Source: Candidatus Kapaibacterium sp.
GTDB lineage: Bacteria; Bacteroidota; Ignavibacteria; Kapaibacteriales; NICIL-2
Assembly: GCA_026003475.1 (NCBI GenBank)
Contig: BPHJ01000001.1
Coordinates: 506,545 to 570,544 of the forward strand
Length of the DNA stretch: 64,000 nt
Direction of reading: 5' to 3'
In this document: positions 1-64,000 of the stretch, in pieces
How the letters are laid out: every line of letters begins with the position of its first letter
Position numbering within the stretch: position 1 is the stretch's first letter
The notes under the pieces: model-generated
What the model was told of the DNA's origin: nothing
Seen by the model: only the letters and a program-made list of their open reading frames with translations
Database searches by the model: none
Made by a program: the position numbers and the translations under genes

Positions 1-788
1 CGTGGTGAGAATTCCGGCTGGCGCGTTTCTTTCCGAAAACGATTCCACGGGCACACATCTTGACAAACGTCGCAGCCAAAGAGCCAGCCATCGAGATGGT
101 GGCGGATTCTATCGGGGAATACCACCTCTGGCTTTGTTTCGATGGTCCAGTACGAGATGCAGCGTGTGCTATCGAGTACGTACGGTTCGACCAGTGCGCC
201 CGTTGGGCAGGCATCCAAGCAGGCGGTACAAGTGCCGCAATAGTCAGCAACCGGTTGATCCGGAACGAGACTGGCACTGGTGAGCACAACGCCCAGAAAG
301 AAAAACGATCCCATCGAACGCGAGAGGATGTTCGTATTCTTGCCCTGCCATCCAATTCCAGCCCGCCGAGCCCACTGCTTTTCCATCACGGGACCGGTGT
401 CCACGTAGGCTTTGCTTTCGGTGCCGGGTATCATCTTAGCAAGCCACTCAACGACGTGTTCGAGTTTGGGGAGCACAATGTCGTGGTAGTCACTGCCCCA
501 GCTATAGCGGCTGAGCTTTCCATATCCAGGCTTGTTCGTATGGCGGTAGGGGGTGTCGTAGGTGATGGCGGTAACGATGATGCTCTGCGCTGAGGGTAGG
601 ACCAAGCGTGGATCGAGACGTTTATCGCGCGTGCGTTCCATGTAGTGCATTGTTGCATGGTAGCCGAGGCGGAGCCATTCATCGTAGCGAGGTTGTTCAT
701 CCTCCAGCGGTTCGGCACGAGCAATGCCGACGGCATCGAAGCCAAGCGTTTGGCAGAATTGTTTGAGCTGTTCGGTCAGCGATACCAT
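1..788 (-). CDS. queG: Epoxyqueuosine reductase QueG (3' end cut by window edge)
   Basis: This enzyme reduces epoxyqueuosine to queuosine in tRNA, the last step of queuosine synthesis, using cobalamin and two [4Fe-4S] clusters. I translated 262 residues from the ATG at 788. The catalytic-acid motif AYVDTGPVMEKQWA is at about 127-140, with the Asp near 130. The cluster cysteines are C184, C187, C190 and C194 (CGTCTACLDAC), followed by C210 and by C239, C242 and C246 (CDVCQDVCPWNR). All are at the positions expected for the family. The C-terminus lies outside the window. The start is two bases after the stop of the Rieske gene, so the two are almost certainly co-transcribed. queA, which acts one step earlier, is at 29307-30572. 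Identification is firm. Confidence 0.93.
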   Translation of the reverse strand, partial: MVSLTEQLKQFCQTLGFDAVGIARAEPLEDEQPRYDEWLRLGYHATMHYMERTRDKRLDPRLVLPSAQSIIVTAITYDTPYRHTNKPGYGKLSRYSWGSDYHDIVLPKLEHVVEWLAKMIPGTESKAYVDTGPVMEKQWARRAGIGWQGKNTNILSRSMGSFFFLGVVLTSASLVPDQPVADYCGTCTACLDACPTGALVEPYVLDSTRCISYWTIETKPEVVFPDRIRHHLDGWLFGCDVCQDVCPWNRFRKETRQPEFSP

Positions 789-790
789 GC

Positions 791-1171
791 TCAATCGCGC
801 ATCCACCGTGGCAATGTTGTGGAAATGGATACGTGGACCATGCCATCGGCAACGTGCACGGCGTAGCATCGAAGGCGTCCGGAGCCACAAAGTGCTTCGC
901 CGGTACTGAGCCGAAATTGCCAGCCGTGATTGGGGCAGGTGATTGTGTCGCCCTCGATGGTGCCCTCGCAGAGAGAGCGAACGTGCTGATGTGGGCAGGT
1001 AGGGTCGAGTGCAACTATTCCCGACTGTGTCGCAAGGAGCAAAATTGCCCCCTGTTCATGCTCGATCAGAAGCCGCTTCCGCCGTAGAACTTCTGTCAGC
1101 TCGATCGAGATTACCTCATTCTGCTGTTGTGGTGAGCTGTTCGAGCTCGACGCGGTTTCCGAGAGCATAGC
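791..1171 (-). CDS. Rieske [2Fe-2S] ferredoxin-like protein
   Basis: A small soluble electron carrier of 126 residues with a single Rieske domain. The cluster ligands are visible as CPH (C58, H60) and CPNH (C78, H81), with the usual spacing for the bacterial Rieske ferredoxin and NirD-like group. There is no membrane anchor and no oxygenase catalytic domain. The start chosen is the ATG at 1171, which overlaps the 3' end of the upstream metallo-hydrolase by 56 bases; a longer frame to 1228 would overlap more. It lies between the hydrolase and queG on one transcript. Its redox partner is not shown by the sequence. Supplying electrons to QueG is possible but is inference from adjacency. Confidence 0.85.
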   Translation of the reverse strand, partial: AMLSETASSSNSSPQQQNEVISIELTEVLRRKRLLIEHEQGAILLLATQSGIVALDPTCPHQHVRSLCEGTIEGDTITCPNHGWQFRLSTGEALCGSGRLRCYAVHVADGMVHVSISTTLPRWMRD

Positions 1172-1985
1172 CTTTCTCCGTATGAGTGATCGTGCCGGCT
1201 GCAACCATAGCATCGTGTTCGAAGACAACGATCCATTTCTCTTGCGCTGCGCGTTCGAGCCAGTCCTTTTTCTCGCGGATGGTCGTTAGCGGGTAGTTGT
1301 CGTACCCCATCACGTACGGGATGGGGATGTGCGCATGGGTTGGGAGCAGATCGGCTGGATAGAATATCGTTCCGTCGTCGGTTTGCAGCAAGAGCATTTG
1401 CATTGCCTGGGTGTGACCGAACACAGGATGTAGGCTAAGCTGCGGTGTCAGATGAATGCTTCCATCAACAGTGTCGAGTAGCCCAGCTTCGACCAGTGGC
1501 TCGAAGTTCTCGGGCATGAAGGATGCACGATCTTTTTCGGTCGGATTGCGTGCCCATGCCAGTTGATCGGCTTGGACGTAGTAGCGAGCATTGGGGAATG
1601 TTGGGACAAGCTGGGATCCATCTCGAGAAGTGGCGCCGCCAGCATGATCGAAGTGCAAGTGGGTGAGTACGACGTCGGTGATACTCTCAGGTGCGATACC
1701 TGCACGACGGAGCGCATCTTCCAGTGGAGGAAAGGCGGGATCAATGGCGTAAATGTCTTGCAACTTTGGGGAAAGTTTCGAGCCGTTACCGGTATCGACA
1801 AGCAATCGGCGGTCGGCCCACTCGATGAGCAACAGTCGTGTTGCCATCGGAATACGGTTAGCTGCATCGCCAGGGTGGTATGCTTTGCTCCAGAGTGGTT
1901 TCGGTACAACGCCGAACATTGCACCGCCATCGAGACCAAACCGTCCAACATCGAGAAGTCGGACCGTGTAATCACCAAGTTTCAT
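1116..1985 (-). CDS. Metallo-beta-lactamase-fold hydrolase
   Basis: A 289-residue protein of the metallo-beta-lactamase superfamily. The metal-binding signature THLHFDHAGG (H109, H111, D113, H114) is clear. Further conserved parts are LVDTGNG near 63, GHTQAM near 190 (third metal histidine) and PADLLPTHAH. The whole-protein pattern resembles the AttM/AiiA-like lactonase branch of the fold, but substrate cannot be read from sequence. There is no signal peptide, so it is probably cytoplasmic. It is the first gene of a minus-strand unit with the Rieske protein and queG, and is divergent from the PpiD-like gene across about 150 bases. Confidence 0.8.
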   Translation of the reverse strand: MKLGDYTVRLLDVGRFGLDGGAMFGVVPKPLWSKAYHPGDAANRIPMATRLLLIEWADRRLLVDTGNGSKLSPKLQDIYAIDPAFPPLEDALRRAGIAPESITDVVLTHLHFDHAGGATSRDGSQLVPTFPNARYYVQADQLAWARNPTEKDRASFMPENFEPLVEAGLLDTVDGSIHLTPQLSLHPVFGHTQAMQMLLLQTDDGTIFYPADLLPTHAHIPIPYVMGYDNYPLTTIREKKDWLERAAQEKWIVVFEHDAMVAAGTITHTEKGYALGNRVELEQLTTTAE

Positions 1986-2137
1986 CCGGCAGTCGAGATG
2001 GTGTCTTCACACGTTGCGAAACTACGCACCCGCCTGATCGAGCATGCTTCTGGTGTTCGTTGCGGATGGTGTGATGGACGAGCAGACCGTAAATTTGCCC
2101 CCTGTTTGTTTCCCTGTCACTTCGTTGAGACTGTTCT

Positions 2138-4315
2138 ATGGGCATGATGGAGCGCATGCGGACGCTGTCGCCATGGTTGATCGGTACAGTGATCGCAACC
2201 TTTCTGATTTTGATGGTCCTGGGTGATGTAGACCTTCCCCAAATTTTCAACTTTGGTGGTGCTGTGCGCCCCACGACGGTTGTTGGCGTTGTCGAAGGGG
2301 AGAAGATCCTCTACAAGGACTTCGAAGAGCGTGTACGGCAGACTGCCGAGCAGCAGCGAAAGCAAATGCAGCAGCAAGGTATCGAGCAAGAAGTTGACGA
2401 TAACCTCATCCGCGAGCAAGTCTGGAATCAGTACGTCAACGAAATTCTGATGCGGAAGGAAGCCGAACGTGCTGGTGTGTTCGTGACGCCGGACGAAATT
2501 GCTGACGTGTTGCTGCTCGATCCGCCGGACTATCTGAAGAAGGCGTTCACCGACTCGGCAGGTGTGTTCCACCGTGATCGGTATGTCCAGCTTATCACGG
2601 ACCCTGAGAGCTATGCAGATATTCTTCCCGATGATCCCAGCATTGACAAAGAAGAGGAAGTTGCTAAGTGGAAGCGCAATATCATCGAGATTGAAAATTC
2701 GATCCTCTTGCAGCGGATGCAGCAAAAGCTGCAGAACCTGGCGGGATGGTCTGCCAGTGCATTCTCGCCAACCTACCTGGAACGCCGCTCTATCGCTGAA
2801 AATTCCTACGTGGCGATGGACTATGTGTTCCTCAATGCAATGAATGTCACGCTTCCACCAAATGCAGTGACCGATGACGAAATCCGTTCCTACTACGAGG
2901 CGCACAAACAGTACTACAAAACCCGCCCAATGCGGAAAATCAAGTACATCAACTTTCCGATTGTTCCGTCCAGCACCGACTCTGCACGGACACGAAAGTT
3001 GATCGAACAAATTAGCACCGATCTTGCGGCACAGACCGACCCCGTCAAGCGAGATTCTGTCTTTACGCACTACTTTGCAACCGTTGGCGGACGCACCCAA
3101 ACTGTATCGAAGCCTACCGACATTGATCCAGCAAAGCAGGCATTCCTTCTCGGACTCGATGTACGCGGAGTAGCTGGACCGGTGACGCTCAATAACAAAA
3201 CCTACTTTTTCCGCTTGGACCATCGTGGTCCAAGCAAGGACACAACTGTTCGCGCCAGCCATATCTTGATTGGCTTCGGTACGAACAAGGATAGTGCCCG
3301 TGCTGTGGCTGAACAAGTGCTCGCGCGTGTTCGCGGTGGCGAAGACTTTGGCAAGGTAGCGCAAGAAGTCTCCGAAGACAAAGGGTCAGCCAGCCGTGGC
3401 GGCGACCTTGACTATTTCGGTCGTGGGCGGATGGTCAAACCTTTCGAGGATGCTGCATTTGCAGCGTCGGTCGGGAGTATCGTCGGTCCGGTCGAATCGC
3501 AGTTTGGCTACCACATTATCAAGGTGACCGACAGGAAAACTGAGTCCATCGAATTCAGCGAAATCGAAATTCAGTATTCTGTCTCTCCACAAACGAAGAA
3601 AGCTCTTCTCCGCCAAGCATACAGTGTGATGCAGCAGCTCGAGAATGGAGAGAACATTGATTCGCTTGGCAAGCGACTCGGCAAGCAGGTTATCGAGTCG
3701 GTGTTTTTCGATAACACCCAACCATTCCTCGGCTCGATGGAGGTGACGCAATTTGCCTTTGCGCACAAGGTAGGAGAGGTGTCCCGTCCATTCGAGTTGC
3801 GGTTTTATGGGTACACTGTGGTGCAGGTTTCTGGTGTTCGGGAAAAAGGTATCAAGCCACTCGAGGATGTCAAAGACCAGATTCGCGACCGGCTGCTCTC
3901 GTGGAAGCGTGTCGAAAAGCTCAAGGAACGCGCTGAACAACTTGCTCGCCAACTTCAGCAGGCAGGCCGCTTGGATGCCGTCAAGAGCATTGATTCGACG
4001 CTGACGGTTATGAGTGCAGCCCGTGTCACCGAGCAGGGGCAGCTACCCACCGGCGTTGACGTTGCTCTTGCTGTCCAGGCATTCAAGCTCCCCGTTGGGA
4101 AAATATCCTCGGCTGTGCGTGGAGAAAGCGGCTACTACATCGTACTGGTGCGCCAGCGGCACGAGGTGGACTCCGCTGGTCGTGCTGCTGGTATCGAAGC
4201 AATCGCACGACGCAAAAAACAGGAGGCCATGCAGAATGCGTTCTTTACCTGGTTGAACAACCGGCGCCAGAATGCGGACATCGAAGATAATCGAGCTGAA
4301 ATCTACAGTCGCTAA
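2138..4315 (+). CDS. PpiD-like peptidyl-prolyl isomerase, membrane-anchored foldase
   Basis: A 725-residue periplasmic folding factor. Residues about 11-31 form one N-terminal membrane anchor, followed by a SurA/PpiD-type N-terminal chaperone region with a strongly charged helix (RQTAEQQRKQMQQQ). A parvulin rotamase domain lies at about 375-475, with VRASHILIGF, GGDLDYFGRGRMVKPFE and GPVESQFGYHIIKV. A second, degenerate parvulin-like region follows toward the C-terminus. The architecture matches PpiD of Gram-negative bacteria, which assists newly exported outer-membrane proteins. The start ATG at 2138 has close alternatives at 2144 and 2147. The gene stands at the head of a plus-strand run and ends 16 bases before hpnC. 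Confidence 0.87.
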   Translation: MGMMERMRTLSPWLIGTVIATFLILMVLGDVDLPQIFNFGGAVRPTTVVGVVEGEKILYKDFEERVRQTAEQQRKQMQQQGIEQEVDDNLIREQVWNQYVNEILMRKEAERAGVFVTPDEIADVLLLDPPDYLKKAFTDSAGVFHRDRYVQLITDPESYADILPDDPSIDKEEEVAKWKRNIIEIENSILLQRMQQKLQNLAGWSASAFSPTYLERRSIAENSYVAMDYVFLNAMNVTLPPNAVTDDEIRSYYEAHKQYYKTRPMRKIKYINFPIVPSSTDSARTRKLIEQISTDLAAQTDPVKRDSVFTHYFATVGGRTQTVSKPTDIDPAKQAFLLGLDVRGVAGPVTLNNKTYFFRLDHRGPSKDTTVRASHILIGFGTNKDSARAVAEQVLARVRGGEDFGKVAQEVSEDKGSASRGGDLDYFGRGRMVKPFEDAAFAASVGSIVGPVESQFGYHIIKVTDRKTESIEFSEIEIQYSVSPQTKKALLRQAYSVMQQLENGENIDSLGKRLGKQVIESVFFDNTQPFLGSMEVTQFAFAHKVGEVSRPFELRFYGYTVVQVSGVREKGIKPLEDVKDQIRDRLLSWKRVEKLKERAEQLARQLQQAGRLDAVKSIDSTLTVMSAARVTEQGQLPTGVDVALAVQAFKLPVGKISSAVRGESGYYIVLVRQRHEVDSAGRAAGIEAIARRKKQEAMQNAFFTWLNNRRQNADIEDNRAEIYSR

Positions 4316-4331
4316 TCATTCGAGTTGAGTT

Positions 4332-5222
4332 GTGGCGCTTACCCGCTCTCTGCGCGAGAATCTCCTTCGTCGTGATGGGGGCGGCCTTGCTGTCGAGAGC
4401 GATGCCGATGCCTACCGCATCTGCCGGCGCATTGCATTCGGTCATTACGAGAATTTCCCTGTTGCGTCGCTTGTGCTGGGGAGACTGCGCGATGATGTGG
4501 CAGCTATTTATGCCTTTGCACGCCTTGCAGACGATATTGCCGATGAACTTCCCGCTGCGGTAGAGCAGAAGCTCCGACTGTTGGAAGAGCTTGACACTTG
4601 GCTCCAAACGCCGCCACGAAGCCATCCCATTGCGCGTGCCCTTGCACGCACGATCGCACGCTGCCATTTGCCACTGGGTCCTTTCCGACGTCTGCTTGCT
4701 GCGTTCCGCTATGATGCAGCACATGTCCCATTCTCGGACGAGGCCGCTTTGCGCGCTTACTGTCAGCGGTCAGCCGCTCCGATTGGTGAGCTGTTGCTCC
4801 GCCTCGTTGGTGAATGGAACCAGGAAACGGCGCCGCCCTCGGATGCATTCTGTGCAGGTCTCCAAGTGTTGAATTTCTGGCAGGATGTTTGGGAGGATTC
4901 TAAGCGCGGACAGTGGACGTTCCCGCTCCAATGGTTGCCGCCTGCAGTGGACAAGCCAAGTCAACACGTCCTACTGGACTCAAGCATCTGCCAGATGGTT
5001 ATGGCGCAATATGATCGGCTGGTGGGGGAACTGTTGCCACAGGGAAAAGAACTACGCCGACGGCTTCGGAGCCGACGCCTGCGACTCCAAGTTGGTGCAA
5101 CCTGGGAATCGGCATGCATCGTCTGGAACGGCTGTCGCCGACGCGGCGTGCGCCAATCCCCTCGGCCACGCCTGCGCTGGTGGAACGTGCCGCGCATCGT
5201 GTTGGCCACGCTGATCGGGTAG
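4332..5222 (+). CDS. hpnC: Squalene synthase HpnC-type (hydroxysqualene synthase)
   Basis: A squalene/phytoene synthase family protein of 296 residues with a GTG start. The first aspartate-rich motif RLADDIADE is near residue 65 and the second, NFWQDVWEDSKRG, is near 183. In the HpnCDE route, HpnC converts presqualene diphosphate to hydroxysqualene. The N-terminal block with HYENFPVAS is typical of HpnC. The next gene is a paralogous HpnD, which gives the standard order for squalene or hopanoid precursor synthesis. The flavin-dependent HpnE and a squalene-hopene cyclase are not in the window. Family is certain; the HpnC label rests on similarity and pairing. Confidence 0.85.
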   Translation: MALTRSLRENLLRRDGGGLAVESDADAYRICRRIAFGHYENFPVASLVLGRLRDDVAAIYAFARLADDIADELPAAVEQKLRLLEELDTWLQTPPRSHPIARALARTIARCHLPLGPFRRLLAAFRYDAAHVPFSDEAALRAYCQRSAAPIGELLLRLVGEWNQETAPPSDAFCAGLQVLNFWQDVWEDSKRGQWTFPLQWLPPAVDKPSQHVLLDSSICQMVMAQYDRLVGELLPQGKELRRRLRSRRLRLQVGATWESACIVWNGCRRRGVRQSPRPRLRWWNVPRIVLATLIG

Positions 5223-5241
5223 GGCGTGCCGTAGCTTTGCG

Positions 5242-6099
5242 ATGACGATGGAAGCGCTTGTGACGAGTTCAATGACGAGCTTCTACTACTCGTTTTCGCT
5301 CTTGCCCCGCGAGATACGGCAAGCGATAACGACGCTCTACTCTTTCTGCCAGACCATTGACCAGATCGTTGATGCGTCCACGCTGATCGCCGATGACGAT
5401 CGCCAACAGCGCCGAGCAAAACTCCAATGGTGGCGAGAACAAGTAGAAGCAATCTACGGCAGTAGATCCGTCGTGCCGATAGTTCGTCCGCTCGCACATG
5501 TTATCGAGCGCTACGCAATCCCAAAGCAATACCTTCTGACCCTTATTGACGGCTGCGAACGGGATCTTTTCCAGCAGCGCTATCCAACGTTTGCTGAGCT
5601 GAAGGATTATTGCTATAGCGTTGCGGGGGTTGTTGGGTTGATGAGTATTCACGTGTTCGGCTACCGCTATCCAGAGACCGAAGAGTATGCGGTCAATTTG
5701 GGCTATGCGTTGCAGCTAACCAACATTGTCCGTGATGTCTGGGAGGATAAAGAGCGTGGATACATCTATCTTCCGCTGGAAGATTTGGCGCGTTTTCACT
5801 ATTCGGAAGATGAGCTGATGGCGGAGGTCTACGACGATCGCTTCATCGAGTTGATGCGCTTCCAGGCGCGTCGTGCGCGCTCCTACTATAGCCGCGCACG
5901 GGCTGCACTGCACCCCGATGAACGCGCCACGCTCTACCCTGCCGAAATCATGGATGCGATCTACTATCGCTTGCTGGAAAAAATCGAGCTGGGCAATTTC
6001 GACGTGTTTCGCCGCCGGTATCGGGTGCGGACCGCGCACAAAATGTGGCTGGCGCTAAAAATTTGGCTGTACGCAAAGATGTTTAGCCGTCGTCAGTAG
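5242..6099 (+). CDS. hpnD: Presqualene diphosphate synthase HpnD-type
   Basis: A second squalene/phytoene synthase family protein of 285 residues. Motif one is TIDQIVD near residue 49 and motif two is NIVRDVWEDKERGYIYLP near 160, both binding magnesium-diphosphate. The N-terminal SSMTSFYYSFSLLP block and the single-domain length fit HpnD, which condenses two farnesyl diphosphates to presqualene diphosphate. It follows hpnC by 19 bases. The exact start is uncertain: ATGs at 5242, 5248 and 5272 are all possible. A phytoene synthase role is an alternative, but pairing with hpnC favours squalene. Confidence 0.83.
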   Translation: MTMEALVTSSMTSFYYSFSLLPREIRQAITTLYSFCQTIDQIVDASTLIADDDRQQRRAKLQWWREQVEAIYGSRSVVPIVRPLAHVIERYAIPKQYLLTLIDGCERDLFQQRYPTFAELKDYCYSVAGVVGLMSIHVFGYRYPETEEYAVNLGYALQLTNIVRDVWEDKERGYIYLPLEDLARFHYSEDELMAEVYDDRFIELMRFQARRARSYYSRARAALHPDERATLYPAEIMDAIYYRLLEKIELGNFDVFRRRYRVRTAHKMWLALKIWLYAKMFSRRQ

Positions 6100-6103
6100 T
6101 TCG

Positions 6104-6111
6104 TAGTTTTG
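6104..6111 (+). promoter_or_regulatory. Promoter-like TAGTTTTG element upstream of nuoE
   Basis: The octamer matches the Bacteroidota -7 consensus TAnnTTTG. A TTTA lies exactly 18 bases upstream (6082-6085), similar to the usual -33 TTTG/TTGG. It lies just after the hpnD stop and 28 bases before the ATG at 6140. The call rests on motif match only. Confidence 0.35.
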
Positions 6112-6139
6112 CGCACGGTTGCATTTGTTTACCGATGCC

Positions 6140-6619
6140 ATGGAACAAACCCTTTCATTTACCGACCAGGAGCGTGCGCAGATTGAGCAGCTCAAGCAGC
6201 GCTACCCACACCCGAAAGCCGCACTCATGCCGGTGCTCTGGATGGCACAGAAAAAGTGGGGCTGGCTCTCCGAGGATGTCATGCGTGCCGTCGCCGAGGT
6301 GCTCGAACTGCCATACGCACACGTGCTTGGTGTTGCGCGTTTCTACACCATGTACTTCAAAAAGCCGATGGGCAAATACCACATCCAGGTTTGCACCAAT
6401 GTCTCGTGCATGCTCCGGGGGGGAGATGTGCTCTTCGAGAAGCTCTGCGCTCAGCTCGGCATTGGCCATAACGAATGCACCACCGATGGGCGCTTCTCGA
6501 TTGAGGAAGTCGAGTGTATGGGTGCCTGCGGCGGCGCTCCGATGATCGCAATCAACGAAGATTACTACGAAAACGTCACGTTCGAGGACGTCCAGCGGTT
6601 GTTAGCCACGCTACCATAG
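6140..6619 (+). CDS. nuoE: NADH-quinone oxidoreductase subunit E (24 kDa)
   Basis: A 159-residue thioredoxin-fold [2Fe-2S] subunit of respiratory complex I. The four cluster cysteines are in CTNVSC and, about 40 residues later, CMGACGGAP. The helical N-terminal region and the block VLGVARFYTMYF are typical of NuoE/HoxE. The chosen ATG gives the usual family length; an in-frame TTG at 6119 would add seven residues. No other nuo gene is nearby, so its partner NuoF must be encoded elsewhere. It could also serve a NADH-dependent hydrogenase or formate dehydrogenase. Confidence 0.9.
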   Translation: MEQTLSFTDQERAQIEQLKQRYPHPKAALMPVLWMAQKKWGWLSEDVMRAVAEVLELPYAHVLGVARFYTMYFKKPMGKYHIQVCTNVSCMLRGGDVLFEKLCAQLGIGHNECTTDGRFSIEEVECMGACGGAPMIAINEDYYENVTFEDVQRLLATLP

Positions 6620-6690
6620 GCGCAATCGCGCTCTGCGCGTTTGTGCACGAGTTGTTCCCATCAATACTCGGCGTCGTTACACAAAACCCT

Positions 6691-8523
6691 ATGCTTTCCG
6701 ATCGTGGTGACCGCGCCATCCTTGCTGGTCGAATTCTGCGGATAGCAGTTCTTGCCATCCTGGGTGTGTTTTTGGCGCGGTTGGTGTATCTGCAGGTCAT
6801 TCGCGGTGCGGAGTATCTCCAACGGAGCGAAACTCAAGCGATCAAACAGCGCGCGAAGATTCCTTCGCGCGGTTGCATGTACGACCGCAATGGCAGGATG
6901 ATCGTCCGCAACGATCCGGCTTTTAGCATCACGATGACGCCCCACGATGCGGATACGACCACCTTCCCGCTGCTTGCCAAATTGCTGCATATTCCGCTTG
7001 CGCAGCTCAAGGCGCTTTACCGTCAATCCTTGTCCTACCGCTTTCAGGAAGTGCCTATTCTGCGCGATGCACCGCTTCCGATTGTCGCTGCCATTGAAGA
7101 GCATGCGGCAGCATTGCCCGGCATCGAGATCCGAACTGAAGTCAAACGGCGCTACCTGCTCACTGCACATGCCAGCCACCTGTTCGGCTATCGTGCCATG
7201 GTTGACGAGCGCGACCTTGCAACCAAAGGGGACTACTACACGCTCAACGACTACATCGGCAAGACCGGACTGGAAGCAGCCTACGAACCATTCTTGCGCG
7301 GTCGTAAGGGAGTGCAATTTGTTGCCGTCAATGCTGCGGGCCAGCCGATCGAGCGATTCAACAACGGTCGCAGCGACATCGAGGCCATCGAGGGTGCAGA
7401 CCTGTACTTGGGGATTGACGCACTCTTGCAAGAAGTTGCCGAACAGCAGATGGGCAACGATCACGGCGCAATCGTTGTGCTCGATCCGCGCAATGGCGAA
7501 GTTCGCGCATTCGTCAGTAAGCCCGATTACGATCTGCATCCGTTGGAAACACCGAGCGCCGGGGAGTACTTTGCCCAGCTTTCCCGTGATCCGAATAAAC
7601 CGCTGTTCAATCGCGCCATGCAGACAATCTATCCGCCGGGTTCAACCTGGAAAATGCTCATGGCGCTGGCTGCGCTCCACGAAGGACTCATTGACGAACA
7701 TACCACGATCCACTGTCCGGGCAGCTTTACCTACGGCGGACGGAGTTTCAAGTGCCACGGAGCGCATGGAACGGTGGATGTGCGACGCGCCATCCAAGTT
7801 TCCTGCAACGTGTTCTTCTACCGCTTAGGGCAGCGCATTGGGATTGACAACCTCTACAAGTACGGCACAATGTTTGGCTTCGGTCAGCTTACCGGCATTG
7901 ACATTGCAGGTGAGCGGGCGGGCTTGCTACCATCGCGTCAATGGTTCGAGCGGCGTGGTGTGACCGGTTCCTTGCTCGATGGGCGTATGGTGAACCTTGG
8001 GATTGGACAGGGAGAGATTGGGGTCACACCCCTGCAAATGGCGGTCTATGTTTCCGCGCTTGCCAACGGCGGAACACTCTACCAGCCCCATGTTGTCAGC
8101 GGGATCTACAACAAAGAGACCGGACGCCTGGAAAAAGTTGCCTATGGGAGCATCAAGCTTCCACTCAATCCGCGATTTGTCCGGATCGTTCAGGAGGGGA
8201 TGTATGCAGTTTGCAACATTCCTGGCGGAACAGCAACCAATGTTCGTGTCGAGGGTGTTGCGGTTTGTGGGAAAACGGGTACGGCACAAAACCCCCACGG
8301 CAAAGATCACTCCTGGTTCATTTGCTATGCGCCCGCCGAACAACCGACAATTGCCATGTGTGTGATGGTGGAGAATGCCGGCTTTGGCGCAACTCGTGCA
8401 GCACCGATTGCCCGCGCGATCTTGGATGCGTACTTTCATCCGGAGCGATACCGTGACTCAACGGCAACAGCACCAATGGCCGTTGCGCGGTCGGCGGCTC
8501 CGACCCACCGCGCTGCACAGTGA
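6691..8523 (+). CDS. mrdA: Penicillin-binding protein 2 (peptidoglycan transpeptidase)
   Basis: A class B penicillin-binding protein of 610 residues that cross-links peptidoglycan during cell elongation. One N-terminal membrane segment (about 12-30) is followed by a dimerisation domain with IPSRGCMYDRNGRM. The transpeptidase domain has the three active-site motifs: STWK with nucleophile S318, SCN at 371-373 and KTG at 528-530. The start is the ATG at 6691, which fits the short cytoplasmic tail of PBP2. The usual partner rodA and the mreBCD genes are not adjacent, which is unusual. Its stop overlaps the start of the next gene (TGATG). Confidence 0.92.
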   Translation: MLSDRGDRAILAGRILRIAVLAILGVFLARLVYLQVIRGAEYLQRSETQAIKQRAKIPSRGCMYDRNGRMIVRNDPAFSITMTPHDADTTTFPLLAKLLHIPLAQLKALYRQSLSYRFQEVPILRDAPLPIVAAIEEHAAALPGIEIRTEVKRRYLLTAHASHLFGYRAMVDERDLATKGDYYTLNDYIGKTGLEAAYEPFLRGRKGVQFVAVNAAGQPIERFNNGRSDIEAIEGADLYLGIDALLQEVAEQQMGNDHGAIVVLDPRNGEVRAFVSKPDYDLHPLETPSAGEYFAQLSRDPNKPLFNRAMQTIYPPGSTWKMLMALAALHEGLIDEHTTIHCPGSFTYGGRSFKCHGAHGTVDVRRAIQVSCNVFFYRLGQRIGIDNLYKYGTMFGFGQLTGIDIAGERAGLLPSRQWFERRGVTGSLLDGRMVNLGIGQGEIGVTPLQMAVYVSALANGGTLYQPHVVSGIYNKETGRLEKVAYGSIKLPLNPRFVRIVQEGMYAVCNIPGGTATNVRVEGVAVCGKTGTAQNPHGKDHSWFICYAPAEQPTIAMCVMVENAGFGATRAAPIARAILDAYFHPERYRDSTATAPMAVARSAAPTHRAAQ

Positions 8524-9716
8524 TGCGCAGCGCGATTGCAGCAGTGGTGCTGCTTGGATTAGGTGCATGCACCGCATCCCATCAGCGCACGACAACGCTG
8601 CGAGTCTGGCACTTCTGGAGCGAACCGGCTCAAGAGCGTGCGTTTACTGCGCTCATTGAAGCATTCGAACGTACCCATCCCGACATCAGGGTCGAAACAA
8701 CACCGTTGCAATGGAGCGACGGAAAAGCAAAGCTCCAGATTGCATTCTCCAGTGGCACACCACCGGATGTTGTTCACATCGGTGCTGAATGGGTTACAGA
8801 ATTTGCGCCTGTTCTGGCAGATATTCCCGATAGTCTCACCGCGAATCTGTGCCGAGAGTTTTTGCCCATTGGTATGGCGGGGCAACGTCGCGTGGCGGTT
8901 CCGTGGACAGTCAACGCACGGGTGTGTTTTGTGCATCACCAATTGAAGCTTCCACCCGAGCCACGCTGGAGCGAGCTTGTGACCCGCCTTCGCAGCTTCC
9001 ATGCACCACCGCAGCGCTACGGGATCGGACTCTGCAGCAGCGATCCTCACAATGTCCTCAAACGTGTGCTCCCTTGGCTGTGGGCTCTGGGTGCACCATT
9101 GCTGACAGTATATCCGTTTTCGGCAACCTGCACCGGGCAGACAGCGGCAGCGCTCGATACGCTTACGGGGTTGATTGCCTGTGCTGTTGTCGAACCATCG
9201 CGATCTCTGGATGCACGCATGCGACGTGGCGAGCTTGGAGTTGTCCTCTCGGGTGTCTGGATGCTTGCTGATTCACTCGTTCTCCGGCAGTACCAGGTTC
9301 TGCCTGCACTTCCATCGCGGCCTGGAGTGCAGGGAGAGAGCATCCTCAGCGGCGATTGCTTTGCGGTGGCGCGTTCCTCGATGCATCGAGAAAAAGCCAT
9401 AGAATTTCTTGCTTACCTGGCTCGGTGGGAGAGTGCTGCCACTTTCTGCCATCGTGTACCCGATGCAGGATTTCCTGCACAACAACCGCCAACGTCGGCA
9501 GCGCTCGATAGTCTTCTGCGTCGAGCACCGCAGTGGCGGTATGCGTACGCACAAACACTCCAATCGCGACTGCTTCCGTCGCCGCCGGTCTTTCTCGATG
9601 CAGAGTATGCCGTCGAAGAGGCGATCACGGCACTGCTCTATGGGCGTTCCGATGGTGCGAAGACAACACGCATGCTGGTGCAGCGCTTGCGTGCGATCGA
9701 GGGCGCGCACCAGTAG
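8523..9716 (+). CDS. Extracellular solute-binding lipoprotein, ABC-type family 1
   Basis: A 397-residue lipoprotein with signal peptide and lipobox LGAC at about 14-17, so the mature protein is anchored by Cys17. The body resembles family 1 substrate-binding proteins of ABC importers, with LRVWHFWSEPAQ near the N-terminus, FERTHPDIRV, and GTPPDVVHIGAEW. Such proteins usually bind sugars or oligosaccharides. No permease or ATPase gene adjoins it, so it is an orphan receptor. Its ATG overlaps the mrdA stop, giving translational coupling. The substrate is unknown. Confidence 0.82.
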   Translation: MRSAIAAVVLLGLGACTASHQRTTTLRVWHFWSEPAQERAFTALIEAFERTHPDIRVETTPLQWSDGKAKLQIAFSSGTPPDVVHIGAEWVTEFAPVLADIPDSLTANLCREFLPIGMAGQRRVAVPWTVNARVCFVHHQLKLPPEPRWSELVTRLRSFHAPPQRYGIGLCSSDPHNVLKRVLPWLWALGAPLLTVYPFSATCTGQTAAALDTLTGLIACAVVEPSRSLDARMRRGELGVVLSGVWMLADSLVLRQYQVLPALPSRPGVQGESILSGDCFAVARSSMHREKAIEFLAYLARWESAATFCHRVPDAGFPAQQPPTSAALDSLLRRAPQWRYAYAQTLQSRLLPSPPVFLDAEYAVEEAITALLYGRSDGAKTTRMLVQRLRAIEGAHQ

Positions 9717-9719
9717 TAC

Positions 9720-11204
9720 TCACGCCGACTGCGTGTCTATCTGCGCACGCTGTAGCCGACCACTGAAGTCAACGTACACGGTTTTCCATTCGGTGAAGAT
9801 GTCGAACACGGTCCAGCCACCCTCGCGGTGTCCGTTGCCGGTGTTCTTGATGCCGCCAAACGGCATGTGTGCTTCGGCTCCAATGGTTGGAGCGTTGATG
9901 TAGGTGATGCCCGCCTCGATATCGCGCATGGCAGCAAAGGCATACTCGACCGAACCAGTGTAGATTGCCGACGAAAGCCCGTAGTCTGAATCATTAGCCA
10001 GTGCGATTGCATGCTCGAAGGAATCAGCTCGCGTAACCGACAAGACTGGTCCGAAGATTTCCTCCCGCCAAATGCGCATGGTTGGTGTGACGTCGGCGAA
10101 GATGGTCGGTTCAAGGAAAAATCCATGTTCGAGCTCCCCACGGGTCAGCCGATTACCGCCCGTGATCAGCCGTGCACCCTCAGCCGTACCGATGGCAATG
10201 TACCCGAGGATTTTTTCCAACTGCCGCTGGTTGATGACCGGTCCCATTTGTGTTGCAGGATCCAAGCCCGGACCGATGCGCAGCTTGGAGGCGCGTTCGG
10301 TGAGCATCTCGAGGAAACGATCATGGATTGGGGCGTGGAGGATCAATCGCGATGTTGCAGTGCAGCGTTGTCCGGTGGTGCCGAACGCACCCCAAAGGAC
10401 GCCGTCGAGTGCCAGTTCAAGATTGGCATCGTCCATGATGATGACGGCGTTTTTGCCACCCATTTCCAGCGATACTTTCTTGTTGAGGGCTCCGCAGCGC
10501 TGGGCAATCTGCTTGCCAGTTGCTGTCGAGCCAGTAAAGGCAATCAGACGGACCGATGGATGCTCGACCAAGGCTGAGCCGGCCTCTGCATTGCCGTGAA
10601 CGACGTTGAACACGCCGGAGGGTATTCCAGCTTCCTGGAGAATCTCAGCGAAGATGTTCGCCGAGTGTGGCGCATCGTCGGATGGTTTCCAGACGATCGT
10701 ATTGCCGGCAGCCAGTGCAGGGAAGATTTTCCACGATGGCACCGCAATGGGGAAATTCCATGCAGTGATGATGCCGCAAACGCCGATAGGCATGCGGAAC
10801 GAGAGGTTCATTTTGTTGGGCAGCTCGCTCGGTGTGGTGTGACCGAACAGGCGCCGCGTCTCGGTTGCGCTGTAGTAGGCCGTGTCAATTGCTTCTTGGA
10901 TGTCGCCGCGTGTTTCAAAAAGTGGTTTGCCCATTTCGCGCGTCATGATGGCGGCAAGTTCCTCCTTGCGTCGGTGAAAAATATCGCCCGCACGGCGAAT
11001 CAGTTCACCGCGCTGTGGTGCAGGGATGCGGCTCCACTGGCCAAATGCATCGGCTGCAGCGCGGACAGCACGCTCGAGGTCGGCAGCATCCGAAAGCGGA
11101 AATTGACCGATCTCGTCGCGTGTGTCGGCAGGGTTGATATTCGCAAACCAACGGTCATGGTGTGGAGGAACCCACTGTCCGGCAATGTAATTGAGAAAAC
11201 GCAT
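9720..11204 (-). CDS. NAD(P)-dependent aldehyde dehydrogenase
   Basis: A 494-residue aldehyde dehydrogenase superfamily enzyme. The cofactor motif FTGSTATGKQIA, the catalytic glutamate in SLEMGGKN and the catalytic cysteine in TTGQRCTATSRL are all present. The C-terminal MPFGGIKNTGNGHREGG block is also normal. The pattern recalls the ALDH7-like and semialdehyde-oxidising branches, but the substrate cannot be assigned. The start is set at the ATG at 11204 (protein begins MRFLNYIAGQW), which matches the family N-terminus. It converges with the solute-binding gene with a three-base gap and diverges from bshC. Confidence 0.9.
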   Translation of the reverse strand: MRFLNYIAGQWVPPHHDRWFANINPADTRDEIGQFPLSDAADLERAVRAAADAFGQWSRIPAPQRGELIRRAGDIFHRRKEELAAIMTREMGKPLFETRGDIQEAIDTAYYSATETRRLFGHTTPSELPNKMNLSFRMPIGVCGIITAWNFPIAVPSWKIFPALAAGNTIVWKPSDDAPHSANIFAEILQEAGIPSGVFNVVHGNAEAGSALVEHPSVRLIAFTGSTATGKQIAQRCGALNKKVSLEMGGKNAVIIMDDANLELALDGVLWGAFGTTGQRCTATSRLILHAPIHDRFLEMLTERASKLRIGPGLDPATQMGPVINQRQLEKILGYIAIGTAEGARLITGGNRLTRGELEHGFFLEPTIFADVTPTMRIWREEIFGPVLSVTRADSFEHAIALANDSDYGLSSAIYTGSVEYAFAAMRDIEAGITYINAPTIGAEAHMPFGGIKNTGNGHREGGWTVFDIFTEWKTVYVDFSGRLQRAQIDTQSA

Positions 11205-11323
11205 TGGAATCTGTCTGGGATGGTAGAACGACACTGCGAAATTACCAGTTACCTTCAGACCGTTTGGAAAATAGCAACTGCATGCATGCGTCAACCGCTA
11301 CGGCTCATCCAACCAAGAAATCA

Positions 11324-12925
11324 ATGATCCAACGTTTGTGGTGTCAGATTGCCCCCCATGAAAAACTTTTGTGCGATTACGCCACTGGTGATCAATGGCT
11401 CCATGCATTGCTTGCGGGCGCGGACCACGCGGGAACACCATCGAAGGAAGCAGCCGATGCCGTAGAGGCGACCATGGAGCCACTCATCCTCAGCGACGAG
11501 CAGCGGGAAGCGTTAGACCGATTGCGCACTGGTGCAGCGGTGGTTATCGGCGGGCAGCAAGTGGGGCATCTCGGCGGGCCGCTCTACACATGGCTCAAAA
11601 TCGCCTCGATCATTGAGCGTGCGCGTCGCGAGCATGCGGTGCCCATCTTCTGGATCGAGGATAACGACCACGATCGCGCGGAAGCTCAGCGCGTTGGGGT
11701 GATCAATCAATCCGATCAACTTGCTTTCCTGGACTGCCCGCCAGCAGAACGGTATCCGACACAAACGATCGTTGCTGCCTGTCGCATCGGTCCGCAGATT
11801 ACCGACCAGCTTGCCGAGCTGGAGCGTTCCCTGGCTACCTTGCCTTTTGCGAAGCAGACCATAGCAGTTCTCCGTCAGTGCTACGGAGTCGGTCGGTTCT
11901 GGTCGGAAGCGTTCATGGAATGGCATCAGCAATTCTGGGCTCACCACGGACTGCTCTTTGTTCGGTCGTCAATACTGCGGCAGCTCGGCGCCATGAAGCT
12001 GCTCCTTACCCACGAGCTTTGTAACGTTGGACAGTTGGCGCAGTGTGTACGGGAGCAAACGGCAGAACTGATCGCACGTGGCTACCGTGCACAACTCGAC
12101 GTTTCGACTGTCAATGCGTTCTACCATCAGGGCTGGCGGCGGTATCGGATCCAAGTCGAATCCGAGAGTAGCTTCACCGCAGGGCAGCATCGGTTCAATG
12201 CCGAACAGCTACTCGATGAACTCGACCAGCATCCAGAACATTTTTCGCCGAGTGCGGCGCTCCGTCCGCTTGTGCAGGATGCACTCTTTGCGCCAAAGGT
12301 GAGCATTGTCGGACCAGCAGAACTGCAGTATCACGCACAATTGCGCAGCGCATACTCTCAGTGGGGGATTCGTCCGCCGTCGTTGATGCTGCGCCATTCA
12401 GCGACATTTGTGCCGGAGCGTGTGATACGGCTGCTCCACAAGCACGGCGACCAGATGGAACGGTTTTTCGATCCACAGGACCGGTTTGATCGCTGGGTCG
12501 CTGAGATTCTCGATCGCAGTGGAGTGCTCGCACAGGTTGATACTGCTGCTACCTCGATAGCCGACATCATGGCCTCCCTCGAACGCGCAGCAGAGCAAGA
12601 CGATCCCACACTTGGGCGTGCTGTTGCTGCCACCGGGCATCGCTTCGGAGTACAGTTAGAACGCCTTCACGGAAAGCTTCGCCATGCCCTTCGCCGCCAG
12701 AGAGAGCAGCAGCTCTCGCGCTTGCTTGCTGCACGGACACACCTTTTTCCCGGTGGCAGACTACAGGAACGCGTCGTTGCGCCGATATACTGGGTGTGCA
12801 CGGTCGGCATACGGCAATGGAGCGATGTGTTGCTTGCGCTCGCAAAAGAGTCAAACCACACGCACTATATTGCAACGCCGAACGAGCTGCTCTCGCGTGT
12901 CGTTGGCACGCAAGTTGTACAATGA
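11324..12925 (+). CDS. bshC: Bacillithiol biosynthesis cysteine-adding enzyme BshC
   Basis: BshC adds cysteine to glucosaminyl-malate in the last step of bacillithiol synthesis. The recognisable block is VVIGGQQVGHLGGPLYTWLK followed by VPIFWIEDNDHD, with a long coiled-coil stretch near 430-490. The 533 residues from the ATG at 11324 equal the usual family length; an in-frame ATG at 11282 is an alternative start. bshA and bshB are not in the window. The gene is divergent from the aldehyde dehydrogenase. Confidence 0.9.
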   Translation: MIQRLWCQIAPHEKLLCDYATGDQWLHALLAGADHAGTPSKEAADAVEATMEPLILSDEQREALDRLRTGAAVVIGGQQVGHLGGPLYTWLKIASIIERARREHAVPIFWIEDNDHDRAEAQRVGVINQSDQLAFLDCPPAERYPTQTIVAACRIGPQITDQLAELERSLATLPFAKQTIAVLRQCYGVGRFWSEAFMEWHQQFWAHHGLLFVRSSILRQLGAMKLLLTHELCNVGQLAQCVREQTAELIARGYRAQLDVSTVNAFYHQGWRRYRIQVESESSFTAGQHRFNAEQLLDELDQHPEHFSPSAALRPLVQDALFAPKVSIVGPAELQYHAQLRSAYSQWGIRPPSLMLRHSATFVPERVIRLLHKHGDQMERFFDPQDRFDRWVAEILDRSGVLAQVDTAATSIADIMASLERAAEQDDPTLGRAVAATGHRFGVQLERLHGKLRHALRRQREQQLSRLLAARTHLFPGGRLQERVVAPIYWVCTVGIRQWSDVLLALAKESNHTHYIATPNELLSRVVGTQVVQ

Positions 12926-12966
12926 ATGCTTGTGACGATTGTTGAATCACTACTTCCAAGTGCACG

Positions 12967-13404
12967 ATGGAAAAGCCGTTCGTCTTAGTCGTTGACGACA
13001 ACCGCATCACCACCAAGCTGCTGCGGCGGTATCTGGAATCGAATGGCTTCGAAGCAGCCGAAGCATACGATGGCGTTGAGTGCCTGGAGAAAATCGCCCA
13101 ACGGATGCCCGATGCCATCGTCCTCGATGTGATGATGCCGCGGATGGATGGGTACGAAACAGTTCGTCGCATCCGTGAAAATCCGACGACGGCTAAAGTG
13201 CCCGTCGTCATAGTCACAGCGCTCAATGACGTTGCCAACCAACTCAAGGCAATTGAAAGTGGTGCCGATGACTTTTTGAGTAAGCCCATCGAAGAAAAAC
13301 TCCTGATTGCTAAGGTTCGGTTACTGACCTCGCTCAACATCCAACGTCGGAAAGCAGAAGAGCTGGAACGGCAACTGGCGGAAACATCAAGCGCATCGTC
13401 GTAA
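12967..13404 (+). CDS. Single-domain response regulator with helical C-terminal tail
   Basis: A CheY-like receiver of 145 residues. Acidic pocket D10-D11, phospho-acceptor D54 (VLDVMMPRMDG), T84 and K106 (SKP) are all in place, so it should be phosphorylatable. After the receiver fold a short charged helix (RRKAEELERQLAE) follows with no DNA-binding or output domain, as seen in receivers of the PleD/Rcp1 type. No histidine kinase is nearby. It lies 41 bases after bshC and may be transcribed with it. Confidence 0.9.
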   Translation: MEKPFVLVVDDNRITTKLLRRYLESNGFEAAEAYDGVECLEKIAQRMPDAIVLDVMMPRMDGYETVRRIRENPTTAKVPVVIVTALNDVANQLKAIESGADDFLSKPIEEKLLIAKVRLLTSLNIQRRKAEELERQLAETSSASS

Positions 13405-13421
13405 AGGCAGCGACGGTGGCG

Positions 13422-13434
13422 CCTCCGAAGGAGG
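13422..13434. other. Short hairpin CCTCC-GAA-GGAGG
   Basis: A five-base-pair perfect stem with a three-base loop, 18 bases after the response-regulator stop. No T-run follows, so it is at most a weak transcript-end structure. Confidence 0.25.
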
Positions 13435-13490
13435 GGTATACACTGTGAGCAGTCGGGCTGATTGGGGAAGATGTCGTAATTTGCTGCTGG

Positions 13491-13512
13491 CTGCTGCCGA
13501 CGATGGCAGCAG
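13491..13512. other. Intergenic hairpin CTGCTGCC-N6-GGCAGCAG
   Basis: A perfect eight-base-pair inverted repeat with a six-base loop in the 143-base gap between the response regulator and the LEA14-like gene. It is the strongest structure in this gap. No T-rich tail follows on the plus strand, so intrinsic termination is not clear. Confidence 0.4.
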
Positions 13513-13547
13513 GTAGTTGCCGTAGTACAGATCCCAGTAGTCCCACT

Positions 13548-14174
13548 ATGCATGTTGTCTGGACTCGGTGCGCATTGGCACTGGTGATAGTGATTCCCTT
13601 TGCATGTGCGCAGCTCAAGCAGATTTCCGATACGCTGACAAACCTCCAGCGTCTTCAGTTTAAGCTGGGGACGGTTCACGGTTTTCGGTTGGCGGGGGTG
13701 GATATTTCCACCAAAGCATCGGCGAACGACTTCAGTCCCATTGGGGACGGTTTGAAGCTGCTCGATGCCTTTCGCTCGAGGAAACTACCTGCAGATTTTG
13801 TCCTCGATCTCCAGGTCCGTAATCCCAACGATGGTTCGCCGGGTCGAAGTGCCGTACCTGCAACGCTGGCAGGGCTTGAATTTCGCCTGCTCATAGATGA
13901 CCAACCCACCATAACCGGCATGCTCGATCGCGAAGTGGAAATCCCCGCCACCGGAACAGAGACGACTGTGCCGATTCGCATATCGTTGGATTTGTACGAA
14001 TTTTTTGGATCGCGGGGCTACGACAAGTTGATCGAGTTAGCGCTCGCCATTGGTGGAAAGAACGGTTCTGCCAGCCGACTCAAGCTCGACGCCAAGCCCA
14101 CGGTTCGCACCAAATTCGGATTGATGAGCTATCCTGGGCGCATCACCATTGTTGATCGTGAGTTTCGTAACTGA
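13548..14174 (+). CDS. LEA14-like (LEA type 2 / WHy) lipoprotein
   Basis: A 208-residue exported protein. From the ATG at 13548 it has a hydrophobic signal with a possible lipobox IPFAC at about 14-18. The body has LGTVHGFRLAGVDI, LDLQVRNPNDG and VPIRISLDLYEFF, the pattern of the LEA14/WHy beta-sandwich found in bacterial envelope lipoproteins. Function in bacteria is not established; desiccation or stress protection is a family-level guess. It precedes the CBS/DUF21 gene by 21 bases and may be co-transcribed. Confidence 0.62.
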   Translation: MHVVWTRCALALVIVIPFACAQLKQISDTLTNLQRLQFKLGTVHGFRLAGVDISTKASANDFSPIGDGLKLLDAFRSRKLPADFVLDLQVRNPNDGSPGRSAVPATLAGLEFRLLIDDQPTITGMLDREVEIPATGTETTVPIRISLDLYEFFGSRGYDKLIELALAIGGKNGSASRLKLDAKPTVRTKFGLMSYPGRITIVDREFRN

Positions 14175-14195
14175 CACTGCGTACCATCAGAAGCG

Positions 14196-15299
14196 ATGAG
14201 TGAGGATAGTTCGCTACCTATTGTGCTAACCATTGCTGCGTGGATTGGTGGCGTCGTTGCGTTGGTGATTTCATTCATGCGGGCGGTGATTGCCTCGGTA
14301 TCGGCAGCAGTGTTGGAGGAATTGCACGCACTCCATACCGCGCTTCTTGATCGCATCTACGATGCCCGGCGCTTAGGATCGGTCGAACGCACCGTTCTGA
14401 TGGTGCTGGACGTGCTCAGCATCGCCTTGGTTGCTGCAAGCGTGGCTGCTCTAATTGTGCGGTGGTACGAAAGCAGTGTGGTGGTCATGGCTTGGCTTGG
14501 AGTGTTGGTTGGGGGCATCGTCTTTGGAAAAGCACTCGTCCATATGGCCGGCGATGTGCTTGCTGATCGCATGATCCTCACCGTTGCGCGTTGGTTAGCG
14601 TGGCTGATGCGAATCGGGTATCCACTGGCACGCCTGGTCGAATGGTCGCTGCACATGCTCCACCGCGACAGCCAGAGCCAGGAAGAAGCACGTGAATATG
14701 TCGCCGAAGAGCTTTCGGCAATTATGGAAGAAGCTGTCGAGGAAGGAACGCTCCACGAAGGCGAGGTGCGCATCCTGCAAAACATCATGCGCGTCCGCGA
14801 TGTCCACGTCGAAGATGTGATGACACCGCGCAACGTTATCGCCGGACTGCCTGCAGAGATGACCATTGCAGACGCAGCACAGTTGCCCGAGTTGCAGACG
14901 TACTCCCGATTGCCGGTCTGGGAAGGCTCGAATATGGACAACATCATCGGGTACGTCCTCTCGCGGGATGTGCTCGTCCGCGCCCTCAGCGGTGATTCCG
15001 CAGCACCGGTGCGAACACTGGTTCGCCAGGTCGTCTTCATCCCAGAAAACGTGGGGCTTGATCGTGCACTCGAGGAGTTCCTCAAACGGCGACAGCACCT
15101 GTTCATCGTCGTAGATGAATATGGCGGCGTCGAAGGACTCCTCACGCTCGAGGACGTTGTCGAAACAATTCTCGGCGCGGAGATCGTTGATGAAGCTGAC
15201 CGGATCGTTGACCTGCGTCAATTTGCCCAGCAGCAGCGTGATCGTCGGATTGCGCAGCAGAATCCAGCATCGGTAGTCGGACAATCGGACGCCACCTAG
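14196..15299 (+). CDS. DUF21/CBS-domain membrane protein (HlyC/CorC, CNNM-like)
   Basis: A 367-residue membrane protein. The N-terminal half has about three to four hydrophobic segments (near 8-30, 73-92, 98-118 and 130-150) like the DUF21 transporter core. Then come the linker EEGTLHEGEVRILQNIMRVR and a CBS pair (VEDVMTPRNVIAGLP, YSRLPVWEG, LFIVVDEYGGVEGLLTLEDV). Such proteins are linked to magnesium or cobalt efflux. The C-terminal CorC_HlyC domain seems short or missing: the protein stops soon after the CBS pair. Its stop overlaps the GTG start of the HIT gene by one base. Confidence 0.85.
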   Translation: MSEDSSLPIVLTIAAWIGGVVALVISFMRAVIASVSAAVLEELHALHTALLDRIYDARRLGSVERTVLMVLDVLSIALVAASVAALIVRWYESSVVVMAWLGVLVGGIVFGKALVHMAGDVLADRMILTVARWLAWLMRIGYPLARLVEWSLHMLHRDSQSQEEAREYVAEELSAIMEEAVEEGTLHEGEVRILQNIMRVRDVHVEDVMTPRNVIAGLPAEMTIADAAQLPELQTYSRLPVWEGSNMDNIIGYVLSRDVLVRALSGDSAAPVRTLVRQVVFIPENVGLDRALEEFLKRRQHLFIVVDEYGGVEGLLTLEDVVETILGAEIVDEADRIVDLRQFAQQQRDRRIAQQNPASVVGQSDAT

Positions 15300-15823
15300 T
15301 GAAGCAACTTTGGTCCCCCTGGCGGTCGCAATACATACATTCGCTTTCGACAGAGCAGAGCGATGGCGGCTGTTTTCTCTGCCATGCTGCGCAAAGTCCG
15401 CTGGCAGATGATGCCGCCAATTACGTCGTGTTTCGAAATACGCTCTGCTTTGTGATCATGAATCGCTATCCCTACAACAGCGGCCATCTTCTGGTTGCAC
15501 CGTACCGACATATTGGCGACCTGACCGCGCTCGATAGGGCAGAATCACACGCACTCATCGAGACTGTGCAGCTTGCCATTGAGGTTTTGCGCCAGACGCA
15601 CACACCACACGGCTTCAATGTGGGTACCAATCTCGGTCGGACAGCAGGTGCTGGATTGCCCGATCATGTGCATGTGCATATCGTCCCTCGATGGAACGGG
15701 GATACGAACTTCATGCCGATACTGGCAGAGGTCAAGGTGATCTCGGAATTCCTCGTCGAAGAGCAACGCAAACTCTCGGAAGCATTTCGGCATGCGGTTT
15801 CCCAGCGACCCACGCGTGATTAG
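15299..15823 (+). CDS. HIT-family nucleotide hydrolase/phosphorylase
   Basis: A 174-residue histidine-triad protein with GTG start. The triad is DHVHVHIVPRW at about 120-130, followed by NGDTNFMP. An N-terminal CFLC pair may bind zinc. The sequence resembles the Ap4A phosphorylase-like HIT branch common in actinobacteria and Chlorobi, which cleaves dinucleoside polyphosphates or AMP derivatives. The gene overlaps the upstream gene by one base and rsmA by 32 bases, implying coupled translation. Confidence 0.88.
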   Translation: MKQLWSPWRSQYIHSLSTEQSDGGCFLCHAAQSPLADDAANYVVFRNTLCFVIMNRYPYNSGHLLVAPYRHIGDLTALDRAESHALIETVQLAIEVLRQTHTPHGFNVGTNLGRTAGAGLPDHVHVHIVPRWNGDTNFMPILAEVKVISEFLVEEQRKLSEAFRHAVSQRPTRD

Positions 15824-16637
15824 TCCCCGGCGGCGCTTGAGTCAGAACTTCTTGGTCAATCCCACCATTGCAGCGCGCATTGCTGCTGCAGTAGAGGCAC
15901 AACCGGGCGACGTTGTCATCGAGATCGGTGCGGGGACGGGTGCACTCACGCAGCACTTGCTGGCTTTGCCCGTGCAGGAAGTGATTGCAATCGAAGTCGA
16001 TCGGCGCGCGATCGAGCAATTGCAGAAAGCGTTTTCCAGTTGCCCAACGCTTCGCATCGTCGAGGCCAACGTGCTCGATCTGCGGCTGGAGGGGCTTGGC
16101 ATCGTGCGCACGATGCCAGCGCGAGTTGTTGGCAATATTCCCTACCACCTAACCGGACCAATTCTCTTCTGGCTCTACGAGCAAGCGAAATCGTTGCGGC
16201 GCATTGTTCTCATGGTACAAAAGGAAGTTGCTACTCGTATCGTTGCCAGACCAGGGACGAAGGCCTACGGCATCCTTTCGGTCGCCACTGCCTTGATCGC
16301 TACGCAAGCGCGTATCCTGTTTGACGTTCCGCCGGGGGCATTCTATCCTCAGCCACAGGTAACGTCGGCTGTTGTTGCAATCGAATGCAACGGTTCCTCC
16401 CTTGTTGACCCACAGCATGCCCAGACGATGGCTCTCACCAAAGTAGCGTTCAATCAGCGCCGAAAGAAGCTTCGCAACGCACTGGCGCGTTTTCTTCAAC
16501 AGCACTGCGGAACGCAGTGGGAGCAGCTTGCAGCGTTGCCGGTCATGGGTCGTCGGGCTGAAGAACTTTCGCCCCAGGAATTGGCGGCGCTGGCATCGGA
16601 TGTGTATCGTTTTGCCAAATCGGAATGGCAACCATGA
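15792..16637 (+). CDS. rsmA: 16S rRNA dimethyladenosine transferase RsmA (KsgA)
   Basis: This S-adenosylmethionine-dependent enzyme dimethylates two adjacent adenosines near the 3' end of 16S rRNA late in small-subunit assembly. The 281 residues include the N-terminal LSQNFLVNPTIA, motif I EIGAGTGALTQ, and the catalytic motif NIPYHLTGPIL (usually NLPY). The C-terminal helical domain with FNQRRKKLRNAL is also present. It overlaps the HIT gene at the front and the PAP2 gene by 13 bases at the end. Confidence 0.93.
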   Translation: MRFPSDPRVISPRRRLSQNFLVNPTIAARIAAAVEAQPGDVVIEIGAGTGALTQHLLALPVQEVIAIEVDRRAIEQLQKAFSSCPTLRIVEANVLDLRLEGLGIVRTMPARVVGNIPYHLTGPILFWLYEQAKSLRRIVLMVQKEVATRIVARPGTKAYGILSVATALIATQARILFDVPPGAFYPQPQVTSAVVAIECNGSSLVDPQHAQTMALTKVAFNQRRKKLRNALARFLQQHCGTQWEQLAALPVMGRRAEELSPQELAALASDVYRFAKSEWQP

Positions 16638-17668
16638 ACCCACTGGCCGCATCCACCCGGCGCGACCAACTGCGCTTGCGGGGAGTCCTATCGGCGCTCG
16701 ATTGGTACACGCTCGGTATCATGGCAGTGTACTCGCTGCTGGCGATAGCGTTCTATCCGCTTATTCCCAAGGCGACAAGCATCCTCATCACGAACGCACT
16801 GTTTGCAGTTGCTATCATTGCCATGGCGTGGCTGGGGCAGATGCTGCCCTACCGCGGTCTTCGCTTGCTGCGGTTCTTCTACGTTATTCCGATGGTGTAT
16901 CCGATGTATCAGCAAAGCCAGCAACTGGTCCCATCCCTGCACCCGCATGATTACGATGCACTTCTGATCGAACTGGATCGAATGCTCTTCGGAGTGGACC
17001 CGACGCACTGGATCATGCGCTTTGCACATCCAGTCCTTACCGAGTATCTGCAAGTGTGCTATGTGTCGTTCTATTTGCTGCCGATTGTCGTCGCGCTGAG
17101 CTTCTTTCTGCAAGGTCGAGCGCTTACGATGCTCCGCTTTGGTCGCATGATTGTGTTCGGGTTCTATGTCTCGTACTTGGCGTACTTTGCACTGCCGGCG
17201 ATTGGCCCACGGTTTACGCTTCATGATTTTGCGCGACTCGACCAGGAGTTGCCGGGCTTGGTGCTGACCCCGATTCTGCGCTCACTAGTCAACGAGGGCG
17301 GGGGAATTGAACCCGGCGAGCCCCATCCCGAACGCGTTGTCAATCGTGATTGCTTCCCAAGTGGGCATACGATGATGACGTTGCTAACGATCGTGCTAGC
17401 TTGGCGCTATCGCAGCACTGTGCGAATACCGATAACGGTGGTGGGTGTCAGCTTGATCGTTGCGACCGTGTACTTGCGTTACCATTACGTGGTAGATTTA
17501 ATTGCCGGTGCTGCATGTGCGGTGGCGATGCTTGTAATTGAGCCGCGCGTCTATCGCTGGCTTGTCGAGTGTGGCATCGCAGCACCCGATGAGAGCACCA
17601 TTCGGCAGATGCCAGCACCAGAGCCACCGCTTACGCCCAGCATTACCACCACCATGGAGCATGAGTAG
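16625..17668 (+). CDS. PAP2-superfamily integral membrane phosphatase
   Basis: A 347-residue polytopic protein with about six to eight hydrophobic segments. The acid-phosphatase signatures are DCFPSGHTMM near 239 and RYHYVVDLIAGA near 280, whose His residues form the catalytic pair. The large N-terminal membrane part resembles the inositol-phosphorylceramide-synthase-like branch of the family, so a role in lipid head-group or undecaprenyl phosphate metabolism is likely. The start at 16625 overlaps rsmA; an ATG at 16634 is also possible. Confidence 0.83.
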   Translation: MATMNPLAASTRRDQLRLRGVLSALDWYTLGIMAVYSLLAIAFYPLIPKATSILITNALFAVAIIAMAWLGQMLPYRGLRLLRFFYVIPMVYPMYQQSQQLVPSLHPHDYDALLIELDRMLFGVDPTHWIMRFAHPVLTEYLQVCYVSFYLLPIVVALSFFLQGRALTMLRFGRMIVFGFYVSYLAYFALPAIGPRFTLHDFARLDQELPGLVLTPILRSLVNEGGGIEPGEPHPERVVNRDCFPSGHTMMTLLTIVLAWRYRSTVRIPITVVGVSLIVATVYLRYHYVVDLIAGAACAVAMLVIEPRVYRWLVECGIAAPDESTIRQMPAPEPPLTPSITTTMEHE

Positions 17669-17682
17669 CTCTTTGCGGAGCG

Positions 17683-17690
17683 TACTTTTG
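17683..17690 (+). promoter_or_regulatory. Promoter-like TACTTTTG element
   Basis: Matches TAnnTTTG in the 51-base gap between the PAP2 gene and the unknown gene at 17720. No convincing -33 box is seen, so this is a weak call. Confidence 0.25.
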
Positions 17691-17719
17691 CAGGTGAGGA
17701 CTATCACGACACACCCGCG

Positions 17720-18169
17720 ATGACCTGTCCACTAACCTTGCACGATGTCGAGAAAATTGCTGCTGTGCTGGATGGTAAGCTCGCCCACGAAGACCGCGCC
17801 TGGGCAATCGAGCAGCGCTCTGCATCTGGGACTCTCGAACAGCTCCTGACGATTGCTCCACAGGTAACTACCCCCAGCGGCGAAATAACCCTCATCACAG
17901 TGCAATCGCGACAAGGATTCCAGCAGCTCTACGGATGCACGCATTGGTTAGTCATTGAACCGGATGAGGTGCTCTTCGTTGCGCGTGGGCAGCAATGCGC
18001 CTCGTGTCTGCTGGTAGGTCGGCAACGAACGTGTACGCTGTATGCCGATATTCCACTGGAGCTGTTGCGTGCCCCGCTCGATGGACTTGACCCCTCCTTG
18101 CTCCTTGCAGTCATGCAGCTATCGCTTGCCGAGCACTTGCTGGTGGTTGATGCCGATGGAAACGCGTGA
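17720..18169 (+). CDS. Hypothetical protein upstream of ybeY
   Basis: I do not recognise this 149-residue protein. It has no signal peptide or membrane segment. A cysteine pair CASC lies near 95 with another Cys in RTCTLYADIP, and the C-terminal half looks like an alpha-beta fold (LLLAVMQLSLAEHLLVVDADG). Base composition and codon use match the neighbours. It overlaps the start of ybeY by 14 bases, so the two are translationally coupled, which may link it to ribosome maturation. That link is inference. Confidence 0.7.
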   Translation: MTCPLTLHDVEKIAAVLDGKLAHEDRAWAIEQRSASGTLEQLLTIAPQVTTPSGEITLITVQSRQGFQQLYGCTHWLVIEPDEVLFVARGQQCASCLLVGRQRTCTLYADIPLELLRAPLDGLDPSLLLAVMQLSLAEHLLVVDADGNA

Positions 18170-18620
18170 TTTTGTGCTCCCCGATGCTGTGTTGGTCCGC
18201 GGGTACAATGTCCATGTGGACTGCGTTCACGATGCCAGATGGCTACCACGAACTATTCTCCGCCGCGCAGTAGAGACTGTTCTCTGTGGCGAAAACGTCC
18301 GTGATGCACGGATTGGGATTGTGCTCTGCGACGATACGATGATTCGCATGGTCAATGTGCGCTACCTGGGGCATGATTGGACGACCGACGTCATTACCTT
18401 TCCACTGAACACCGATCCGATTGAAGGCGAGATCTACATCAGCGTTGATACCGCTCGGCGGCAGGCGGCCGAAGCTGGTGTCTCCCTGCGGAATGAACTT
18501 GTTCGGTTGGTTGTTCACGGCGTGCTTCACCTTCTCGGCTACGACGATCGCACCAAAGCGCAGCGTCAACAGATGCATGCTCGTCAGGAAAAATACGTCG
18601 AGCATATACTGCATAGCTAA
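18156..18620 (+). CDS. ybeY: Endoribonuclease YbeY (rRNA maturation factor)
   Basis: A zinc metallo-endoribonuclease of 154 residues involved in 16S rRNA 3' maturation and ribosome quality control. Motifs are the DWTTDVITFPL block and the zinc motif HGVLHLLGYDD. The third ligand position is Asp instead of the proteobacterial His; to my knowledge Bacteroidota homologues often carry GYxD there. The start is the ATG at 18156, inside the preceding gene. It ends about 40 bases before tRNA-Arg(CCT). Confidence 0.92.
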   Translation: METRDFVLPDAVLVRGYNVHVDCVHDARWLPRTILRRAVETVLCGENVRDARIGIVLCDDTMIRMVNVRYLGHDWTTDVITFPLNTDPIEGEIYISVDTARRQAAEAGVSLRNELVRLVVHGVLHLLGYDDRTKAQRQQMHARQEKYVEHILHS

Positions 18621-18662
18621 GCAATTGCGTCCTATGGCGTGGAACGCTCGCCCTTGTTCAAT

Positions 18663-18736
18663 AGCCCCGTAGTTCAGCTGGATAGAACACAGGTTTCCTA
18701 AACCTGGTGTCGGAGGTTCGAGTCCTCTCGGGGCTA
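18663..18736 (+). tRNA. tRNA-Arg, anticodon CCT
   Basis: A complete cloverleaf of 74 bases: acceptor AGCCCCG/CGGGGCT, D-stem GTTC/GAAC, anticodon stem CAGGT/ACCTG with loop TTCCTAA, and T-stem GGAGG/CCTCT with loop TTCGAGT. CCA is not encoded. It decodes AGG. Confidence 0.96.
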
Positions 18737-18988
18737 CGCAGCGGTGTCAGGCTCGAAACGGTAGTGTGCCACTTTGATTTCGATCTCTGCTCCTGGCTCA
18801 TAAAGGGCGGTATGTTCCGGTGCAGGACGAACTATTTTGACCTGTGCCCAGCATCCTCCGCGGAACGAAGTAACCGTTGCTGTGAACACGTATTGCTCGC
18901 CCAAGTACCAGCGGTAGGTGTCCCCGGGAGTCGGGCGATCTTGTTTGGCAATGATTTCGTGGTAGTGTGGAATATCGCGTGTTGGCAT
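18734..18988 (-). CDS. Small hypothetical protein
   Basis: An 84-residue protein of unknown function. The middle RWYLGEQYVFTATVTSFRGGCWAQVKIV and the end EIEIKVAHYRFEPD alternate hydrophobic residues as in a small beta-barrel. It lies 29 bases after hutI on the same strand, with no competing gene. Its TAG stop uses the last three bases of the tRNA-Arg gene on the other strand. It is probably real because of the clean start, spacing and composition, but it could be chance. Confidence 0.5.
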   Translation of the reverse strand: MPTRDIPHYHEIIAKQDRPTPGDTYRWYLGEQYVFTATVTSFRGGCWAQVKIVRPAPEHTALYEPGAEIEIKVAHYRFEPDTAA

Positions 18989-19017
18989 TGCTCGTGTGTG
19001 GAGTAGTTACTCTTCGG

Positions 19018-20286
19018 TCAGAGAAACGAATTGCCGACGGAATTATTCGCAACACAGCGACCACCGATCCATACTTCCGCGACGCGATTAGTTCCGAAAT
19101 GATAGACCAGATCGGCAATCGAGGGTGAGTCCAGGATGAGAAAATCAGCATACTTGCCCACCTGAATGCTGCCAACATCCTGTTCGAGCAGGAGAGCTGC
19201 TGCGCCGTGGGCTGTTGCTGCCGTGACAGCTTCTTCGATGGTCATTCCGCCAAGCTGGACCGCAAGCGAGAGCACCATTTGTATGTTTTCGGTCAGACAG
19301 GAGCCTGGGTTGCAGTCGGTCGCAAGTGCAACCGTGGCGCCTGCATCAATCAATGCACGTGCGGGAGGCATCGGAAGCCGAAGGGTGTAGGCGGTGCCCG
19401 GTAGGAGCGTTGCAACCGTCCGCCAGCGGGCGAACTCTGGTATCATAGCTGGATTGATATGCAGCAGGTGGTCAGCACTGGCTGCGCCAACGGCAATGGC
19501 AACTGATGCTGCTCCCACGTCGGCAAATTCATCGGCATGAATCTTGGGTTGCAAGCCCCAATCCAACCCTGCAGTCAAGATGCGTTCCGCTTCGGCAGCG
19601 GTAAAGTAGCCCTCGTCGGCAAACACATCACAAAACCGTGCAAGACCAGCCCGTCCAACTTCCGGTATCAGTTCGGTGCACAGCATAGCAATGTAGTCGT
19701 CGCGTCGCTGGGCAAACTCCGGTGGCACCGCATGGGCACCGAGTAGCGTTGCGACGATGCGAACGGGAAGTGTTGCTGCAAGCTGGGCAATAACACGGAG
19801 CATCTTCAGCTCGCTCTCGACCGAGAGTCCGTAGCCAGTTTTGATTTCGAGTGTCGTTGTGCCGTGCCGGAGTGCAGAGAACACCAGTTGACGCGCTGCG
19901 GTGTAGAGCTCTTCTTCTGATGCTGCTCTGGTGGCCCGAACTGTTGCCATGATGCCACCACCGCGCGCAGCAATCTGCTGGTAGCTGACGCCCCGGATTC
20001 GCTGGGAGAATTCATCGGCACGGTTTCCGGCGAAGACCATGTGTGTATGGGAGTCCACAAATCCCGGCATGACCGCACGCCCACGGCAGTCGTACCGTTC
20101 GATCGAACGATCCCGGAAGAGTCGGTCGGCCTGGGCTTGGGTGCCGATCCAGATGATTCGCTCTTCGACCAGCATCGCTGCATTGGAAATAATGCCAAGC
20201 TGACCCATACTTGCTCCCGTCTTGCGCCCGCTCTGTGGTGTGTGGACCGTTACCAGCTCGGAAATGTTAGTCAACAGCAGACTCAT
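19018..20286 (-). CDS. hutI: Imidazolonepropionase HutI
   Basis: A 422-residue amidohydrolase that opens 4-imidazolone-5-propionate to N-formimino-glutamate in histidine breakdown. Metal ligands are seen in DSHTHMVFAG near 80, HADEFADVG near 250 and ATDCNPGSC near 325. The block RIRGVSYQQIAARGGGI is diagnostic of HutI. The other hut genes (hutH, hutU, formimidoylglutamase) are not here; instead it is joined to manC with a four-base ATGA overlap in the chain asd-manC-hutI. Confidence 0.93.
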   Translation of the reverse strand: MSLLLTNISELVTVHTPQSGRKTGASMGQLGIISNAAMLVEERIIWIGTQAQADRLFRDRSIERYDCRGRAVMPGFVDSHTHMVFAGNRADEFSQRIRGVSYQQIAARGGGIMATVRATRAASEEELYTAARQLVFSALRHGTTTLEIKTGYGLSVESELKMLRVIAQLAATLPVRIVATLLGAHAVPPEFAQRRDDYIAMLCTELIPEVGRAGLARFCDVFADEGYFTAAEAERILTAGLDWGLQPKIHADEFADVGAASVAIAVGAASADHLLHINPAMIPEFARWRTVATLLPGTAYTLRLPMPPARALIDAGATVALATDCNPGSCLTENIQMVLSLAVQLGGMTIEEAVTAATAHGAAALLLEQDVGSIQVGKYADFLILDSPSIADLVYHFGTNRVAEVWIGGRCVANNSVGNSFL

Positions 20287-21359
20287 AGCCAGCGATCCAT
20301 GCCGTGAGAACGAAGGTACTCGACGATCTGCCGTACGTGTTGAACTCTATCTTGTGGGCACACCAAGATCACATCGTCGGTGACAACGGCGACAAGATTC
20401 TCCAGTCCAAGCCCACAGAGCAGGCGCGATGAGTCGGCGTAGTTTGCCAGCGTCGTGCCCGTACAGTCGAGTGCGACGGTGGTTCCGATACGCACATTGC
20501 CCTGCATATCTGGGTGTGCAATGCGCGCCAATGCATCCCAGGAACCGAGATCATCCCAATCGAACGTTGCGGCGAACACAGCAATAGCCGGCGTGCGTTC
20601 CATGAGCGCGTAATCAATCGAAACGTTCGGTAAGTCGCCAAAGCATCGGGAGAGAGCATCGTGGTCGCCGCGTTCCAATGCTTGTCGAAGAGGTGCAAGT
20701 GCCGATCCGAAGGGTGGTGCGTGCTCGGCAAGCTGCGCCGTGAAGATGTCCAGGCGATACACGAACATGCCGCTATTCCAGCGGAAAGAACCACTGGCCA
20801 GAAACTCTTCGGCAGTTGCGCGGTCGGGTTTTTCTCGAAAAGATCGAACGCGGTAGAAACCCTCCCCGAGTGGCTCCCCTAGCTCGATGTAACCGTAGCC
20901 AGTTTCGGGTCGAGTCGGTTGAATGCCAAAGGTTACAATCAACCCGTGCGATTGGGCAACGTCGAACGCTGCAGAAAGCGCAGCAGCAAAGCGATCGGTA
21001 TCGCCGATGTAGTGATCTGCTGGCAATGCAGCAACGGTAGCGTTCTGGTCTCGAGTGCTGATGAGCGCAGCACCGAGCGTGAGGCATCCAGCAGTGTTAC
21101 GCTTGGCAGGTTCAGCGATGATGTTCGATGGTGGAATCTGGGGGTGCAGCACGTCGGCAATTGCTTGCTGGAGTGAAGCGCTGGTGATGATCAGGATGTG
21201 TTCGGCTGGTAGAACCTGGAGGCATCGTTCCACGGCGTGTTCGATGAGCGTTTTTCCATTGCCCAGAAGAGGCAGCAGTTGCTTGGGACGCTGTTGGCGA
21301 CTTAGCGGGAAAAAACGCTCGCCGCTGCCGCCTGCCATGATGATTGCGTAGCGGTTCAC
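20283..21359 (-). CDS. manC: Mannose-1-phosphate guanylyltransferase
   Basis: This enzyme makes GDP-mannose from mannose-1-phosphate and GTP for glycan synthesis. The 358 residues carry the nucleotidyl-transferase signature MAGGSGERFFPLSRQQRPKQ, the ADHYIGD metal site near 113 and FREKPDRATAEEFL. The length fits the short one-domain ManC/GMP form, without the isomerase domain of the long form. It overlaps asd and hutI by four bases each, so the three form one operon of unrelated pathways. Confidence 0.92.
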   Translation of the reverse strand: MNRYAIIMAGGSGERFFPLSRQQRPKQLLPLLGNGKTLIEHAVERCLQVLPAEHILIITSASLQQAIADVLHPQIPPSNIIAEPAKRNTAGCLTLGAALISTRDQNATVAALPADHYIGDTDRFAAALSAAFDVAQSHGLIVTFGIQPTRPETGYGYIELGEPLGEGFYRVRSFREKPDRATAEEFLASGSFRWNSGMFVYRLDIFTAQLAEHAPPFGSALAPLRQALERGDHDALSRCFGDLPNVSIDYALMERTPAIAVFAATFDWDDLGSWDALARIAHPDMQGNVRIGTTVALDCTGTTLANYADSSRLLCGLGLENLVAVVTDDVILVCPQDRVQHVRQIVEYLRSHGMDRWL

Positions 21360-22375
21360 AGGGTAACTCCGGAAGTAGATGGTTGCTTACGGGATAATTG
21401 CCCGTGGTGGTGGAGATATTCAGCAATTTGGACAGCATTCGTTGCCGCACCTTTCCGCACGTTATCGGCGACGACCCACATCAAGATCGCCCGCGGATCG
21501 AAGTGATCGCGTCGCATGCGCCCAATCCATACTTGGTCACTGCCGGCGACCGATTGGGGCGTGGGATAGTCCTCCTGGCAAACAGCGATGCTCGGATGCT
21601 GCTGGTAGGCTGCCGTCAACGCTGGGAGGTCAACCGGATGCTGGCATTGCACCCAGACCGCTTCTGCGTGGGATCGGAAAAAGGGAAGGCGGACGCAGGT
21701 GGCAGCAACTGCCAGATCAGGCAATTCGAGAATGCGGAGCAGTTCAGTCATGACTTTCCGTTCTTCCTGGCTCCATCCATCGTTGCCGATGGGGTGGAAG
21801 ACAGCATTGTGTGCGAGTGGATGCGAACTGATGCGGACGGAGGGCTCCTGCCCGCAGAGCTCGGCGCTGAGTTGATCAAGCCCGCGTTGACCAGCGCCGC
21901 TGACGGATTGATATGTTGCCACAACGACGCGTTCAAGTCCGAACAGATCCGCGATTGGTTTGAGTGCAACGGCAAGCTGAATCGTCGAGCAATTCGGGTT
22001 GGCGATAATGCCCTGGTGCTCGAGGGCGCGATGACCGTTCACCTCGGGTACGACAAGCGGCGCGGTAGGATCGGCACGCCAGGCACTGGAGTTATCAACG
22101 ACGGTGGCACCTGCAGCAGCAAAGAGTGGTGCGTACTGCAGGCTCACCGTCGCACCGGCGGAAAAAAACACCACATCATACCCGATCTCAACAGCAGATG
22201 GGGTGAGTTCGTGCACGGGTACTGCTTGGCCGTGCCACTTCAGTGTGGACCCTGCCGAGCGCGCCGATGCGTAGAGCCCAAGCTCTGCAACCGGGAATGC
22301 GCGTTCGGCAAGGACGTCTATCAGCGTGCGCCCAACTAATCCGGTCGCGCCGACGATGCCAATACGGTAGCTCAT
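21356..22375 (-). CDS. asd: Aspartate-semialdehyde dehydrogenase
   Basis: Reduces aspartyl phosphate to aspartate semialdehyde for lysine, threonine, methionine and diaminopimelate synthesis. The 339 residues have the NADP site IGIVGATGLVG at the N-terminus, the catalytic cysteine in NPNCSTIQL and the substrate-binding RLPFFRSHAEAV. The start is the ATG at 22375, which places GxxGxxG at the family position; an upstream in-frame ATG at 22408 would add an unusual tail. It leads the asd-manC-hutI chain. Confidence 0.93.
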   Translation of the reverse strand: MSYRIGIVGATGLVGRTLIDVLAERAFPVAELGLYASARSAGSTLKWHGQAVPVHELTPSAVEIGYDVVFFSAGATVSLQYAPLFAAAGATVVDNSSAWRADPTAPLVVPEVNGHRALEHQGIIANPNCSTIQLAVALKPIADLFGLERVVVATYQSVSGAGQRGLDQLSAELCGQEPSVRISSHPLAHNAVFHPIGNDGWSQEERKVMTELLRILELPDLAVAATCVRLPFFRSHAEAVWVQCQHPVDLPALTAAYQQHPSIAVCQEDYPTPQSVAGSDQVWIGRMRRDHFDPRAILMWVVADNVRKGAATNAVQIAEYLHHHGQLSRKQPSTSGVTL

Positions 22376-22428
22376 GGTTGCAATGCGCGGAATGAACATC
22401 GAATGCAAGATAACATGGACATGGTAGG

Positions 22429-22458
22429 TTGGGAATGGCTGCGATGGCGCTATTTTTG
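22429..22458 (+). promoter_or_regulatory. Promoter TTGG-N18-TATTTTTG of tRNA-Arg(TCT)
   Basis: TTGG at 22429-22432, an 18-base spacer and TATTTTTG at 22451-22458, ending nine bases before the tRNA. This fits the Bacteroidota sigma-A promoter pattern and has the same elements and spacing as the one before the ATP synthase cluster. Confidence 0.65.
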
Positions 22459-22467
22459 CTTGCGCCC

Positions 22468-22541
22468 GCGCTCATAGCTCAGCTGGATAGAGCAACAGCC
22501 TTCTAAGCTGTGGGTCGCAGGTTCGAGTCCTGCTGGGCGCG
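22468..22541 (+). tRNA. tRNA-Arg, anticodon TCT
   Basis: A 74-base cloverleaf: acceptor GCGCTCA/TGGGCGC (one G-T pair), D-stem GCTC/GAGC, anticodon stem ACAGC/GCTGT with loop CTTCTAA, and T-stem GCAGG/CCTGC with loop TTCGAGT. CCA is not encoded. It decodes AGA/AGG. Confidence 0.96.
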
Positions 22542-22576
22542 CTGCCGGCTTGTTCCACCACTTTGGGAGCGTTCCA

Positions 22577-23923
22577 ATGGATCGCCACATTGTTGCAGAA
22601 ACAGTGACCGAGCGCGGTCTTGAGTACATGGCAGGCTTCGGGAACGAATTCATCAGCGAAGCGTTGCCCGGCGCAATTCACCCAAAGATGAATTCACCTC
22701 AAAAAGTGCCCTACGGTCTCTACGTTGAGCAAGTTAGCGGCACGCCGTTTACTGCTCCGCGTGTGGTCAATCGCCGAACCTGGATGCACCGTATTCGACC
22801 GTCGGTTGTGCACAAGCCCTTCGAGTTGATTGACGACGGGCTGATTCGCTCAACGCCGTTCGATGAAGTGCCGCCAACCCCGAACCAGCTCCGATGGAGT
22901 CCGCTCCCGATCCCTGATGAGCCCACCGATTTCGTGCGTGGCATCGTCACGCTCGGTGGCTGCGGGAACCTCGCCATGCATAGCGGGTTGGCTGTCCATG
23001 TCTATGCTTGCAACCAAGACATGGAAGACCGCTTTTTCTACAATGCCGATGGGGAGATGTTGATCGTACCGCAGCAGGGGGGGCTTCGAGTGCACACCGA
23101 ACTGGGCATCCTCGATGTTCAGCCTGGCGAGATTATGGTGATCCCGCGTGGTATCAAGTTCCGCGTCGTGCTGTCCGAAGGTAGTGCCCGAGGCTACATC
23201 TGCGAGAACTATGGGCCGTACTTCCGCTTGCCTGATCTGGGACCGATTGGCGCCAATGGTTTGGCGTACCCACGACACTTCCTTGCTCCCGTTGCTGCCT
23301 ACGAAGATCGCGAAGGCTCCTTTGAGGTCATTGCCAAATTTCAAGGACACCTGTGGGCCTCGGTCATTGACCATTCGCCGCTGAACGTGGTGGCTTGGCA
23401 TGGAAACTATGTCCCTTACAAGTACGACCTGACCAAGTTCCAGTGCATCAACACCGTCTCGTTTGACCATCCTGATCCGAGCATTTACTGCGTGCTGACT
23501 GCACCGAGCGAAATACCGGGAACAGCCAATTGCGATTTTGTCATCTTCCCCGACCGATGGATGGTTGCCGAGGATACCTTCCGTCCACCCTGGTTCCACC
23601 GTAACTTCATGAGCGAGTTCATGGGATTGATTTGGGGTGTCTATGATGCCAAGGAGGAAGGCTTTGTCCCCGGTGGTTGCAGCCTCCACAACTGTATGAG
23701 CGGACATGGCCCGGATGCATCCACGTACGAAAAAGCCACTGCTGCCGAGCTGAAACCGGTCAAGCAGCAGAATACGCTTGCCTTCATGTTCGAATCCCGC
23801 TTTGCAATTCGCACAACCAAGTTTGCGATAGAAACTGCCGCGCTCCAGCGTGACTACTACGAGTGCTGGCAAGGTCTCAAGCCGCGGTTCAGTGCGCGGC
23901 AAGTCAACGGCTCGCAGAACTAA
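22577..23923 (+). CDS. hmgA: Homogentisate 1,2-dioxygenase
   Basis: A non-heme iron dioxygenase that opens the ring of homogentisate to maleylacetoacetate in tyrosine and phenylalanine breakdown. The 448 residues match the family length. Iron ligands lie in [12 protein letters not shown] (His, Glu) and in NCMSGHGPD (His). The N-terminal [18 protein letters not shown] is diagnostic. The start ATG at 22577 has GGGAG about eight bases upstream; an earlier in-frame TTG at 22550 is less likely. The other pathway genes are absent. It begins 35 bases after tRNA-Arg(TCT). Confidence 0.95.
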
Positions 23924-23941
23924 ATTGTTCGATGACGGACA

Positions 23942-24643
23942 CTATCGGCGGCGGGAACGAACACTGGAGTGTTCACCCGCCGCTGGTAGTATGGCCGATG
24001 GGCAAAGCGCAGCAATCACGCATCGGTCGCAGTGCGGTTTGCGGGCGGTACACACTTTTCTGCCATGCGTGATAAAGAGCCTGCCAATGTCATTCCAGCG
24101 ATCTTCTGGTGTGATTGCCATCAGGGTGTGCTCGATTGCGACCGGATCGGTAGTGTGGACAAACCCCAGTCGGTTCGAAAGGCGCGCGACGTGGGTGTCC
24201 ACGGTGATTGCCTGCTGGCCGAATGCTTGACTCAGGATGACGTTCGCGGTTTTCCGACCAACGCCAGGCAGCGTGACCAACTCCTCACGCGTAGCAGGAA
24301 CGACACCACCGAATCGCTCCAAGAGTTCGCGGCAGCAGGCGTGGATGTTGCGTGCTTTGGCGTTGTAGTAGCCGGTCGGTTTGATGTCGCGTGCTAACTC
24401 GTCAACCGACGCAGCGGCGAATGCTGTAGGGGTTGGGTACTTGGCAAAGAGCGCAGGGGTGATGCTGTTGACACGTTCGTCGGTACATTGCGCCGATAAG
24501 ATTGTTGCGATGAGCAATTGAAACGGAGAGGTAAAGTGCAAGCCTTCGAATTGCCCCGGGTACTCGGCATCGAGTCGGTCGAGAATTGCAACCATTCGCT
24601 GTTGTGCATGTTGGGTTGTTTCTATCGTTGCGTGTCGCGGCAT
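23942..24643 (-). CDS. nth: Endonuclease III (DNA glycosylase/AP lyase)
   Basis: Removes oxidised pyrimidines and cuts at abasic sites. The 233 residues have the helix-hairpin-helix LPGVGRKTANVIL with the catalytic Lys, then VDTHVARLSNRLG with the catalytic Asp. The iron-sulfur loop is C-x6-C-x2-C-x5-C (CTARKPHCDRCVIAALC). The start is the ATG at 24643. It is convergent with hmgA and divergent from the T9SS cargo gene. Confidence 0.95.
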   Translation of the reverse strand: MPRHATIETTQHAQQRMVAILDRLDAEYPGQFEGLHFTSPFQLLIATILSAQCTDERVNSITPALFAKYPTPTAFAAASVDELARDIKPTGYYNAKARNIHACCRELLERFGGVVPATREELVTLPGVGRKTANVILSQAFGQQAITVDTHVARLSNRLGFVHTTDPVAIEHTLMAITPEDRWNDIGRLFITHGRKVCTARKPHCDRCVIAALCPSAILPAAGEHSSVRSRRR

Positions 24644-24651
24644 AGGTGATG

Positions 24652-24667
24652 ATTCAAGTTTTTGAAT
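24652..24667. other. Inverted repeat ATTCAA-GTTT-TTGAAT
   Basis: A perfect six-base-arm palindrome with a four-base spacer, in the divergent region just upstream of nth and about 105 bases before the T9SS cargo ATG. It is a possible operator, with no further support. Confidence 0.35.
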
Positions 24668-24772
24668 TCGGCACCGACAAATTACAAAGCCGCACGCAGG
24701 GATCCGCACGCGGTCGGAACAGATTCAGGGAAGAGCACTCGTGGTGAAGTGTCATTGTCCAGTCCAGATGCT

Positions 24773-25735
24773 ATGGCATGCCTGCGACGCATTGCATGGT
24801 TGTTGTTCTTTACTGCGCTGACGGCTCTCGGTGGTGTTCGACCAAATTCCCTGCAGCCACCCCAGCAACTCATTGCCAGCTATAACGACGAACAGAGCGC
24901 TACTCTTCGATGGGAAGCGGTACCCGGCGCACGACTCTACCGCTTCCAGATTTCCGAGCAGCGCGATTTTACAACGATTCGGACCGACGCCCTCTTGTTG
25001 CCGAGCAAGTCGTGGATCCGTGCGACGATTGCAGGGCTGGAACCAGGCAAAATGTACTGGTGGCGGGTTCAAGCCATCGGAAACAGTGGGGAAAGTGCGT
25101 GGAGTTTGCCGGTCCGACTATCCACGAATGGGGAGATGGTTGGTGTGCCGGTCGAACGGTTGCCTGCTGATCGGAGTGTCCTTGCATTCTGCAGCGTACT
25201 CCGCTTCAGTTGGCGTGCGTGCGACGGAGCGACTTCGTATCGGCTGCAGCTCTCGCCAAGTCCGACCTTCGACCGTCAGGTCATCGAGCGAGAATCTGTC
25301 GAACCCTACGCAGAAGTTGTTGAGCTTGTCGGTGGCAGAGGTTACTATTGGCGTGTGCAGGCACGGCGTGGTTCGGAAAGTGGGCAATGGTCGCCGGTGC
25401 AGCAGTTCACGCTGCTCTCGCTTGCCAACATTGCCGATGCTGCACCAACTGTCAAGGAATCGCAGCGACTCCGCCTTCTGAAATCCGATGATCCCGTGCC
25501 TGTTGAACTGGTACCTAATCCTGTTGCCGATGTCCTAACCGTTCGCACTCCACCACTTCACGAGGGAGGAAGCATTACGCTCTTCGATGTCGTTGGACGG
25601 CAAATGCTGCGCATGCCAGTTGCAGGTGTCGAGCAAGCACAGATCCCCGTCGGACAACTTCCTGCGGGTTCCTACACCATCGTCATCACAACGAGCCAGT
25701 ACCAATGGGTTGGCACCGTCGAGGTGCTTCGCTAA
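24773..25735 (+). CDS. Secreted fibronectin-type-III-like protein with type IX sorting domain
   Basis: A 320-residue exported protein. A signal peptide covers about 1-22 (MACLRRIAWLLFFTALTALG). Two fibronectin-III-like repeats follow, each with an aromatic-rich core (LRWEAVPGARLYRFQIS ... YWWRVQAIG; FSWRACDGATSYRLQLS ... YYWRVQARRG). The C-terminal 80 residues form a T9SS type A sorting domain (VPNPVADVLTV, ITLFDVVGRQM, LPAGSYTIVI). It should cross the outer membrane through the type IX system. The stop overlaps that of gpmA. Confidence 0.83.
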   Translation: MACLRRIAWLLFFTALTALGGVRPNSLQPPQQLIASYNDEQSATLRWEAVPGARLYRFQISEQRDFTTIRTDALLLPSKSWIRATIAGLEPGKMYWWRVQAIGNSGESAWSLPVRLSTNGEMVGVPVERLPADRSVLAFCSVLRFSWRACDGATSYRLQLSPSPTFDRQVIERESVEPYAEVVELVGGRGYYWRVQARRGSESGQWSPVQQFTLLSLANIADAAPTVKESQRLRLLKSDDPVPVELVPNPVADVLTVRTPPLHEGGSITLFDVVGRQMLRMPVAGVEQAQIPVGQLPAGSYTIVITTSQYQWVGTVEVLR

Positions 25736-26370
25736 GTGCTGATGGTAGAGGTTCGCAGCTTGGCAATGTCTTCGATCTTGCGAAGGACCTTACCATTGGC
25801 ATCAATCTCGTAAGCGAAAGGAATGCCCGTTGGAATGTTGGTTCCGATAATCTGCTCGGGTGATAGTTGCTCTAACTCCATTACCAGTGCCCGGAGGGAG
25901 TTGCCATGGGCAACAACGAGCACGTTTTTGCCTTCTTGGAGGATGGGCAGGATGTGTGTTCGGTAGTAAGGCAGCACTCGCTCTTGCGTCATTTTGAGTG
26001 ATTCGCCATTCGGAGGAGCCACATCGTAACTCCGCCGCCAGAGTTTGAATTGATGCTCGCCATAGGTGCGGGCAACCTCGTCTTTGTTGAGCCCTTGCAA
26101 ATCGCCGTAGTGGCGTTCGTTGAGGGCAGCATCCTTGATCAAGGGAAGATGGGATTTGCCGGCGGTATCGAGGGCAATCTCTGCCGTTCGGATGGCGCGG
26201 CGGAGCGAGGAGGTGAACACCGCGTCAATGGACACCGATCGGAGGAGCTCTCCGGCTTGACGTGCTTCCTGCTCGCCACGGTCGGAGAGGTCCACATCAA
26301 TCCAGCCGGTGAAGCGATTCTCTTTGTTCCATTGCGACTCGCCGTGACGCAGGAGAATGAGGAGTGCCAT
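25732..26370 (-). CDS. gpmA: 2,3-bisphosphoglycerate-dependent phosphoglycerate mutase
   Basis: Interconverts 3- and 2-phosphoglycerate in glycolysis. The 212 residues have the phosphohistidine motif LLRHGESQWNKENRFTGWIDVDL at the start, LNERHYGDLQGLNK and the second catalytic histidine in VVAHGNSLRALV. The start is the ATG at 26370, five bases after the osmC stop. Last gene of the methyltransferase-osmC-gpmA unit. Confidence 0.93.
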   Translation of the reverse strand: MALLILLRHGESQWNKENRFTGWIDVDLSDRGEQEARQAGELLRSVSIDAVFTSSLRRAIRTAEIALDTAGKSHLPLIKDAALNERHYGDLQGLNKDEVARTYGEHQFKLWRRSYDVAPPNGESLKMTQERVLPYYRTHILPILQEGKNVLVVAHGNSLRALVMELEQLSPEQIIGTNIPTGIPFAYEIDANGKVLRKIEDIAKLRTSTIST

Positions 26371-26374
26371 CGGG

Positions 26375-26812
26375 TCATGCAGGAGGTAATGGTTCAACGG
26401 GAGTTCGTTGCAGCTCGCACGTCCACGACATCACACAGCCACTGGCGCGAAGCGTTGCCCACGCACTGCAGTACTTCTGCTCGGAGAGCTCGATTGCGCG
26501 GCGTAGCTGCTGTTCGGAGGCATTCGGGCTCGAGAGAGCAAAATGAAGGTGTATCCGGGTGAACATGCGTGGATGTTCCTCTGCTCGTTCTGCGCGAGCC
26601 TGTGCTCGGAAGTGTGTGATATCGGCGCGCTGCTTGCGCAAGATACTGACAATGTCCATCGCGGCGCATGCTGGTACGGATGCTAAGAGCAGTTGCATCG
26701 GAGATGGGCCAGCAGGAGTTGGGGTGTGTGCATCAATCGCGAACGTAACGTTGCCAGCAGTGGCACGGAGGTGGTAACCGTCAACAAGTTCGAGTTCAAG
26801 CTCCATCTGCAT
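26375..26812 (-). CDS. OsmC-family peroxiredoxin-like protein
   Basis: A 145-residue OsmC/Ohr superfamily protein. The two redox cysteines are visible in VPACAAMD near 47 and KYCSAWATL near 113; these reduce organic hydroperoxides in characterised members. The second motif (KYCS) is typical of the YhfA/OsmC-like branch. It lies three bases after the methyltransferase and five bases before gpmA, so all three are co-transcribed. Confidence 0.87.
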   Translation of the reverse strand: MQMELELELVDGYHLRATAGNVTFAIDAHTPTPAGPSPMQLLLASVPACAAMDIVSILRKQRADITHFRAQARAERAEEHPRMFTRIHLHFALSSPNASEQQLRRAIELSEQKYCSAWATLRASGCVMSWTCELQRTPVEPLPPA

Positions 26813-26815
26813 GCC

Positions 26816-27460
26816 TTAGAGTGGTTTTCGGAACATGAGAAGCTGCTCGCGACCGGCGCGCGCGGGGTGAGATTCCAATGGGACTTCGTTGGCGATGAGT
26901 ACCAGACCCGCTGTTTCGAAGTGTGTACGGATTTCGTCTATGCGGACCGTGTAGGGCGGTTGTGTCCGCTCGATCTCGTCGAGTGGGAAAAACAGTCCTG
27001 CGACGATTCCGTTCGGTTTGAGAAGTGCCGAGACTGCGTGAGCGTATTCTTGCCGTCGTGTCGGATTGATCGCACAGTAGCACGTGTACTCGAGCGCAAC
27101 GTCGAATGCTGCAGGGCGGTGGGTGGGAAGAGCGAAGACATCCATGCAGAGGGTCTGGACCTCGATGCCGAGCAAATGTGCATTCTGTTTGAGAACTTCG
27201 AGCGGCTCCGGGGCGAAATCAACGGCGGTGACCGCATAGCCACGCTGTGCCAGCAGCAGTGCATCATGCCCATACCCACAGCCAGGAATGACAACATGGG
27301 GTCGGTACTGTGCCGTTGGCTTGGGAAAGTCGAGCCGCTCTACCAGCGCTGCGAAGGCGGGCGTTGGATTCCCTAAGTCCCAGGGAGTGTCACCGCGCTG
27401 GTAGCGTTCGGACCAATAGTGTGGAGAGCTAACGTCGGTGGTGCCGTAGTCGCACTGCAT
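26816..27460 (-). CDS. TPMT-like S-adenosylmethionine-dependent methyltransferase
   Basis: A 214-residue class I methyltransferase. SAM-binding motif VVIPGCGYGHDALLLAQRGY is at about 55-74, followed by VTAVDFAPEPL. The N-terminal YWSERYQRGDTPWDLGNPTPAF is typical of the thiopurine/thiol methyltransferase family. The substrate is unknown; small thiols, selenium or tellurium compounds are known for relatives. It heads a three-gene unit. Confidence 0.87.
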   Translation of the reverse strand: MQCDYGTTDVSSPHYWSERYQRGDTPWDLGNPTPAFAALVERLDFPKPTAQYRPHVVIPGCGYGHDALLLAQRGYAVTAVDFAPEPLEVLKQNAHLLGIEVQTLCMDVFALPTHRPAAFDVALEYTCYCAINPTRRQEYAHAVSALLKPNGIVAGLFFPLDEIERTQPPYTVRIDEIRTHFETAGLVLIANEVPLESHPARAGREQLLMFRKPL

Positions 27461-27476
27461 AGGGCTGGAAGCGAGG

Positions 27477-27484
27477 TATCTTTG
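27477..27484 (+). promoter_or_regulatory. Promoter-like TATCTTTG element upstream of the DUF58 gene
   Basis: Matches TAnnTTTG, 26 bases before the ATG at 27511 in a 50-base divergent gap. No clear -33 box. Confidence 0.35.
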
Positions 27485-27510
27485 CCGATGGCAAACTACG
27501 AGCAATTGCG

Positions 27511-28407
27511 ATGGATATTGTAGCCAAGTACCTCGACCCACGTCTGGCTTCGCAGCTTGCAACGATGGAACTGCGGGCGCGCCTGATTGTGGAGGGGTTT
27601 CTCACTGGTTTGCATCGCTCGCCGTTCCACGGCTTTAGTGCAGAGTTCTCCGAGCACCGTGCCTACCATCCGGGAGATGACTTGCGACACCTGGATTGGA
27701 AAGTGCTCGGACGGACCGACCGGTACTACGTCAAGCAGTTCGAGGAAGAAACCAACCTCCGTGCCGTCATTGCTGTTGACCATAGTGCCTCGATGGCGTA
27801 TGCATCCGAAGGGATGGTGTCGAAGTTTACCTATGCGACCTATCTTGCAGCAGCGCTGGCATATCTGGCGATGCTCCAGAAGGACGCAGTGGGATTGGCG
27901 CTCTATGACCAGTCGCTCCGGAGGTACTATCCACCCCGTGCGCGACGCTCGTACATAGGCGAGTTACTTGCTGCGCTCGATCGCACGCAGCCATCCCAAC
28001 AAACCAACACCGCAGGCTCGTTGGAGGCCCTTGCCGAGCGCTTGCACCGCCGCAGTTTGGTGATCGTCATCAGCGATTTTTTCGATGACCTTGAGCAGGT
28101 GGCAACCAGTCTCAAACACTTTCGGCATGATCACCATGAGGTTATTGCCGTACAAGTGCTCGATCGTCGCGAGCTTGATTTTCGCTTTGGTATTGCAGCG
28201 ACTTTCCGCGATATGGAAACCGGTGAGGAAATGATCACCCAGCCACTTCAGGTGCGGACCTCATATGCAACAGCGGTGGAGCAGTTCATCGAAACGCTCC
28301 GAGCGCACTGCTATGCAGCCAATATTGACTACGTCCACGCAATCACCGATCAGCCCTTTGATCGGATTCTGCGCGAATACCTTGTCCGGCGACATCGAGT
28401 GCGGTAA
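27511..28407 (+). CDS. DUF58 / von Willebrand A-like domain protein
   Basis: A 298-residue cytoplasmic protein of the DUF58 family. The conserved block FSEHRAYHPGDDLRHLDWKVLGRTDRYYVKQFEEE lies at about 46-80, and the metal-ion site DHSASM near 91 belongs to the vWA fold. In other genomes DUF58 proteins work with MoxR AAA ATPases as chaperone-like systems. No MoxR gene is adjacent here; the next gene is a YbbR-domain protein. Confidence 0.88.
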   Translation: MDIVAKYLDPRLASQLATMELRARLIVEGFLTGLHRSPFHGFSAEFSEHRAYHPGDDLRHLDWKVLGRTDRYYVKQFEEETNLRAVIAVDHSASMAYASEGMVSKFTYATYLAAALAYLAMLQKDAVGLALYDQSLRRYYPPRARRSYIGELLAALDRTQPSQQTNTAGSLEALAERLHRRSLVIVISDFFDDLEQVATSLKHFRHDHHEVIAVQVLDRRELDFRFGIAATFRDMETGEEMITQPLQVRTSYATAVEQFIETLRAHCYAANIDYVHAITDQPFDRILREYLVRRHRVR

Positions 28408-28410
28408 GTG

Positions 28411-29361
28411 ATGCGGATTTCGATTCGGACGGCGGCGTTTTCTCTGCTGTTGAGTTTGATGCTCTGGGTGTTTGTCACACTCCAAGCGGAGTACGAAGTG
28501 ACAGCGCCGATCTCCCTCGATCTGCAATTGCCAGCCGATCGTTCGCTCCGATCGCCCTTGCCAGCGGAGCTGTACGTCAAGCTTCGCGGTTCCGGATGGA
28601 ACTTGCTCAATGTTTTGTATCTGGACCGTTCAACCCGCATCGTTGTTGATCTTCCTCGCGATCAGCGACACGGCACGCTCAGCCAAGCCGAGCTGCGAGC
28701 AGGGTTTCGCTCCCCTGTACCCCTCCGCCTTGTCAGTATCGAACCATCAGCGATGGATTACGAGCTCGACATTGTCGCACAAAAGAAAGTGCGCGTCCAA
28801 CCGCAAGTTGAACTTGGGGCTGCCGATGGGTACGTGTTGACTCGATCGCTGGTGATTGTGCCGGATTCGGTTGTCATCGTTGGCTCACAGACAGTAGTGG
28901 ATACGATTCAGCGATGGCGCACAGCCTCCGTGCGGCGGACGGATTTGCGCAAGAGCATCGTCGAGCTTGTCCCGATGGAACGGTCGCCGATTGTGCGGGT
29001 GCTACCGGAAAAGGTTCTCATCAAGGGTGTAGTGCAGCCCCTGGCCGAGGTGACCTACTACGATGTTCCTGTTCGCATCGAAGCGCAGCTCCCTCCTGAT
29101 GCCGAGATTCTCCCTCCGATGGTAACGGTCATCATTCGTGCTGGATTGGAGGACATCGAGCAGACTCTCGATAGCCGAACGTTGCCAGTAACCGTTCGCA
29201 TTGGGCAGCAGCAAGTGTCGAGCGATGCCGAATTGATCGAGCCAAGTATCGTCGCCCCGTCCTGGGTGCACTCGGTTGCCTGGCAGCCACGGTTTCTGGT
29301 ATACCGTCAGGTCAAGGGAGCACTGGCAGGGTCGGCAATCAGCAAGGATGCATCGCCGTAG
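28411..29361 (+). CDS. YbbR-domain (CdaR-like) membrane-anchored protein
   Basis: A 316-residue protein with one N-terminal membrane segment (about 8-28) and several YbbR-like beta domains outside the membrane, recognisable by repeats such as PAELYVKLRGSGW, PDSVVIVGSQTVVDTI and PEKVLIKGVVQP. In Firmicutes CdaR controls the c-di-AMP cyclase CdaA; no cyclase gene is adjacent here. The ATG at 28411 follows the DUF58 stop by three bases. The last 55 bases overlap queA on the opposite strand. Confidence 0.78.
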   Translation: MRISIRTAAFSLLLSLMLWVFVTLQAEYEVTAPISLDLQLPADRSLRSPLPAELYVKLRGSGWNLLNVLYLDRSTRIVVDLPRDQRHGTLSQAELRAGFRSPVPLRLVSIEPSAMDYELDIVAQKKVRVQPQVELGAADGYVLTRSLVIVPDSVVIVGSQTVVDTIQRWRTASVRRTDLRKSIVELVPMERSPIVRVLPEKVLIKGVVQPLAEVTYYDVPVRIEAQLPPDAEILPPMVTVIIRAGLEDIEQTLDSRTLPVTVRIGQQQVSSDAELIEPSIVAPSWVHSVAWQPRFLVYRQVKGALAGSAISKDASP

Positions 29362-30572
29362 CTAAGGAAACGATAACCGTGCGAAAGTGCTTCTGCATAG
29401 ATCGTGCGCCACCAGGGGCCAATCAGCGCTGCTACCAGTAAGAGCAAGGTGCTCCGCGGTTGATGGAAGTTGGTAATGAGTGCCTGCACGACGCGATACC
29501 GATACCCAGGAACGATGTATAGTTGGGTTGCAGCATCGAGTGCTGGTGCATTCTGCCGGTCGAGCCAGTCCAGCAGCGCACCAAATGCCTCGGCGGGAGA
29601 AATTGTTGTTCCTGCAAGCGAAGGGGTGTAGGGTACTTCTTGGGTGAGCATGGTGGGCAATGAATCCTCACCTGCGAGCAGCTTGACACCAAGCCAGTAG
29701 AGTGTCTCGATTGTTCGCACCGATGTTGTTCCCACGCATACGCAGAGACGATGCTTTTGGCTGGTCAGCTGCTGGAGCTGTTCAATACTGGAGCGCTCGA
29801 CGTGAATGCGCTCAGCATGCATGGTATGATGCGATGCATCCTCAGCTCGCAATGGCTGGAATGTGCCTGGTCCGACATGCAGAACAACGTCAACGATTTC
29901 GGTGCCCTGCGCGTGGAGAGTTGTCAAGAGGCGTTCGGTGAAATGCAGACCTGCCGTTGGTGCTGCAACCGAGCCACTCCATCGAGCATAGACCGTTTGG
30001 TATCGTTCGCTATCGCTGGCAGTCGGTCGGCGACGAATGTAGGGTGGTAGCGGCAGTTGCCCCAAACGAGAGAGTTGTTCTGCAAGGGTAGAAGTTGGTT
30101 GCAGGCATGTAATCTCTACGTGGGCGAACATACCGTTGATCGAGCGAACAGCGGCGCAGATACCATCGCCATCGTGGAGCGCTTCGAGGACCATTCCTTC
30201 GCGAATGCGCTTGCCACCGATGAGGCATTCCCATGTGCTGGCATTGGTCGCCAATGCACAATCAGGAGGGCTGCCATCGGCAGGAGATACCAGTAGGAGC
30301 TCAACATAGCCTCCTGTCGGCTTGCGTGCGAAGATGCGCGCTGGTAGTACTCGCGTCGTATTGCGGACTAAAAATGCGTCCTCCGGTAGCAAGGTGGGCA
30401 ATTCGTGAAATATGTGATGGCTGATTCTTCCGCTGCGTGCATCGGCTCGGAGGAGTCTGCTTTCGTCGCGGACGGGAAGCGGCTGTTGTGCAATCCGCTC
30501 GATGGGAAGGTCGTAATCCACGCTTGCGGTTTCAACTGCTGGTATCCAGTGGTGGAAGCTGCTCTGCGACAT
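29307..30572 (-). CDS. queA: tRNA ribosyltransferase-isomerase QueA
   Basis: Transfers and isomerises the ribose of S-adenosylmethionine onto preQ1 in tRNA to give epoxyqueuosine, the substrate of QueG. The 421 residues contain VDYDLPIERIAQQP at the N-terminus, LVRNTTRVLPARIFARK, PTAGLHFTERLL, VLHVGPGTFQPL and the C-terminal YRFLSYGDASLL. It is somewhat longer than typical (about 350) because of an N-terminal tail and inserts. The start is the ATG at 30572. The 3' end overlaps the YbbR gene tail-to-tail. Confidence 0.94.
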   Translation of the reverse strand: MSQSSFHHWIPAVETASVDYDLPIERIAQQPLPVRDESRLLRADARSGRISHHIFHELPTLLPEDAFLVRNTTRVLPARIFARKPTGGYVELLLVSPADGSPPDCALATNASTWECLIGGKRIREGMVLEALHDGDGICAAVRSINGMFAHVEITCLQPTSTLAEQLSRLGQLPLPPYIRRRPTASDSERYQTVYARWSGSVAAPTAGLHFTERLLTTLHAQGTEIVDVVLHVGPGTFQPLRAEDASHHTMHAERIHVERSSIEQLQQLTSQKHRLCVCVGTTSVRTIETLYWLGVKLLAGEDSLPTMLTQEVPYTPSLAGTTISPAEAFGALLDWLDRQNAPALDAATQLYIVPGYRYRVVQALITNFHQPRSTLLLLVAALIGPWWRTIYAEALSHGYRFLSYGDASLLIADPASAPLT

Positions 30573-30610
30573 TTGCGTGTGCTGTGTGTAACTTCTCAGC
30601 ACCAAAGACG

Positions 30611-30618
30611 TACATTTG
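30611..30618 (+). promoter_or_regulatory. Promoter-like TACATTTG element upstream of sppA
   Basis: Matches TAnnTTTG in the divergent queA/sppA gap, 33 bases before the ATG at 30652. No clear -33 box. Confidence 0.3.
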
Positions 30619-30651
30619 CGCGGGATTGTGACAAAAACCTGGGTGTTTTCC

Positions 30652-32550
30652 ATGGCAGCTCCTCATTCGGTTCCTGTTCCTCCGCAGCGAAACCGTTCGC
30701 GGTGGTGGATTCCGCTGGCGATTCTTGCAGCAGTCTTTGGTGGGATGGTGTTGGGTATTGTGCTGCTGGTTGCTCTCGTTGCGGTTCTCCTTTCATCGGC
30801 GGGCTCTTTTTCTTTTGGAGGCGACGAGACGCCGACAGTTCGCGAGCATTCGGTGCTTGTGCTGAACTTCCCCAATGGGATCCGCGAACGACAGCATTCG
30901 CTACCAGCACTGTTTGGAACAAGCCAAGGGACCAGTCTCCTCGATGTTATCAGTGCCATACGCTACGCAGCGCGCGATAGCAAAGTTGATGGCATTCTGC
31001 TCCGACGCGCCCAAGGTTTGGGACTTGCGCAAGCTCGTGAGATCCGACGGGAATTGCTCGAGTTCAAAAAGTCCGGGAAGTGGATCTATGCATTCCTCGA
31101 CAAAGGCAATGAAGCTGATTACTACCTTGCGTCGGTAGCGGATACGATTTTTGTCGCACCGCTGGCAATGATCGAGTTCAACGGGTTTGGCGGTGCAATA
31201 CCGTTTTTCAAAAACCTTAGCGATAAACTCGGCATTTCGTGGACGGTGATCCAGCGAGAGGAATACAAATCTGCTGGTGAGCAGTTCAGCCGTACACGGT
31301 TTAGCGAACCTGCACGCGAGGAAGTGCTTGATATTCTCCGCCAGCGGCATCGAATTTTTGTTGCCGATGTTGCTGCATCCCGTGGCATACCGGAATCCAC
31401 CGTCGAACAGTTACTCAGCAGCGGCGTCTACCAGGCCGAAGATTTTGTCCGCTATGGTTTAGCAACAGCTCTTGCTACCGAACAGCAAGTGAGCGACTTT
31501 CTCAAGCGCCGCACTTTTGGTGCCGACACGTCCAAGAAGCTGCGCCTGGTGCGACCGCAGAGCTATGCGCGATATGCTCGTGCGCAAAGCAGCGAGCAGG
31601 TGGATAAAGCACACACGATTGCAATCATTGCAGCCGAAGGCGGTATCCGTTCCGGGAAACGCAGTGGGGAAGCCGACGAGATCGCCTCGGCATCGCTGTG
31701 TCAGGATATCCGAAAAGCCGCTGACGATACGACCATCAAAGCCATTATTCTGCGGATCAATTCTCCCGGAGGCTCGGCGCAAGCCAGTGAGGAAATCTGG
31801 TTTGAATTGCAGCGCGCCCGAGCCAAAAAGCCCGTGTATGCTTCGATGAGCGCGGTTGCTGCCTCTGGCGGCTACTATATCGCCACTGGCTGTGACACCA
31901 TCATCGCTGCAGCAGAAACCGTGACAGGGTCAATCGGGGTGATCGCTGCGATTCCAAACTTCAGCTCATTGATGAAGTCAGTCGGTGTGACCTTTGATAC
32001 GCTCGGCTCGAGCCCGAACGCAACATTTATGAATCCGTTCCTGCCGATGCGCTCTGTTGATCGGCTCCAGCTTGAGCGCATGATTGATACCATCTACACG
32101 CGCTTTTTGGAACGGGTGGCATCGAACCGCAAGCGGTCGGTTGCAGACATTCGCTCAATTGCGCGGGGGCGCGTCTGGACCGGTGAAGCTGCTGCCGAAC
32201 GAGGGTTGGTTGATGTTGTCGGTGGGCTTGCCGATGCGATCGAGCTTGCCAAGCGTCGTATTGGCGTTGCACCGGATAAACGTCCACGACTCAAATTCTA
32301 TCCAGAGCCAGAGGACCTGGCAACGGTGATCAAACGTATCATCGAGGATGCCACCGGTGGCGGCGATGATGATGACGAGACACGCCTTGTCTACCGCGCG
32401 CTGGGCATTACTCCCTGGCAGCGTGTTCTTGCAGAGATCGTCGGGCGACCATCGGGAACCGACGAGCTCCGGCGGGTCATTGGGCTTGTTGCAATGGTGC
32501 GGCGCGAACCAGTGCTTGCACTCATGCCACGTTCGATCCCATTCCCATAG
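30652..32550 (+). CDS. sppA: Signal peptide peptidase SppA (67 kDa type)
   Basis: A membrane-bound serine protease that digests released signal peptides. The 632 residues include an N-terminal membrane segment (about 20-48) and two tandem ClpP-like domains, as in the long Gram-negative form. The catalytic Lys is in REEYKSAGEQFSR near 205 and the catalytic Ser in SAVAASGGYYIATGC near 408. The start is the ATG at 30652. It converges with the rRNA methyltransferase gene with 29 bases of overlap. Confidence 0.92.
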   Translation: MAAPHSVPVPPQRNRSRWWIPLAILAAVFGGMVLGIVLLVALVAVLLSSAGSFSFGGDETPTVREHSVLVLNFPNGIRERQHSLPALFGTSQGTSLLDVISAIRYAARDSKVDGILLRRAQGLGLAQAREIRRELLEFKKSGKWIYAFLDKGNEADYYLASVADTIFVAPLAMIEFNGFGGAIPFFKNLSDKLGISWTVIQREEYKSAGEQFSRTRFSEPAREEVLDILRQRHRIFVADVAASRGIPESTVEQLLSSGVYQAEDFVRYGLATALATEQQVSDFLKRRTFGADTSKKLRLVRPQSYARYARAQSSEQVDKAHTIAIIAAEGGIRSGKRSGEADEIASASLCQDIRKAADDTTIKAIILRINSPGGSAQASEEIWFELQRARAKKPVYASMSAVAASGGYYIATGCDTIIAAAETVTGSIGVIAAIPNFSSLMKSVGVTFDTLGSSPNATFMNPFLPMRSVDRLQLERMIDTIYTRFLERVASNRKRSVADIRSIARGRVWTGEAAAERGLVDVVGGLADAIELAKRRIGVAPDKRPRLKFYPEPEDLATVIKRIIEDATGGGDDDDETRLVYRALGITPWQRVLAEIVGRPSGTDELRRVIGLVAMVRREPVLALMPRSIPFP

Positions 32551-33292
32551 ACTGCTGCCGACGAAGCTCAAACAGGATTATCCCTGCTGCAACGCTTGCA
32601 TTGAGCGATTCGATCGGTGCAGCAATCGGAATGCGTACCAATGCATCGCAGAGACGCTGTACGCTCCGGCGAATACCACTGCCTTCACTGCCAATGACAA
32701 CAATGAGTGGTCGCTCGTAGAGTTGCTCAGTGTAGTGGTGTGTGCCGTTGACAGCGGTGCCGATGATCCACCACCCGTGATCTTTCGCGTTGGCAAGGGT
32801 TGTAACCAGTGATCGCACGCGAACCACTGGGAGATGCTCGAATGCTCCAGCGGCAGCGGAGGTGGCAGTGGGTGTAATGGGTGCGGTGTTGTGGACGGAA
32901 AGCAGTAGGGCATCGGCACCAGCAGCGGCAGCAGTCCGTGCGATTGCGCCAAGGTTGTGTGGATCGGTAATCTGATCGCATGCAACAAGAAGTGCCCGCG
33001 GGTTGCTCGATGCTAGCGGGCGCACCGATTCCCAGGGAAGCTCTCGGTACTGTTGCCGCAAGGCAATGACATTCTGGTGGTGCTTGACTGCGCCTATCTG
33101 CTTGGCTAGTCGGTCGAACTTTTCATGGGAAAGCCTCGCAAGAGGTATCTGTTGGTCTTGGGCAAGGCGACGCAGCGATGGTGGTAGCTCGCTTCCGAAC
33201 CGAACGAAAATTTTCTCGATTGGCGCATGACTGCCGAGCGCCTCGAGCGTTGCATTGATGCCGCAAAGGTAGATACCGTCATTTGGTTGCAT
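32522..33292 (-). CDS. rlmB: SpoU-family rRNA 2'-O-methyltransferase (RlmB-like)
   Basis: A 256-residue TrmH/SpoU methyltransferase with the trefoil-knot motifs DPHNLGAIARTAAAAGAD, VIGSEGSGI and IPIAAPIESLNASVAAGIIL. The N-terminal substrate-binding domain (YLCGINATLEAL) is that of RlmB, which methylates G2251 of 23S rRNA. TrmH-type tRNA methylation is the alternative. The start ATG at 33292 overlaps the 3' end of the glycosyltransferase by 14 bases. Confidence 0.88.
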   Translation of the reverse strand: MQPNDGIYLCGINATLEALGSHAPIEKIFVRFGSELPPSLRRLAQDQQIPLARLSHEKFDRLAKQIGAVKHHQNVIALRQQYRELPWESVRPLASSNPRALLVACDQITDPHNLGAIARTAAAAGADALLLSVHNTAPITPTATSAAAGAFEHLPVVRVRSLVTTLANAKDHGWWIIGTAVNGTHHYTEQLYERPLIVVIGSEGSGIRRSVQRLCDALVRIPIAAPIESLNASVAAGIILFELRRQQSMGMGSNVA

Positions 33293-34229
33293 GGCGCTGG
33301 AGAAGAAAAGCAATACATGCCTGACGAATAACGCGGCGGTGGGGATTGCGTCTTGGTCGCTGCAAGGGAAGGCTTCGGACCATTGCATCGGCGACTTGGA
33401 AGAGCTGGAGAACTCCGGCATACCCCAGCGGAATCAACCGTCGCGCGGGTGCATGCTGAACCTGTGCAAACAGCAGCTTGGCAGCCATGTTCTGTTGCTC
33501 GTATGCGATCATTTGCTCCAGCGATCGTTGCCAGGTGCCGCCTCGATGGTGAATAACGGTTGCGTCAGGAACGAAATGGCAGTGCCATTGCTTCTGCCAG
33601 AGTCGGTAGCAAAGGTCTGCATCCTCACAGAAGAACGAGAAGCGTTCATCCATGCCGCCAATCTGCTGGTATGCTGCTCGGCGGCAGAAAAGCACTGCAC
33701 CATCGCAGTAGGGCACAGCGCGGGGTTGGGAGTCGCGATGTCCGCGGCGATTGTGGATAGTTTCGATCCCCACCATGAGTGCTGCAATCTCCTGCCAGCC
33801 AGGGAAGTAACCCCAGCTCCGCTGGCGACGCCCGTCGGGGTAACGCTGCAGTGGACTGCAGACACCGACCTGCAGGTGTTGCTCCATGTAGCCAATCATG
33901 TGCCCGATACAGCCTGGCTGGTACTCCACATCAGAGTTGGAAAGGAGCAGATAGGGAGCTGTGCCGTAGCGTGCCCCGTCGTTGCAGGCGGCAGCGTAAC
34001 TGAGGGGTTGATCCCGCCGCAGGACACTGACGGACGGAAATCGCGCCCTAAGCTCATTGCCGCTTCCATCGCTGGAGGCATTGTCCACAACGACAATCGA
34101 GGCGACCAACTCGCCGGCTGTGTCGAGGAGGGATTGGATACACCGACTGGTTAGATCGAGCGTGTTGTGGTGAATGATGACGACGTCAACAGGCGGCACG
34201 AGCACAGATTCAGCAGCAGATTCGACCAC
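33279..34229 (-). CDS. Family 2 glycosyltransferase (rhamnosyltransferase-like)
   Basis: A 316-residue GT-A fold enzyme. VDVVIIHHNTLDLTSRCIQSL and VVVDNASSDGS form the nucleotide-sugar site and LLLSNSDVEYQPGC the DxD-like metal site near 100. The acceptor-site FFCEDADLCYRLWQKQW resembles the ExDxxxR motif of rhamnosyltransferase-like GT2 enzymes. It likely acts on cell-surface glycans. It is upstream of rlmB with a 14-base overlap. Confidence 0.88.
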   Translation of the reverse strand: MVESAAESVLVPPVDVVIIHHNTLDLTSRCIQSLLDTAGELVASIVVVDNASSDGSGNELRARFPSVSVLRRDQPLSYAAACNDGARYGTAPYLLLSNSDVEYQPGCIGHMIGYMEQHLQVGVCSPLQRYPDGRRQRSWGYFPGWQEIAALMVGIETIHNRRGHRDSQPRAVPYCDGAVLFCRRAAYQQIGGMDERFSFFCEDADLCYRLWQKQWHCHFVPDATVIHHRGGTWQRSLEQMIAYEQQNMAAKLLFAQVQHAPARRLIPLGYAGVLQLFQVADAMVRSLPLQRPRRNPHRRVIRQACIAFLLQRHATK

Positions 34230-34262
34230 TGCAATTTACCACATCCGAGCGGAGGCTGTTCG

Positions 34263-34270
34263 TATCTTTG
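34263..34270 (+). promoter_or_regulatory. Promoter-like TATCTTTG element upstream of the E1 gene
   Basis: Identical to the element before the DUF58 gene; 27 bases before the ATG at 34298 in the divergent gap. Confidence 0.35.
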
Positions 34271-34297
34271 CTGCGCTTGTCGTATCTGTTGCCACCT

Positions 34298-36799
34298 ATG
34301 CACAAACAACCACTGCGCTCGGCACAACGAAGTGATCAGGAAGCAACGATCCAGACCGCCAATGGCAGTCCGCTTCGCTTGGCGGTAGCGCAGTATTTGC
34401 CCCCGAAAGAGGAGATCTTGCGCGACTATGCACTCTGTGTCGCAAGCCGTAAGGCAAGTCTTCTGGGGCGCCGCGAGGTGCTCACCGGCAAAGCAAAGTT
34501 CGGCATCTTCGGCGATGGTAAGGAAGTGCCCCAGGTCGCAATGGCGCGTGCGTTCGAGCCGGGGGACATCCGCTCGGGCTACTATCGGGACCAGACCTTC
34601 ATGTTTGCTGCGGGGATGAGCTCCCTTGAGGAGTTCTTTGCGCAGTTGTATGCTATTGCTGACGTCGAGCGGGAGCCATCCTCGGCAGGACGCTCGATGA
34701 ACGGGCATTTTGCAACGCGCATGCTCGAGGCGGATGGCTCGTGGAAGCCGATCGCGATGTTGAAGAATTCCTCCGCTGATGTTTCGCCGACAGGATCGCA
34801 GATGCCGCGCCTGGTGGGTCTGGCGTATGCATCTCGGCTCTACCGTGAGATTCCCGAGCTATCCGACTATACGGAGTTTTCCCGTGGTGGGCGCGAAATT
34901 GCGTGGGGGACAATCGGTAATGCCAGTTGTGCCGAGGGAATGTTCTGGGAAGCAATCAATGCCATCGGTGTTCTCCGTGCACCGGCAATCATCTCGATCT
35001 GGGATGATGAGTACGGGATTTCCGTTCCGAACGAGTTCCAAATCACCAAGGGCAATCTGAGCGCCCTACTGCAAGGATTTCAGCGTAAAGCTGGCGATGA
35101 ACAAGGATTCGATGTGTACACGGTCCCCGGTTGGGATTACCCACGCTTGGTTGCGCTCTATGCGTATGCTGCCAATCGCGTGCGGAGCGAAGGATTCCCG
35201 GCAATCATTCACGTGGTCGAACTCACCCAACCACAGGGACATTCGACGTCCGGCTCGCATGAGCGCTATAAGTCCAAGGAGCGGCTCCAATGGGAAGCCG
35301 AACACGACTGCAATCGTCGCATGCGCCAGTGGATCATCGAGACCGAAATCGCCAGCGAGGAGGAGATCGTAGCACTCGAACACCATGCCGAGGCTGAAGC
35401 CGTTGCTGCAAAAGAGAGTGCCTGGGATGCCTATATCACCCCGATTCGAACGGAACTGGCCGAGGTCATCGGGATGATCGAGGCAATGCAGCGCGAAAGC
35501 CGCACTCCCGATAAATTCCAGCCAGTACTGGATTCTCTTCGAGCACTGCGCGAGCCATATCGAGCGGACTACTTTGCTGCTATCCACCAAGCCTTATGCT
35601 TGACTGCTGACGAACCCTTGCCATCGGCAGCGCAGCTCATCCAGTGGCGGGAGCGCATGCAAACAGTGCAACAAGAGCGCTACAGTTCGCACCTCTACAG
35701 CCAATCGCAGGAGCGAGCCGAATTGGTACCGAGTGTTGAACCGGTGTACTCGGAATCATCGCCGCTGGTCAATGGCTTCGAAGTACTCAATGCCAACTTC
35801 CGCTACTGGCTCGAACGCGATCCTCGGATCATCGCTTTCGGGGAAGATGTCGGACGCTTGGGGGATGTCAATCAAGGATTTGCTGGACTCCAACAGGTCT
35901 TCGGTCCGCTGCGTGTCAGTGATACGGGAATCCGTGAATGCACCATCGTCGGGCAAGCCATTGGGATGGCAATGCGCGGTCTTCGACCGATTGCAGAGGT
36001 GCAGTACTTGGACTACCTGCTCTACGCGCTGCAGATCATGAGCGACGATCTGGCAACTGTGCAATGGCGCACCAAGGGTGGACAGAAAGCACCGGTTATC
36101 ATCCGCACGCGTGGTCACCGACTGGAGGGTATTTGGCATAGCGGCTCGCCTATGGCGGGCATCATCAACCTTGTGCGGGGTATCTACGTCTGCGTTCCCC
36201 GCGATATGACGCGTGCAGCCGGATTCTACAACACACTCCTCCGAAGCGACGAGCCAGGGCTCATTGTCGAAGTGCTCAATGGGTATCGCCTCAAAGAGCG
36301 CTTACCCGAAAACATTGGCGAGTTCACGCTCCCGCTCGGAGTGCCAGAAATCTTACGCGAAGGGAATGATCTGACCATTGTCACCTATGGAGCGCTCTGT
36401 CGCATTGCCCTGGCCGCAGCCGAACAGCTTGCAAGCTGTGGCATCAGTGCAGAAGTAATTGATGTGCAGACCCTCCTTCCGTTCGATCGTCCGGGGATCA
36501 TCGTCAACTCGCTGAAGAAAACCGGACGCATCCTGTTTGTAGACGAAGATGTGCCCGGTGGGACGACCGCGTACATGCTCCAGCAGGTGATCGAACGGCA
36601 TCATGGCTACTTGTACTTGGATTCCCCACCACGGACACTCTCGGCAGCCGAGCATCGCCCTGCCTACGGAACCGACGGTAATTACTGGTCGAAACCCGAA
36701 GCGGAGCACATCTTCCGTGCTGCCTACGAGCTGATGCACGAGGCTGATCCGCAACGCTACCGGCGCTTCTACGACACAGCATTCCATCTGCATCGCTGA
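34298..36799 (+). CDS. Fused alpha-beta E1 component of a 2-oxoacid dehydrogenase
   Basis: An 833-residue thiamine-diphosphate enzyme joining both E1 subunits in one chain. The alpha half spans about 25-390 (YYRDQTFMFAAGMSS, WGTIGNASCAEGMFWEAIN, SIWDDEYGISVPNE). A charged helical linker at about 390-490 follows, then the beta half (IAFGEDVGRLGDVNQG, RVSDTGIRECTIVGQAIGMA, VIDVQTLLPFD, LFVDEDVPGGTTAYM). Fused E1s are known in Bacteroidota. The cofactor site reads GNAS rather than the usual GDGA. The substrate (pyruvate or branched-chain oxoacid) cannot be told. E2 and E3 are not adjacent. Confidence 0.87.
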   Translation: MHKQPLRSAQRSDQEATIQTANGSPLRLAVAQYLPPKEEILRDYALCVASRKASLLGRREVLTGKAKFGIFGDGKEVPQVAMARAFEPGDIRSGYYRDQTFMFAAGMSSLEEFFAQLYAIADVEREPSSAGRSMNGHFATRMLEADGSWKPIAMLKNSSADVSPTGSQMPRLVGLAYASRLYREIPELSDYTEFSRGGREIAWGTIGNASCAEGMFWEAINAIGVLRAPAIISIWDDEYGISVPNEFQITKGNLSALLQGFQRKAGDEQGFDVYTVPGWDYPRLVALYAYAANRVRSEGFPAIIHVVELTQPQGHSTSGSHERYKSKERLQWEAEHDCNRRMRQWIIETEIASEEEIVALEHHAEAEAVAAKESAWDAYITPIRTELAEVIGMIEAMQRESRTPDKFQPVLDSLRALREPYRADYFAAIHQALCLTADEPLPSAAQLIQWRERMQTVQQERYSSHLYSQSQERAELVPSVEPVYSESSPLVNGFEVLNANFRYWLERDPRIIAFGEDVGRLGDVNQGFAGLQQVFGPLRVSDTGIRECTIVGQAIGMAMRGLRPIAEVQYLDYLLYALQIMSDDLATVQWRTKGGQKAPVIIRTRGHRLEGIWHSGSPMAGIINLVRGIYVCVPRDMTRAAGFYNTLLRSDEPGLIVEVLNGYRLKERLPENIGEFTLPLGVPEILREGNDLTIVTYGALCRIALAAAEQLASCGISAEVIDVQTLLPFDRPGIIVNSLKKTGRILFVDEDVPGGTTAYMLQQVIERHHGYLYLDSPPRTLSAAEHRPAYGTDGNYWSKPEAEHIFRAAYELMHEADPQRYRRFYDTAFHLHR

Positions 36800-36809
36800 G
36801 TCATTCCCG

Positions 36810-36817
36810 TATTTTTG
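36810..36817 (+). promoter_or_regulatory. Promoter-like TATTTTTG element upstream of ffh
   Basis: Same octamer as in the tRNA-Arg and ATP synthase promoters, starting 11 bases after the E1 stop and 80 bases before the ffh ATG. The -33 position reads CTGC, so only half of the pattern is kept. Confidence 0.4.
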
Positions 36818-36897
36818 CTGCCTGACTGTTTCGAACCATGCCGAACCGATGGCATGGGAGCAGTCGGTAGAGTTGTTGTCAACCGCGAACGTACCGC

Positions 36898-38235
36898 ATG
36901 TTCGAAAGTCTCCAATCGCGTCTGGAAGAAGCCATCAAACGGCTTCGTGGACAGGCACGCATCACCGAAGACAACATTAGCGATGCACTCGTCGAGGTGC
37001 GCCGTGCCTTATTGGATGCGGACGTGCACCTTGATGTTGTTCGGCGTTTTATCGAGGACGTCAAAGCCAAAGCGGTTGGAACGGAAGTCAAGGGAAAGGT
37101 TCTCCCCGAGCAGCTCATTGTCAAGATCATCCACGATGAGCTGGTCTCGATCATGGGGACCAGCAAAAGTGACCTGGTGCAGGCACCGCAACCACCGACG
37201 ATCATCATGGTTGTTGGCTTGCAGGGTTCGGGAAAAACAACGTTCGCGGCAAAACTTGCTGCACACTTGCGCAAGAAAGGGCAGCAACCGCTCCTGGTAG
37301 CAGCCGATGTGTACCGTCCCGCAGCAATCGAGCAGCTCAAGGTGCTCGCGGCAAGTATCAGCGTGCCAGTGTTCTCGATGGAGGGCGCCGATCCGGTCAA
37401 CATTGCGCGGGAGTCGCTCCAGTATGCACGCAAGTTTGCGCGGACGCATATCATCGTGGATACTGCCGGGCGTCTTGCCATTGATGAAGCGATGATGCAA
37501 GAAGTGGCAACGATTCGCCAGGTGATCTCCCCGCACGAGGTGCTCTTCGTCTGCGATGCGATGACCGGTCAGGATGCCGTCACGACGGCCCGAACCTTTG
37601 ATGAGCGGGTCAGCTTGACGGGAGTTGTCTTGAGCAAGCTCGATGGCGATGCACGCGGTGGTGCGGCACTTTCGCTCCGCTACGTGGTGGGCAAGCCGAT
37701 CAAGTTTGTCAGCACTGGCGAAAAGCTCGATGCGCTCGAGGTCTTCCATCCGGACCGCATCGCGTCGCGGATTCTGGGCATGGGTGATATCGTGTCGTTT
37801 GTCGAGCGTGCCCAACAGGAATTCGACGAAGCCAAGGCAGCTGCCTTAGAGGAAAAAATTCGCAAGCGTGAGTTCAACTTCGAGGACTTTCTCGATCAAC
37901 TCCGGATGGTTCGGCGTATGGGCTCGATTCGGGAGTTACTCGGGATGCTCCCTGGTATGGACAAAGCGCTCCGCAACATCGAGCTCGACGATCGGGCATT
38001 TACCAAGATCGAAGCGATGATCCTTTCGATGACGCCGCAGGAGCGTCGTAATCCGCGAATTATCAATGGCTCGCGCCGATTGCGCATCGCACGCGGTAGC
38101 GGAACGACCATCCAGGACGTCAATCGGCTGCTCAAACAATTCGATGAAATGCAAAAGTTGATGCGTGCTGTTACAACCGGGAAAGTCAAGCTACGCAATC
38201 TTCCCGCGATGATCGGCACGTCCCAGAAACGTTGA
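36898..38235 (+). CDS. ffh: Signal recognition particle protein Ffh (SRP54)
   Basis: GTPase of the signal recognition particle, which brings nascent membrane proteins to FtsY. The 445 residues have an N-domain (1-85) and a G-domain with P-loop GLQGSGKTT at 107-115, ADVYRPAAIEQL, DTAGR near 188 and LSKLDGDARGG. The methionine-rich M-domain (MVRRMGSIRELLGMLPGM, then SGTTIQDVNRLLKQF) binds 4.5S RNA. The RNA gene itself is not seen nearby. rpsP follows, as in many genomes. Confidence 0.96.
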   Translation: MFESLQSRLEEAIKRLRGQARITEDNISDALVEVRRALLDADVHLDVVRRFIEDVKAKAVGTEVKGKVLPEQLIVKIIHDELVSIMGTSKSDLVQAPQPPTIIMVVGLQGSGKTTFAAKLAAHLRKKGQQPLLVAADVYRPAAIEQLKVLAASISVPVFSMEGADPVNIARESLQYARKFARTHIIVDTAGRLAIDEAMMQEVATIRQVISPHEVLFVCDAMTGQDAVTTARTFDERVSLTGVVLSKLDGDARGGAALSLRYVVGKPIKFVSTGEKLDALEVFHPDRIASRILGMGDIVSFVERAQQEFDEAKAAALEEKIRKREFNFEDFLDQLRMVRRMGSIRELLGMLPGMDKALRNIELDDRAFTKIEAMILSMTPQERRNPRIINGSRRLRIARGSGTTIQDVNRLLKQFDEMQKLMRAVTTGKVKLRNLPAMIGTSQKR

Positions 38236-38270
38236 TTTCGAGAATTGGTGTGAGTGTCGTACGCACTCTG

Positions 38271-38287
38271 CGTGGCAGCCTGCCACG
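38271..38287. other. Hairpin CGTGGCA-GCC-TGCCACG between ffh and rpsP
   Basis: A perfect seven-base-pair stem with a three-base loop, 35 bases after the ffh stop and 91 bases before the rpsP ATG. No T-run follows, so it is more likely an attenuator, processing site or ribosomal-protein control structure than a simple terminator. Confidence 0.45.
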
Positions 38288-38378
38288 GTAGCTGAAAAGC
38301 GTGCGTCCAAAGCTGGCGCACGAGCTACGACAAGTCGCACCGACGAGGTATGTTCCACATTCACATACAAATGCTTCT

Positions 38379-38795
38379 ATGGTCCGACTCCGCTTACGTC
38401 GTCGTGGACGGGCGCACCATCCGTTCTACGACATTGTTGCGACTGATGCTCGCACCAAACGCGATGGCAAATTCATTGAGCGCATTGGCTACTACAACCC
38501 AATGACGCAGCCATCGACGATTTCGGTCAATCACGAACGGGCGATCTACTGGCTCGGTGTGGGGGCACAGATGAGCGATACCGTCCGCAACATTTTCCAC
38601 TACGATGGGGTCTTGCTCCGCCGGGCATTGCAGCGTCAGGGGCGTTCTGCTGAAGAAATCGAGCGTCTGGTCGAGGAACACCGGCAGCGTGTGTTGGCAC
38701 GCTACTGGCGCAACAAAGAAAAGCGCGCAGCCCGCAAGCAGCGTGCTGCCCAGCAAACTGCTACAACCGAAGAGCAACCCAGCGACCAAGCCTAA
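38379..38795 (+). CDS. rpsP: 30S ribosomal protein S16
   Basis: A small ribosomal subunit protein of 138 residues. The S16 domain is residues 1-85 (MVRLRLRRRGRAHHPFYDIV, FIERIGYYNPMTQP). A 50-residue extension follows, rich in Arg, Lys, Gln and Thr with an acidic end, as common in Bacteroidota-related S16. The start is the ATG at 38379. The genes that often follow rpsP (rimM, trmD, rplS) are missing here. Confidence 0.95.
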   Translation: MVRLRLRRRGRAHHPFYDIVATDARTKRDGKFIERIGYYNPMTQPSTISVNHERAIYWLGVGAQMSDTVRNIFHYDGVLLRRALQRQGRSAEEIERLVEEHRQRVLARYWRNKEKRAARKQRAAQQTATTEEQPSDQA

Positions 38796-38818
38796 GTGCA
38801 TAACAATCGATTGCAGGT

Positions 38819-39283
38819 GTGAAAGCGTCGGTGCTCGAAATGCTCCCGTCGTTGGGAGAGCAATGGCAGCAGGAACGCCGCCTCCTCGGTGTGCTCTTGC
38901 GGTTGTGTTTTGGAGTGGCTGGTCTGCTCTGGATACCTCTGTCGCTGATGAATATCACTGCAGATGAGCGCGCGGCATACACCCTGTCCCAGTACCAACT
39001 CTACCTGTTCCTACTTACGCTCTGGGGCTACGACTATCGGCGTCAGCTCAAGCGTACCGAATGTGTGCTCGGGCTGGCCAATGCCGCAGCAGTAGCACCA
39101 ATGCAGGTCCGCTGGGAACAGATCGTTGCTGCTGGCCAAGCGTCGCTGTTCGATGTGCTCCGGCGTCGTGATATGTCGCAGAAATGGTTCCCGCTGGTCT
39201 TTACCTGGACACTGCTCCTCTGCGGCTATTGGTGGCTTGGGCGGCAAATTGTCCGGCTTGTTGAATTTGCTACGACACCTTAG
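38819..39283 (+). CDS. Hypothetical membrane protein
   Basis: I do not recognise this 154-residue protein. It has two hydrophobic segments: about 22-44 ([20 protein letters not shown]) and about 123-142 ([19 protein letters not shown]), with a shorter one near 60-70. The start is a GTG at 38819; the ATG at 38840 is an alternative. It is 23 bases after rpsP and nine bases before the epimerase ATG, so it lies within a continuous transcript, which supports it being real. Confidence 0.65.
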
Positions 39284-39291
39284 CTCTGGTG

Positions 39292-40263
39292 ATGGCACGA
39301 ATCGTGATTACTGGTGGCGCCGGATTTCTGGGTTCCCACCTGTGCGATTATTTTGTCCGCAATGGTGATGAGGTTGTTTGCATTGACAATCTGCTTACCG
39401 GTACGCCAGACAATATCGCGCACTTGCTCGGTGAACCCAACTTTCGCTTCATCTGCCACGATGTGACGAACTTCATCTACGTGGAAGGGAGAGTGGACTA
39501 TGTTCTCCACTTTGCCTCGCCAGCATCACCACTGGACTACATGCGCTATCCAATTCAAACACTCAAGGTTGGGTCGCTGGGAACCCACAAAGCACTTGGA
39601 TTTGCAAAGGCGAAAGGTGCGCGCTTCCTTCTTGCCAGTACCAGCGAGGTTTATGGTGATCCGTTGGTGCATCCGCAGCCGGAGACGTACTGGGGGAACG
39701 TCAATCCGATCGGTGTGCGGGGCGTTTACGATGAAGCCAAGCGCTTTGCCGAGGCGATGACCATGGCATACCATCGCTACCACGGGTTGAGCACCTGTAT
39801 CGCCCGAATTTTCAACACCTACGGCGAACGAATGCGGCTCAGTGATGGACGGATGATACCGGCATTCATGACGCAAGCCTTGCGTGGCGAGCCGTTGACG
39901 GTGTTTGGAGATGGTTCCCAGACGCGTTCCATTTGCTATGTCAGCGATCTGGTTGAAGGAATTGTCCGCCTACTCACATCGGAGGTCGTCGAGCCGGTCA
40001 ATTTGGGTAATCCCGATGAAATTAGCGTTCGTGAGCTTGCCGAGGAAATTCGTTCCATTGTTGGTTCGAGCAGTCCCATCGAGTTTCATGCTCTCCCGGA
40101 GGATGACCCCAAGGTTCGCCGTCCGGACATCACCCGTGCCCGGGAGCTTCTCGGTTGGGAGCCACGCATTCCAAGAAGTGAGGGGCTTCGGAGAACAGCT
40201 GACTATTTTCGACAGCGACTGAATAGTTTGGCAACTGTGCAACCCGATCATGGACGGAATTGA
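39292..40263 (+). CDS. UDP-glucuronate decarboxylase-like (UXS) SDR enzyme
   Basis: A 323-residue extended short-chain dehydrogenase. NAD site is [12 protein letters not shown] at the N-terminus; the catalytic pair is in [12 protein letters not shown] (Tyr-x3-Lys), and STSEVYGDP is the Ser/Thr site. The motifs [11 protein letters not shown] and [14 protein letters not shown] are those of UXS, which makes UDP-xylose from UDP-glucuronate for surface glycans. Another nucleotide-sugar epimerase is a less likely option. It starts at the ATG at 39292 (GTG at 39289 possible) and overlaps the antiporter by 14 bases. Confidence 0.88.
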
Positions 40264-41632
40264 TCGAAACCGTCGCTCCCGTTGGGCGATTGCAATGCTT
40301 GTTGCGCTGACGTTTAGTGTCGGCAAGCTCTATGCAGGCGGGGGTGCTGCCGCCGACGAAATCTTTACTGCGCTCGGATGGATTGTGGTCATCATCCTGG
40401 CCGCGCGCATCGGCAGCGCTATCGAGAAAATTGGTCAGCCACCTGTATTGGGTGAACTGCTGGCTGGGATCGCACTCGGCGGTCTTGCGCTCGTAGGCAT
40501 AACGTGGCTGGAGCCTATGCGAACGAGCGTTGTGATGAAATTCTTGGCGGAAGTCGGCACCATCATCTTGCTCTTCCAAATCGGCTTAGAATCGAATCTC
40601 CAGCAGATGCAGCGGGTCGGATGGAGAGCGTTTTTTGTGGGAATCGTTGGTGTAGCGCTTCCCTTCGTGGGGGGCTATTTTCTGGGCCAATACCTTTTCC
40701 CTGAACTGGGAACCAATGCACACGTGTTTCTTGGCGCAACCTTGACGGCAACTTCAGTGGGGATCTCGGTGCGCGTTTTCCGAGATCTTGGAGTCCGTGC
40801 GAGCACAGAGCTCAGTATCATTCTTGGTGCTGCTGTCATTGATGATGTCCTTGGCGTCATCATTTTAGCTGTCGTGCAGGGTTTGGTCACTAGTGGTGTC
40901 TTCGATATTGTTGCGGTTGTCAGTATCGTTATCCGATCGTTGCTGTTTTTGGTAGGAGCAATCGTGATCGGTGGTCGGGTTGCCCCGTTGCTTGCCCGGT
41001 GGATGGCACGCCTGAGCCGCTCGACGACGATGAAGTTCGCTGTTCCGACGGCATTTTGCTTTTTGCTTTCGTACATCGCGTACCTTGGGGATTTAGCCCC
41101 GATCATTGGAGCATTCAGTGCTGGACTCATCTTGGATCGGGTTTACTTCAGCATCTATCAAGCGCCGGGGATTGTCGAGAGCCTTGAGCGCGAACTTCTT
41201 CCGGACCTTGTGGAACCCTACCGATCGCGATTGTTGCGTATCCTCGACACTTATCGGCTGCACCATATCGAGGAACTGATCCAGCCACTGTCGTACTTTT
41301 TCGTGCCGATGTTCTTTGTGCTAACAGGTTTCAGCGTGGATTTACGCACCTTTGCAGCGCCGCATGTGATTGTCGGTGGCTTGCTCATCACGGTGGTTGC
41401 AGTTATTGGAAAGCTGTGCAGCAGCTTGGTTGCGGGTCCGGTGCGACGTTCAGTGGTCGGATGGGGAATGGTGCCGCGTGGTGAAGTTGGGTTGATCTTC
41501 GCATCGGTAGGGTTGAGTATTGGTGTCGTTACGGCAGAAGAGTACTCGGCAGTAATGATGATGGTTCTACTGACGACCCTCCTGCCACCGATCGTGCTGA
41601 CATTCCTCCTCCGTCGCAAGCAGTTGTCGTAG
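40250..41632 (+). CDS. CPA2-family cation:proton antiporter
   Basis: A 460-residue integral membrane protein with about 12 hydrophobic segments. The antiporter core shows [37 protein letters not shown] and the ion-binding aspartate pair VIDDVLGVI near 200. [12 protein letters not shown] near 405 is another family motif. It probably exchanges sodium or potassium for protons. The first 29 residues could be a signal-like extension; the ATG at 40295 is an alternative start. Confidence 0.9.
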
Positions 41633-41671
41633 TTTGCAGATGGCTGGTTGAACGATTTTCTTTGTTGCGGT

Positions 41672-42010
41672 ATGGCAAGGGTTCCTCTCTACACCATTGC
41701 CCATGCGCGGAGCGGTGATAAAGGCGATGCCGCCAATTGCGGCGTGATCGCTTACCGCCAAGAGTGGTATCCTATCTTGCAGGAACAGCTCACCATCGAG
41801 CGTGTCAAGGAGTACTTTGCAGGCATCTGCTTGGGGCCGGTTGAACGATACGAACTACCAAACTTGTGGGCGCTCAACTTCATCCTGCACAGTGCTCTCG
41901 GCGGTGGCGGCACCGTATCCCTCAAACTAGATGCGCAAGGGAAGACCATTGCATCAGCGATGCTGATGATGGAAATCGACGTACCCGACCAGGTGCTTGC
42001 CCAGCGATGA
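41672..42010 (+). CDS. AtuA-like ferredoxin-fold domain protein (stand-alone)
   Basis: A 112-residue protein matching the small C-terminal domain of AtuA/DUF1446 proteins: IAHARSGDKGDAANCGVIAYR, GPVERYELPNLWALNFILHSALGGGGT. In other organisms this domain is fused to a larger domain in terpene or acyl-CoA catabolism; here it is alone, as in many Bacteroidota. Biochemical role unknown. The start is the ATG at 41672. Its stop overlaps the GNAT start (ATGA). Confidence 0.82.
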   Translation: MARVPLYTIAHARSGDKGDAANCGVIAYRQEWYPILQEQLTIERVKEYFAGICLGPVERYELPNLWALNFILHSALGGGGTVSLKLDAQGKTIASAMLMMEIDVPDQVLAQR

Positions 42011-42492
42011 GCGCACCCGTCATTGTCCCATTGACGCGCGAGCGCTTCGATGAGCTCGTTGCGCTCATTACAGCCCTTGCTGACTATGAGAAGCTTTCTC
42101 CGCCAGATGCGGCAGCACGTCAGCGACTCTACACAGATGCCTTCGAGCGAACACCACCACGCTTTGAATCGTTGTTGGCGCTCTGCGATGGCGTTCCGCG
42201 CGGATACTGCATGTTCTTCGAAACCTATTCGTCGTTCCTTGCCAAGCCAACGCTCTTCCTCGAGGATATCTTCGTGATGCCGGAGTGGCGCGGTCGAGGA
42301 ATTGGCAGAGCCATCTTCAGAACACTCTGCCGCATTGCGCGTGAGCGTGGCTGTGGGCGGATGGAATGGATGGTCCTCGATTGGAATGAACCAGCGCATC
42401 GCTTCTACCATTCGTTTGGAGCTGAGCGGCTCACACAATGGCAACTCTATCGTTTGACAGAGAATCAGTTCTTGGTTGATGATACGCAGTAG
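42007..42492 (+). CDS. GNAT-family N-acetyltransferase
   Basis: A 161-residue acetyl-CoA-dependent transferase. The core is LEDIFVMPEWRGRGIGRAIFRTLCRIA (acetyl-CoA pyrophosphate loop RGRGIG near 98), followed by RMEWMVLDWNEPAHRFYHSFGA. The pattern is like diamine/thialysine acetyltransferases, but the substrate is not certain. It overlaps both neighbours by a few bases (four upstream, 14 downstream). Confidence 0.9.
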   Translation: MSAPVIVPLTRERFDELVALITALADYEKLSPPDAAARQRLYTDAFERTPPRFESLLALCDGVPRGYCMFFETYSSFLAKPTLFLEDIFVMPEWRGRGIGRAIFRTLCRIARERGCGRMEWMVLDWNEPAHRFYHSFGAERLTQWQLYRLTENQFLVDDTQ

Positions 42493-43825
42493 AGCGTTCG
42501 GACTTGTCCTTGTTGGATTGCTTGTGCCGATGGTAGGATTGGCCCAGCAAGGCATGATGCGGGAAGAGTTCTATCGCAAGTTGGAATCCTACTTCGATCG
42601 CGAGCTGATCGGCGACCTGAATGTGGCCTTTCCATCGCCGGAGAACGTGGTGTTCTATTCGTGGGATGCAGGCGATTTTTCTGGTGATGGCAATTACGAC
42701 CTTGCCTGCGTGGTTCGCAACCGAGCCGAGAAAGGAAAACGGTTGTGGGTGTACCTGTTTGTTGATGTTGATGGGTTTCTTACGCAAATCGCAGCGAAAG
42801 AATATCGCTTCATCGAATTGCCCTTGGAGGTGGGAGTCGTGGTGCGGTATGGCGTCTGCTACATCACCGAGAAACTTGAGCAGTTCAATTGGCGCATAAC
42901 CGGATTCCGCTTCGATGGAATTGCTCTGATCAAAACGTCCGAATTCCATACGCATCGCCTGGGGAGCTTTACACAAGAGCAGACAATAAACTACGTGACA
43001 CTTCAGCGCAACGAACGTTGGACAACAACGCGATCGGGAAATCTGGAATTGGAGCGTAAGTGTGGCATCGTCCCACTGTATCCACGTGGTGTTACCCTCA
43101 GTCATGGCTATCAACGTCGCGCCCACTTGACCAGCGTGGATTATGTCGTCCGCGGTGCCTATTATTGGCAGGGACCTGAAGACTGCTCGCTGACGATTGG
43201 CGGAGCATACGATTCAGCGTTTGTGTACTTGTCGTTGGTTGTTCGGGACGATCAAGTCGTGACTGGGTATTGCGATACCTGTGCTGCAGACCGAATCGAG
43301 TTGTGGTTCGATTTGTACCAAGGCGATTCCAGCGTTCCAAGCCTTGCGGTGCGTCGGACAAAGCGCAGCTACATCATTCGCCAACGACCGGATGCACCAC
43401 TGATCGGACTTGGCCTGCATCTGGGTGACTTTGCCGGAAAACCACCGACGGTCAAACTGTTGGTCAGCGACAGCAGTATGCTCACGCGGTTGAGGCTCAA
43501 ATCGCTGGCTGATGTTGCCATTTATGGAGAGCTGCAGAGCGATGGCTATGCTGTGCGCATCCGAATTCCCTGGTTGTTGCTCGCGGCAGAACTTGCACCA
43601 CCGCACTCGAGGCCAAGTGTTCTGGGATTTTTGGCGCAAGTCACCGACATTGATAATGAGTTCCGTCCGGAAGAAGCGACGGTATTCGCAAATGCAATGT
43701 ATCAATCGGGAGTGGTTGCCAGCGAAGGTGAAATGATTGCCATGCCGCCGGGAGAACAGTTCGGTACGGTTGAGTACGTTCATGCAGATGCTATTGTGGG
43801 ACAACTGCGCCGGCGGGGCTTTTAG
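42479..43825 (+). CDS. Secreted protein with C-terminal CBM9-like domain
   Basis: A 448-residue exported protein with signal peptide about 1-21 (FGLVLVGLLVPMVGLAQ). The N-terminal half has FYSWDAGDFSGDGNYDLACVV, like an FG-GAP/VCBS repeat. The C-terminal half (about 225-440) has GGAYDSAFVYLSLVVRDDQV, ADRIELWFDLYQGD and GYAVRIRIPWLLLA, which resembles the CBM9-type carbohydrate-binding sandwich. No catalytic domain and no T9SS sorting tail are seen. It is probably periplasmic or outer-membrane associated. Confidence 0.68.
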   Translation: MIRSRAFGLVLVGLLVPMVGLAQQGMMREEFYRKLESYFDRELIGDLNVAFPSPENVVFYSWDAGDFSGDGNYDLACVVRNRAEKGKRLWVYLFVDVDGFLTQIAAKEYRFIELPLEVGVVVRYGVCYITEKLEQFNWRITGFRFDGIALIKTSEFHTHRLGSFTQEQTINYVTLQRNERWTTTRSGNLELERKCGIVPLYPRGVTLSHGYQRRAHLTSVDYVVRGAYYWQGPEDCSLTIGGAYDSAFVYLSLVVRDDQVVTGYCDTCAADRIELWFDLYQGDSSVPSLAVRRTKRSYIIRQRPDAPLIGLGLHLGDFAGKPPTVKLLVSDSSMLTRLRLKSLADVAIYGELQSDGYAVRIRIPWLLLAAELAPPHSRPSVLGFLAQVTDIDNEFRPEEATVFANAMYQSGVVASEGEMIAMPPGEQFGTVEYVHADAIVGQLRRRGF

Positions 43826-43827
43826 CT

Positions 43828-44568
43828 GTGAGGAAGCGGCTAATGTTGATTGACGAACGCTTTGCGCTCTCTGGTCCGCACCGGCGGTGGGAAGAGCTTC
43901 GTTTCGTCGTTCGGGTAGCCTGGGAGTTTGTGCGGAGTTTTCGCGCGCTGCATTTTGTGGGTCCATGCATCACAGTATTCGGGTCAGCGCGGATTCCGCG
44001 AGAGCATCCCTACTACGACCTTGCCCGCCAGGTTGGGGAGACCATCGCGTCGTTAGGGTTTACGGTGATGACTGGTGGCGGTCCTGGTCTGATGGAGGCA
44101 GCAAACTATGGAGCACGCCGAGTAGGAGGCCGTTCCATCGGTTGCAATATCGAGCTTCCACACGAGCAACAACCGAATCCCTATCTGGATCGCTGGATCA
44201 CAGTCCGACACTTTTTTGTGCGGAAGGTGCTGCTGGTCAAGTACTCGTACGGTTTTGTTGTTCTTCCCGGTGGAATAGGTACCCTTGACGAACTGTTTGA
44301 AGCACTCACGCTCATTCAGACAGGAAAGATCGAGCGGTTCCCAATCGTACTTATGGGGACGCAGTATTGGTCGCCTGTCGAGTTACTCCTGGAGCAAATG
44401 GCAGAGGAAGGAACAATTTCCGATAGCGACCGCCAATTGATCTTGATGACCGATTCGGTGGAAGCGCTGCGCGAACATCTGGAACGCTTTGCTGTTGCAC
44501 GTCTTCGGGGACAACCAGCAGTTCGACTTCGTCCGCTCCGCCTATTGGGCGAGCAAGCAAGTCGCTAA
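43828..44568 (+). CDS. LOG-family protein (nucleotide 5'-monophosphate phosphoribohydrolase-like)
   Basis: A 246-residue Rossmann-like protein with GTG start. The LOG motifs GGGPGLMEAANYGA and PGGIGTLDELFEALT are intact, including the Arg-Glu catalytic pair expected in the family. Characterised members release a base from nucleoside monophosphates, such as cytokinin precursors. In bacteria the natural substrate is often unknown. It is the last gene before the ATP synthase promoter. Confidence 0.9.
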   Translation: MRKRLMLIDERFALSGPHRRWEELRFVVRVAWEFVRSFRALHFVGPCITVFGSARIPREHPYYDLARQVGETIASLGFTVMTGGGPGLMEAANYGARRVGGRSIGCNIELPHEQQPNPYLDRWITVRHFFVRKVLLVKYSYGFVVLPGGIGTLDELFEALTLIQTGKIERFPIVLMGTQYWSPVELLLEQMAEEGTISDSDRQLILMTDSVEALREHLERFAVARLRGQPAVRLRPLRLLGEQASR

Positions 44569-44578
44569 CGTGGTTGGC

Positions 44579-44608
44579 TTGGCTTGATACCTTTCTGCCA
44601 TATTTTTG
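44579..44608 (+). promoter_or_regulatory. Promoter TTGG-N18-TATTTTTG of the ATP synthase cluster
   Basis: TTGG at 44579-44582, an 18-base spacer and TATTTTTG at 44601-44608, 19 bases before the first atp gene. Elements and spacing are identical to the tRNA-Arg(TCT) promoter. Confidence 0.65.
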
Positions 44609-44627
44609 CAGCCTGTAACGAGGTTCT

Positions 44628-44921
44628 TTGAGCGTTCCGAGGATGACCCGATCGCAGCAATCACAGCCAGCACCGAGTACTGTACTGCGCCAGCTTGCAC
44701 CGTTTGCGACGCTTGGTGTCGAGCTTGCGGTGACCGTACTTGCTGGCGGGGCGATCGGATGGTTCCTCGATAATGCATCCGATACGAAGCCACTGTGGAC
44801 GGTTGTCGGCTTTATCGTTGGAGTCGTTGCTGCAATCGTTCAGTTTACGCGTACCGTTCAACGGCTTACCCGAGAGCGTCGTACAACGCAGTTACACCGT
44901 CCGGGTGGAGCCGAGCATTGA
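44628..44921 (+). CDS. AtpI-like small membrane protein of the ATP synthase cluster
   Basis: A 97-residue protein with two membrane segments (about 29-47 and 57-76). It contains the glycine-rich VLAGGAIGWFLDNASDTKPL typical of the AtpI/F0F1-ATPase assembly family, in which paired helices are thought to help c-ring assembly or magnesium supply. I place the start at the TTG at 44628 because GAGG lies four bases before it; the ATG at 44643 has GAGG directly abutting it, too close to act as its ribosome site. It is the first gene of the operon. Confidence 0.75.
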   Translation: MSVPRMTRSQQSQPAPSTVLRQLAPFATLGVELAVTVLAGGAIGWFLDNASDTKPLWTVVGFIVGVVAAIVQFTRTVQRLTRERRTTQLHRPGGAEH

Positions 44922-45277
44922 CGGAACTGTCGCGGACACTGGTGAGCATCGGTGCGGGATTTCTGCTGAGCGCTGCTAATATCCTTGCTGGACTCTTGGT
45001 GGCGCGGCGGGCACAACGGTTACCGGTCAACCGTGCGACCGCAGTGGTTCTGACCGCAATGGCAGTGCGTTTGGTCGTGATGGTGATTGCTATTGGCGCC
45101 ACAGTATCGCTGCTTGAGGTCAACCGGCTTGCGTTTGCGCTCACACTGATGATCTCGTTTTTCGTGATGGTAATTGCGGAAGCTTTTTTTTTGCACGCTC
45201 GTCACGAAAGAGCTAAAACCCCTTTGGTGCGCCGCCGTCGCTATCGGCGAGCACGAATACCGTTTACTGTTTGGTAA
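44918..45277 (+). CDS. Second AtpI-family membrane protein of the ATP synthase cluster
   Basis: A 119-residue hydrophobic protein with about four membrane segments (SIGAGFLLSAANILAGLLVA; AVVLTAMAVRLVVMVIAIGATV; LAFALTLMISFFVMVIAEAF). It resembles the ATP synthase subunit I family that precedes subunit a in Chlorobi-like operons. No ATG fits; the TTG at 44918 overlaps the stop of the preceding gene (TTGA), and this implies coupling. The ending is rich in Arg. Role beyond complex assembly is unknown. Confidence 0.7.
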   Translation: MTELSRTLVSIGAGFLLSAANILAGLLVARRAQRLPVNRATAVVLTAMAVRLVVMVIAIGATVSLLEVNRLAFALTLMISFFVMVIAEAFFLHARHERAKTPLVRRRRYRRARIPFTVW

Positions 45278-45280
45278 GGT

Positions 45281-45468
45281 ATGAGTTCATCTGGTACTGA
45301 CACGCTGCACACACAGTCGCCGCATGCGGAGGAGATTCCTCCGAGCCAGGTTATTCCCCATCTGCTGGAGGAGCTGGGTGATCATCATGAGCTCAATATC
45401 GCGTTCACAACAGCGGATGTCTTGCCCATAATCCTGTACGATGATGGGGGCTGGCACTTCTATCGAAT
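45281..45468 (+). pseudogene. atpB: N-terminal part of ATP synthase subunit a, out of frame with the rest
   Basis: From the ATG at 45281 about 62 residues read like the start of a Chlorobi/Bacteroidota-type subunit a: HHELNIAFTTADVLPIILYD, then DGGWHFYR. After that the frame runs on to a stop at 45565 with unrelated residues, while the frame beginning at 45469 continues as subunit a (HAMEEAGAYRL, then LDLSVTNLVVFQW). The change of frame falls near 45463-45475, in TATCGAATGTGCATGC. It is either a one-base loss, a two-base gain, a sequencing or assembly error, or a natural frameshift. Confidence 0.6.
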
Positions 45469-46275
45469 GTGCATGCAATGGAGGAAGCAGGTGCCTACCG
45501 CTTGGTCAAGGGGCATGTTGTGCGCGCCAGTGATGGTCGAGCCCCAGCGCTGGACCTGTCGGTGACCAATTTGGTGGTGTTTCAATGGATCGGCATGTTG
45601 CTGGTGATCGGGCTGTTCTTTCTCGCTGGCCGTCGCTACCGCCGTGCACCGCTGGCACCACCACGAGGGATTCAGAATGCCCTCGAGGCGGTGGTGGTGT
45701 ACATCCGTGATGAGGTTGTCCGCCCGAACTTGCGCTCCGAACGATTGGTGCGCGCGTTTATGCCGTACTTTGTTGGGTTGTTCTGCTTTATTCTCGTGTT
45801 GAATCTGCTTGGGCTTTTGCCCGGGATGCATACCGCAACAGGTTCGATCGGGACAACCGCAGCACTGGCAATCACGGCGTTTTTGGTCATCAATGGGTTG
45901 GCAATCCGGGAGGTCGGCATCAAGGGGTGGCTCCACCATTTGCTTGGTGGTGCACCGGTGTACTTAGCTCCAATCATGGTGCCCATCGAGATTCTGGGGC
46001 TGTTCACCAAACCGTTTGCACTGACGGTTCGTTTGTTCGCGAACATGTCAGCAGGGCATATCATTCTCCTGTCCCTGGTGGGACTGATCTTCTACTTCCG
46101 CTCGATATTCGTTGCGCCGATGTCTATCGGTTTTTCCATTTTCATCTACTTGCTGGAAACCCTTGTCTGTTTCTTGCAGGCATACATTTTCACGATTTTG
46201 ACAGCCGTGTTCGTTGGATTGGCACTGGGCGACCATGCCGACGACCACCACGGACACGCAGTGAGTGCATCATAA
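45469..46275 (+). CDS. atpB: ATP synthase F0 subunit a (main part)
   Basis: The proton-channel subunit of the ATP synthase. The 268 residues include about six membrane segments. The essential Arg is in KPFALTVRLFANMSAGH near 191, with the C-terminal helix LETLVCFLQAYIFTILTAVF. The block LSVTNLVVFQWIGMLLVIGLF is the first helix. A GTG at 45469 could serve as a start, but family members have an exported N-terminal part that is encoded just upstream in another frame. This is therefore likely only the 3' portion of a broken or misread atpB. Confidence 0.88.
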   Translation: MHAMEEAGAYRLVKGHVVRASDGRAPALDLSVTNLVVFQWIGMLLVIGLFFLAGRRYRRAPLAPPRGIQNALEAVVVYIRDEVVRPNLRSERLVRAFMPYFVGLFCFILVLNLLGLLPGMHTATGSIGTTAALAITAFLVINGLAIREVGIKGWLHHLLGGAPVYLAPIMVPIEILGLFTKPFALTVRLFANMSAGHIILLSLVGLIFYFRSIFVAPMSIGFSIFIYLLETLVCFLQAYIFTILTAVFVGLALGDHADDHHGHAVSAS

Positions 46276-46306
46276 TTTTTGTTGAACTTTTTTCGGAGTT
46301 ATTGCG

Positions 46307-46537
46307 ATGGATGGTTACGGTCTTGCATGGCTTGCCGCAGGAATTGGCTGCGGAATCACCGTCTTGGGCGTTGGTAATGGTATCGGGCGGCTTGCTGCCG
46401 CTGCGCTCGAAGCGGGTGCTCGCCAACCAGAAGCTGCTGGTGATGTGCGAACGACGATGATTATCGGTGCTGCCCTGATCGAAGGGGTTGCGCTTTTTGC
46501 TCTGGTCGTCTGCATTTTCCTTGCGCTCAAAGGCTAA
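46307..46537 (+). CDS. atpE: ATP synthase F0 subunit c
   Basis: Ring-forming proteolipid of 76 residues with two helices joined by the polar loop ARQPEA at 38-43. The ion carrier is E59 in ALIEGVALFALV. The polar residues of sodium-type rings are not evident, so protons are the expected ion. It follows atpB by 31 bases. Confidence 0.95.
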   Translation: MDGYGLAWLAAGIGCGITVLGVGNGIGRLAAAALEAGARQPEAAGDVRTTMIIGAALIEGVALFALVVCIFLALKG

Positions 46538-46606
46538 TGCTCGCCCCGTGGGTGAGGAGATGGGCACCTCCAGCGGTCATCGTCGAACAATCCGTGAAGG
46601 CGCATT

Positions 46607-47104
46607 ATGGATGGACTTCTGCAGATTAGTCCGGGTCTGATTATCTGGACCCTGGTCAACTTCAGCTTGTACCTGTTTATTCTGGCAAAGTTTGGGTACA
46701 AGCCGCTCCGCAGCGCACTCGAGCAGCGCGAACAAACCATAGCCGATTCGATTCGTTCGGCGGAGCAGGCACGCGCCGAAGCGCAGCGGTTACTTACTGA
46801 AGCTGACGAGCAACGGAAACGTGCTCATGCCGAGATGGTCGAGCTTCTTCGTGATGCACGTCAGCAAGCTGAGCGCATCGTCGCAAAAGCCGCCGAGGAA
46901 GGCGAACGTGTCAAGCAAGAAAAGCTTCAGGAAGCCGAGCGCGAGATCGAACGCTTGGTTGCCGACGCCCGCGCCACTCTCAAGCGCGAAGTTGCAGAAC
47001 TTGCGCTCCAGGTTACGCAAAAACTCCTTGCTCAGCAGCTCGACGGTGAACTTCACCGCCGCGTTGTTGAGCAGTCGCTGGCACAGCTGGAACACACCAA
47101 CTAA
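46607..47104 (+). CDS. atpF: ATP synthase F0 subunit b
   Basis: Peripheral-stalk subunit of 165 residues. One N-terminal membrane helix (about 9-28, IIWTLVNFSLYLFILAKFG) is followed by a long charged coiled coil rich in Glu, Arg, Ala and Gln that reaches F1. The family motif FGYKPLRSALEQRE is present. It follows atpE by 69 bases and precedes atpH by nine. Confidence 0.95.
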   Translation: MDGLLQISPGLIIWTLVNFSLYLFILAKFGYKPLRSALEQREQTIADSIRSAEQARAEAQRLLTEADEQRKRAHAEMVELLRDARQQAERIVAKAAEEGERVKQEKLQEAEREIERLVADARATLKREVAELALQVTQKLLAQQLDGELHRRVVEQSLAQLEHTN

Positions 47105-47113
47105 CCTCCAGCC

Positions 47114-47668
47114 ATGCGTAATACCCGTGTTGCGAAACGGTATGCACAATCGTTGCTCGATGCGGCCATTGAACACGACACACTCGATGCGGTGGTAGCA
47201 TCGGTGAGACTGGTTAGGGCTGCTCTTGCTGAATCGGCGCCCCTCCGTGCGCTGCTTCGCAATCCAGTGATCGCAGCAGAGCGAAAGCAAAGTATCCTTC
47301 GTGCGATTTTTGCTGAGCGGGTCCATCCGCTGGTCGAGGCATTCCTTCACTTGGTTTGTCTCAAAGGCAGGGAAAATTTGCTCGACTTGATCGCCGATGA
47401 ATTCATTGCGCTCTACAACCAGCGTGCGGGGATCGTCGCAGCACGAGCGATCACCGCAGTACCACTGCCGGACGATCTCCGGGCACGTGTCGGGCATGTT
47501 GTTGCCCAACGCTTTGGCGGAACACCGCAGATAACCTACCAGGTGGAACCAGCCCTTCTTGGTGGGCTCGTCATCGAGTGCGGGGATGTCCGTCTGGATG
47601 CCAGCCTTGCTGGCGCATTAGCACGACTGCGCAAACAGCTTCTTTTTCTCAACGGTAAACAAACGTAG
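47114..47668 (+). CDS. atpH: ATP synthase F1 subunit delta
   Basis: The stalk cap joining subunit b to alpha3beta3; 184 residues. N-terminal [18 protein letters not shown], the central [21 protein letters not shown] and the C-terminal [18 protein letters not shown] are the standard delta/OSCP blocks. It lies between atpF and atpA in the normal order. Confidence 0.95.
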
Positions 47669-47679
47669 AGGACCCTATC

Positions 47680-49230
47680 ATGGTCGAAGTTCGTCCCGAG
47701 GAAATATCTGCAATTCTACGAAAGCAGCTTTCCGGCTTTGAACTCGAAGCAGAAATTGAGGAAGTTGGTACTGTCCTCCAAGTCGGCGACGGCGTCGCAC
47801 GCGTCTATGGGCTGACAAAGTGTATGGCCTCGGAATTGCTTGAATTCCCCAACGGTGTGATGGGGATCGCGCTCAACCTCGAAGAAGATAACGTCGGTGT
47901 TGTGCTCTTCGGGGACGACCGTTTGGTCAAAGAAGGTGATACCGTTCGTCGAACGGGGCGTATTGCCTCGGTACCGGTAGGCGAAGCATTGCTCGGGAGG
48001 GTCGTCAATCCCCTTGGCGTTCCGCTTGATGGAAAAGGTCCCATCAATACGCCGCATTCGCTTCCGATCGAACGGAAAGCGATTGGCGTCGTGTATCGCC
48101 AGCCGGTGAAGGAACCGCTTCAGACCGGGATCAAAGCGATTGATGCGCTTATCCCGATCGGTCGCGGCCAGCGGGAGTTGATCATTGGTGATCGCCAGAC
48201 AGGAAAAACCGCTGTTGCCATTGACACCATCATCAATCAGCGCTACACCCATACCGAACAAGCTGCTCGTCGTGGCGTCAAGCCAGTCTATTGCATCTAT
48301 GTTGCAATCGGTCAGAAGGCCTCGACTGTTGCAAACGTGGTTGCAACGCTCGAACACTATGGCGCGCTCGAGTACACCATCGTCGTTGTTGCTAATGCAT
48401 CCGACCCCGCACCACTCCAGTTTATCGCTCCCTATTGTGGTGCTTCGATGGGTGAATACTTCCGCGACAGTGGACGGCATGCGTTGATTGTCTACGACGA
48501 TTTGTCCAAGCAAGCTGCTGCCTATCGCCAGGTGTCGCTTCTGCTGCGCCGTCCACCGGGACGCGAAGCCTATCCGGGGGATGTGTTCTACTTGCATAGC
48601 CGGCTTCTTGAGCGTGCAGCAAAGCTCAGTGATGAATATGGTGGTGGTTCCCTCACGGCGCTGCCAGTCATCGAAACGCAAGCGGGGGACGTGTCGGCAT
48701 ACATTCCGACGAACGTCATCTCGATCACCGACGGGCAGATTTACTTGGAGTCGAACCTGTTCAACGCAGGGATCCGTCCTGCGCTCAATATCGGCATATC
48801 AGTCTCGCGTGTTGGTGGCAATGCGCAGATCAAAGCAATGAAAAAAGTCGCTGGTCCACTGAAGCTGGAACTGGCACAGTATCGAGCATTGGAAGCATTT
48901 GCCAAATTCGGTTCCGACCTGGATAAGGCTACCCAACAACAATTGCGCCGTGGTGCGCGCTTGGTGGAACTGATGAAGCAGAAGCAGTACAGTCCTGTAC
49001 CTGTCGAAAAGCAAGTGGCGCTCATCTACGCAGCAACCAACGGTTTTGTTGATGAGTTGCCTGTCGATGCGCTTGGACGCTTCGAACAAGAGCTCTACGA
49101 ATTCCTCGACAGTGTCCACCCCGATGTGCTCGACGCAATTGCGATGACCAAGGATATTACCTCTGAGATCAAGGAAAAACTCGATGCAGCGCTGCATGCG
49201 TTCGTCGAAAGCTTCCGTCGTACTGTCTGA
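47680..49230 (+). CDS. atpA: ATP synthase F1 subunit alpha
   Basis: Regulatory nucleotide-binding subunit of F1; 516 residues. P-loop GDRQTGKTA at 170-178, the [28 protein letters not shown] stretch near 325-352 (described, not all quoted elsewhere), and the arginine finger in [11 protein letters not shown] near 377 are present. A ribosome site GAGGA is six bases or so before the ATG. It is followed directly by hldD rather than atpG. Confidence 0.97.
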
Positions 49231-49238
49231 CCGTGCCG

Positions 49239-50225
49239 ATGATTATTCTCACCGGCGGTGCTGGGTTCATTGGAAGCGTCGTACTCTGGCGGCTCAACCA
49301 AGCGGGTATTGATGATGTTCTTGTCGTTGATCGCTTAGGTACGCACGACAAGTGGAAAAATCTTGTTGGCAAACGCTTCCGAATGCTGGTTACGCCTGAG
49401 GGCTTTCTTGCTAATGTCCAGAATCGGAACGTCGGTAGCGCTGATGTAATCATCCATTTGGGTGCGTGCACCAATACGACCGAACGCGATGCGGATTATC
49501 TGGCTGAGAACAATTTTCGCTATAGCGCTCGGTTGGCTGAATTTGCGCTGGAGAGAGAAATCCCATTCATCTATGCCAGCAGCGCGTCGGTCTATGGTGA
49601 TGGCCGGTCCGGTTATCGCGTCGGCACGACAGCCTCGCTGCGCCCACTCAACGCTTATGCGATGAGTAAATACCTGTTCGACTGCTGGATCGAACAGCGT
49701 GCCCTGCTTGAGCGTGTTACGGGTCTGCGCTTTTTCAATGTGTTCGGTCCAAACGAGTATCACAAAGGGGCGATGGCGAGTATGGCATACAAAGCATTCC
49801 TCCAAATCCAGCAGTCGGGCAAGGTCAAGCTTTTTGCCAGCACCAGCCCTGATTATGCCGATGGTGAACAGAAGCGAGATTTCGTGTACGTCAAAGACGT
49901 TGCCGAAATTATCTGGCGTCTGGTAGAAGCCGAACAATCGGCGCACCCCATTCGCGGTATTTACAACGTTGGCAGCGGTTGTGCACGATCGTGGAATGAA
50001 CTTGTCGGTACTGTGTTTTCTGTAATGCAACAGCAACCGATGATCGAGTACATACCGATGCCCGAGGAGCTGCGCCCCCAGTACCAGAATTTTACTCAAG
50101 CCGATATGCAGCCGCTGGCCGAGGCGTTCGGCCGTCACGGATGGTCGCTTCCCTTAAGCTCGCTGCAGGATGCTATCGGTGATTACGTTGGCAATTACCT
50201 GCTTCAATCGTGGCAATACTTGTAG
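49239..50225 (+). CDS. hldD: ADP-L-glycero-D-manno-heptose-6-epimerase
   Basis: Last enzyme of ADP-L-glycero-D-manno-heptose synthesis for lipopolysaccharide inner core. The 328 residues have MIILTGGAGFIGS at the N-terminus (as in E. coli HldD), LGACTNTTE near 78, catalytic NAYAMSKYLFD and the family-specific FNVFGPNEYHKGAMASM. A GTG six bases upstream is an alternative start. It lies between atpA and atpG, eight bases after one and nine before the other, which is unusual for this operon. It implies the cell makes heptose-containing LPS. Confidence 0.93.
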   Translation: MIILTGGAGFIGSVVLWRLNQAGIDDVLVVDRLGTHDKWKNLVGKRFRMLVTPEGFLANVQNRNVGSADVIIHLGACTNTTERDADYLAENNFRYSARLAEFALEREIPFIYASSASVYGDGRSGYRVGTTASLRPLNAYAMSKYLFDCWIEQRALLERVTGLRFFNVFGPNEYHKGAMASMAYKAFLQIQQSGKVKLFASTSPDYADGEQKRDFVYVKDVAEIIWRLVEAEQSAHPIRGIYNVGSGCARSWNELVGTVFSVMQQQPMIEYIPMPEELRPQYQNFTQADMQPLAEAFGRHGWSLPLSSLQDAIGDYVGNYLLQSWQYL

Positions 50226-50234
50226 CGAAAGGTC

Positions 50235-51116
50235 ATGGCAACACTACGCGATATACGACGGCGAATAATTGCGGTCCGCAACACCTCGCAAATCACATCG
50301 GCAATGCGAATGGTCGCTGCAGCGAAATTGCGGAAAGCGCAGAACGCGATTATCGCAGCGCGACCCTACGCAGCAAAGGTCGCGGAGATTCTTCAGAACT
50401 TAGCCCAAGCAGAGCGGTACAGCTTCGCGCATCCGTTCTTTGAAGAACGCACGGATGTTCGCAATATCTTGCTGATTGTTGTTGCCAGCGACCGAGGCTT
50501 GTGTGGGGCGTTCAATACCAATGTTTTCAAAGCAGCGCAGTACTACATCGAACGGAAGTTCCCTGAAGAGTTCCCGAAAGCGCGCGTTCATATCGTTGCT
50601 GTGGGTAAACGGGTGGTGCAGTACTTTCAACGACGGCATGAACATGTCGTTGTCGCGTTACCGGATGTTTTCGGACGTCTGGAGTTTTCGACAGTTCTCC
50701 GTATTGCACCGATTGTGGGAGATGGATTCATTAGCGGCGAGTACGACCGTGTCTTTATTTTGTTCAACGAATTCCGTTCGATCCTTCGCCAGGAAGTCCG
50801 GCGCAATCAAGTTCTCCCAATCGTAACCCCTCCAGCCCACGAACGCCACGATGCGGGCGATTACATCTACGAGCCGTCGCGGGCGGAAATTCTCGAGGCA
50901 TTGTTGCCGCAATATGTGAACCTGCAGATTTGGTCTGCGTTGCTTGAGTCACACGCTGCAGAACATGCCGCGCGGATGGTGGCAATGGATAACGCGACGA
51001 CGAATGCACGTGATTTGATCTCTTCGCTCCAACTGGAGTACAACAAGGCGCGTCAGGCGGCGATTACGAAAGAAATGCTCGAAATTGTTGGTGGTGCCGA
51101 AGCGTTGCGGGGATAG
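50235..51116 (+). CDS. atpG: ATP synthase F1 subunit gamma
   Basis: Central rotor shaft of the ATP synthase; 293 residues. The N-terminal helix MATLRDIRRRIIAVRNTSQI, the VVASDRGLCGAFN block and the C-terminal helix MDNATTNARDLISSLQLEYNK are all present. Subunits beta and epsilon (atpD, atpC) are not in the window; in Bacteroidota and Chlorobi they are usually a separate pair. Confidence 0.96.
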   Translation: MATLRDIRRRIIAVRNTSQITSAMRMVAAAKLRKAQNAIIAARPYAAKVAEILQNLAQAERYSFAHPFFEERTDVRNILLIVVASDRGLCGAFNTNVFKAAQYYIERKFPEEFPKARVHIVAVGKRVVQYFQRRHEHVVVALPDVFGRLEFSTVLRIAPIVGDGFISGEYDRVFILFNEFRSILRQEVRRNQVLPIVTPPAHERHDAGDYIYEPSRAEILEALLPQYVNLQIWSALLESHAAEHAARMVAMDNATTNARDLISSLQLEYNKARQAAITKEMLEIVGGAEALRG

Positions 51117-51129
51117 CGCTGGGAGGCAC

Positions 51130-51137
51130 TATTTTCG
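51130..51137 (+). promoter_or_regulatory. Promoter-like TATTTTCG element upstream of radA
   Basis: A one-base departure from TAnnTTTG, 38 bases before the radA ATG, in the gap after atpG. Confidence 0.25.
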
Positions 51138-51175
51138 TTGCACCATGAGTAACTGTGCTCTCGTTTTCATCGCAG

Positions 51176-52513
51176 ATGAAAAGTCGTTCCGTCTTTGTTT
51201 GTCAGGAGTGTGGCTATCGTGCGCTCAAGTGGCTTGGGAAGTGTCCTTCATGTGGGGCATGGGGAGCGCTGGTCGAGGAAATCGAGCATGCTGCACCAGC
51301 TGCCAAGTCGGCTGCTGGCGTTGAGCCTGTCGCCTTAGTTGGTGACCGCGATGTTCGGATAGAACGCATCTGCAGTGGCATCACAGAATTCGACCGTGTG
51401 ATGGGAGGGGGCATTGTCCCTGGATCAGTGACCGTTATTGGTGGGGATCCTGGTGTCGGAAAATCCACACTTATGCTCCAGCTTTGCGCTGCCTTCTCCG
51501 CGCGCGCACCGCTCTATGTCAGCGGGGAGGAATCACTCGAGCAGCTTCGTCACCGTGCGCACCGCTTAGGCATCCGTGCTGATGGTATTGCTGTGCTCAC
51601 CGAGCAGGCGATCGAAGATGTAGTGGCCACGATCGAGGCAACACAGCCAGGTCTTGTCGTCATTGATTCGATTCAAACGCTTTATGGACGGGAATTGGAA
51701 TCATTGCCGGGTAGCATCGGGCAAGTGCGCTACTGCACCGCCCAATTAGTCCAACTGGCAAAACAACGTGGCATCCCCATCCTGCTGGTCGGGCATGTGA
51801 CAAAGGAAGGAATGCTGGCGGGACCGAAAGTGCTGGAACATATGGTCGATGTTGTTGTGCAATTCGAGGGAGAGGGGAACTACGCCTATCGAATCCTTCG
51901 GGCAGTCAAAAATCGGTATGGCTCAACCAATGAAATCGGTGTGTTCGAAATGCGATCATCGGGCATAGCCGAGGTTGCCAATCCCAGCGAGCTTTTCCTA
52001 ACCCAGCGGACGACACCCGAACCAGGAACAGCTGTGACTGCACTTTTCGAAGGCAGTCGCTCACTCCTTGTGGAAGTGCAGGCACTGGTGATGCAGAGCA
52101 GCTATTCGGTTCCGCAACGCGTCGCAAATGGTTACGATGGTAGGCGACTGCAGATGTTGCTTGCTGTCCTGGAACGCCGAATTGGATTTGATTTCCTCCA
52201 CTGTGATGTCTTTGTCAACATTGCCGGTGGGATTGCAGTGCGCGATCCGGGAGCCGATCTTGCAGTTTGCACAGCCCTCGTAAGTTCATTGCGTAACTCT
52301 CCGTCCGAGGATCGCTCTGTTGTGATTGGTGAAGTGGGGCTAACCAGCGAACTTCGTCAAGTGATGGGGATGGAGATTCGGCTCAAGGAAGCAGAAAAGT
52401 TAGGCTTTACTCTTGCAGTTACACCTCCAACAACCACCCAGCTCTCGTTGGCAACTCTGCAGCATGTACAAGCACGAACGATCACCGATGCGCTCATGGT
52501 GGTGCTGCGGTAA
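51176..52513 (+). CDS. radA: DNA repair protein RadA
   Basis: A RecA-like helicase that helps branch migration in recombination repair; 445 residues. Zinc finger is CQECG...CPSCG at 9-29, the Walker A is GGDPGVGKSTLML near 95, and the RadA motif KNRYGSTNEIGVFEM is near 250. The C-terminal Lon-like domain follows (FVNIAGGIAVRDPGADLAVC). The start is the ATG at 51176; a longer GTG-initiated reading at 51155 would be atypical. Confidence 0.95.
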   Translation: MKSRSVFVCQECGYRALKWLGKCPSCGAWGALVEEIEHAAPAAKSAAGVEPVALVGDRDVRIERICSGITEFDRVMGGGIVPGSVTVIGGDPGVGKSTLMLQLCAAFSARAPLYVSGEESLEQLRHRAHRLGIRADGIAVLTEQAIEDVVATIEATQPGLVVIDSIQTLYGRELESLPGSIGQVRYCTAQLVQLAKQRGIPILLVGHVTKEGMLAGPKVLEHMVDVVVQFEGEGNYAYRILRAVKNRYGSTNEIGVFEMRSSGIAEVANPSELFLTQRTTPEPGTAVTALFEGSRSLLVEVQALVMQSSYSVPQRVANGYDGRRLQMLLAVLERRIGFDFLHCDVFVNIAGGIAVRDPGADLAVCTALVSSLRNSPSEDRSVVIGEVGLTSELRQVMGMEIRLKEAEKLGFTLAVTPPTTTQLSLATLQHVQARTITDALMVVLR

Positions 52514-52518
52514 TTTTG
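52511..52518 (+). promoter_or_regulatory. Promoter-like TAATTTTG element upstream of the sigma factor
   Basis: Matches TAnnTTTG and overlaps the radA stop codon, 38 bases before the sigma-factor ATG. No -33 box is clear. Confidence 0.3.
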
Positions 52519-52556
52519 ATAGCAGATTGGAAACAATTCACTCAACATGAGAGTCT

Positions 52557-53159
52557 ATGGGCCGCGCAACAATGGATGAGCAAACTCTTATTGAGTTGCT
52601 CATCGAGCGAAAGGAAGAAGGTTTCCGCGAGTTGATGCGGGTGTACAAAGACGACCTTGTCAACTTCGCATACCGCTTCCTTGGCAGCTATGACGATGCA
52701 GTGGATGCAGCGCAGGAGACCTTCATTCGCGTTTTTCGGTTCATTGATACATTCCAGCAGGGTGCACGTTTGCGAACGTGGCTCTATACAATTGCGCGCA
52801 ACGTTGCACTCTCGATGCTGGAAAAGCGAAAGCAGCGCGGTATGCTTCCCTTGACCGTGTCGGATGAAGAAGGACAAGAGCTCGAGCGAGAAATTCCCGA
52901 TGAGAGCTATATGCCTGACCGCGCAGTGGATGCAACGATTGTTGCCCAGCAGATTCAGAAAGCCCTGATGAAGGTGCCTCCTGTGTACCGTGAAGCGGTG
53001 GTTCTGCGGGATATTGAAGGGCTCAGTTACGAAGAAATAGCCGATGTCTGCCAGGTCGAACTTGGCACCGTCAAATCCCGCATCAACCGCGGTCGCAGTA
53101 TGCTTCAGGAGCTGTTGCGCGACCTATACGAAGAACTCTTTGGTAATAAGTCATCATGA
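52557..53159 (+). CDS. ECF-type RNA polymerase sigma factor
   Basis: A 200-residue group 4 sigma factor. Region 2 shows YRFLGSYDDAVDAAQETFIRVFR near 39-62, and region 4 shows VPPVYREAVVLRDIEGLSYEEIA plus the recognition helix QVELGTVKSRINRGR near 165. There is no region 3. The start is the ATG at 52557 (52572 possible). Its stop overlaps the ATG of the next gene (ATGA), so that gene is very likely its membrane-bound partner. Confidence 0.93.
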   Translation: MGRATMDEQTLIELLIERKEEGFRELMRVYKDDLVNFAYRFLGSYDDAVDAAQETFIRVFRFIDTFQQGARLRTWLYTIARNVALSMLEKRKQRGMLPLTVSDEEGQELEREIPDESYMPDRAVDATIVAQQIQKALMKVPPVYREAVVLRDIEGLSYEEIADVCQVELGTVKSRINRGRSMLQELLRDLYEELFGNKSS

Positions 53160-53680
53160 ACGATCAATCCAATCGCCAGCAACCGAGCATCGAAGAGCTT
53201 CTTGCTGGGCAGCTTCCGCGCGCCGAAGCACCAGCAGACTTCGAAGATGTGACCATGCTTCGCTTACTGCTCGGACAGTTGCCTCGAGTATCAGCACCAG
53301 AGAACTTCGAGGAGGAAGTGCTCACACGTCTTGCTGAAACGAAGAAACGGAAATTTCCTCGACGACTCCGGCTTCCTCAATCGCGCTCGCCATGGCATTG
53401 GTTGGCAGCAGGAGCAGGAGTTGCGATCCTGGGAGGCGCCATCTATTACTTTGCCACACGCACAACAGCACCAACCTCCGAAGTGCTGCCCCCAGCACCA
53501 GCAGAGCAACTACGACTGGTGATTCCTACCGATACAATGCTCGAGGAGACAATCAAAAAACCAGCACTGCCAACGGTAGAAACGACCAAACGTACTCCGG
53601 ACACATTCACCCAGCCCAGTACTGCACCAACCAAGCGCATAACGCCGGGGAAGCCTCGGTTACACGAGGACGACGAGTAA
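53156..53680 (+). CDS. Putative membrane anti-sigma factor with duplicated motif
   Basis: A 174-residue single-pass protein coupled to the sigma gene. A cytoplasmic part (1-78) holds two copies of LLxGQLPRxxAPxxFE at about 15-30 and 37-52, exactly 22 residues apart. A membrane helix follows at about 80-98 (WLAAGAGVAILGGAIYYFA), then a Pro/Thr-rich outer tail ending EDDE. The HxxxCxxC zinc motif of classical anti-sigma domains is absent. Function is inferred from gene coupling and topology. Confidence 0.68.
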   Translation: MNDQSNRQQPSIEELLAGQLPRAEAPADFEDVTMLRLLLGQLPRVSAPENFEEEVLTRLAETKKRKFPRRLRLPQSRSPWHWLAAGAGVAILGGAIYYFATRTTAPTSEVLPPAPAEQLRLVIPTDTMLEETIKKPALPTVETTKRTPDTFTQPSTAPTKRITPGKPRLHEDDE

Positions 53681-53681
53681 G

Positions 53682-54794
53682 CTACAGTAGCGTCGCTGGA
53701 TCGGTATAGGTCATGCCGAATGCCTCTGCGACTGCGCGGTAGGTGATGTGACCATCAATAAAGTTCAGCCCCAGCCACAGCTCGTGATTTTCTCGCACAG
53801 CACGTTGCCAGCCTTTATCGGCTAATTCCAGTGCATACGGAATTGTTGCATTCGTCAGAGCAATGGTAGAGGTGAACGGCACTGCGCCCGGCATGTTTGC
53901 AACGCAATAATGGACCACACCATCAACGACAAAGGTTGGTTGTTCATGGGTTGTGGGATGGGTGGTTTCAATGCAGCCACCTTGATCAACGGAAACATCC
54001 ACAATAACAGCCCCAGCTTTCATTGTCGGAAGCATATCGCGCGTGACAAGGTATGGAGCTTTCGCCCCAGGAATCAAGACTGCACCAATGACAATATCTG
54101 CCTCGCGAATGATGGTGCGAATATTCTCTGGTGTGGACATCATGGTGGTGACGTTCTTCGGCATGACGTCGTCAAGGTATCGCAGTCGGTAGAGGTTGTT
54201 ATCCAGAATGACAACGCGAGCGCCAAACCCTGCTGCGATTTTTGCCGCATTTGTCCCGACTACACCGCCACCCAAGATAACCACGGTGCCGGGTTGTGTG
54301 CCGGGGACACCGCCGAGAAGAACGCCGCGACCGCCCATGGTCCGCTCGAGATACTTTGCGCCATTTTGCGGTGCCATGCGTCCGGCAACCTCGCTCATGG
54401 GGATAAGCAGGGGCAGTGACCCGTCGGCTTTCTGAACTGTTTCGTATGCAATACCAATGCAACGCGACTGTATCATTGCCTCGGTCAGCTCACGGGATGC
54501 TGCCGCGTGGAAGTACGTGAATACAACTTGTCCTGGTCGGATGAGCGAATACTCCGATGCGATTGGTTCTTTGACCTTGAGGATCATTTCCGCTCCCGCA
54601 TAGACCTCTGCTGCGCTGGCTACAATGGCTGCTCCTGCAGCGGCGTACTGCTCGTCGCTGAAACCGCTGCCAACTCCTGCCGAGGATTCGATGAGTACGG
54701 TGTGCCCGCGACGGACGAACATTTCAACGCCACCAGGGGTGATGGCAACGCGATTTTCATTCGCTTTGATTTCTTTGGGAACGCCAACAATCAT
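53682..54794 (-). CDS. ald: Alanine dehydrogenase
   Basis: NAD-dependent enzyme converting L-alanine to pyruvate and ammonia. The 370 residues show the N-terminal [20 protein letters not shown], the NAD-site [21 protein letters not shown] near 172 and the block [21 protein letters not shown] near 270, including the active-site Asp. Length and motifs are those of Ald, not of the transhydrogenase alpha subunit. It converges with the anti-sigma gene with one base between. Confidence 0.95.
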
Positions 54795-54901
54795 AGATGT
54801 ACCTTTGGTAGTGAATCGAATATGGCGTGCAAAAATGCGAAACCCACGGTCACCGCTCTAGGCTGCGATATTTGTGCGACGTTCCTTTCGAGTATTGATG
54901 C

Positions 54902-55693
54902 ATGGTTGATGGTAAAAAAGTTGTCGTTGTTCTGCCTGCCTACAATGCCGAGCGAACCCTCGAGCGAACGTATGCCGAGATTCCGCACCATATCGTTGAC
55001 GACGTGATCCTCGTTGATGATGCCAGTAGCGACCAAACCGTCGAACTTGCACGACAGATTGGTATTCGGCACATCATCGTCCATGAACAGAACCGTGGCT
55101 ATGGTGGCAACCAGAAGACCTGCTATCTGCATGCGCTCGAAGCCGGCGCCGACATTGTTGTGATGCTGCATCCTGACTACCAGTACACTCCCCAATTGAT
55201 CCTCCCGATGGCCAGTATCATTGCAGCGGGCATTTATCCGGTGGTGCTTGGGTCGCGCATCTTAGGCAATGGCGCGCGAAAAGGAGGAATGCCGCTCTAC
55301 AAATACATCGCAAACCGTATGCTGACGTTCGTTCAGAACTTGGTCACCGGTGCAAAGCTTTCGGAATACCACACAGGGTATCGAGCATTCAGCGCCGAGG
55401 TCCTCCGCTCGATTCGGTTGGACGCAAATAGCGACGACTTTGTCTTCGATAACGAAATGCTCTCCCAAATTCTCCTGGCCGGCTACGAGGTGGCTGAGGT
55501 AACATGCCCAACGCGCTATTTCGACGAAGCATCGTCGATCAATTTCTGGCGGAGTGTGCGGTATGGAGTCGGCGTGCTGCGAGTCTGCTTCCAACACCTG
55601 CTCGCACGGCTCGGAGTCTATGTGCATCCACGCTACCGTGGTGCAAAGGCAAAGCCATTAGCGAGGTCTTCGGCAAACTCATCGAGCAGTTGA
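54902..55693 (+). CDS. Family 2 glycosyltransferase (polyprenyl-phosphate type)
   Basis: A 263-residue GT-A enzyme. VVVVLPAYNAERTLERTYAEI and LVDDASSDQTVELA form the nucleotide-sugar site, VMLHPDYQYTP near 85 replaces the usual DADGQ with HPDYQ, and YHTGYRAFSAEVL is typical of DPM1-like members. No C-terminal membrane helices are seen. It likely transfers a sugar to a polyprenyl phosphate. Its last 61 bases overlap the lipoprotein gene on the other strand. Confidence 0.87.
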   Translation: MVDGKKVVVVLPAYNAERTLERTYAEIPHHIVDDVILVDDASSDQTVELARQIGIRHIIVHEQNRGYGGNQKTCYLHALEAGADIVVMLHPDYQYTPQLILPMASIIAAGIYPVVLGSRILGNGARKGGMPLYKYIANRMLTFVQNLVTGAKLSEYHTGYRAFSAEVLRSIRLDANSDDFVFDNEMLSQILLAGYEVAEVTCPTRYFDEASSINFWRSVRYGVGVLRVCFQHLLARLGVYVHPRYRGAKAKPLARSSANSSSS

Positions 55694-56529
55694 CGGTATT
55701 CATCCGGGAGAATCGCATTCCATTGCCAGCGCAATTGGCGGAGCGTGCGTTGACCGATTGCAGTTCCGCTCCGTTTCGCCGTAAGATTGGCAACACTCAG
55801 AATAGCACTGGTCACAATGCGATACTGATCGTCTGTGGTCAAGGTTCTTCGGACTGTCCAGAGGGAATCGAGCTGTGCGCGGTAGTAGGCGATGCGTTTT
55901 TCGAGCAGCACAGGATAGGACTGAGTTGCAGGTTGGCCGACGGGAAGAAGTGAATCAGCGTACTCAACCGAGCGGTAATGTGCCAACCATCCGGAGTAGC
56001 TATCGTGCAGTTCCAGCACCAACAATGAATCCATCTCGATGAGGGTCGGATCGCCCAGCGGTGCATATGCTCGAACATGCAGCGAGTGGTCCTCGAGCGT
56101 GAGCAATGCTTTCCCGAACGTGATTGGGTCACTTCCACCACCGTTGAGCGTTACGGCGATTATCGGTTGCCGAATAGAGCGATGCGAGAAAATCGCGATG
56201 TCGCTCACGCCATAATCAGCGTAGACTGCTATCCGCTTGTGCTCCTGCAAGGCGGGGTCGAAACGGTAGATGATAACCGAATCCGGATTCTTTGCTGACT
56301 TTGATGGCAGCAAGGCAAATCGTACTCCGAGCACAACATCGCGCCAGCCATCACCATCGAGATCAGCAAAGCGCAGGATAACCAGCGAATCGGGATATTG
56401 CGGCGGGATCGAAAAGATGGTATCGCGTCCGGTCACTTGGGGCACCGCCGGAGTACGCTCGTGATCGGTACAGCCATTGACGAGGAAAAGAATCCCGAGT
56501 GTGCAGATTTGCAACGTGTGTCGAATCAT
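55633..56529 (-). CDS. Hypothetical lipoprotein with FG-GAP-like segment
   Basis: A 298-residue lipoprotein: signal peptide with lipobox VNGC, anchoring at about Cys20. Near 52-70 the sequence LRFADLDGDGWRDVVLGVR is an FG-GAP/VCBS-type calcium-binding strand-loop. The rest is not recognised and has no catalytic motif. The start is only 18 bases from that of the divergent PD40 gene, so promoters must lie inside the neighbouring genes. The 3' end overlaps the glycosyltransferase gene. Confidence 0.72.
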   Translation of the reverse strand: MIRHTLQICTLGILFLVNGCTDHERTPAVPQVTGRDTIFSIPPQYPDSLVILRFADLDGDGWRDVVLGVRFALLPSKSAKNPDSVIIYRFDPALQEHKRIAVYADYGVSDIAIFSHRSIRQPIIAVTLNGGGSDPITFGKALLTLEDHSLHVRAYAPLGDPTLIEMDSLLVLELHDSYSGWLAHYRSVEYADSLLPVGQPATQSYPVLLEKRIAYYRAQLDSLWTVRRTLTTDDQYRIVTSAILSVANLTAKRSGTAIGQRTLRQLRWQWNAILPDEYRQLLDEFAEDLANGFAFAPR

Positions 56530-56547
56530 TCAGCGTGCATTGGAGTG

Positions 56548-57381
56548 ATGGCCGTTTCAAAATTACTGCTCCTGAGCGCGGTGGCTGTGATGTCCGCAGT
56601 GGGGCAGTGGGCAGAGCCAATCCGCATTCCTGCGCTCGCAACAGCGTCTGATGAATGTGCTCCTTCCTGGTCAGTGAGAGATTCGAGCGTGTACTTTGTT
56701 CGTGTACGGGGAAGCGACTTTACTGTGTGGCACTGCTCTGGATGCTACCACCGAGAGCGCCTGCTCGATTCGGATAGTGTCCATCTTGAGCAGGTCACTG
56801 ATTCGGTTATTTACGCTACCTTCAATGGACAGAAGTGGATCGGTCATCGCTTGACGCGGGGAAAACGGCAGCGATATGCAGAGCTTGTTTTCTCACCCCA
56901 CACGACCAGAGGCTCAACAGCACTTACCCCACTCAGTGAAGTGTCCGATCCAGACGAATTCACGATGTTTCCTGCACTGTCATCCGATGGGCGCACATTG
57001 GTATTTGCTACCACACGTGGAAGCGACACGCACACCATGGATCTTTGGGCGACGCAGTGGTATGGCGACCACTGGGGAACACCCTATCCGTTGGAAGGTT
57101 TCGAGCAGTCCAGCGCCAACGAGATCACACCGTGTTTCCTTGGTCGGGATACACTCCTTTTTGCATCGGACGGATTCGGTGGGAAAGGTGGCTTCGATCT
57201 GTTCATGACAGTGTACCGCGCAGGACGGTGGTCGCCGCCGGTACCGCTGACGTTGGTCAACTCTCCAGCCGATGACCGCGATCCTTGCATCCTGCCCAAC
57301 GGCGATCTCATCTTTGCCAGTAATCGTGCCGGATCATTCGACCTTTACTATGCCCGGCGCATACAAAAAGAGCATCCTTGA
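56548..57381 (+). CDS. Exported PD40 (TolB-like) beta-propeller protein
   Basis: A 277-residue protein with signal peptide about 1-19 (KLLLLSAVAVMSAVGQ). At least three PD40 propeller blades are seen in the second half: MFPALSSDGRTLVFATTR, TPCFLGRDTLLFASDGFGG with GGFDLFMT, and DPCILPNGDLIFASNR with GSFDLYYAR. Such proteins occur in Bacteroidota near OmpA/T9SS components. The start ATG at 56548 has GGAG a few bases upstream. It ends inside the terminator hairpin. Confidence 0.78.
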   Translation: MAVSKLLLLSAVAVMSAVGQWAEPIRIPALATASDECAPSWSVRDSSVYFVRVRGSDFTVWHCSGCYHRERLLDSDSVHLEQVTDSVIYATFNGQKWIGHRLTRGKRQRYAELVFSPHTTRGSTALTPLSEVSDPDEFTMFPALSSDGRTLVFATTRGSDTHTMDLWATQWYGDHWGTPYPLEGFEQSSANEITPCFLGRDTLLFASDGFGGKGGFDLFMTVYRAGRWSPPVPLTLVNSPADDRDPCILPNGDLIFASNRAGSFDLYYARRIQKEHP

Positions 57382-57404
57382 CCTCAAGGCCACGGATGCT
57401 CTTT
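57367..57404. terminator. Bidirectional hairpin terminator
   Basis: Perfect 11-base inverted repeat AAAGAGCATCC ... GGATGCTCTTT with a 16-base loop between two convergent genes. The arms end in A-run and T-run, so it can terminate both transcripts. The loop itself contains CTTGACCTCAAG, a second small palindrome. Confidence 0.8.
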
Positions 57405-57425
57405 GACGAATGTTCACTGAGCGGG

Positions 57426-58172
57426 TTATCGCACCGAGTACCGAAGTAATGTTGATTCAGTGCCGCTTTTGGTGCTCATTCCCAACATGGGGACCGAAAT
57501 TTCAAGTTGCGAGGTCTGCTTTGCATACCCAACGCCACTGACGGCCCAATCAGTTGCGGTGAAGCTTGCGGTGAAAAGAGGAAGTGATGGGATAAGATCG
57601 GTTTTCCAGGAGAATTTTTGAGCTGTGTATGACTTTCCACCAACCGTCACCGATTCTGTTCCCGCCTTACTAATGGTAACTTTCACTGTAAGATTGAAAG
57701 TGATGGGCTGCCCTTGAACCTGAATGTCCGTAAATGTTGTGTCCAGGATGGTCCACGAGGTTTCACTGCCGACGCTGGCCACCTTGACCCACCGCGGTGG
57801 TATGGTGGGTGGATTCGAAACACTACTTGCCAGATCACCAATTTCGAAGGTAAAATATTGCCATAGGTTACCATCAGCATCTTTCGAGAAGTACAGTGTG
57901 TCTTTACTACCGTCGCTGTAGAAGTGGTAGAATGGTGAGGCTGTGCGTCCACTCAGTTGCAGTGCTGCACCAACGACAACGGAATCATACGTGGCTTGGC
58001 CAGTGCGGTTCCCTGTCGAGTCGAGATCGTAGCTTTCGTACACCCAGTAGTTTCCTTCCGACATTGGCATGTAGTCGGGCGGAGTAGTGGGGTTTGTAGT
58101 TCCTGATTTGCAGGCGGCAAACCAGCTTGTCATGAGTATGGTGCTGGCGACGATGACCAGAGATCGTCTCAT
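57426..58172 (-). CDS. Hypothetical lipoprotein
   Basis: A 248-residue lipoprotein with signal peptide and lipobox FAAC (Cys about 21). After a Thr/Pro-rich spacer comes MPMSEGNYWVYESYDLDSTG, a pattern seen at the start of many Bacteroidota/Chlorobi surface lipoproteins, then beta-rich sequence to the end. The function is unknown. The start is the ATG at 58172; a longer frame would run into tRNA-Ser. It begins 63 bases after that tRNA on the same strand. Confidence 0.75.
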   Translation of the reverse strand: MRRSLVIVASTILMTSWFAACKSGTTNPTTPPDYMPMSEGNYWVYESYDLDSTGNRTGQATYDSVVVGAALQLSGRTASPFYHFYSDGSKDTLYFSKDADGNLWQYFTFEIGDLASSVSNPPTIPPRWVKVASVGSETSWTILDTTFTDIQVQGQPITFNLTVKVTISKAGTESVTVGGKSYTAQKFSWKTDLIPSLPLFTASFTATDWAVSGVGYAKQTSQLEISVPMLGMSTKSGTESTLLRYSVR

Positions 58173-58235
58173 CGCGATTTCTCCAAAGTGTGAGACAAAC
58201 AGAACAATCCTCCCAAAGCATCGTTGCTCCAGGTG

Positions 58236-58319
58236 CGGAGGGTGGGGGACTCGAACCCCCACAGGCTCATCGCCCGGCGGTTTTCAAGACCGCTGCCATA
58301 CCAGTTAGGCGAACCCTCC
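58236..58319 (-). tRNA. tRNA-Ser, anticodon TGA
   Basis: An 84-base class II cloverleaf: acceptor GGAGGGT/ACCCTCC, anticodon stem GCGGT/ACCGC with loop CTTGAAA, a long variable arm (CGGGCGATGAGCCTGT) and T-stem GGGGG/CCCCC with loop TTCGAGT. CCA is not encoded. Confidence 0.96.
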
Positions 58320-58346
58320 GGGGTGCTGCAAAAATGCACTCGAGGA

Positions 58347-59204
58347 CTACTTCTGCACAAGCTCGACATGGCGACCATCGCACTGGATGATGGTGTACTC
58401 AGGCTCAGGACGCGCAAGGAATACGACGACTTCTAAGTGTCGGCGGTCCCAGGTCGTCTGCGACAGATCGTAGGTGTACGTTCGCTCGAAGGTCGTTCCT
58501 GCGGTTGCTGTCGTCGAAATAAGTGCTTGCCCGTACGCACCGAGCGGTGCATCGCGAAGAACGTGCCGATGAACGTAGTCGGCAACGTAGGTACCGTTAT
58601 CCAACTGTGGTGCGACGATGCTATCCTCGATGACGTAGTAGCCAATGTTGACGGGATAGGACACGTCAGCCATGAGTTCGATTGTGATGTTCACCGTTAG
58701 CGTATTGCGAAGAGTATCGCAACTGCTGTAGGTGCTGATGGCAAATGGTGTCTGCGTCCGCAATTGAGTGTTGAGCGCTGAACCCCAGTTCTGCACACCG
58801 ATGACGTACGAGGTACCGTCTATCTGTGTCCGATTGATGACGGCTGCCGGATAGGCGAACACACGGAATCGGGAATTGAGCTCTTCGCCAGCAGGGGTAC
58901 GAAAATCGTCTGGATACCCTTTCCGTGCATCGGGACGGGCAAAGTCTCCTGCATGAATCGAGACTATCACAATGCTGTCTCCAAAGACACGGGCAAGATC
59001 AGCAAGCTTTCGGTGCCCAATGGGGCAGTTGGTGCACTGCGCGCCGGTAAACTCTTCGATCAACACCTTTCGATACCGAACAATACCACTCCCTTGCGAT
59101 GTTGTATCGGTGGTGATAGACCGTGTGTAGGGTGGCGTAATGACGTCGCACCCCGCGGTGGATAGCCACAGAACAAGCGCGCCTAGTCCAACAATGTGCT
59201 TCAT
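58347..59204 (-). CDS. Omp28-family outer-membrane lipoprotein
   Basis: A 285-residue lipoprotein with lipobox TAGC at about 16-19. The mature N-terminal part resembles a thioredoxin fold with EEFTGAQCTNCPIGHRKL near 50 (a CxxC pair) and VSIHAGDF. This is the signature of Omp28-related proteins known from Porphyromonas. A beta-sandwich follows. It lies between priA and tRNA-Ser on the minus strand. A thiol-disulfide role is possible but not shown. Confidence 0.83.
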   Translation of the reverse strand: MKHIVGLGALVLWLSTAGCDVITPPYTRSITTDTTSQGSGIVRYRKVLIEEFTGAQCTNCPIGHRKLADLARVFGDSIVIVSIHAGDFARPDARKGYPDDFRTPAGEELNSRFRVFAYPAAVINRTQIDGTSYVIGVQNWGSALNTQLRTQTPFAISTYSSCDTLRNTLTVNITIELMADVSYPVNIGYYVIEDSIVAPQLDNGTYVADYVHRHVLRDAPLGAYGQALISTTATAGTTFERTYTYDLSQTTWDRRHLEVVVFLARPEPEYTIIQCDGRHVELVQK

Positions 59205-59207
59205 GCC

Positions 59208-61718
59208 CTACAGCGAAGATTGTGTGTCCATGTCAATAGTCATCCGTACAGCTTGCGATGCGTAGTGTTCGTTATAGGCAGCCCAGGCACTCAGGAGAGC
59301 ACGCCGCAATTCCGTACCGTTGGGATCGAGTTGCCGATCTCCTTTGACGAGCACAATGCGCCGATATTTGCCCTTGATTCGATCCAAGCTTGGGCGTGAT
59401 GGTCCCAGTGTCGTGATTGCTGCCACACCGCGTGGGAGGTAGTGTGCAAATGCTTGTGCATGACGGTCAACTTGCTCAAGGTCGGTGCCAGAAAACTCGA
59501 CCAATGCCACGCGCGTGAACGGTGGATAGTTGGCATCCCGACGTTCTTGGAGTTCGTCACTGTAGAACAGATCGTAGCGGTACAGTCGTGCGCACTTAAT
59601 TGCGACGTGTTCGGGATGAGCAGTTTGGATGATCACTTCGCCGGGTTTATCGGCGCGCCGTCCAGCGCGACCGGCAACTTGGGTCAACAGTTGGAACGTT
59701 CGCTCGCTGGCTCGAAAGTCGGGGATGTAGAGCTGCATGTCAGCATTGATCACGCCGACTAAGGTGACACGGCCAATGTCGAGACCTTTGGCAATCATTT
59801 GTGTGCCGACGATGATGTCAATTCGGCCATGGGAAAAGTCGTAGAGAATGCGCCGCAACGAGTCCTTGGTTGTTGTTGCATCGGTATCCACACGCGCAAT
59901 AACCGCACTGGTTCCGTTCTGTTTCAAGAGGGTGTCGAGTTCATCTTCGATTCGCTGCGTGCCAGCACCGAGAGCAAGCAAGGTTGGGTTGCCGCACGAT
60001 GGACAATGCTGCGGGACAGGGTAGCTCCGTCCGCAATAGTGGCACCGAAGCTGATTGGTCCGCTTGTGGTACGTGAGGGCAACGCTACACTGGAGGCAGT
60101 GGGGCACATGTCCGCATTCGGGACACTCCAGCCGCGGTGCAAAGCCCCGGCGATTATGGAGCAACATCACTCCTTCCTTCCTGCGCAAGCGTTCGATAAT
60201 TGCATCCAACAAGGTCTTCGAAAATCGTCCTGTTATCCGTTGCTGTTTGCGCTCCTCGATGAGGTTCAGTGTGCGGATGATGGGCAATTGGGCTCCATCA
60301 GCTCGCGTGGCAAGCTCAAGCAGGTGATACTTTCCGGTGGAGGCATTGTACATGCTCTCCAGCGATGGTGTTGCTGAACCTAACACCACGACTGCATGTT
60401 CGATATGTCCACGCATGATCGCTGCATCGCGACCATGGTAGCGCGGTGCTGGTGACTCCTGCTTGTAGCTCGACTCGTGCTCTTCGTCAACGATGATAAT
60501 CCCGAGTTGATCCAGGGGAGCGAAAACGGCACTCCGCGGTCCCAGAACAACCCGTGCGCGACCATCCCGAATAGCACGCCATGCATGGTAGCGCTCGCCA
60601 GCGCTCATGCGACTATGGAATGCAACGACCGTTGTGCCAAAAGCAGCGGTGAAGCGATCAATCAACTGCGGCGTCAGGGAAATTTCGGGCACCAGCACCA
60701 GTGCGGTTTTTCCAGCAGCAAGGACAGTGGTAATAGCATGCATGTACACCAGCGTTTTCCCACTGCCAGTGACGCCGTGCAACAAAAACGTTTTTGCACG
60801 ACCAACCGAGAGCGCTTCGTTGATGCGACTAACGGCGTGGGCTTGTTCATCGGTGAGCGGAAGATCTGTCTCGCGCTGTGATGGCGCCAGTGAGAGCTCG
60901 GTGCCGACTGATTCCATTTCTGATGGAACATGGTGCACCTGGAGATACCCCTTCTGGAGCAACGCTCGCAGGATATTCTCGCCGACACCACAAATGGTGC
61001 GCGCCTGATGCCAGCTTACAATAGGTGATACAGCGGCTGCTTCTGCAAGTGCAGATAGCGCGCGTGCCTGCTTGGGTGCACGGTGCTCGAGCTCTTCCAA
61101 CACGTGCTCAAGATGCCCCGGGTTTGTGCGGAGTACGTCGGCAAGCGCAACGAAACGTTCCGTGCGTGGAGTGTGTGCTCCTTCGAGTTGGCTGGTGAGT
61201 TCGATGTATCCGCTGCGTTCGAGCGCTTCCAGTTGGGCAGTGATGCTCTCGGTTTGAAGTTGTTGTTGGAGAAAGCCAACGCTGACCGGTTCTGCGTGCT
61301 GCGCGAGTAATTCGAGGAGTTGGGCGCGCTTGGGTGCACGCCGTTGCATGGATGATAATTCCTCGCTCGGTGGAAAGCGAAGTAAGCGAGCACGAACAAC
61401 CGACTGCGGCGCAAGCTCACGTGGAAGTGCTGCTGCTAAAGCCTCACCCCAGGAGCAGAGATAGTAATCTGCCATCCACCGCGTCAGCTCCAAGAGGGAG
61501 GCAGTGATAGCCGGTACTGCGTCGTCGAGTAATTCCACAATCGGTTTTGCATCGCTGCGGGATGAGACGTCCACCTCGACGACAATGCCTGTGTAGGTTT
61601 TGCTCCCAAATGGCACAATAACCCGCGATCCAGGTTGAACGGCACAGTCGGCGGGGACAGCGTAGGTGAACAGTTTCCGCATCGGTAGCGGCACGGCAAC
61701 GTTGATGAAGCGGCTCAT
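59208..61718 (-). CDS. priA: Primosomal protein N' (PriA helicase)
   Basis: Restarts stalled replication forks. The 836 residues have the 3'-end binding domain at the N-terminus, then Walker A LHGVTGSGKTLVY near 320 and the DEEH box IIVDEEHESSYKQ. The zinc-binding cysteines follow in CPECGHVPHCLQC and CHYCG...CPSCG, then the helicase motifs GTQMIAKGLD and QVAGRAGR. It ends four bases before the Omp28 gene start. Confidence 0.96.
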   Translation of the reverse strand: MSRFINVAVPLPMRKLFTYAVPADCAVQPGSRVIVPFGSKTYTGIVVEVDVSSRSDAKPIVELLDDAVPAITASLLELTRWMADYYLCSWGEALAAALPRELAPQSVVRARLLRFPPSEELSSMQRRAPKRAQLLELLAQHAEPVSVGFLQQQLQTESITAQLEALERSGYIELTSQLEGAHTPRTERFVALADVLRTNPGHLEHVLEELEHRAPKQARALSALAEAAAVSPIVSWHQARTICGVGENILRALLQKGYLQVHHVPSEMESVGTELSLAPSQRETDLPLTDEQAHAVSRINEALSVGRAKTFLLHGVTGSGKTLVYMHAITTVLAAGKTALVLVPEISLTPQLIDRFTAAFGTTVVAFHSRMSAGERYHAWRAIRDGRARVVLGPRSAVFAPLDQLGIIIVDEEHESSYKQESPAPRYHGRDAAIMRGHIEHAVVVLGSATPSLESMYNASTGKYHLLELATRADGAQLPIIRTLNLIEERKQQRITGRFSKTLLDAIIERLRRKEGVMLLHNRRGFAPRLECPECGHVPHCLQCSVALTYHKRTNQLRCHYCGRSYPVPQHCPSCGNPTLLALGAGTQRIEDELDTLLKQNGTSAVIARVDTDATTTKDSLRRILYDFSHGRIDIIVGTQMIAKGLDIGRVTLVGVINADMQLYIPDFRASERTFQLLTQVAGRAGRRADKPGEVIIQTAHPEHVAIKCARLYRYDLFYSDELQERRDANYPPFTRVALVEFSGTDLEQVDRHAQAFAHYLPRGVAAITTLGPSRPSLDRIKGKYRRIVLVKGDRQLDPNGTELRRALLSAWAAYNEHYASQAVRMTIDMDTQSSL

Positions 61719-61755
61719 GCGTTGCTACCGTGCGTTGGTGACCCGCAAGGAGCAA

Positions 61756-63228
61756 TTACCAGGTGCGGAGCATCTCGACAAAGAGCCGGACACCGACTCC
61801 CGTGCCTCCTTTGGGCGTATAGGCACCATCTTTGGGCGCCATTCCAGTACCAGCAATGTCCAAATGTGCCCATGGATAGGAGCCAATAAAGTGCTTCAGG
61901 AACAGTGCTGCTGTAATCGCACCCGCAGGACGTCCACCGCTGTTTTTGACGTCGGCCACATCGCTTTTGATCTGCTCAAGATATTCATCATGGAGCGGAA
62001 GTTCGCAAACGTACTCGCTAGTTGCATCGGCTGCACGCTTGATGCGATCGAGCAGGGAACGGTCGGTACCCATCAATCCGCTCGTGACATGACCGAGTGC
62101 AATGACACATGCTCCGGTGAGCGTTGCAATATCAACGACGGCTTGCGGTTTGTACCGATCAGCATACGTGAGTGCATCGGCTAAGATGAGCCGCCCTTCT
62201 GCATCGGTGTTGTCAATTTCAGCAGTCTTTCCGTTCATGAACGTGATGACATCGCCTGGTCGGTAGGCAGAGCCGCTGGGCATATTCTCTGTGGCAGGAA
62301 CAAGGCCAACAACGTTGATGGGCAGTTGGAGTTTCGCGACGGCATAGAGCGTCCCAATCACGGTTGCTGCACCGTGCATGTCCATTTTCATCTCGCCCAT
62401 GCGTTCGGCAGGTTTGATCGAAATGCCACCGGTGTCGAAGGTCACACCTTTGCCGACCAAGACGACGGGCGGCTGACCGGCTTTGCCACCACGCCACTCC
62501 ATGATGATGAATACCGGCGGACGGGTGCTTCCTTGGTTGACAGCCAACAGCCCTCCCATCTTGAGTTGGGAAATCTTACGTTTGTCGAGAACCTGGACGC
62601 GGAACCCAGCCTCAGCACCTGCTTGCTTTGCGTACTCGGCAAGGGATTCGGGGTAGAGATCGTTTGCGGGCATGTTCGCCAAGTCGCGGGCAAGGTACAC
62701 GCCTTCGCACACTATGGCGGCTTGCTCAACAGCGGTGCGAATGGCAGCGCTGCGTTCAGAGCCGATGACAACAATCTGCTCCAGTGCAGTATGTGCATTG
62801 CTGGTTTTGTAGCGCGTGAAGCGGTAGCTTCCCAGGACGGCGCCCTCGACGATTGCTGCTGCGGTTGCCTCCGCTGGTAGGGGAGACCACAACGGCAAGA
62901 CAAGACTGCATTGCCGGGCAGTTCCGCTCAGCATGCGTACACCCGATGAAGCAGCACGACGAAAACGTTCGGCTGTCAGGGTTGCGGTATCGCCAACGCC
63001 GACAACAACTATCTTCCGAGTACGCGAGCGCTCGGCGACGTAGGTGACCGCACTGCTGCCAATTTTCCCGCTGGCGTCGCTGGAAGCAAGTGCTGCTTCA
63101 ATGCTCGGAAAATGCTCGAGGATGGAAGTAATCTGTGCAGAGCGGATAGGCTCATTTTCAGGCAAGAAAAACACCGTCGCGTCCGTATGTGCTCGCGGCG
63201 GTGCTGAGACTTGATAGCGAACGTTCAT
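61756..63228 (-). CDS. pepA: Cytosol (leucyl) aminopeptidase PepA
   Basis: M17 metallo-aminopeptidase of 490 residues. Metal and active-site motifs are GKGVTFDTGGISIKP near 265 (Lys, Asp), MKMDMHGAA and NTDAEGRLILADAL near 340, all intact. The N-terminal domain is more variable. In some bacteria PepA also binds DNA; nothing here shows that. A TAAGTTTG element precedes the gene. Confidence 0.95.
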   Translation of the reverse strand: MNVRYQVSAPPRAHTDATVFFLPENEPIRSAQITSILEHFPSIEAALASSDASGKIGSSAVTYVAERSRTRKIVVVGVGDTATLTAERFRRAASSGVRMLSGTARQCSLVLPLWSPLPAEATAAAIVEGAVLGSYRFTRYKTSNAHTALEQIVVIGSERSAAIRTAVEQAAIVCEGVYLARDLANMPANDLYPESLAEYAKQAGAEAGFRVQVLDKRKISQLKMGGLLAVNQGSTRPPVFIIMEWRGGKAGQPPVVLVGKGVTFDTGGISIKPAERMGEMKMDMHGAATVIGTLYAVAKLQLPINVVGLVPATENMPSGSAYRPGDVITFMNGKTAEIDNTDAEGRLILADALTYADRYKPQAVVDIATLTGACVIALGHVTSGLMGTDRSLLDRIKRAADATSEYVCELPLHDEYLEQIKSDVADVKNSGGRPAGAITAALFLKHFIGSYPWAHLDIAGTGMAPKDGAYTPKGGTGVGVRLFVEMLRTW

Positions 63229-63257
63229 CGGTGTGGTGAAATGGTGAGTACATAGTG

Positions 63258-63265
63258 CAAACTTA
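63258..63265 (-). promoter_or_regulatory. Promoter-like TAAGTTTG element upstream of pepA
   Basis: On the minus strand it matches TAnnTTTG, 29 bases before the pepA ATG. No clear -33 box. Confidence 0.35.
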
Positions 63266-63279
63266 CGGCGGCCAAAAGC

Positions 63280-63771
63280 CTACCACCGTAGCTGAACACT
63301 GATTTGCTCCCCAAGAGGCTGGATGCGGAGCTGAGCAGTGTTGCCGATAGGAAACGATGCCATATGCCCACCGACATACGCATCCATCGCATTGAACGCA
63401 TAGATGGCCACAAACCAGAGCGCTGCAACGTCGCGCTGATCCCGGTAAAACTCACGCTCGCGGAGCGCAAGTTGCTTGCGACCATCGCTCGGATCGTACT
63501 GCTGATAGCGGCGATCAGCATCGAGGTAGCGCGAACTGTTCCAGATAACAATACCTGCCACTGCTGCGCTTGCACCGAAAAAGAGCGCTGCCTTTGGTAC
63601 AGAGCCGTAGTAGAGCTGCCCCCAGCCGGGAAGAACAAGCGATCGCCACAAGGCTCCCAGTGGTGTGACCGAATCAGGTCGAGCAGCAAGACTGTCGTTG
63701 GAAGGATTGGCGGCAAGCGCGCAAGCAACCGCACTACCGAACAGCAATAAGCTCAATTTCGACGAGGGCAT
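63280..63771 (-). CDS. DUF5683-type exported membrane protein
   Basis: A 163-residue protein with signal or membrane segment at about 5-20, then WRSLVLPGWGQLYYG near 42, a membrane segment (AALFFGASAAVAGIVIW) and a C-terminal helix DVAALWFVAIYAFNAMDAYVGGH. This is the DUF5683 pattern of Bacteroidota envelope proteins, whose function is unknown. The start ATG at 63771 overlaps the end of the RidA gene by 38 bases. Confidence 0.8.
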   Translation of the reverse strand: MPSSKLSLLLFGSAVACALAANPSNDSLAARPDSVTPLGALWRSLVLPGWGQLYYGSVPKAALFFGASAAVAGIVIWNSSRYLDADRRYQQYDPSDGRKQLALREREFYRDQRDVAALWFVAIYAFNAMDAYVGGHMASFPIGNTAQLRIQPLGEQISVQLRW

Positions 63772-64000
63772 CTTTGGGTAGTCGGGAAACTTCAACGGTG
63801 GAACGCGCCGGTTTCGAGGCACCGAAGTAGCGCTCATAGACGGCGTTCATCTCGGCAAATGTATCCATCGAGCGGAGAAAGACCGTCGTTTTGACAACGC
63901 TTTCCATGGTCAGTCCCAATTCGTCGAGCATGGCGTTGATGGTTTGGCATATCTGCTCGGTTTGTTCAGCGACCGTTCTGCCAACCAGTTGACCATAGGG
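63734..64000 (-). CDS. ridA: RidA-family enamine/imine deaminase (5' end cut by window edge)
   Basis: The last 88 residues of a RidA/YjgF protein, which hydrolyses reactive enamines from PLP enzymes. Visible blocks are QTEQICQTINAMLDELG, VVKTTVFLRSMDTFAEMN and the active-site region ARSTVEVSRLPKDALVEIE with the conserved Arg and Glu. The N-terminal third lies beyond the right edge. It overlaps the start of the DUF5683 gene. Confidence 0.93.
   Translation of the reverse strand, partial: PYGQLVGRTVAEQTEQICQTINAMLDELGLTMESVVKTTVFLRSMDTFAEMNAVYERYFGASKPARSTVEVSRLPKDALVEIELIAVR

Follow-up and report, generated by a model that had tools for sequence, protein, structure and literature searches.

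A split atpB gene in a Candidatus Kapaibacterium assembly is probably an ordinary F0 subunit a gene that lacks one base in the consensus

The atpB gene in a 64,000-nucleotide stretch of Candidatus Kapaibacterium DNA (hereafter the window) is divided between two overlapping reading frames by the lack of a single base, and we consider it likely that this lack is a consensus or assembly error with an ordinary atpB underneath. This reading is favored because atpB is intact in the congeners and because other one-base frameshifts occur in the same assembly. Specifically, the locus would be an ordinary atpB coding for F0 subunit a, the ATP synthase proton-channel subunit, of roughly 331 aa, and the codon that follows HFY would have lost its wobble base in the assembled consensus. 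The organism itself would probably carry an uninterrupted gene and make a regular subunit a that includes the N-terminal extension common to the order. We thus infer that the base is absent from the sequence rather than from the organism.

The first of the two frames runs from ATG 45281 to a stop codon at 45563-45565 and encodes 94 aa. It reads MSSSGTDTL...LGDHHELNIAFTTADVLPIILYDDGGWHFYR and afterwards MCMQWRKQ..., and it is typical of AtpB as far as HFYR, the arginine codon of which is CGA (45464-45466). From 45445 onward the -1 frame is open; it reads NVHAMEEAGAYRLVKGHVVRASDGRAPALDLSVTNLVVFQ..., carries the continuation NVHAMEEAG...LDLSVTNLVVF... and ends with TAA at 46273-46275. Candidate start codons in this frame are GTG 45469 and ATG 45478, giving products of 268 and 265 aa, respectively. 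The frames overlap by 121 bases (45445-45565), the assembled letters at the junction, without an extra base, being TATCGAATGTG. When A45466 is used in both frames, 62 residues from the first and 269 from the second give a joined protein of 331 aa. The second ORF matches PF00119 with 195 bits against a cut-off of 33.9 (2e-57), covering positions 2-216 of the 217 in the profile, and the PF00119 core sits entirely 3' of the split. The window holds no single open frame for AtpB, which does occupy the position before atpE-F-H-A. The features of the locus are:

44628-44921, plus strand: AtpI/AtpZ-like gene (PF09527) upstream of atpB, intact
45281-45466, plus strand: 5' part of atpB, the N-terminal 62 residues of F0 subunit a, which aligns with intact congener AtpB
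45465-45466, plus strand: site of the one-base lack, CG^AAT (CGnAAC or CGnAAT in relatives, CAAAAC in one), a single-column gap in the window only
45467-45565, plus strand: out-of-frame tail of the first ORF (MCMQWRKQ...WTCR), with no AtpB resemblance
45466-46275, plus strand: 3' part of atpB in the -1 frame with the whole PF00119 core, from the profile match and the congener alignment
46307-46537, plus strand: atpE, intact, 100% identical in five congeners
46607-47104, plus strand: atpF, intact
47114-47668, plus strand: atpH, intact
47680-49230, plus strand: atpA, intact
50235-51116, plus strand: atpG, intact

The first-pass annotation had described an atpB split by a frameshift near HFYR within an otherwise intact operon, and both parts of that description hold: the ORF coordinates and the congener alignment agree on the place, and atpE, F, H, A and G are all full-length when set against relatives. 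The letters of the window are those of the assembly throughout, the latter being a single contig of 2,159,245 bases that is 95.3% complete. No second atpB copy able to substitute was found in the genome, and no same-species atpB copies were found in viral contigs. In regards to the neighboring genes, a small gene at 44918-45277, between atpI/Z and atpB, has no Pfam or NCBIfam match and is kept in the congeners at only 37-46% identity; an AtpI-like membrane protein is its probable product. Between atpA and atpG lies a gene for ADP-glyceromanno-heptose 6-epimerase (TIGR02197, 49233-50225), as it also does in those congeners whose loci extend that far (L031, L032, L033 and L035). Two matches to AtpC (epsilon, PF02823) are located far from this operon, at C1:2075919-2076155 and C1:2141789-2142025 of the same genome.

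Comparison with congeners (G001-G005, which include Candidatus Kapaibacterium SKYG14, JANWWF010000002.1, and Candidatus Kapabacteria KatS3mg040, BPHK01000001.1, the latter being G005) shows that atpB is one ORF of 329-333 aa in all five genomes, with the N-terminal part in frame. The congener proteins share the operon position and the N-terminal extension with the window and are 84-89% identical to the joined AtpB. The difference is that the congeners have a single frame and the window alone lacks one base after HFY. In the six-way DNA alignment this appears as a gap of a single base that only the window has, between 45465 and 45466 after TATCG, and no further gap breaks the frame in the part compared. 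The base lacking is the third (wobble) one of the CGn codon that follows HFY and precedes AAT, and by homology the lesion is placed within a few bases of 45465/45466. Two other readings of the site were ruled out by this alignment. GTG 45469 is not the ancestral start, as it might have been had relatives lacked the N-terminal part, since every congener has that part in frame. The G5 run at 45446-45450 is not the indel site, since WHFYR downstream of it remains in the first frame and shows no gap in the alignment.

Selection on the gene appears normal on both sides of the split. Values of pN/pS against the congeners are ~0.10 over 40 conserved N-terminal codons and 0.10-0.15 for the rest, which matches the values observed among the intact congener genes. 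Both halves are thus under normal purifying selection, indicating that the lesion is either an error or very recent. The window atpB is not a decaying gene, and the lesion is absent from the organism or very young.

We surveyed one-base frameshifts elsewhere by running tblastn in both directions between 600 kb of the assembly and the entire G005 genome and inspecting the candidates. Visual inspection discarded most of the 13 raw candidates as repeats, antisense ORFs or edges of genes. About four one-base frameshifts were left over 482 kb of coding DNA that could be compared, a density corresponding to some 18 per genome. Those left are atpB (-1), pyruvate kinase (+1), a WD40-like gene (-1) and a very long repeat protein (+1), the latter two being members of repetitive families that carry less weight in the count. 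The pyruvate kinase gene, which is conserved and single-copy, has one extra base near its C-terminus (C1:1517240; about 17240 in L234); across the same 3' region none of the congeners has a break (in G002 a contig end removes the 5' part). A similar case is found in G005, also a single-contig assembly, where ruvB has a one-base insertion at C1:1566807 that is not observed in the window's genome or in G001-G004. At a rate of some 18 such genes per genome, atpB could be among them without any special cause. Indels that break genes into fragments have been described as a weakness of long-read assemblies (PMC12007338), and the isolated one-base frameshifts in conserved genes of a contiguous assembly seen here resemble them. 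The likeness is incomplete in that the site is not a long homopolymer, and the window assembly is taken to be long-read from its single contig. Also speaking against an error are the absence of any homopolymer of at least 4 at the site, where the nearest run is the G5 upstream of HFYR, the status of atpB as the only frameshift detected within the 64-kb window, and a split at nearly the same point in another genome, G010, by a 16-base deletion that is unlike a base-calling error. Of the options raised by the first-pass annotation, sequence error is nevertheless favored, with five of five congeners intact and pyruvate kinase and others also frameshifted.

The G010 split (L261, contig 176; same order, another family) emerged from a survey of the order, where AtpB is present in 117 of 123 genomes. 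Only two splits, those of the window and G010, occur among about 115 full-length loci, a count that excludes partial loci at contig edges. The G010 lesion is larger than that of the window, with 16 bases deleted between TGG repeats as opposed to one base; WHFY is lost with it, and the reading frame is interrupted no more than five codons from the window site. As in the window, this severs the N-terminal extension from the core near the same point, and in both cases the PF00119 core is complete 3' of the split. The sister species G019 and G026 have an intact atpB, and the 16-base deletion could also be an assembly artefact. The chance of a second random lesion falling that close is about 3%, or about 12% when only the N-terminal part is open to lesions, figures to be read in light of the coincidence having been noticed after the fact. 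An order-wide AtpB in which the N-terminal extension is separable from the channel core, such that lesions at WHFYR recur because subunit a remains functional as the core alone, translated from an internal start, would account for both splits, and we regard this idea as improbable.

If one base had really been deleted not long ago, whether from the organism or from the strain that was assembled, what remained would be a core-only subunit a of 268 or 265 aa made from GTG 45469 or ATG 45478, with the extension either lost or present as a separate 94-aa peptide. The complete PF00119 domain 3' of the split, the location of both start codons directly after it and the independent G010 split are congruent with such a re-start. 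So is the occurrence of shorter forms in other families of the phylum, where the alignment of AtpB mostly began only at about residue 90 and open frames of 268-295 aa are numerous. However, the extension is kept in all congeners and is as constrained as the core, and there is no Shine-Dalgarno-like stretch 5' of either start codon, although Bacteroidota often lack this sequence. The stop of the first frame also lies ~95 bases beyond the re-start, which is far for coupled re-initiation, and the other one-base indels in the assembly, including that in pyruvate kinase, offer a simpler cause. A recent lesion with re-start is therefore unlikely but still to be reckoned with, whereas the re-start as an ancestral feature falls with the congener N-termini. 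Far less probable is a programmed -1 (or +2) ribosomal frameshift, an option also raised from the sequence at first. The overlap of the frames and the normal protein obtained by joining them fit this option, but the overlap contains no X XXY YYZ slippery heptamer, in or out of frame, and the folding of the 94 bases downstream is not stronger than that of shuffled sequences (z = +1.57), giving no sign of a stimulating structure. A shift is also unneeded in all five congeners and in about 113 of the 115 full-length loci of the order, and homology fixes the junction at CG^AAT, where a tandem slip is impossible. No account of programmed frameshifting in ATP synthase genes was found in a literature search. 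Programmed frameshifting was thus rejected, for want of a heptamer, a structure or conservation.

The split atpB is not a new kind of gene; it is most likely an error and otherwise a very recent single-base mutation. Automatic annotation would label this atpB as truncated or as a pseudogene, a label to be treated with caution as the ATP synthase of the organism is very likely normal. Were the lesion real, it would offer a natural experiment on the dispensability of the AtpB N-terminal extension in this lineage.
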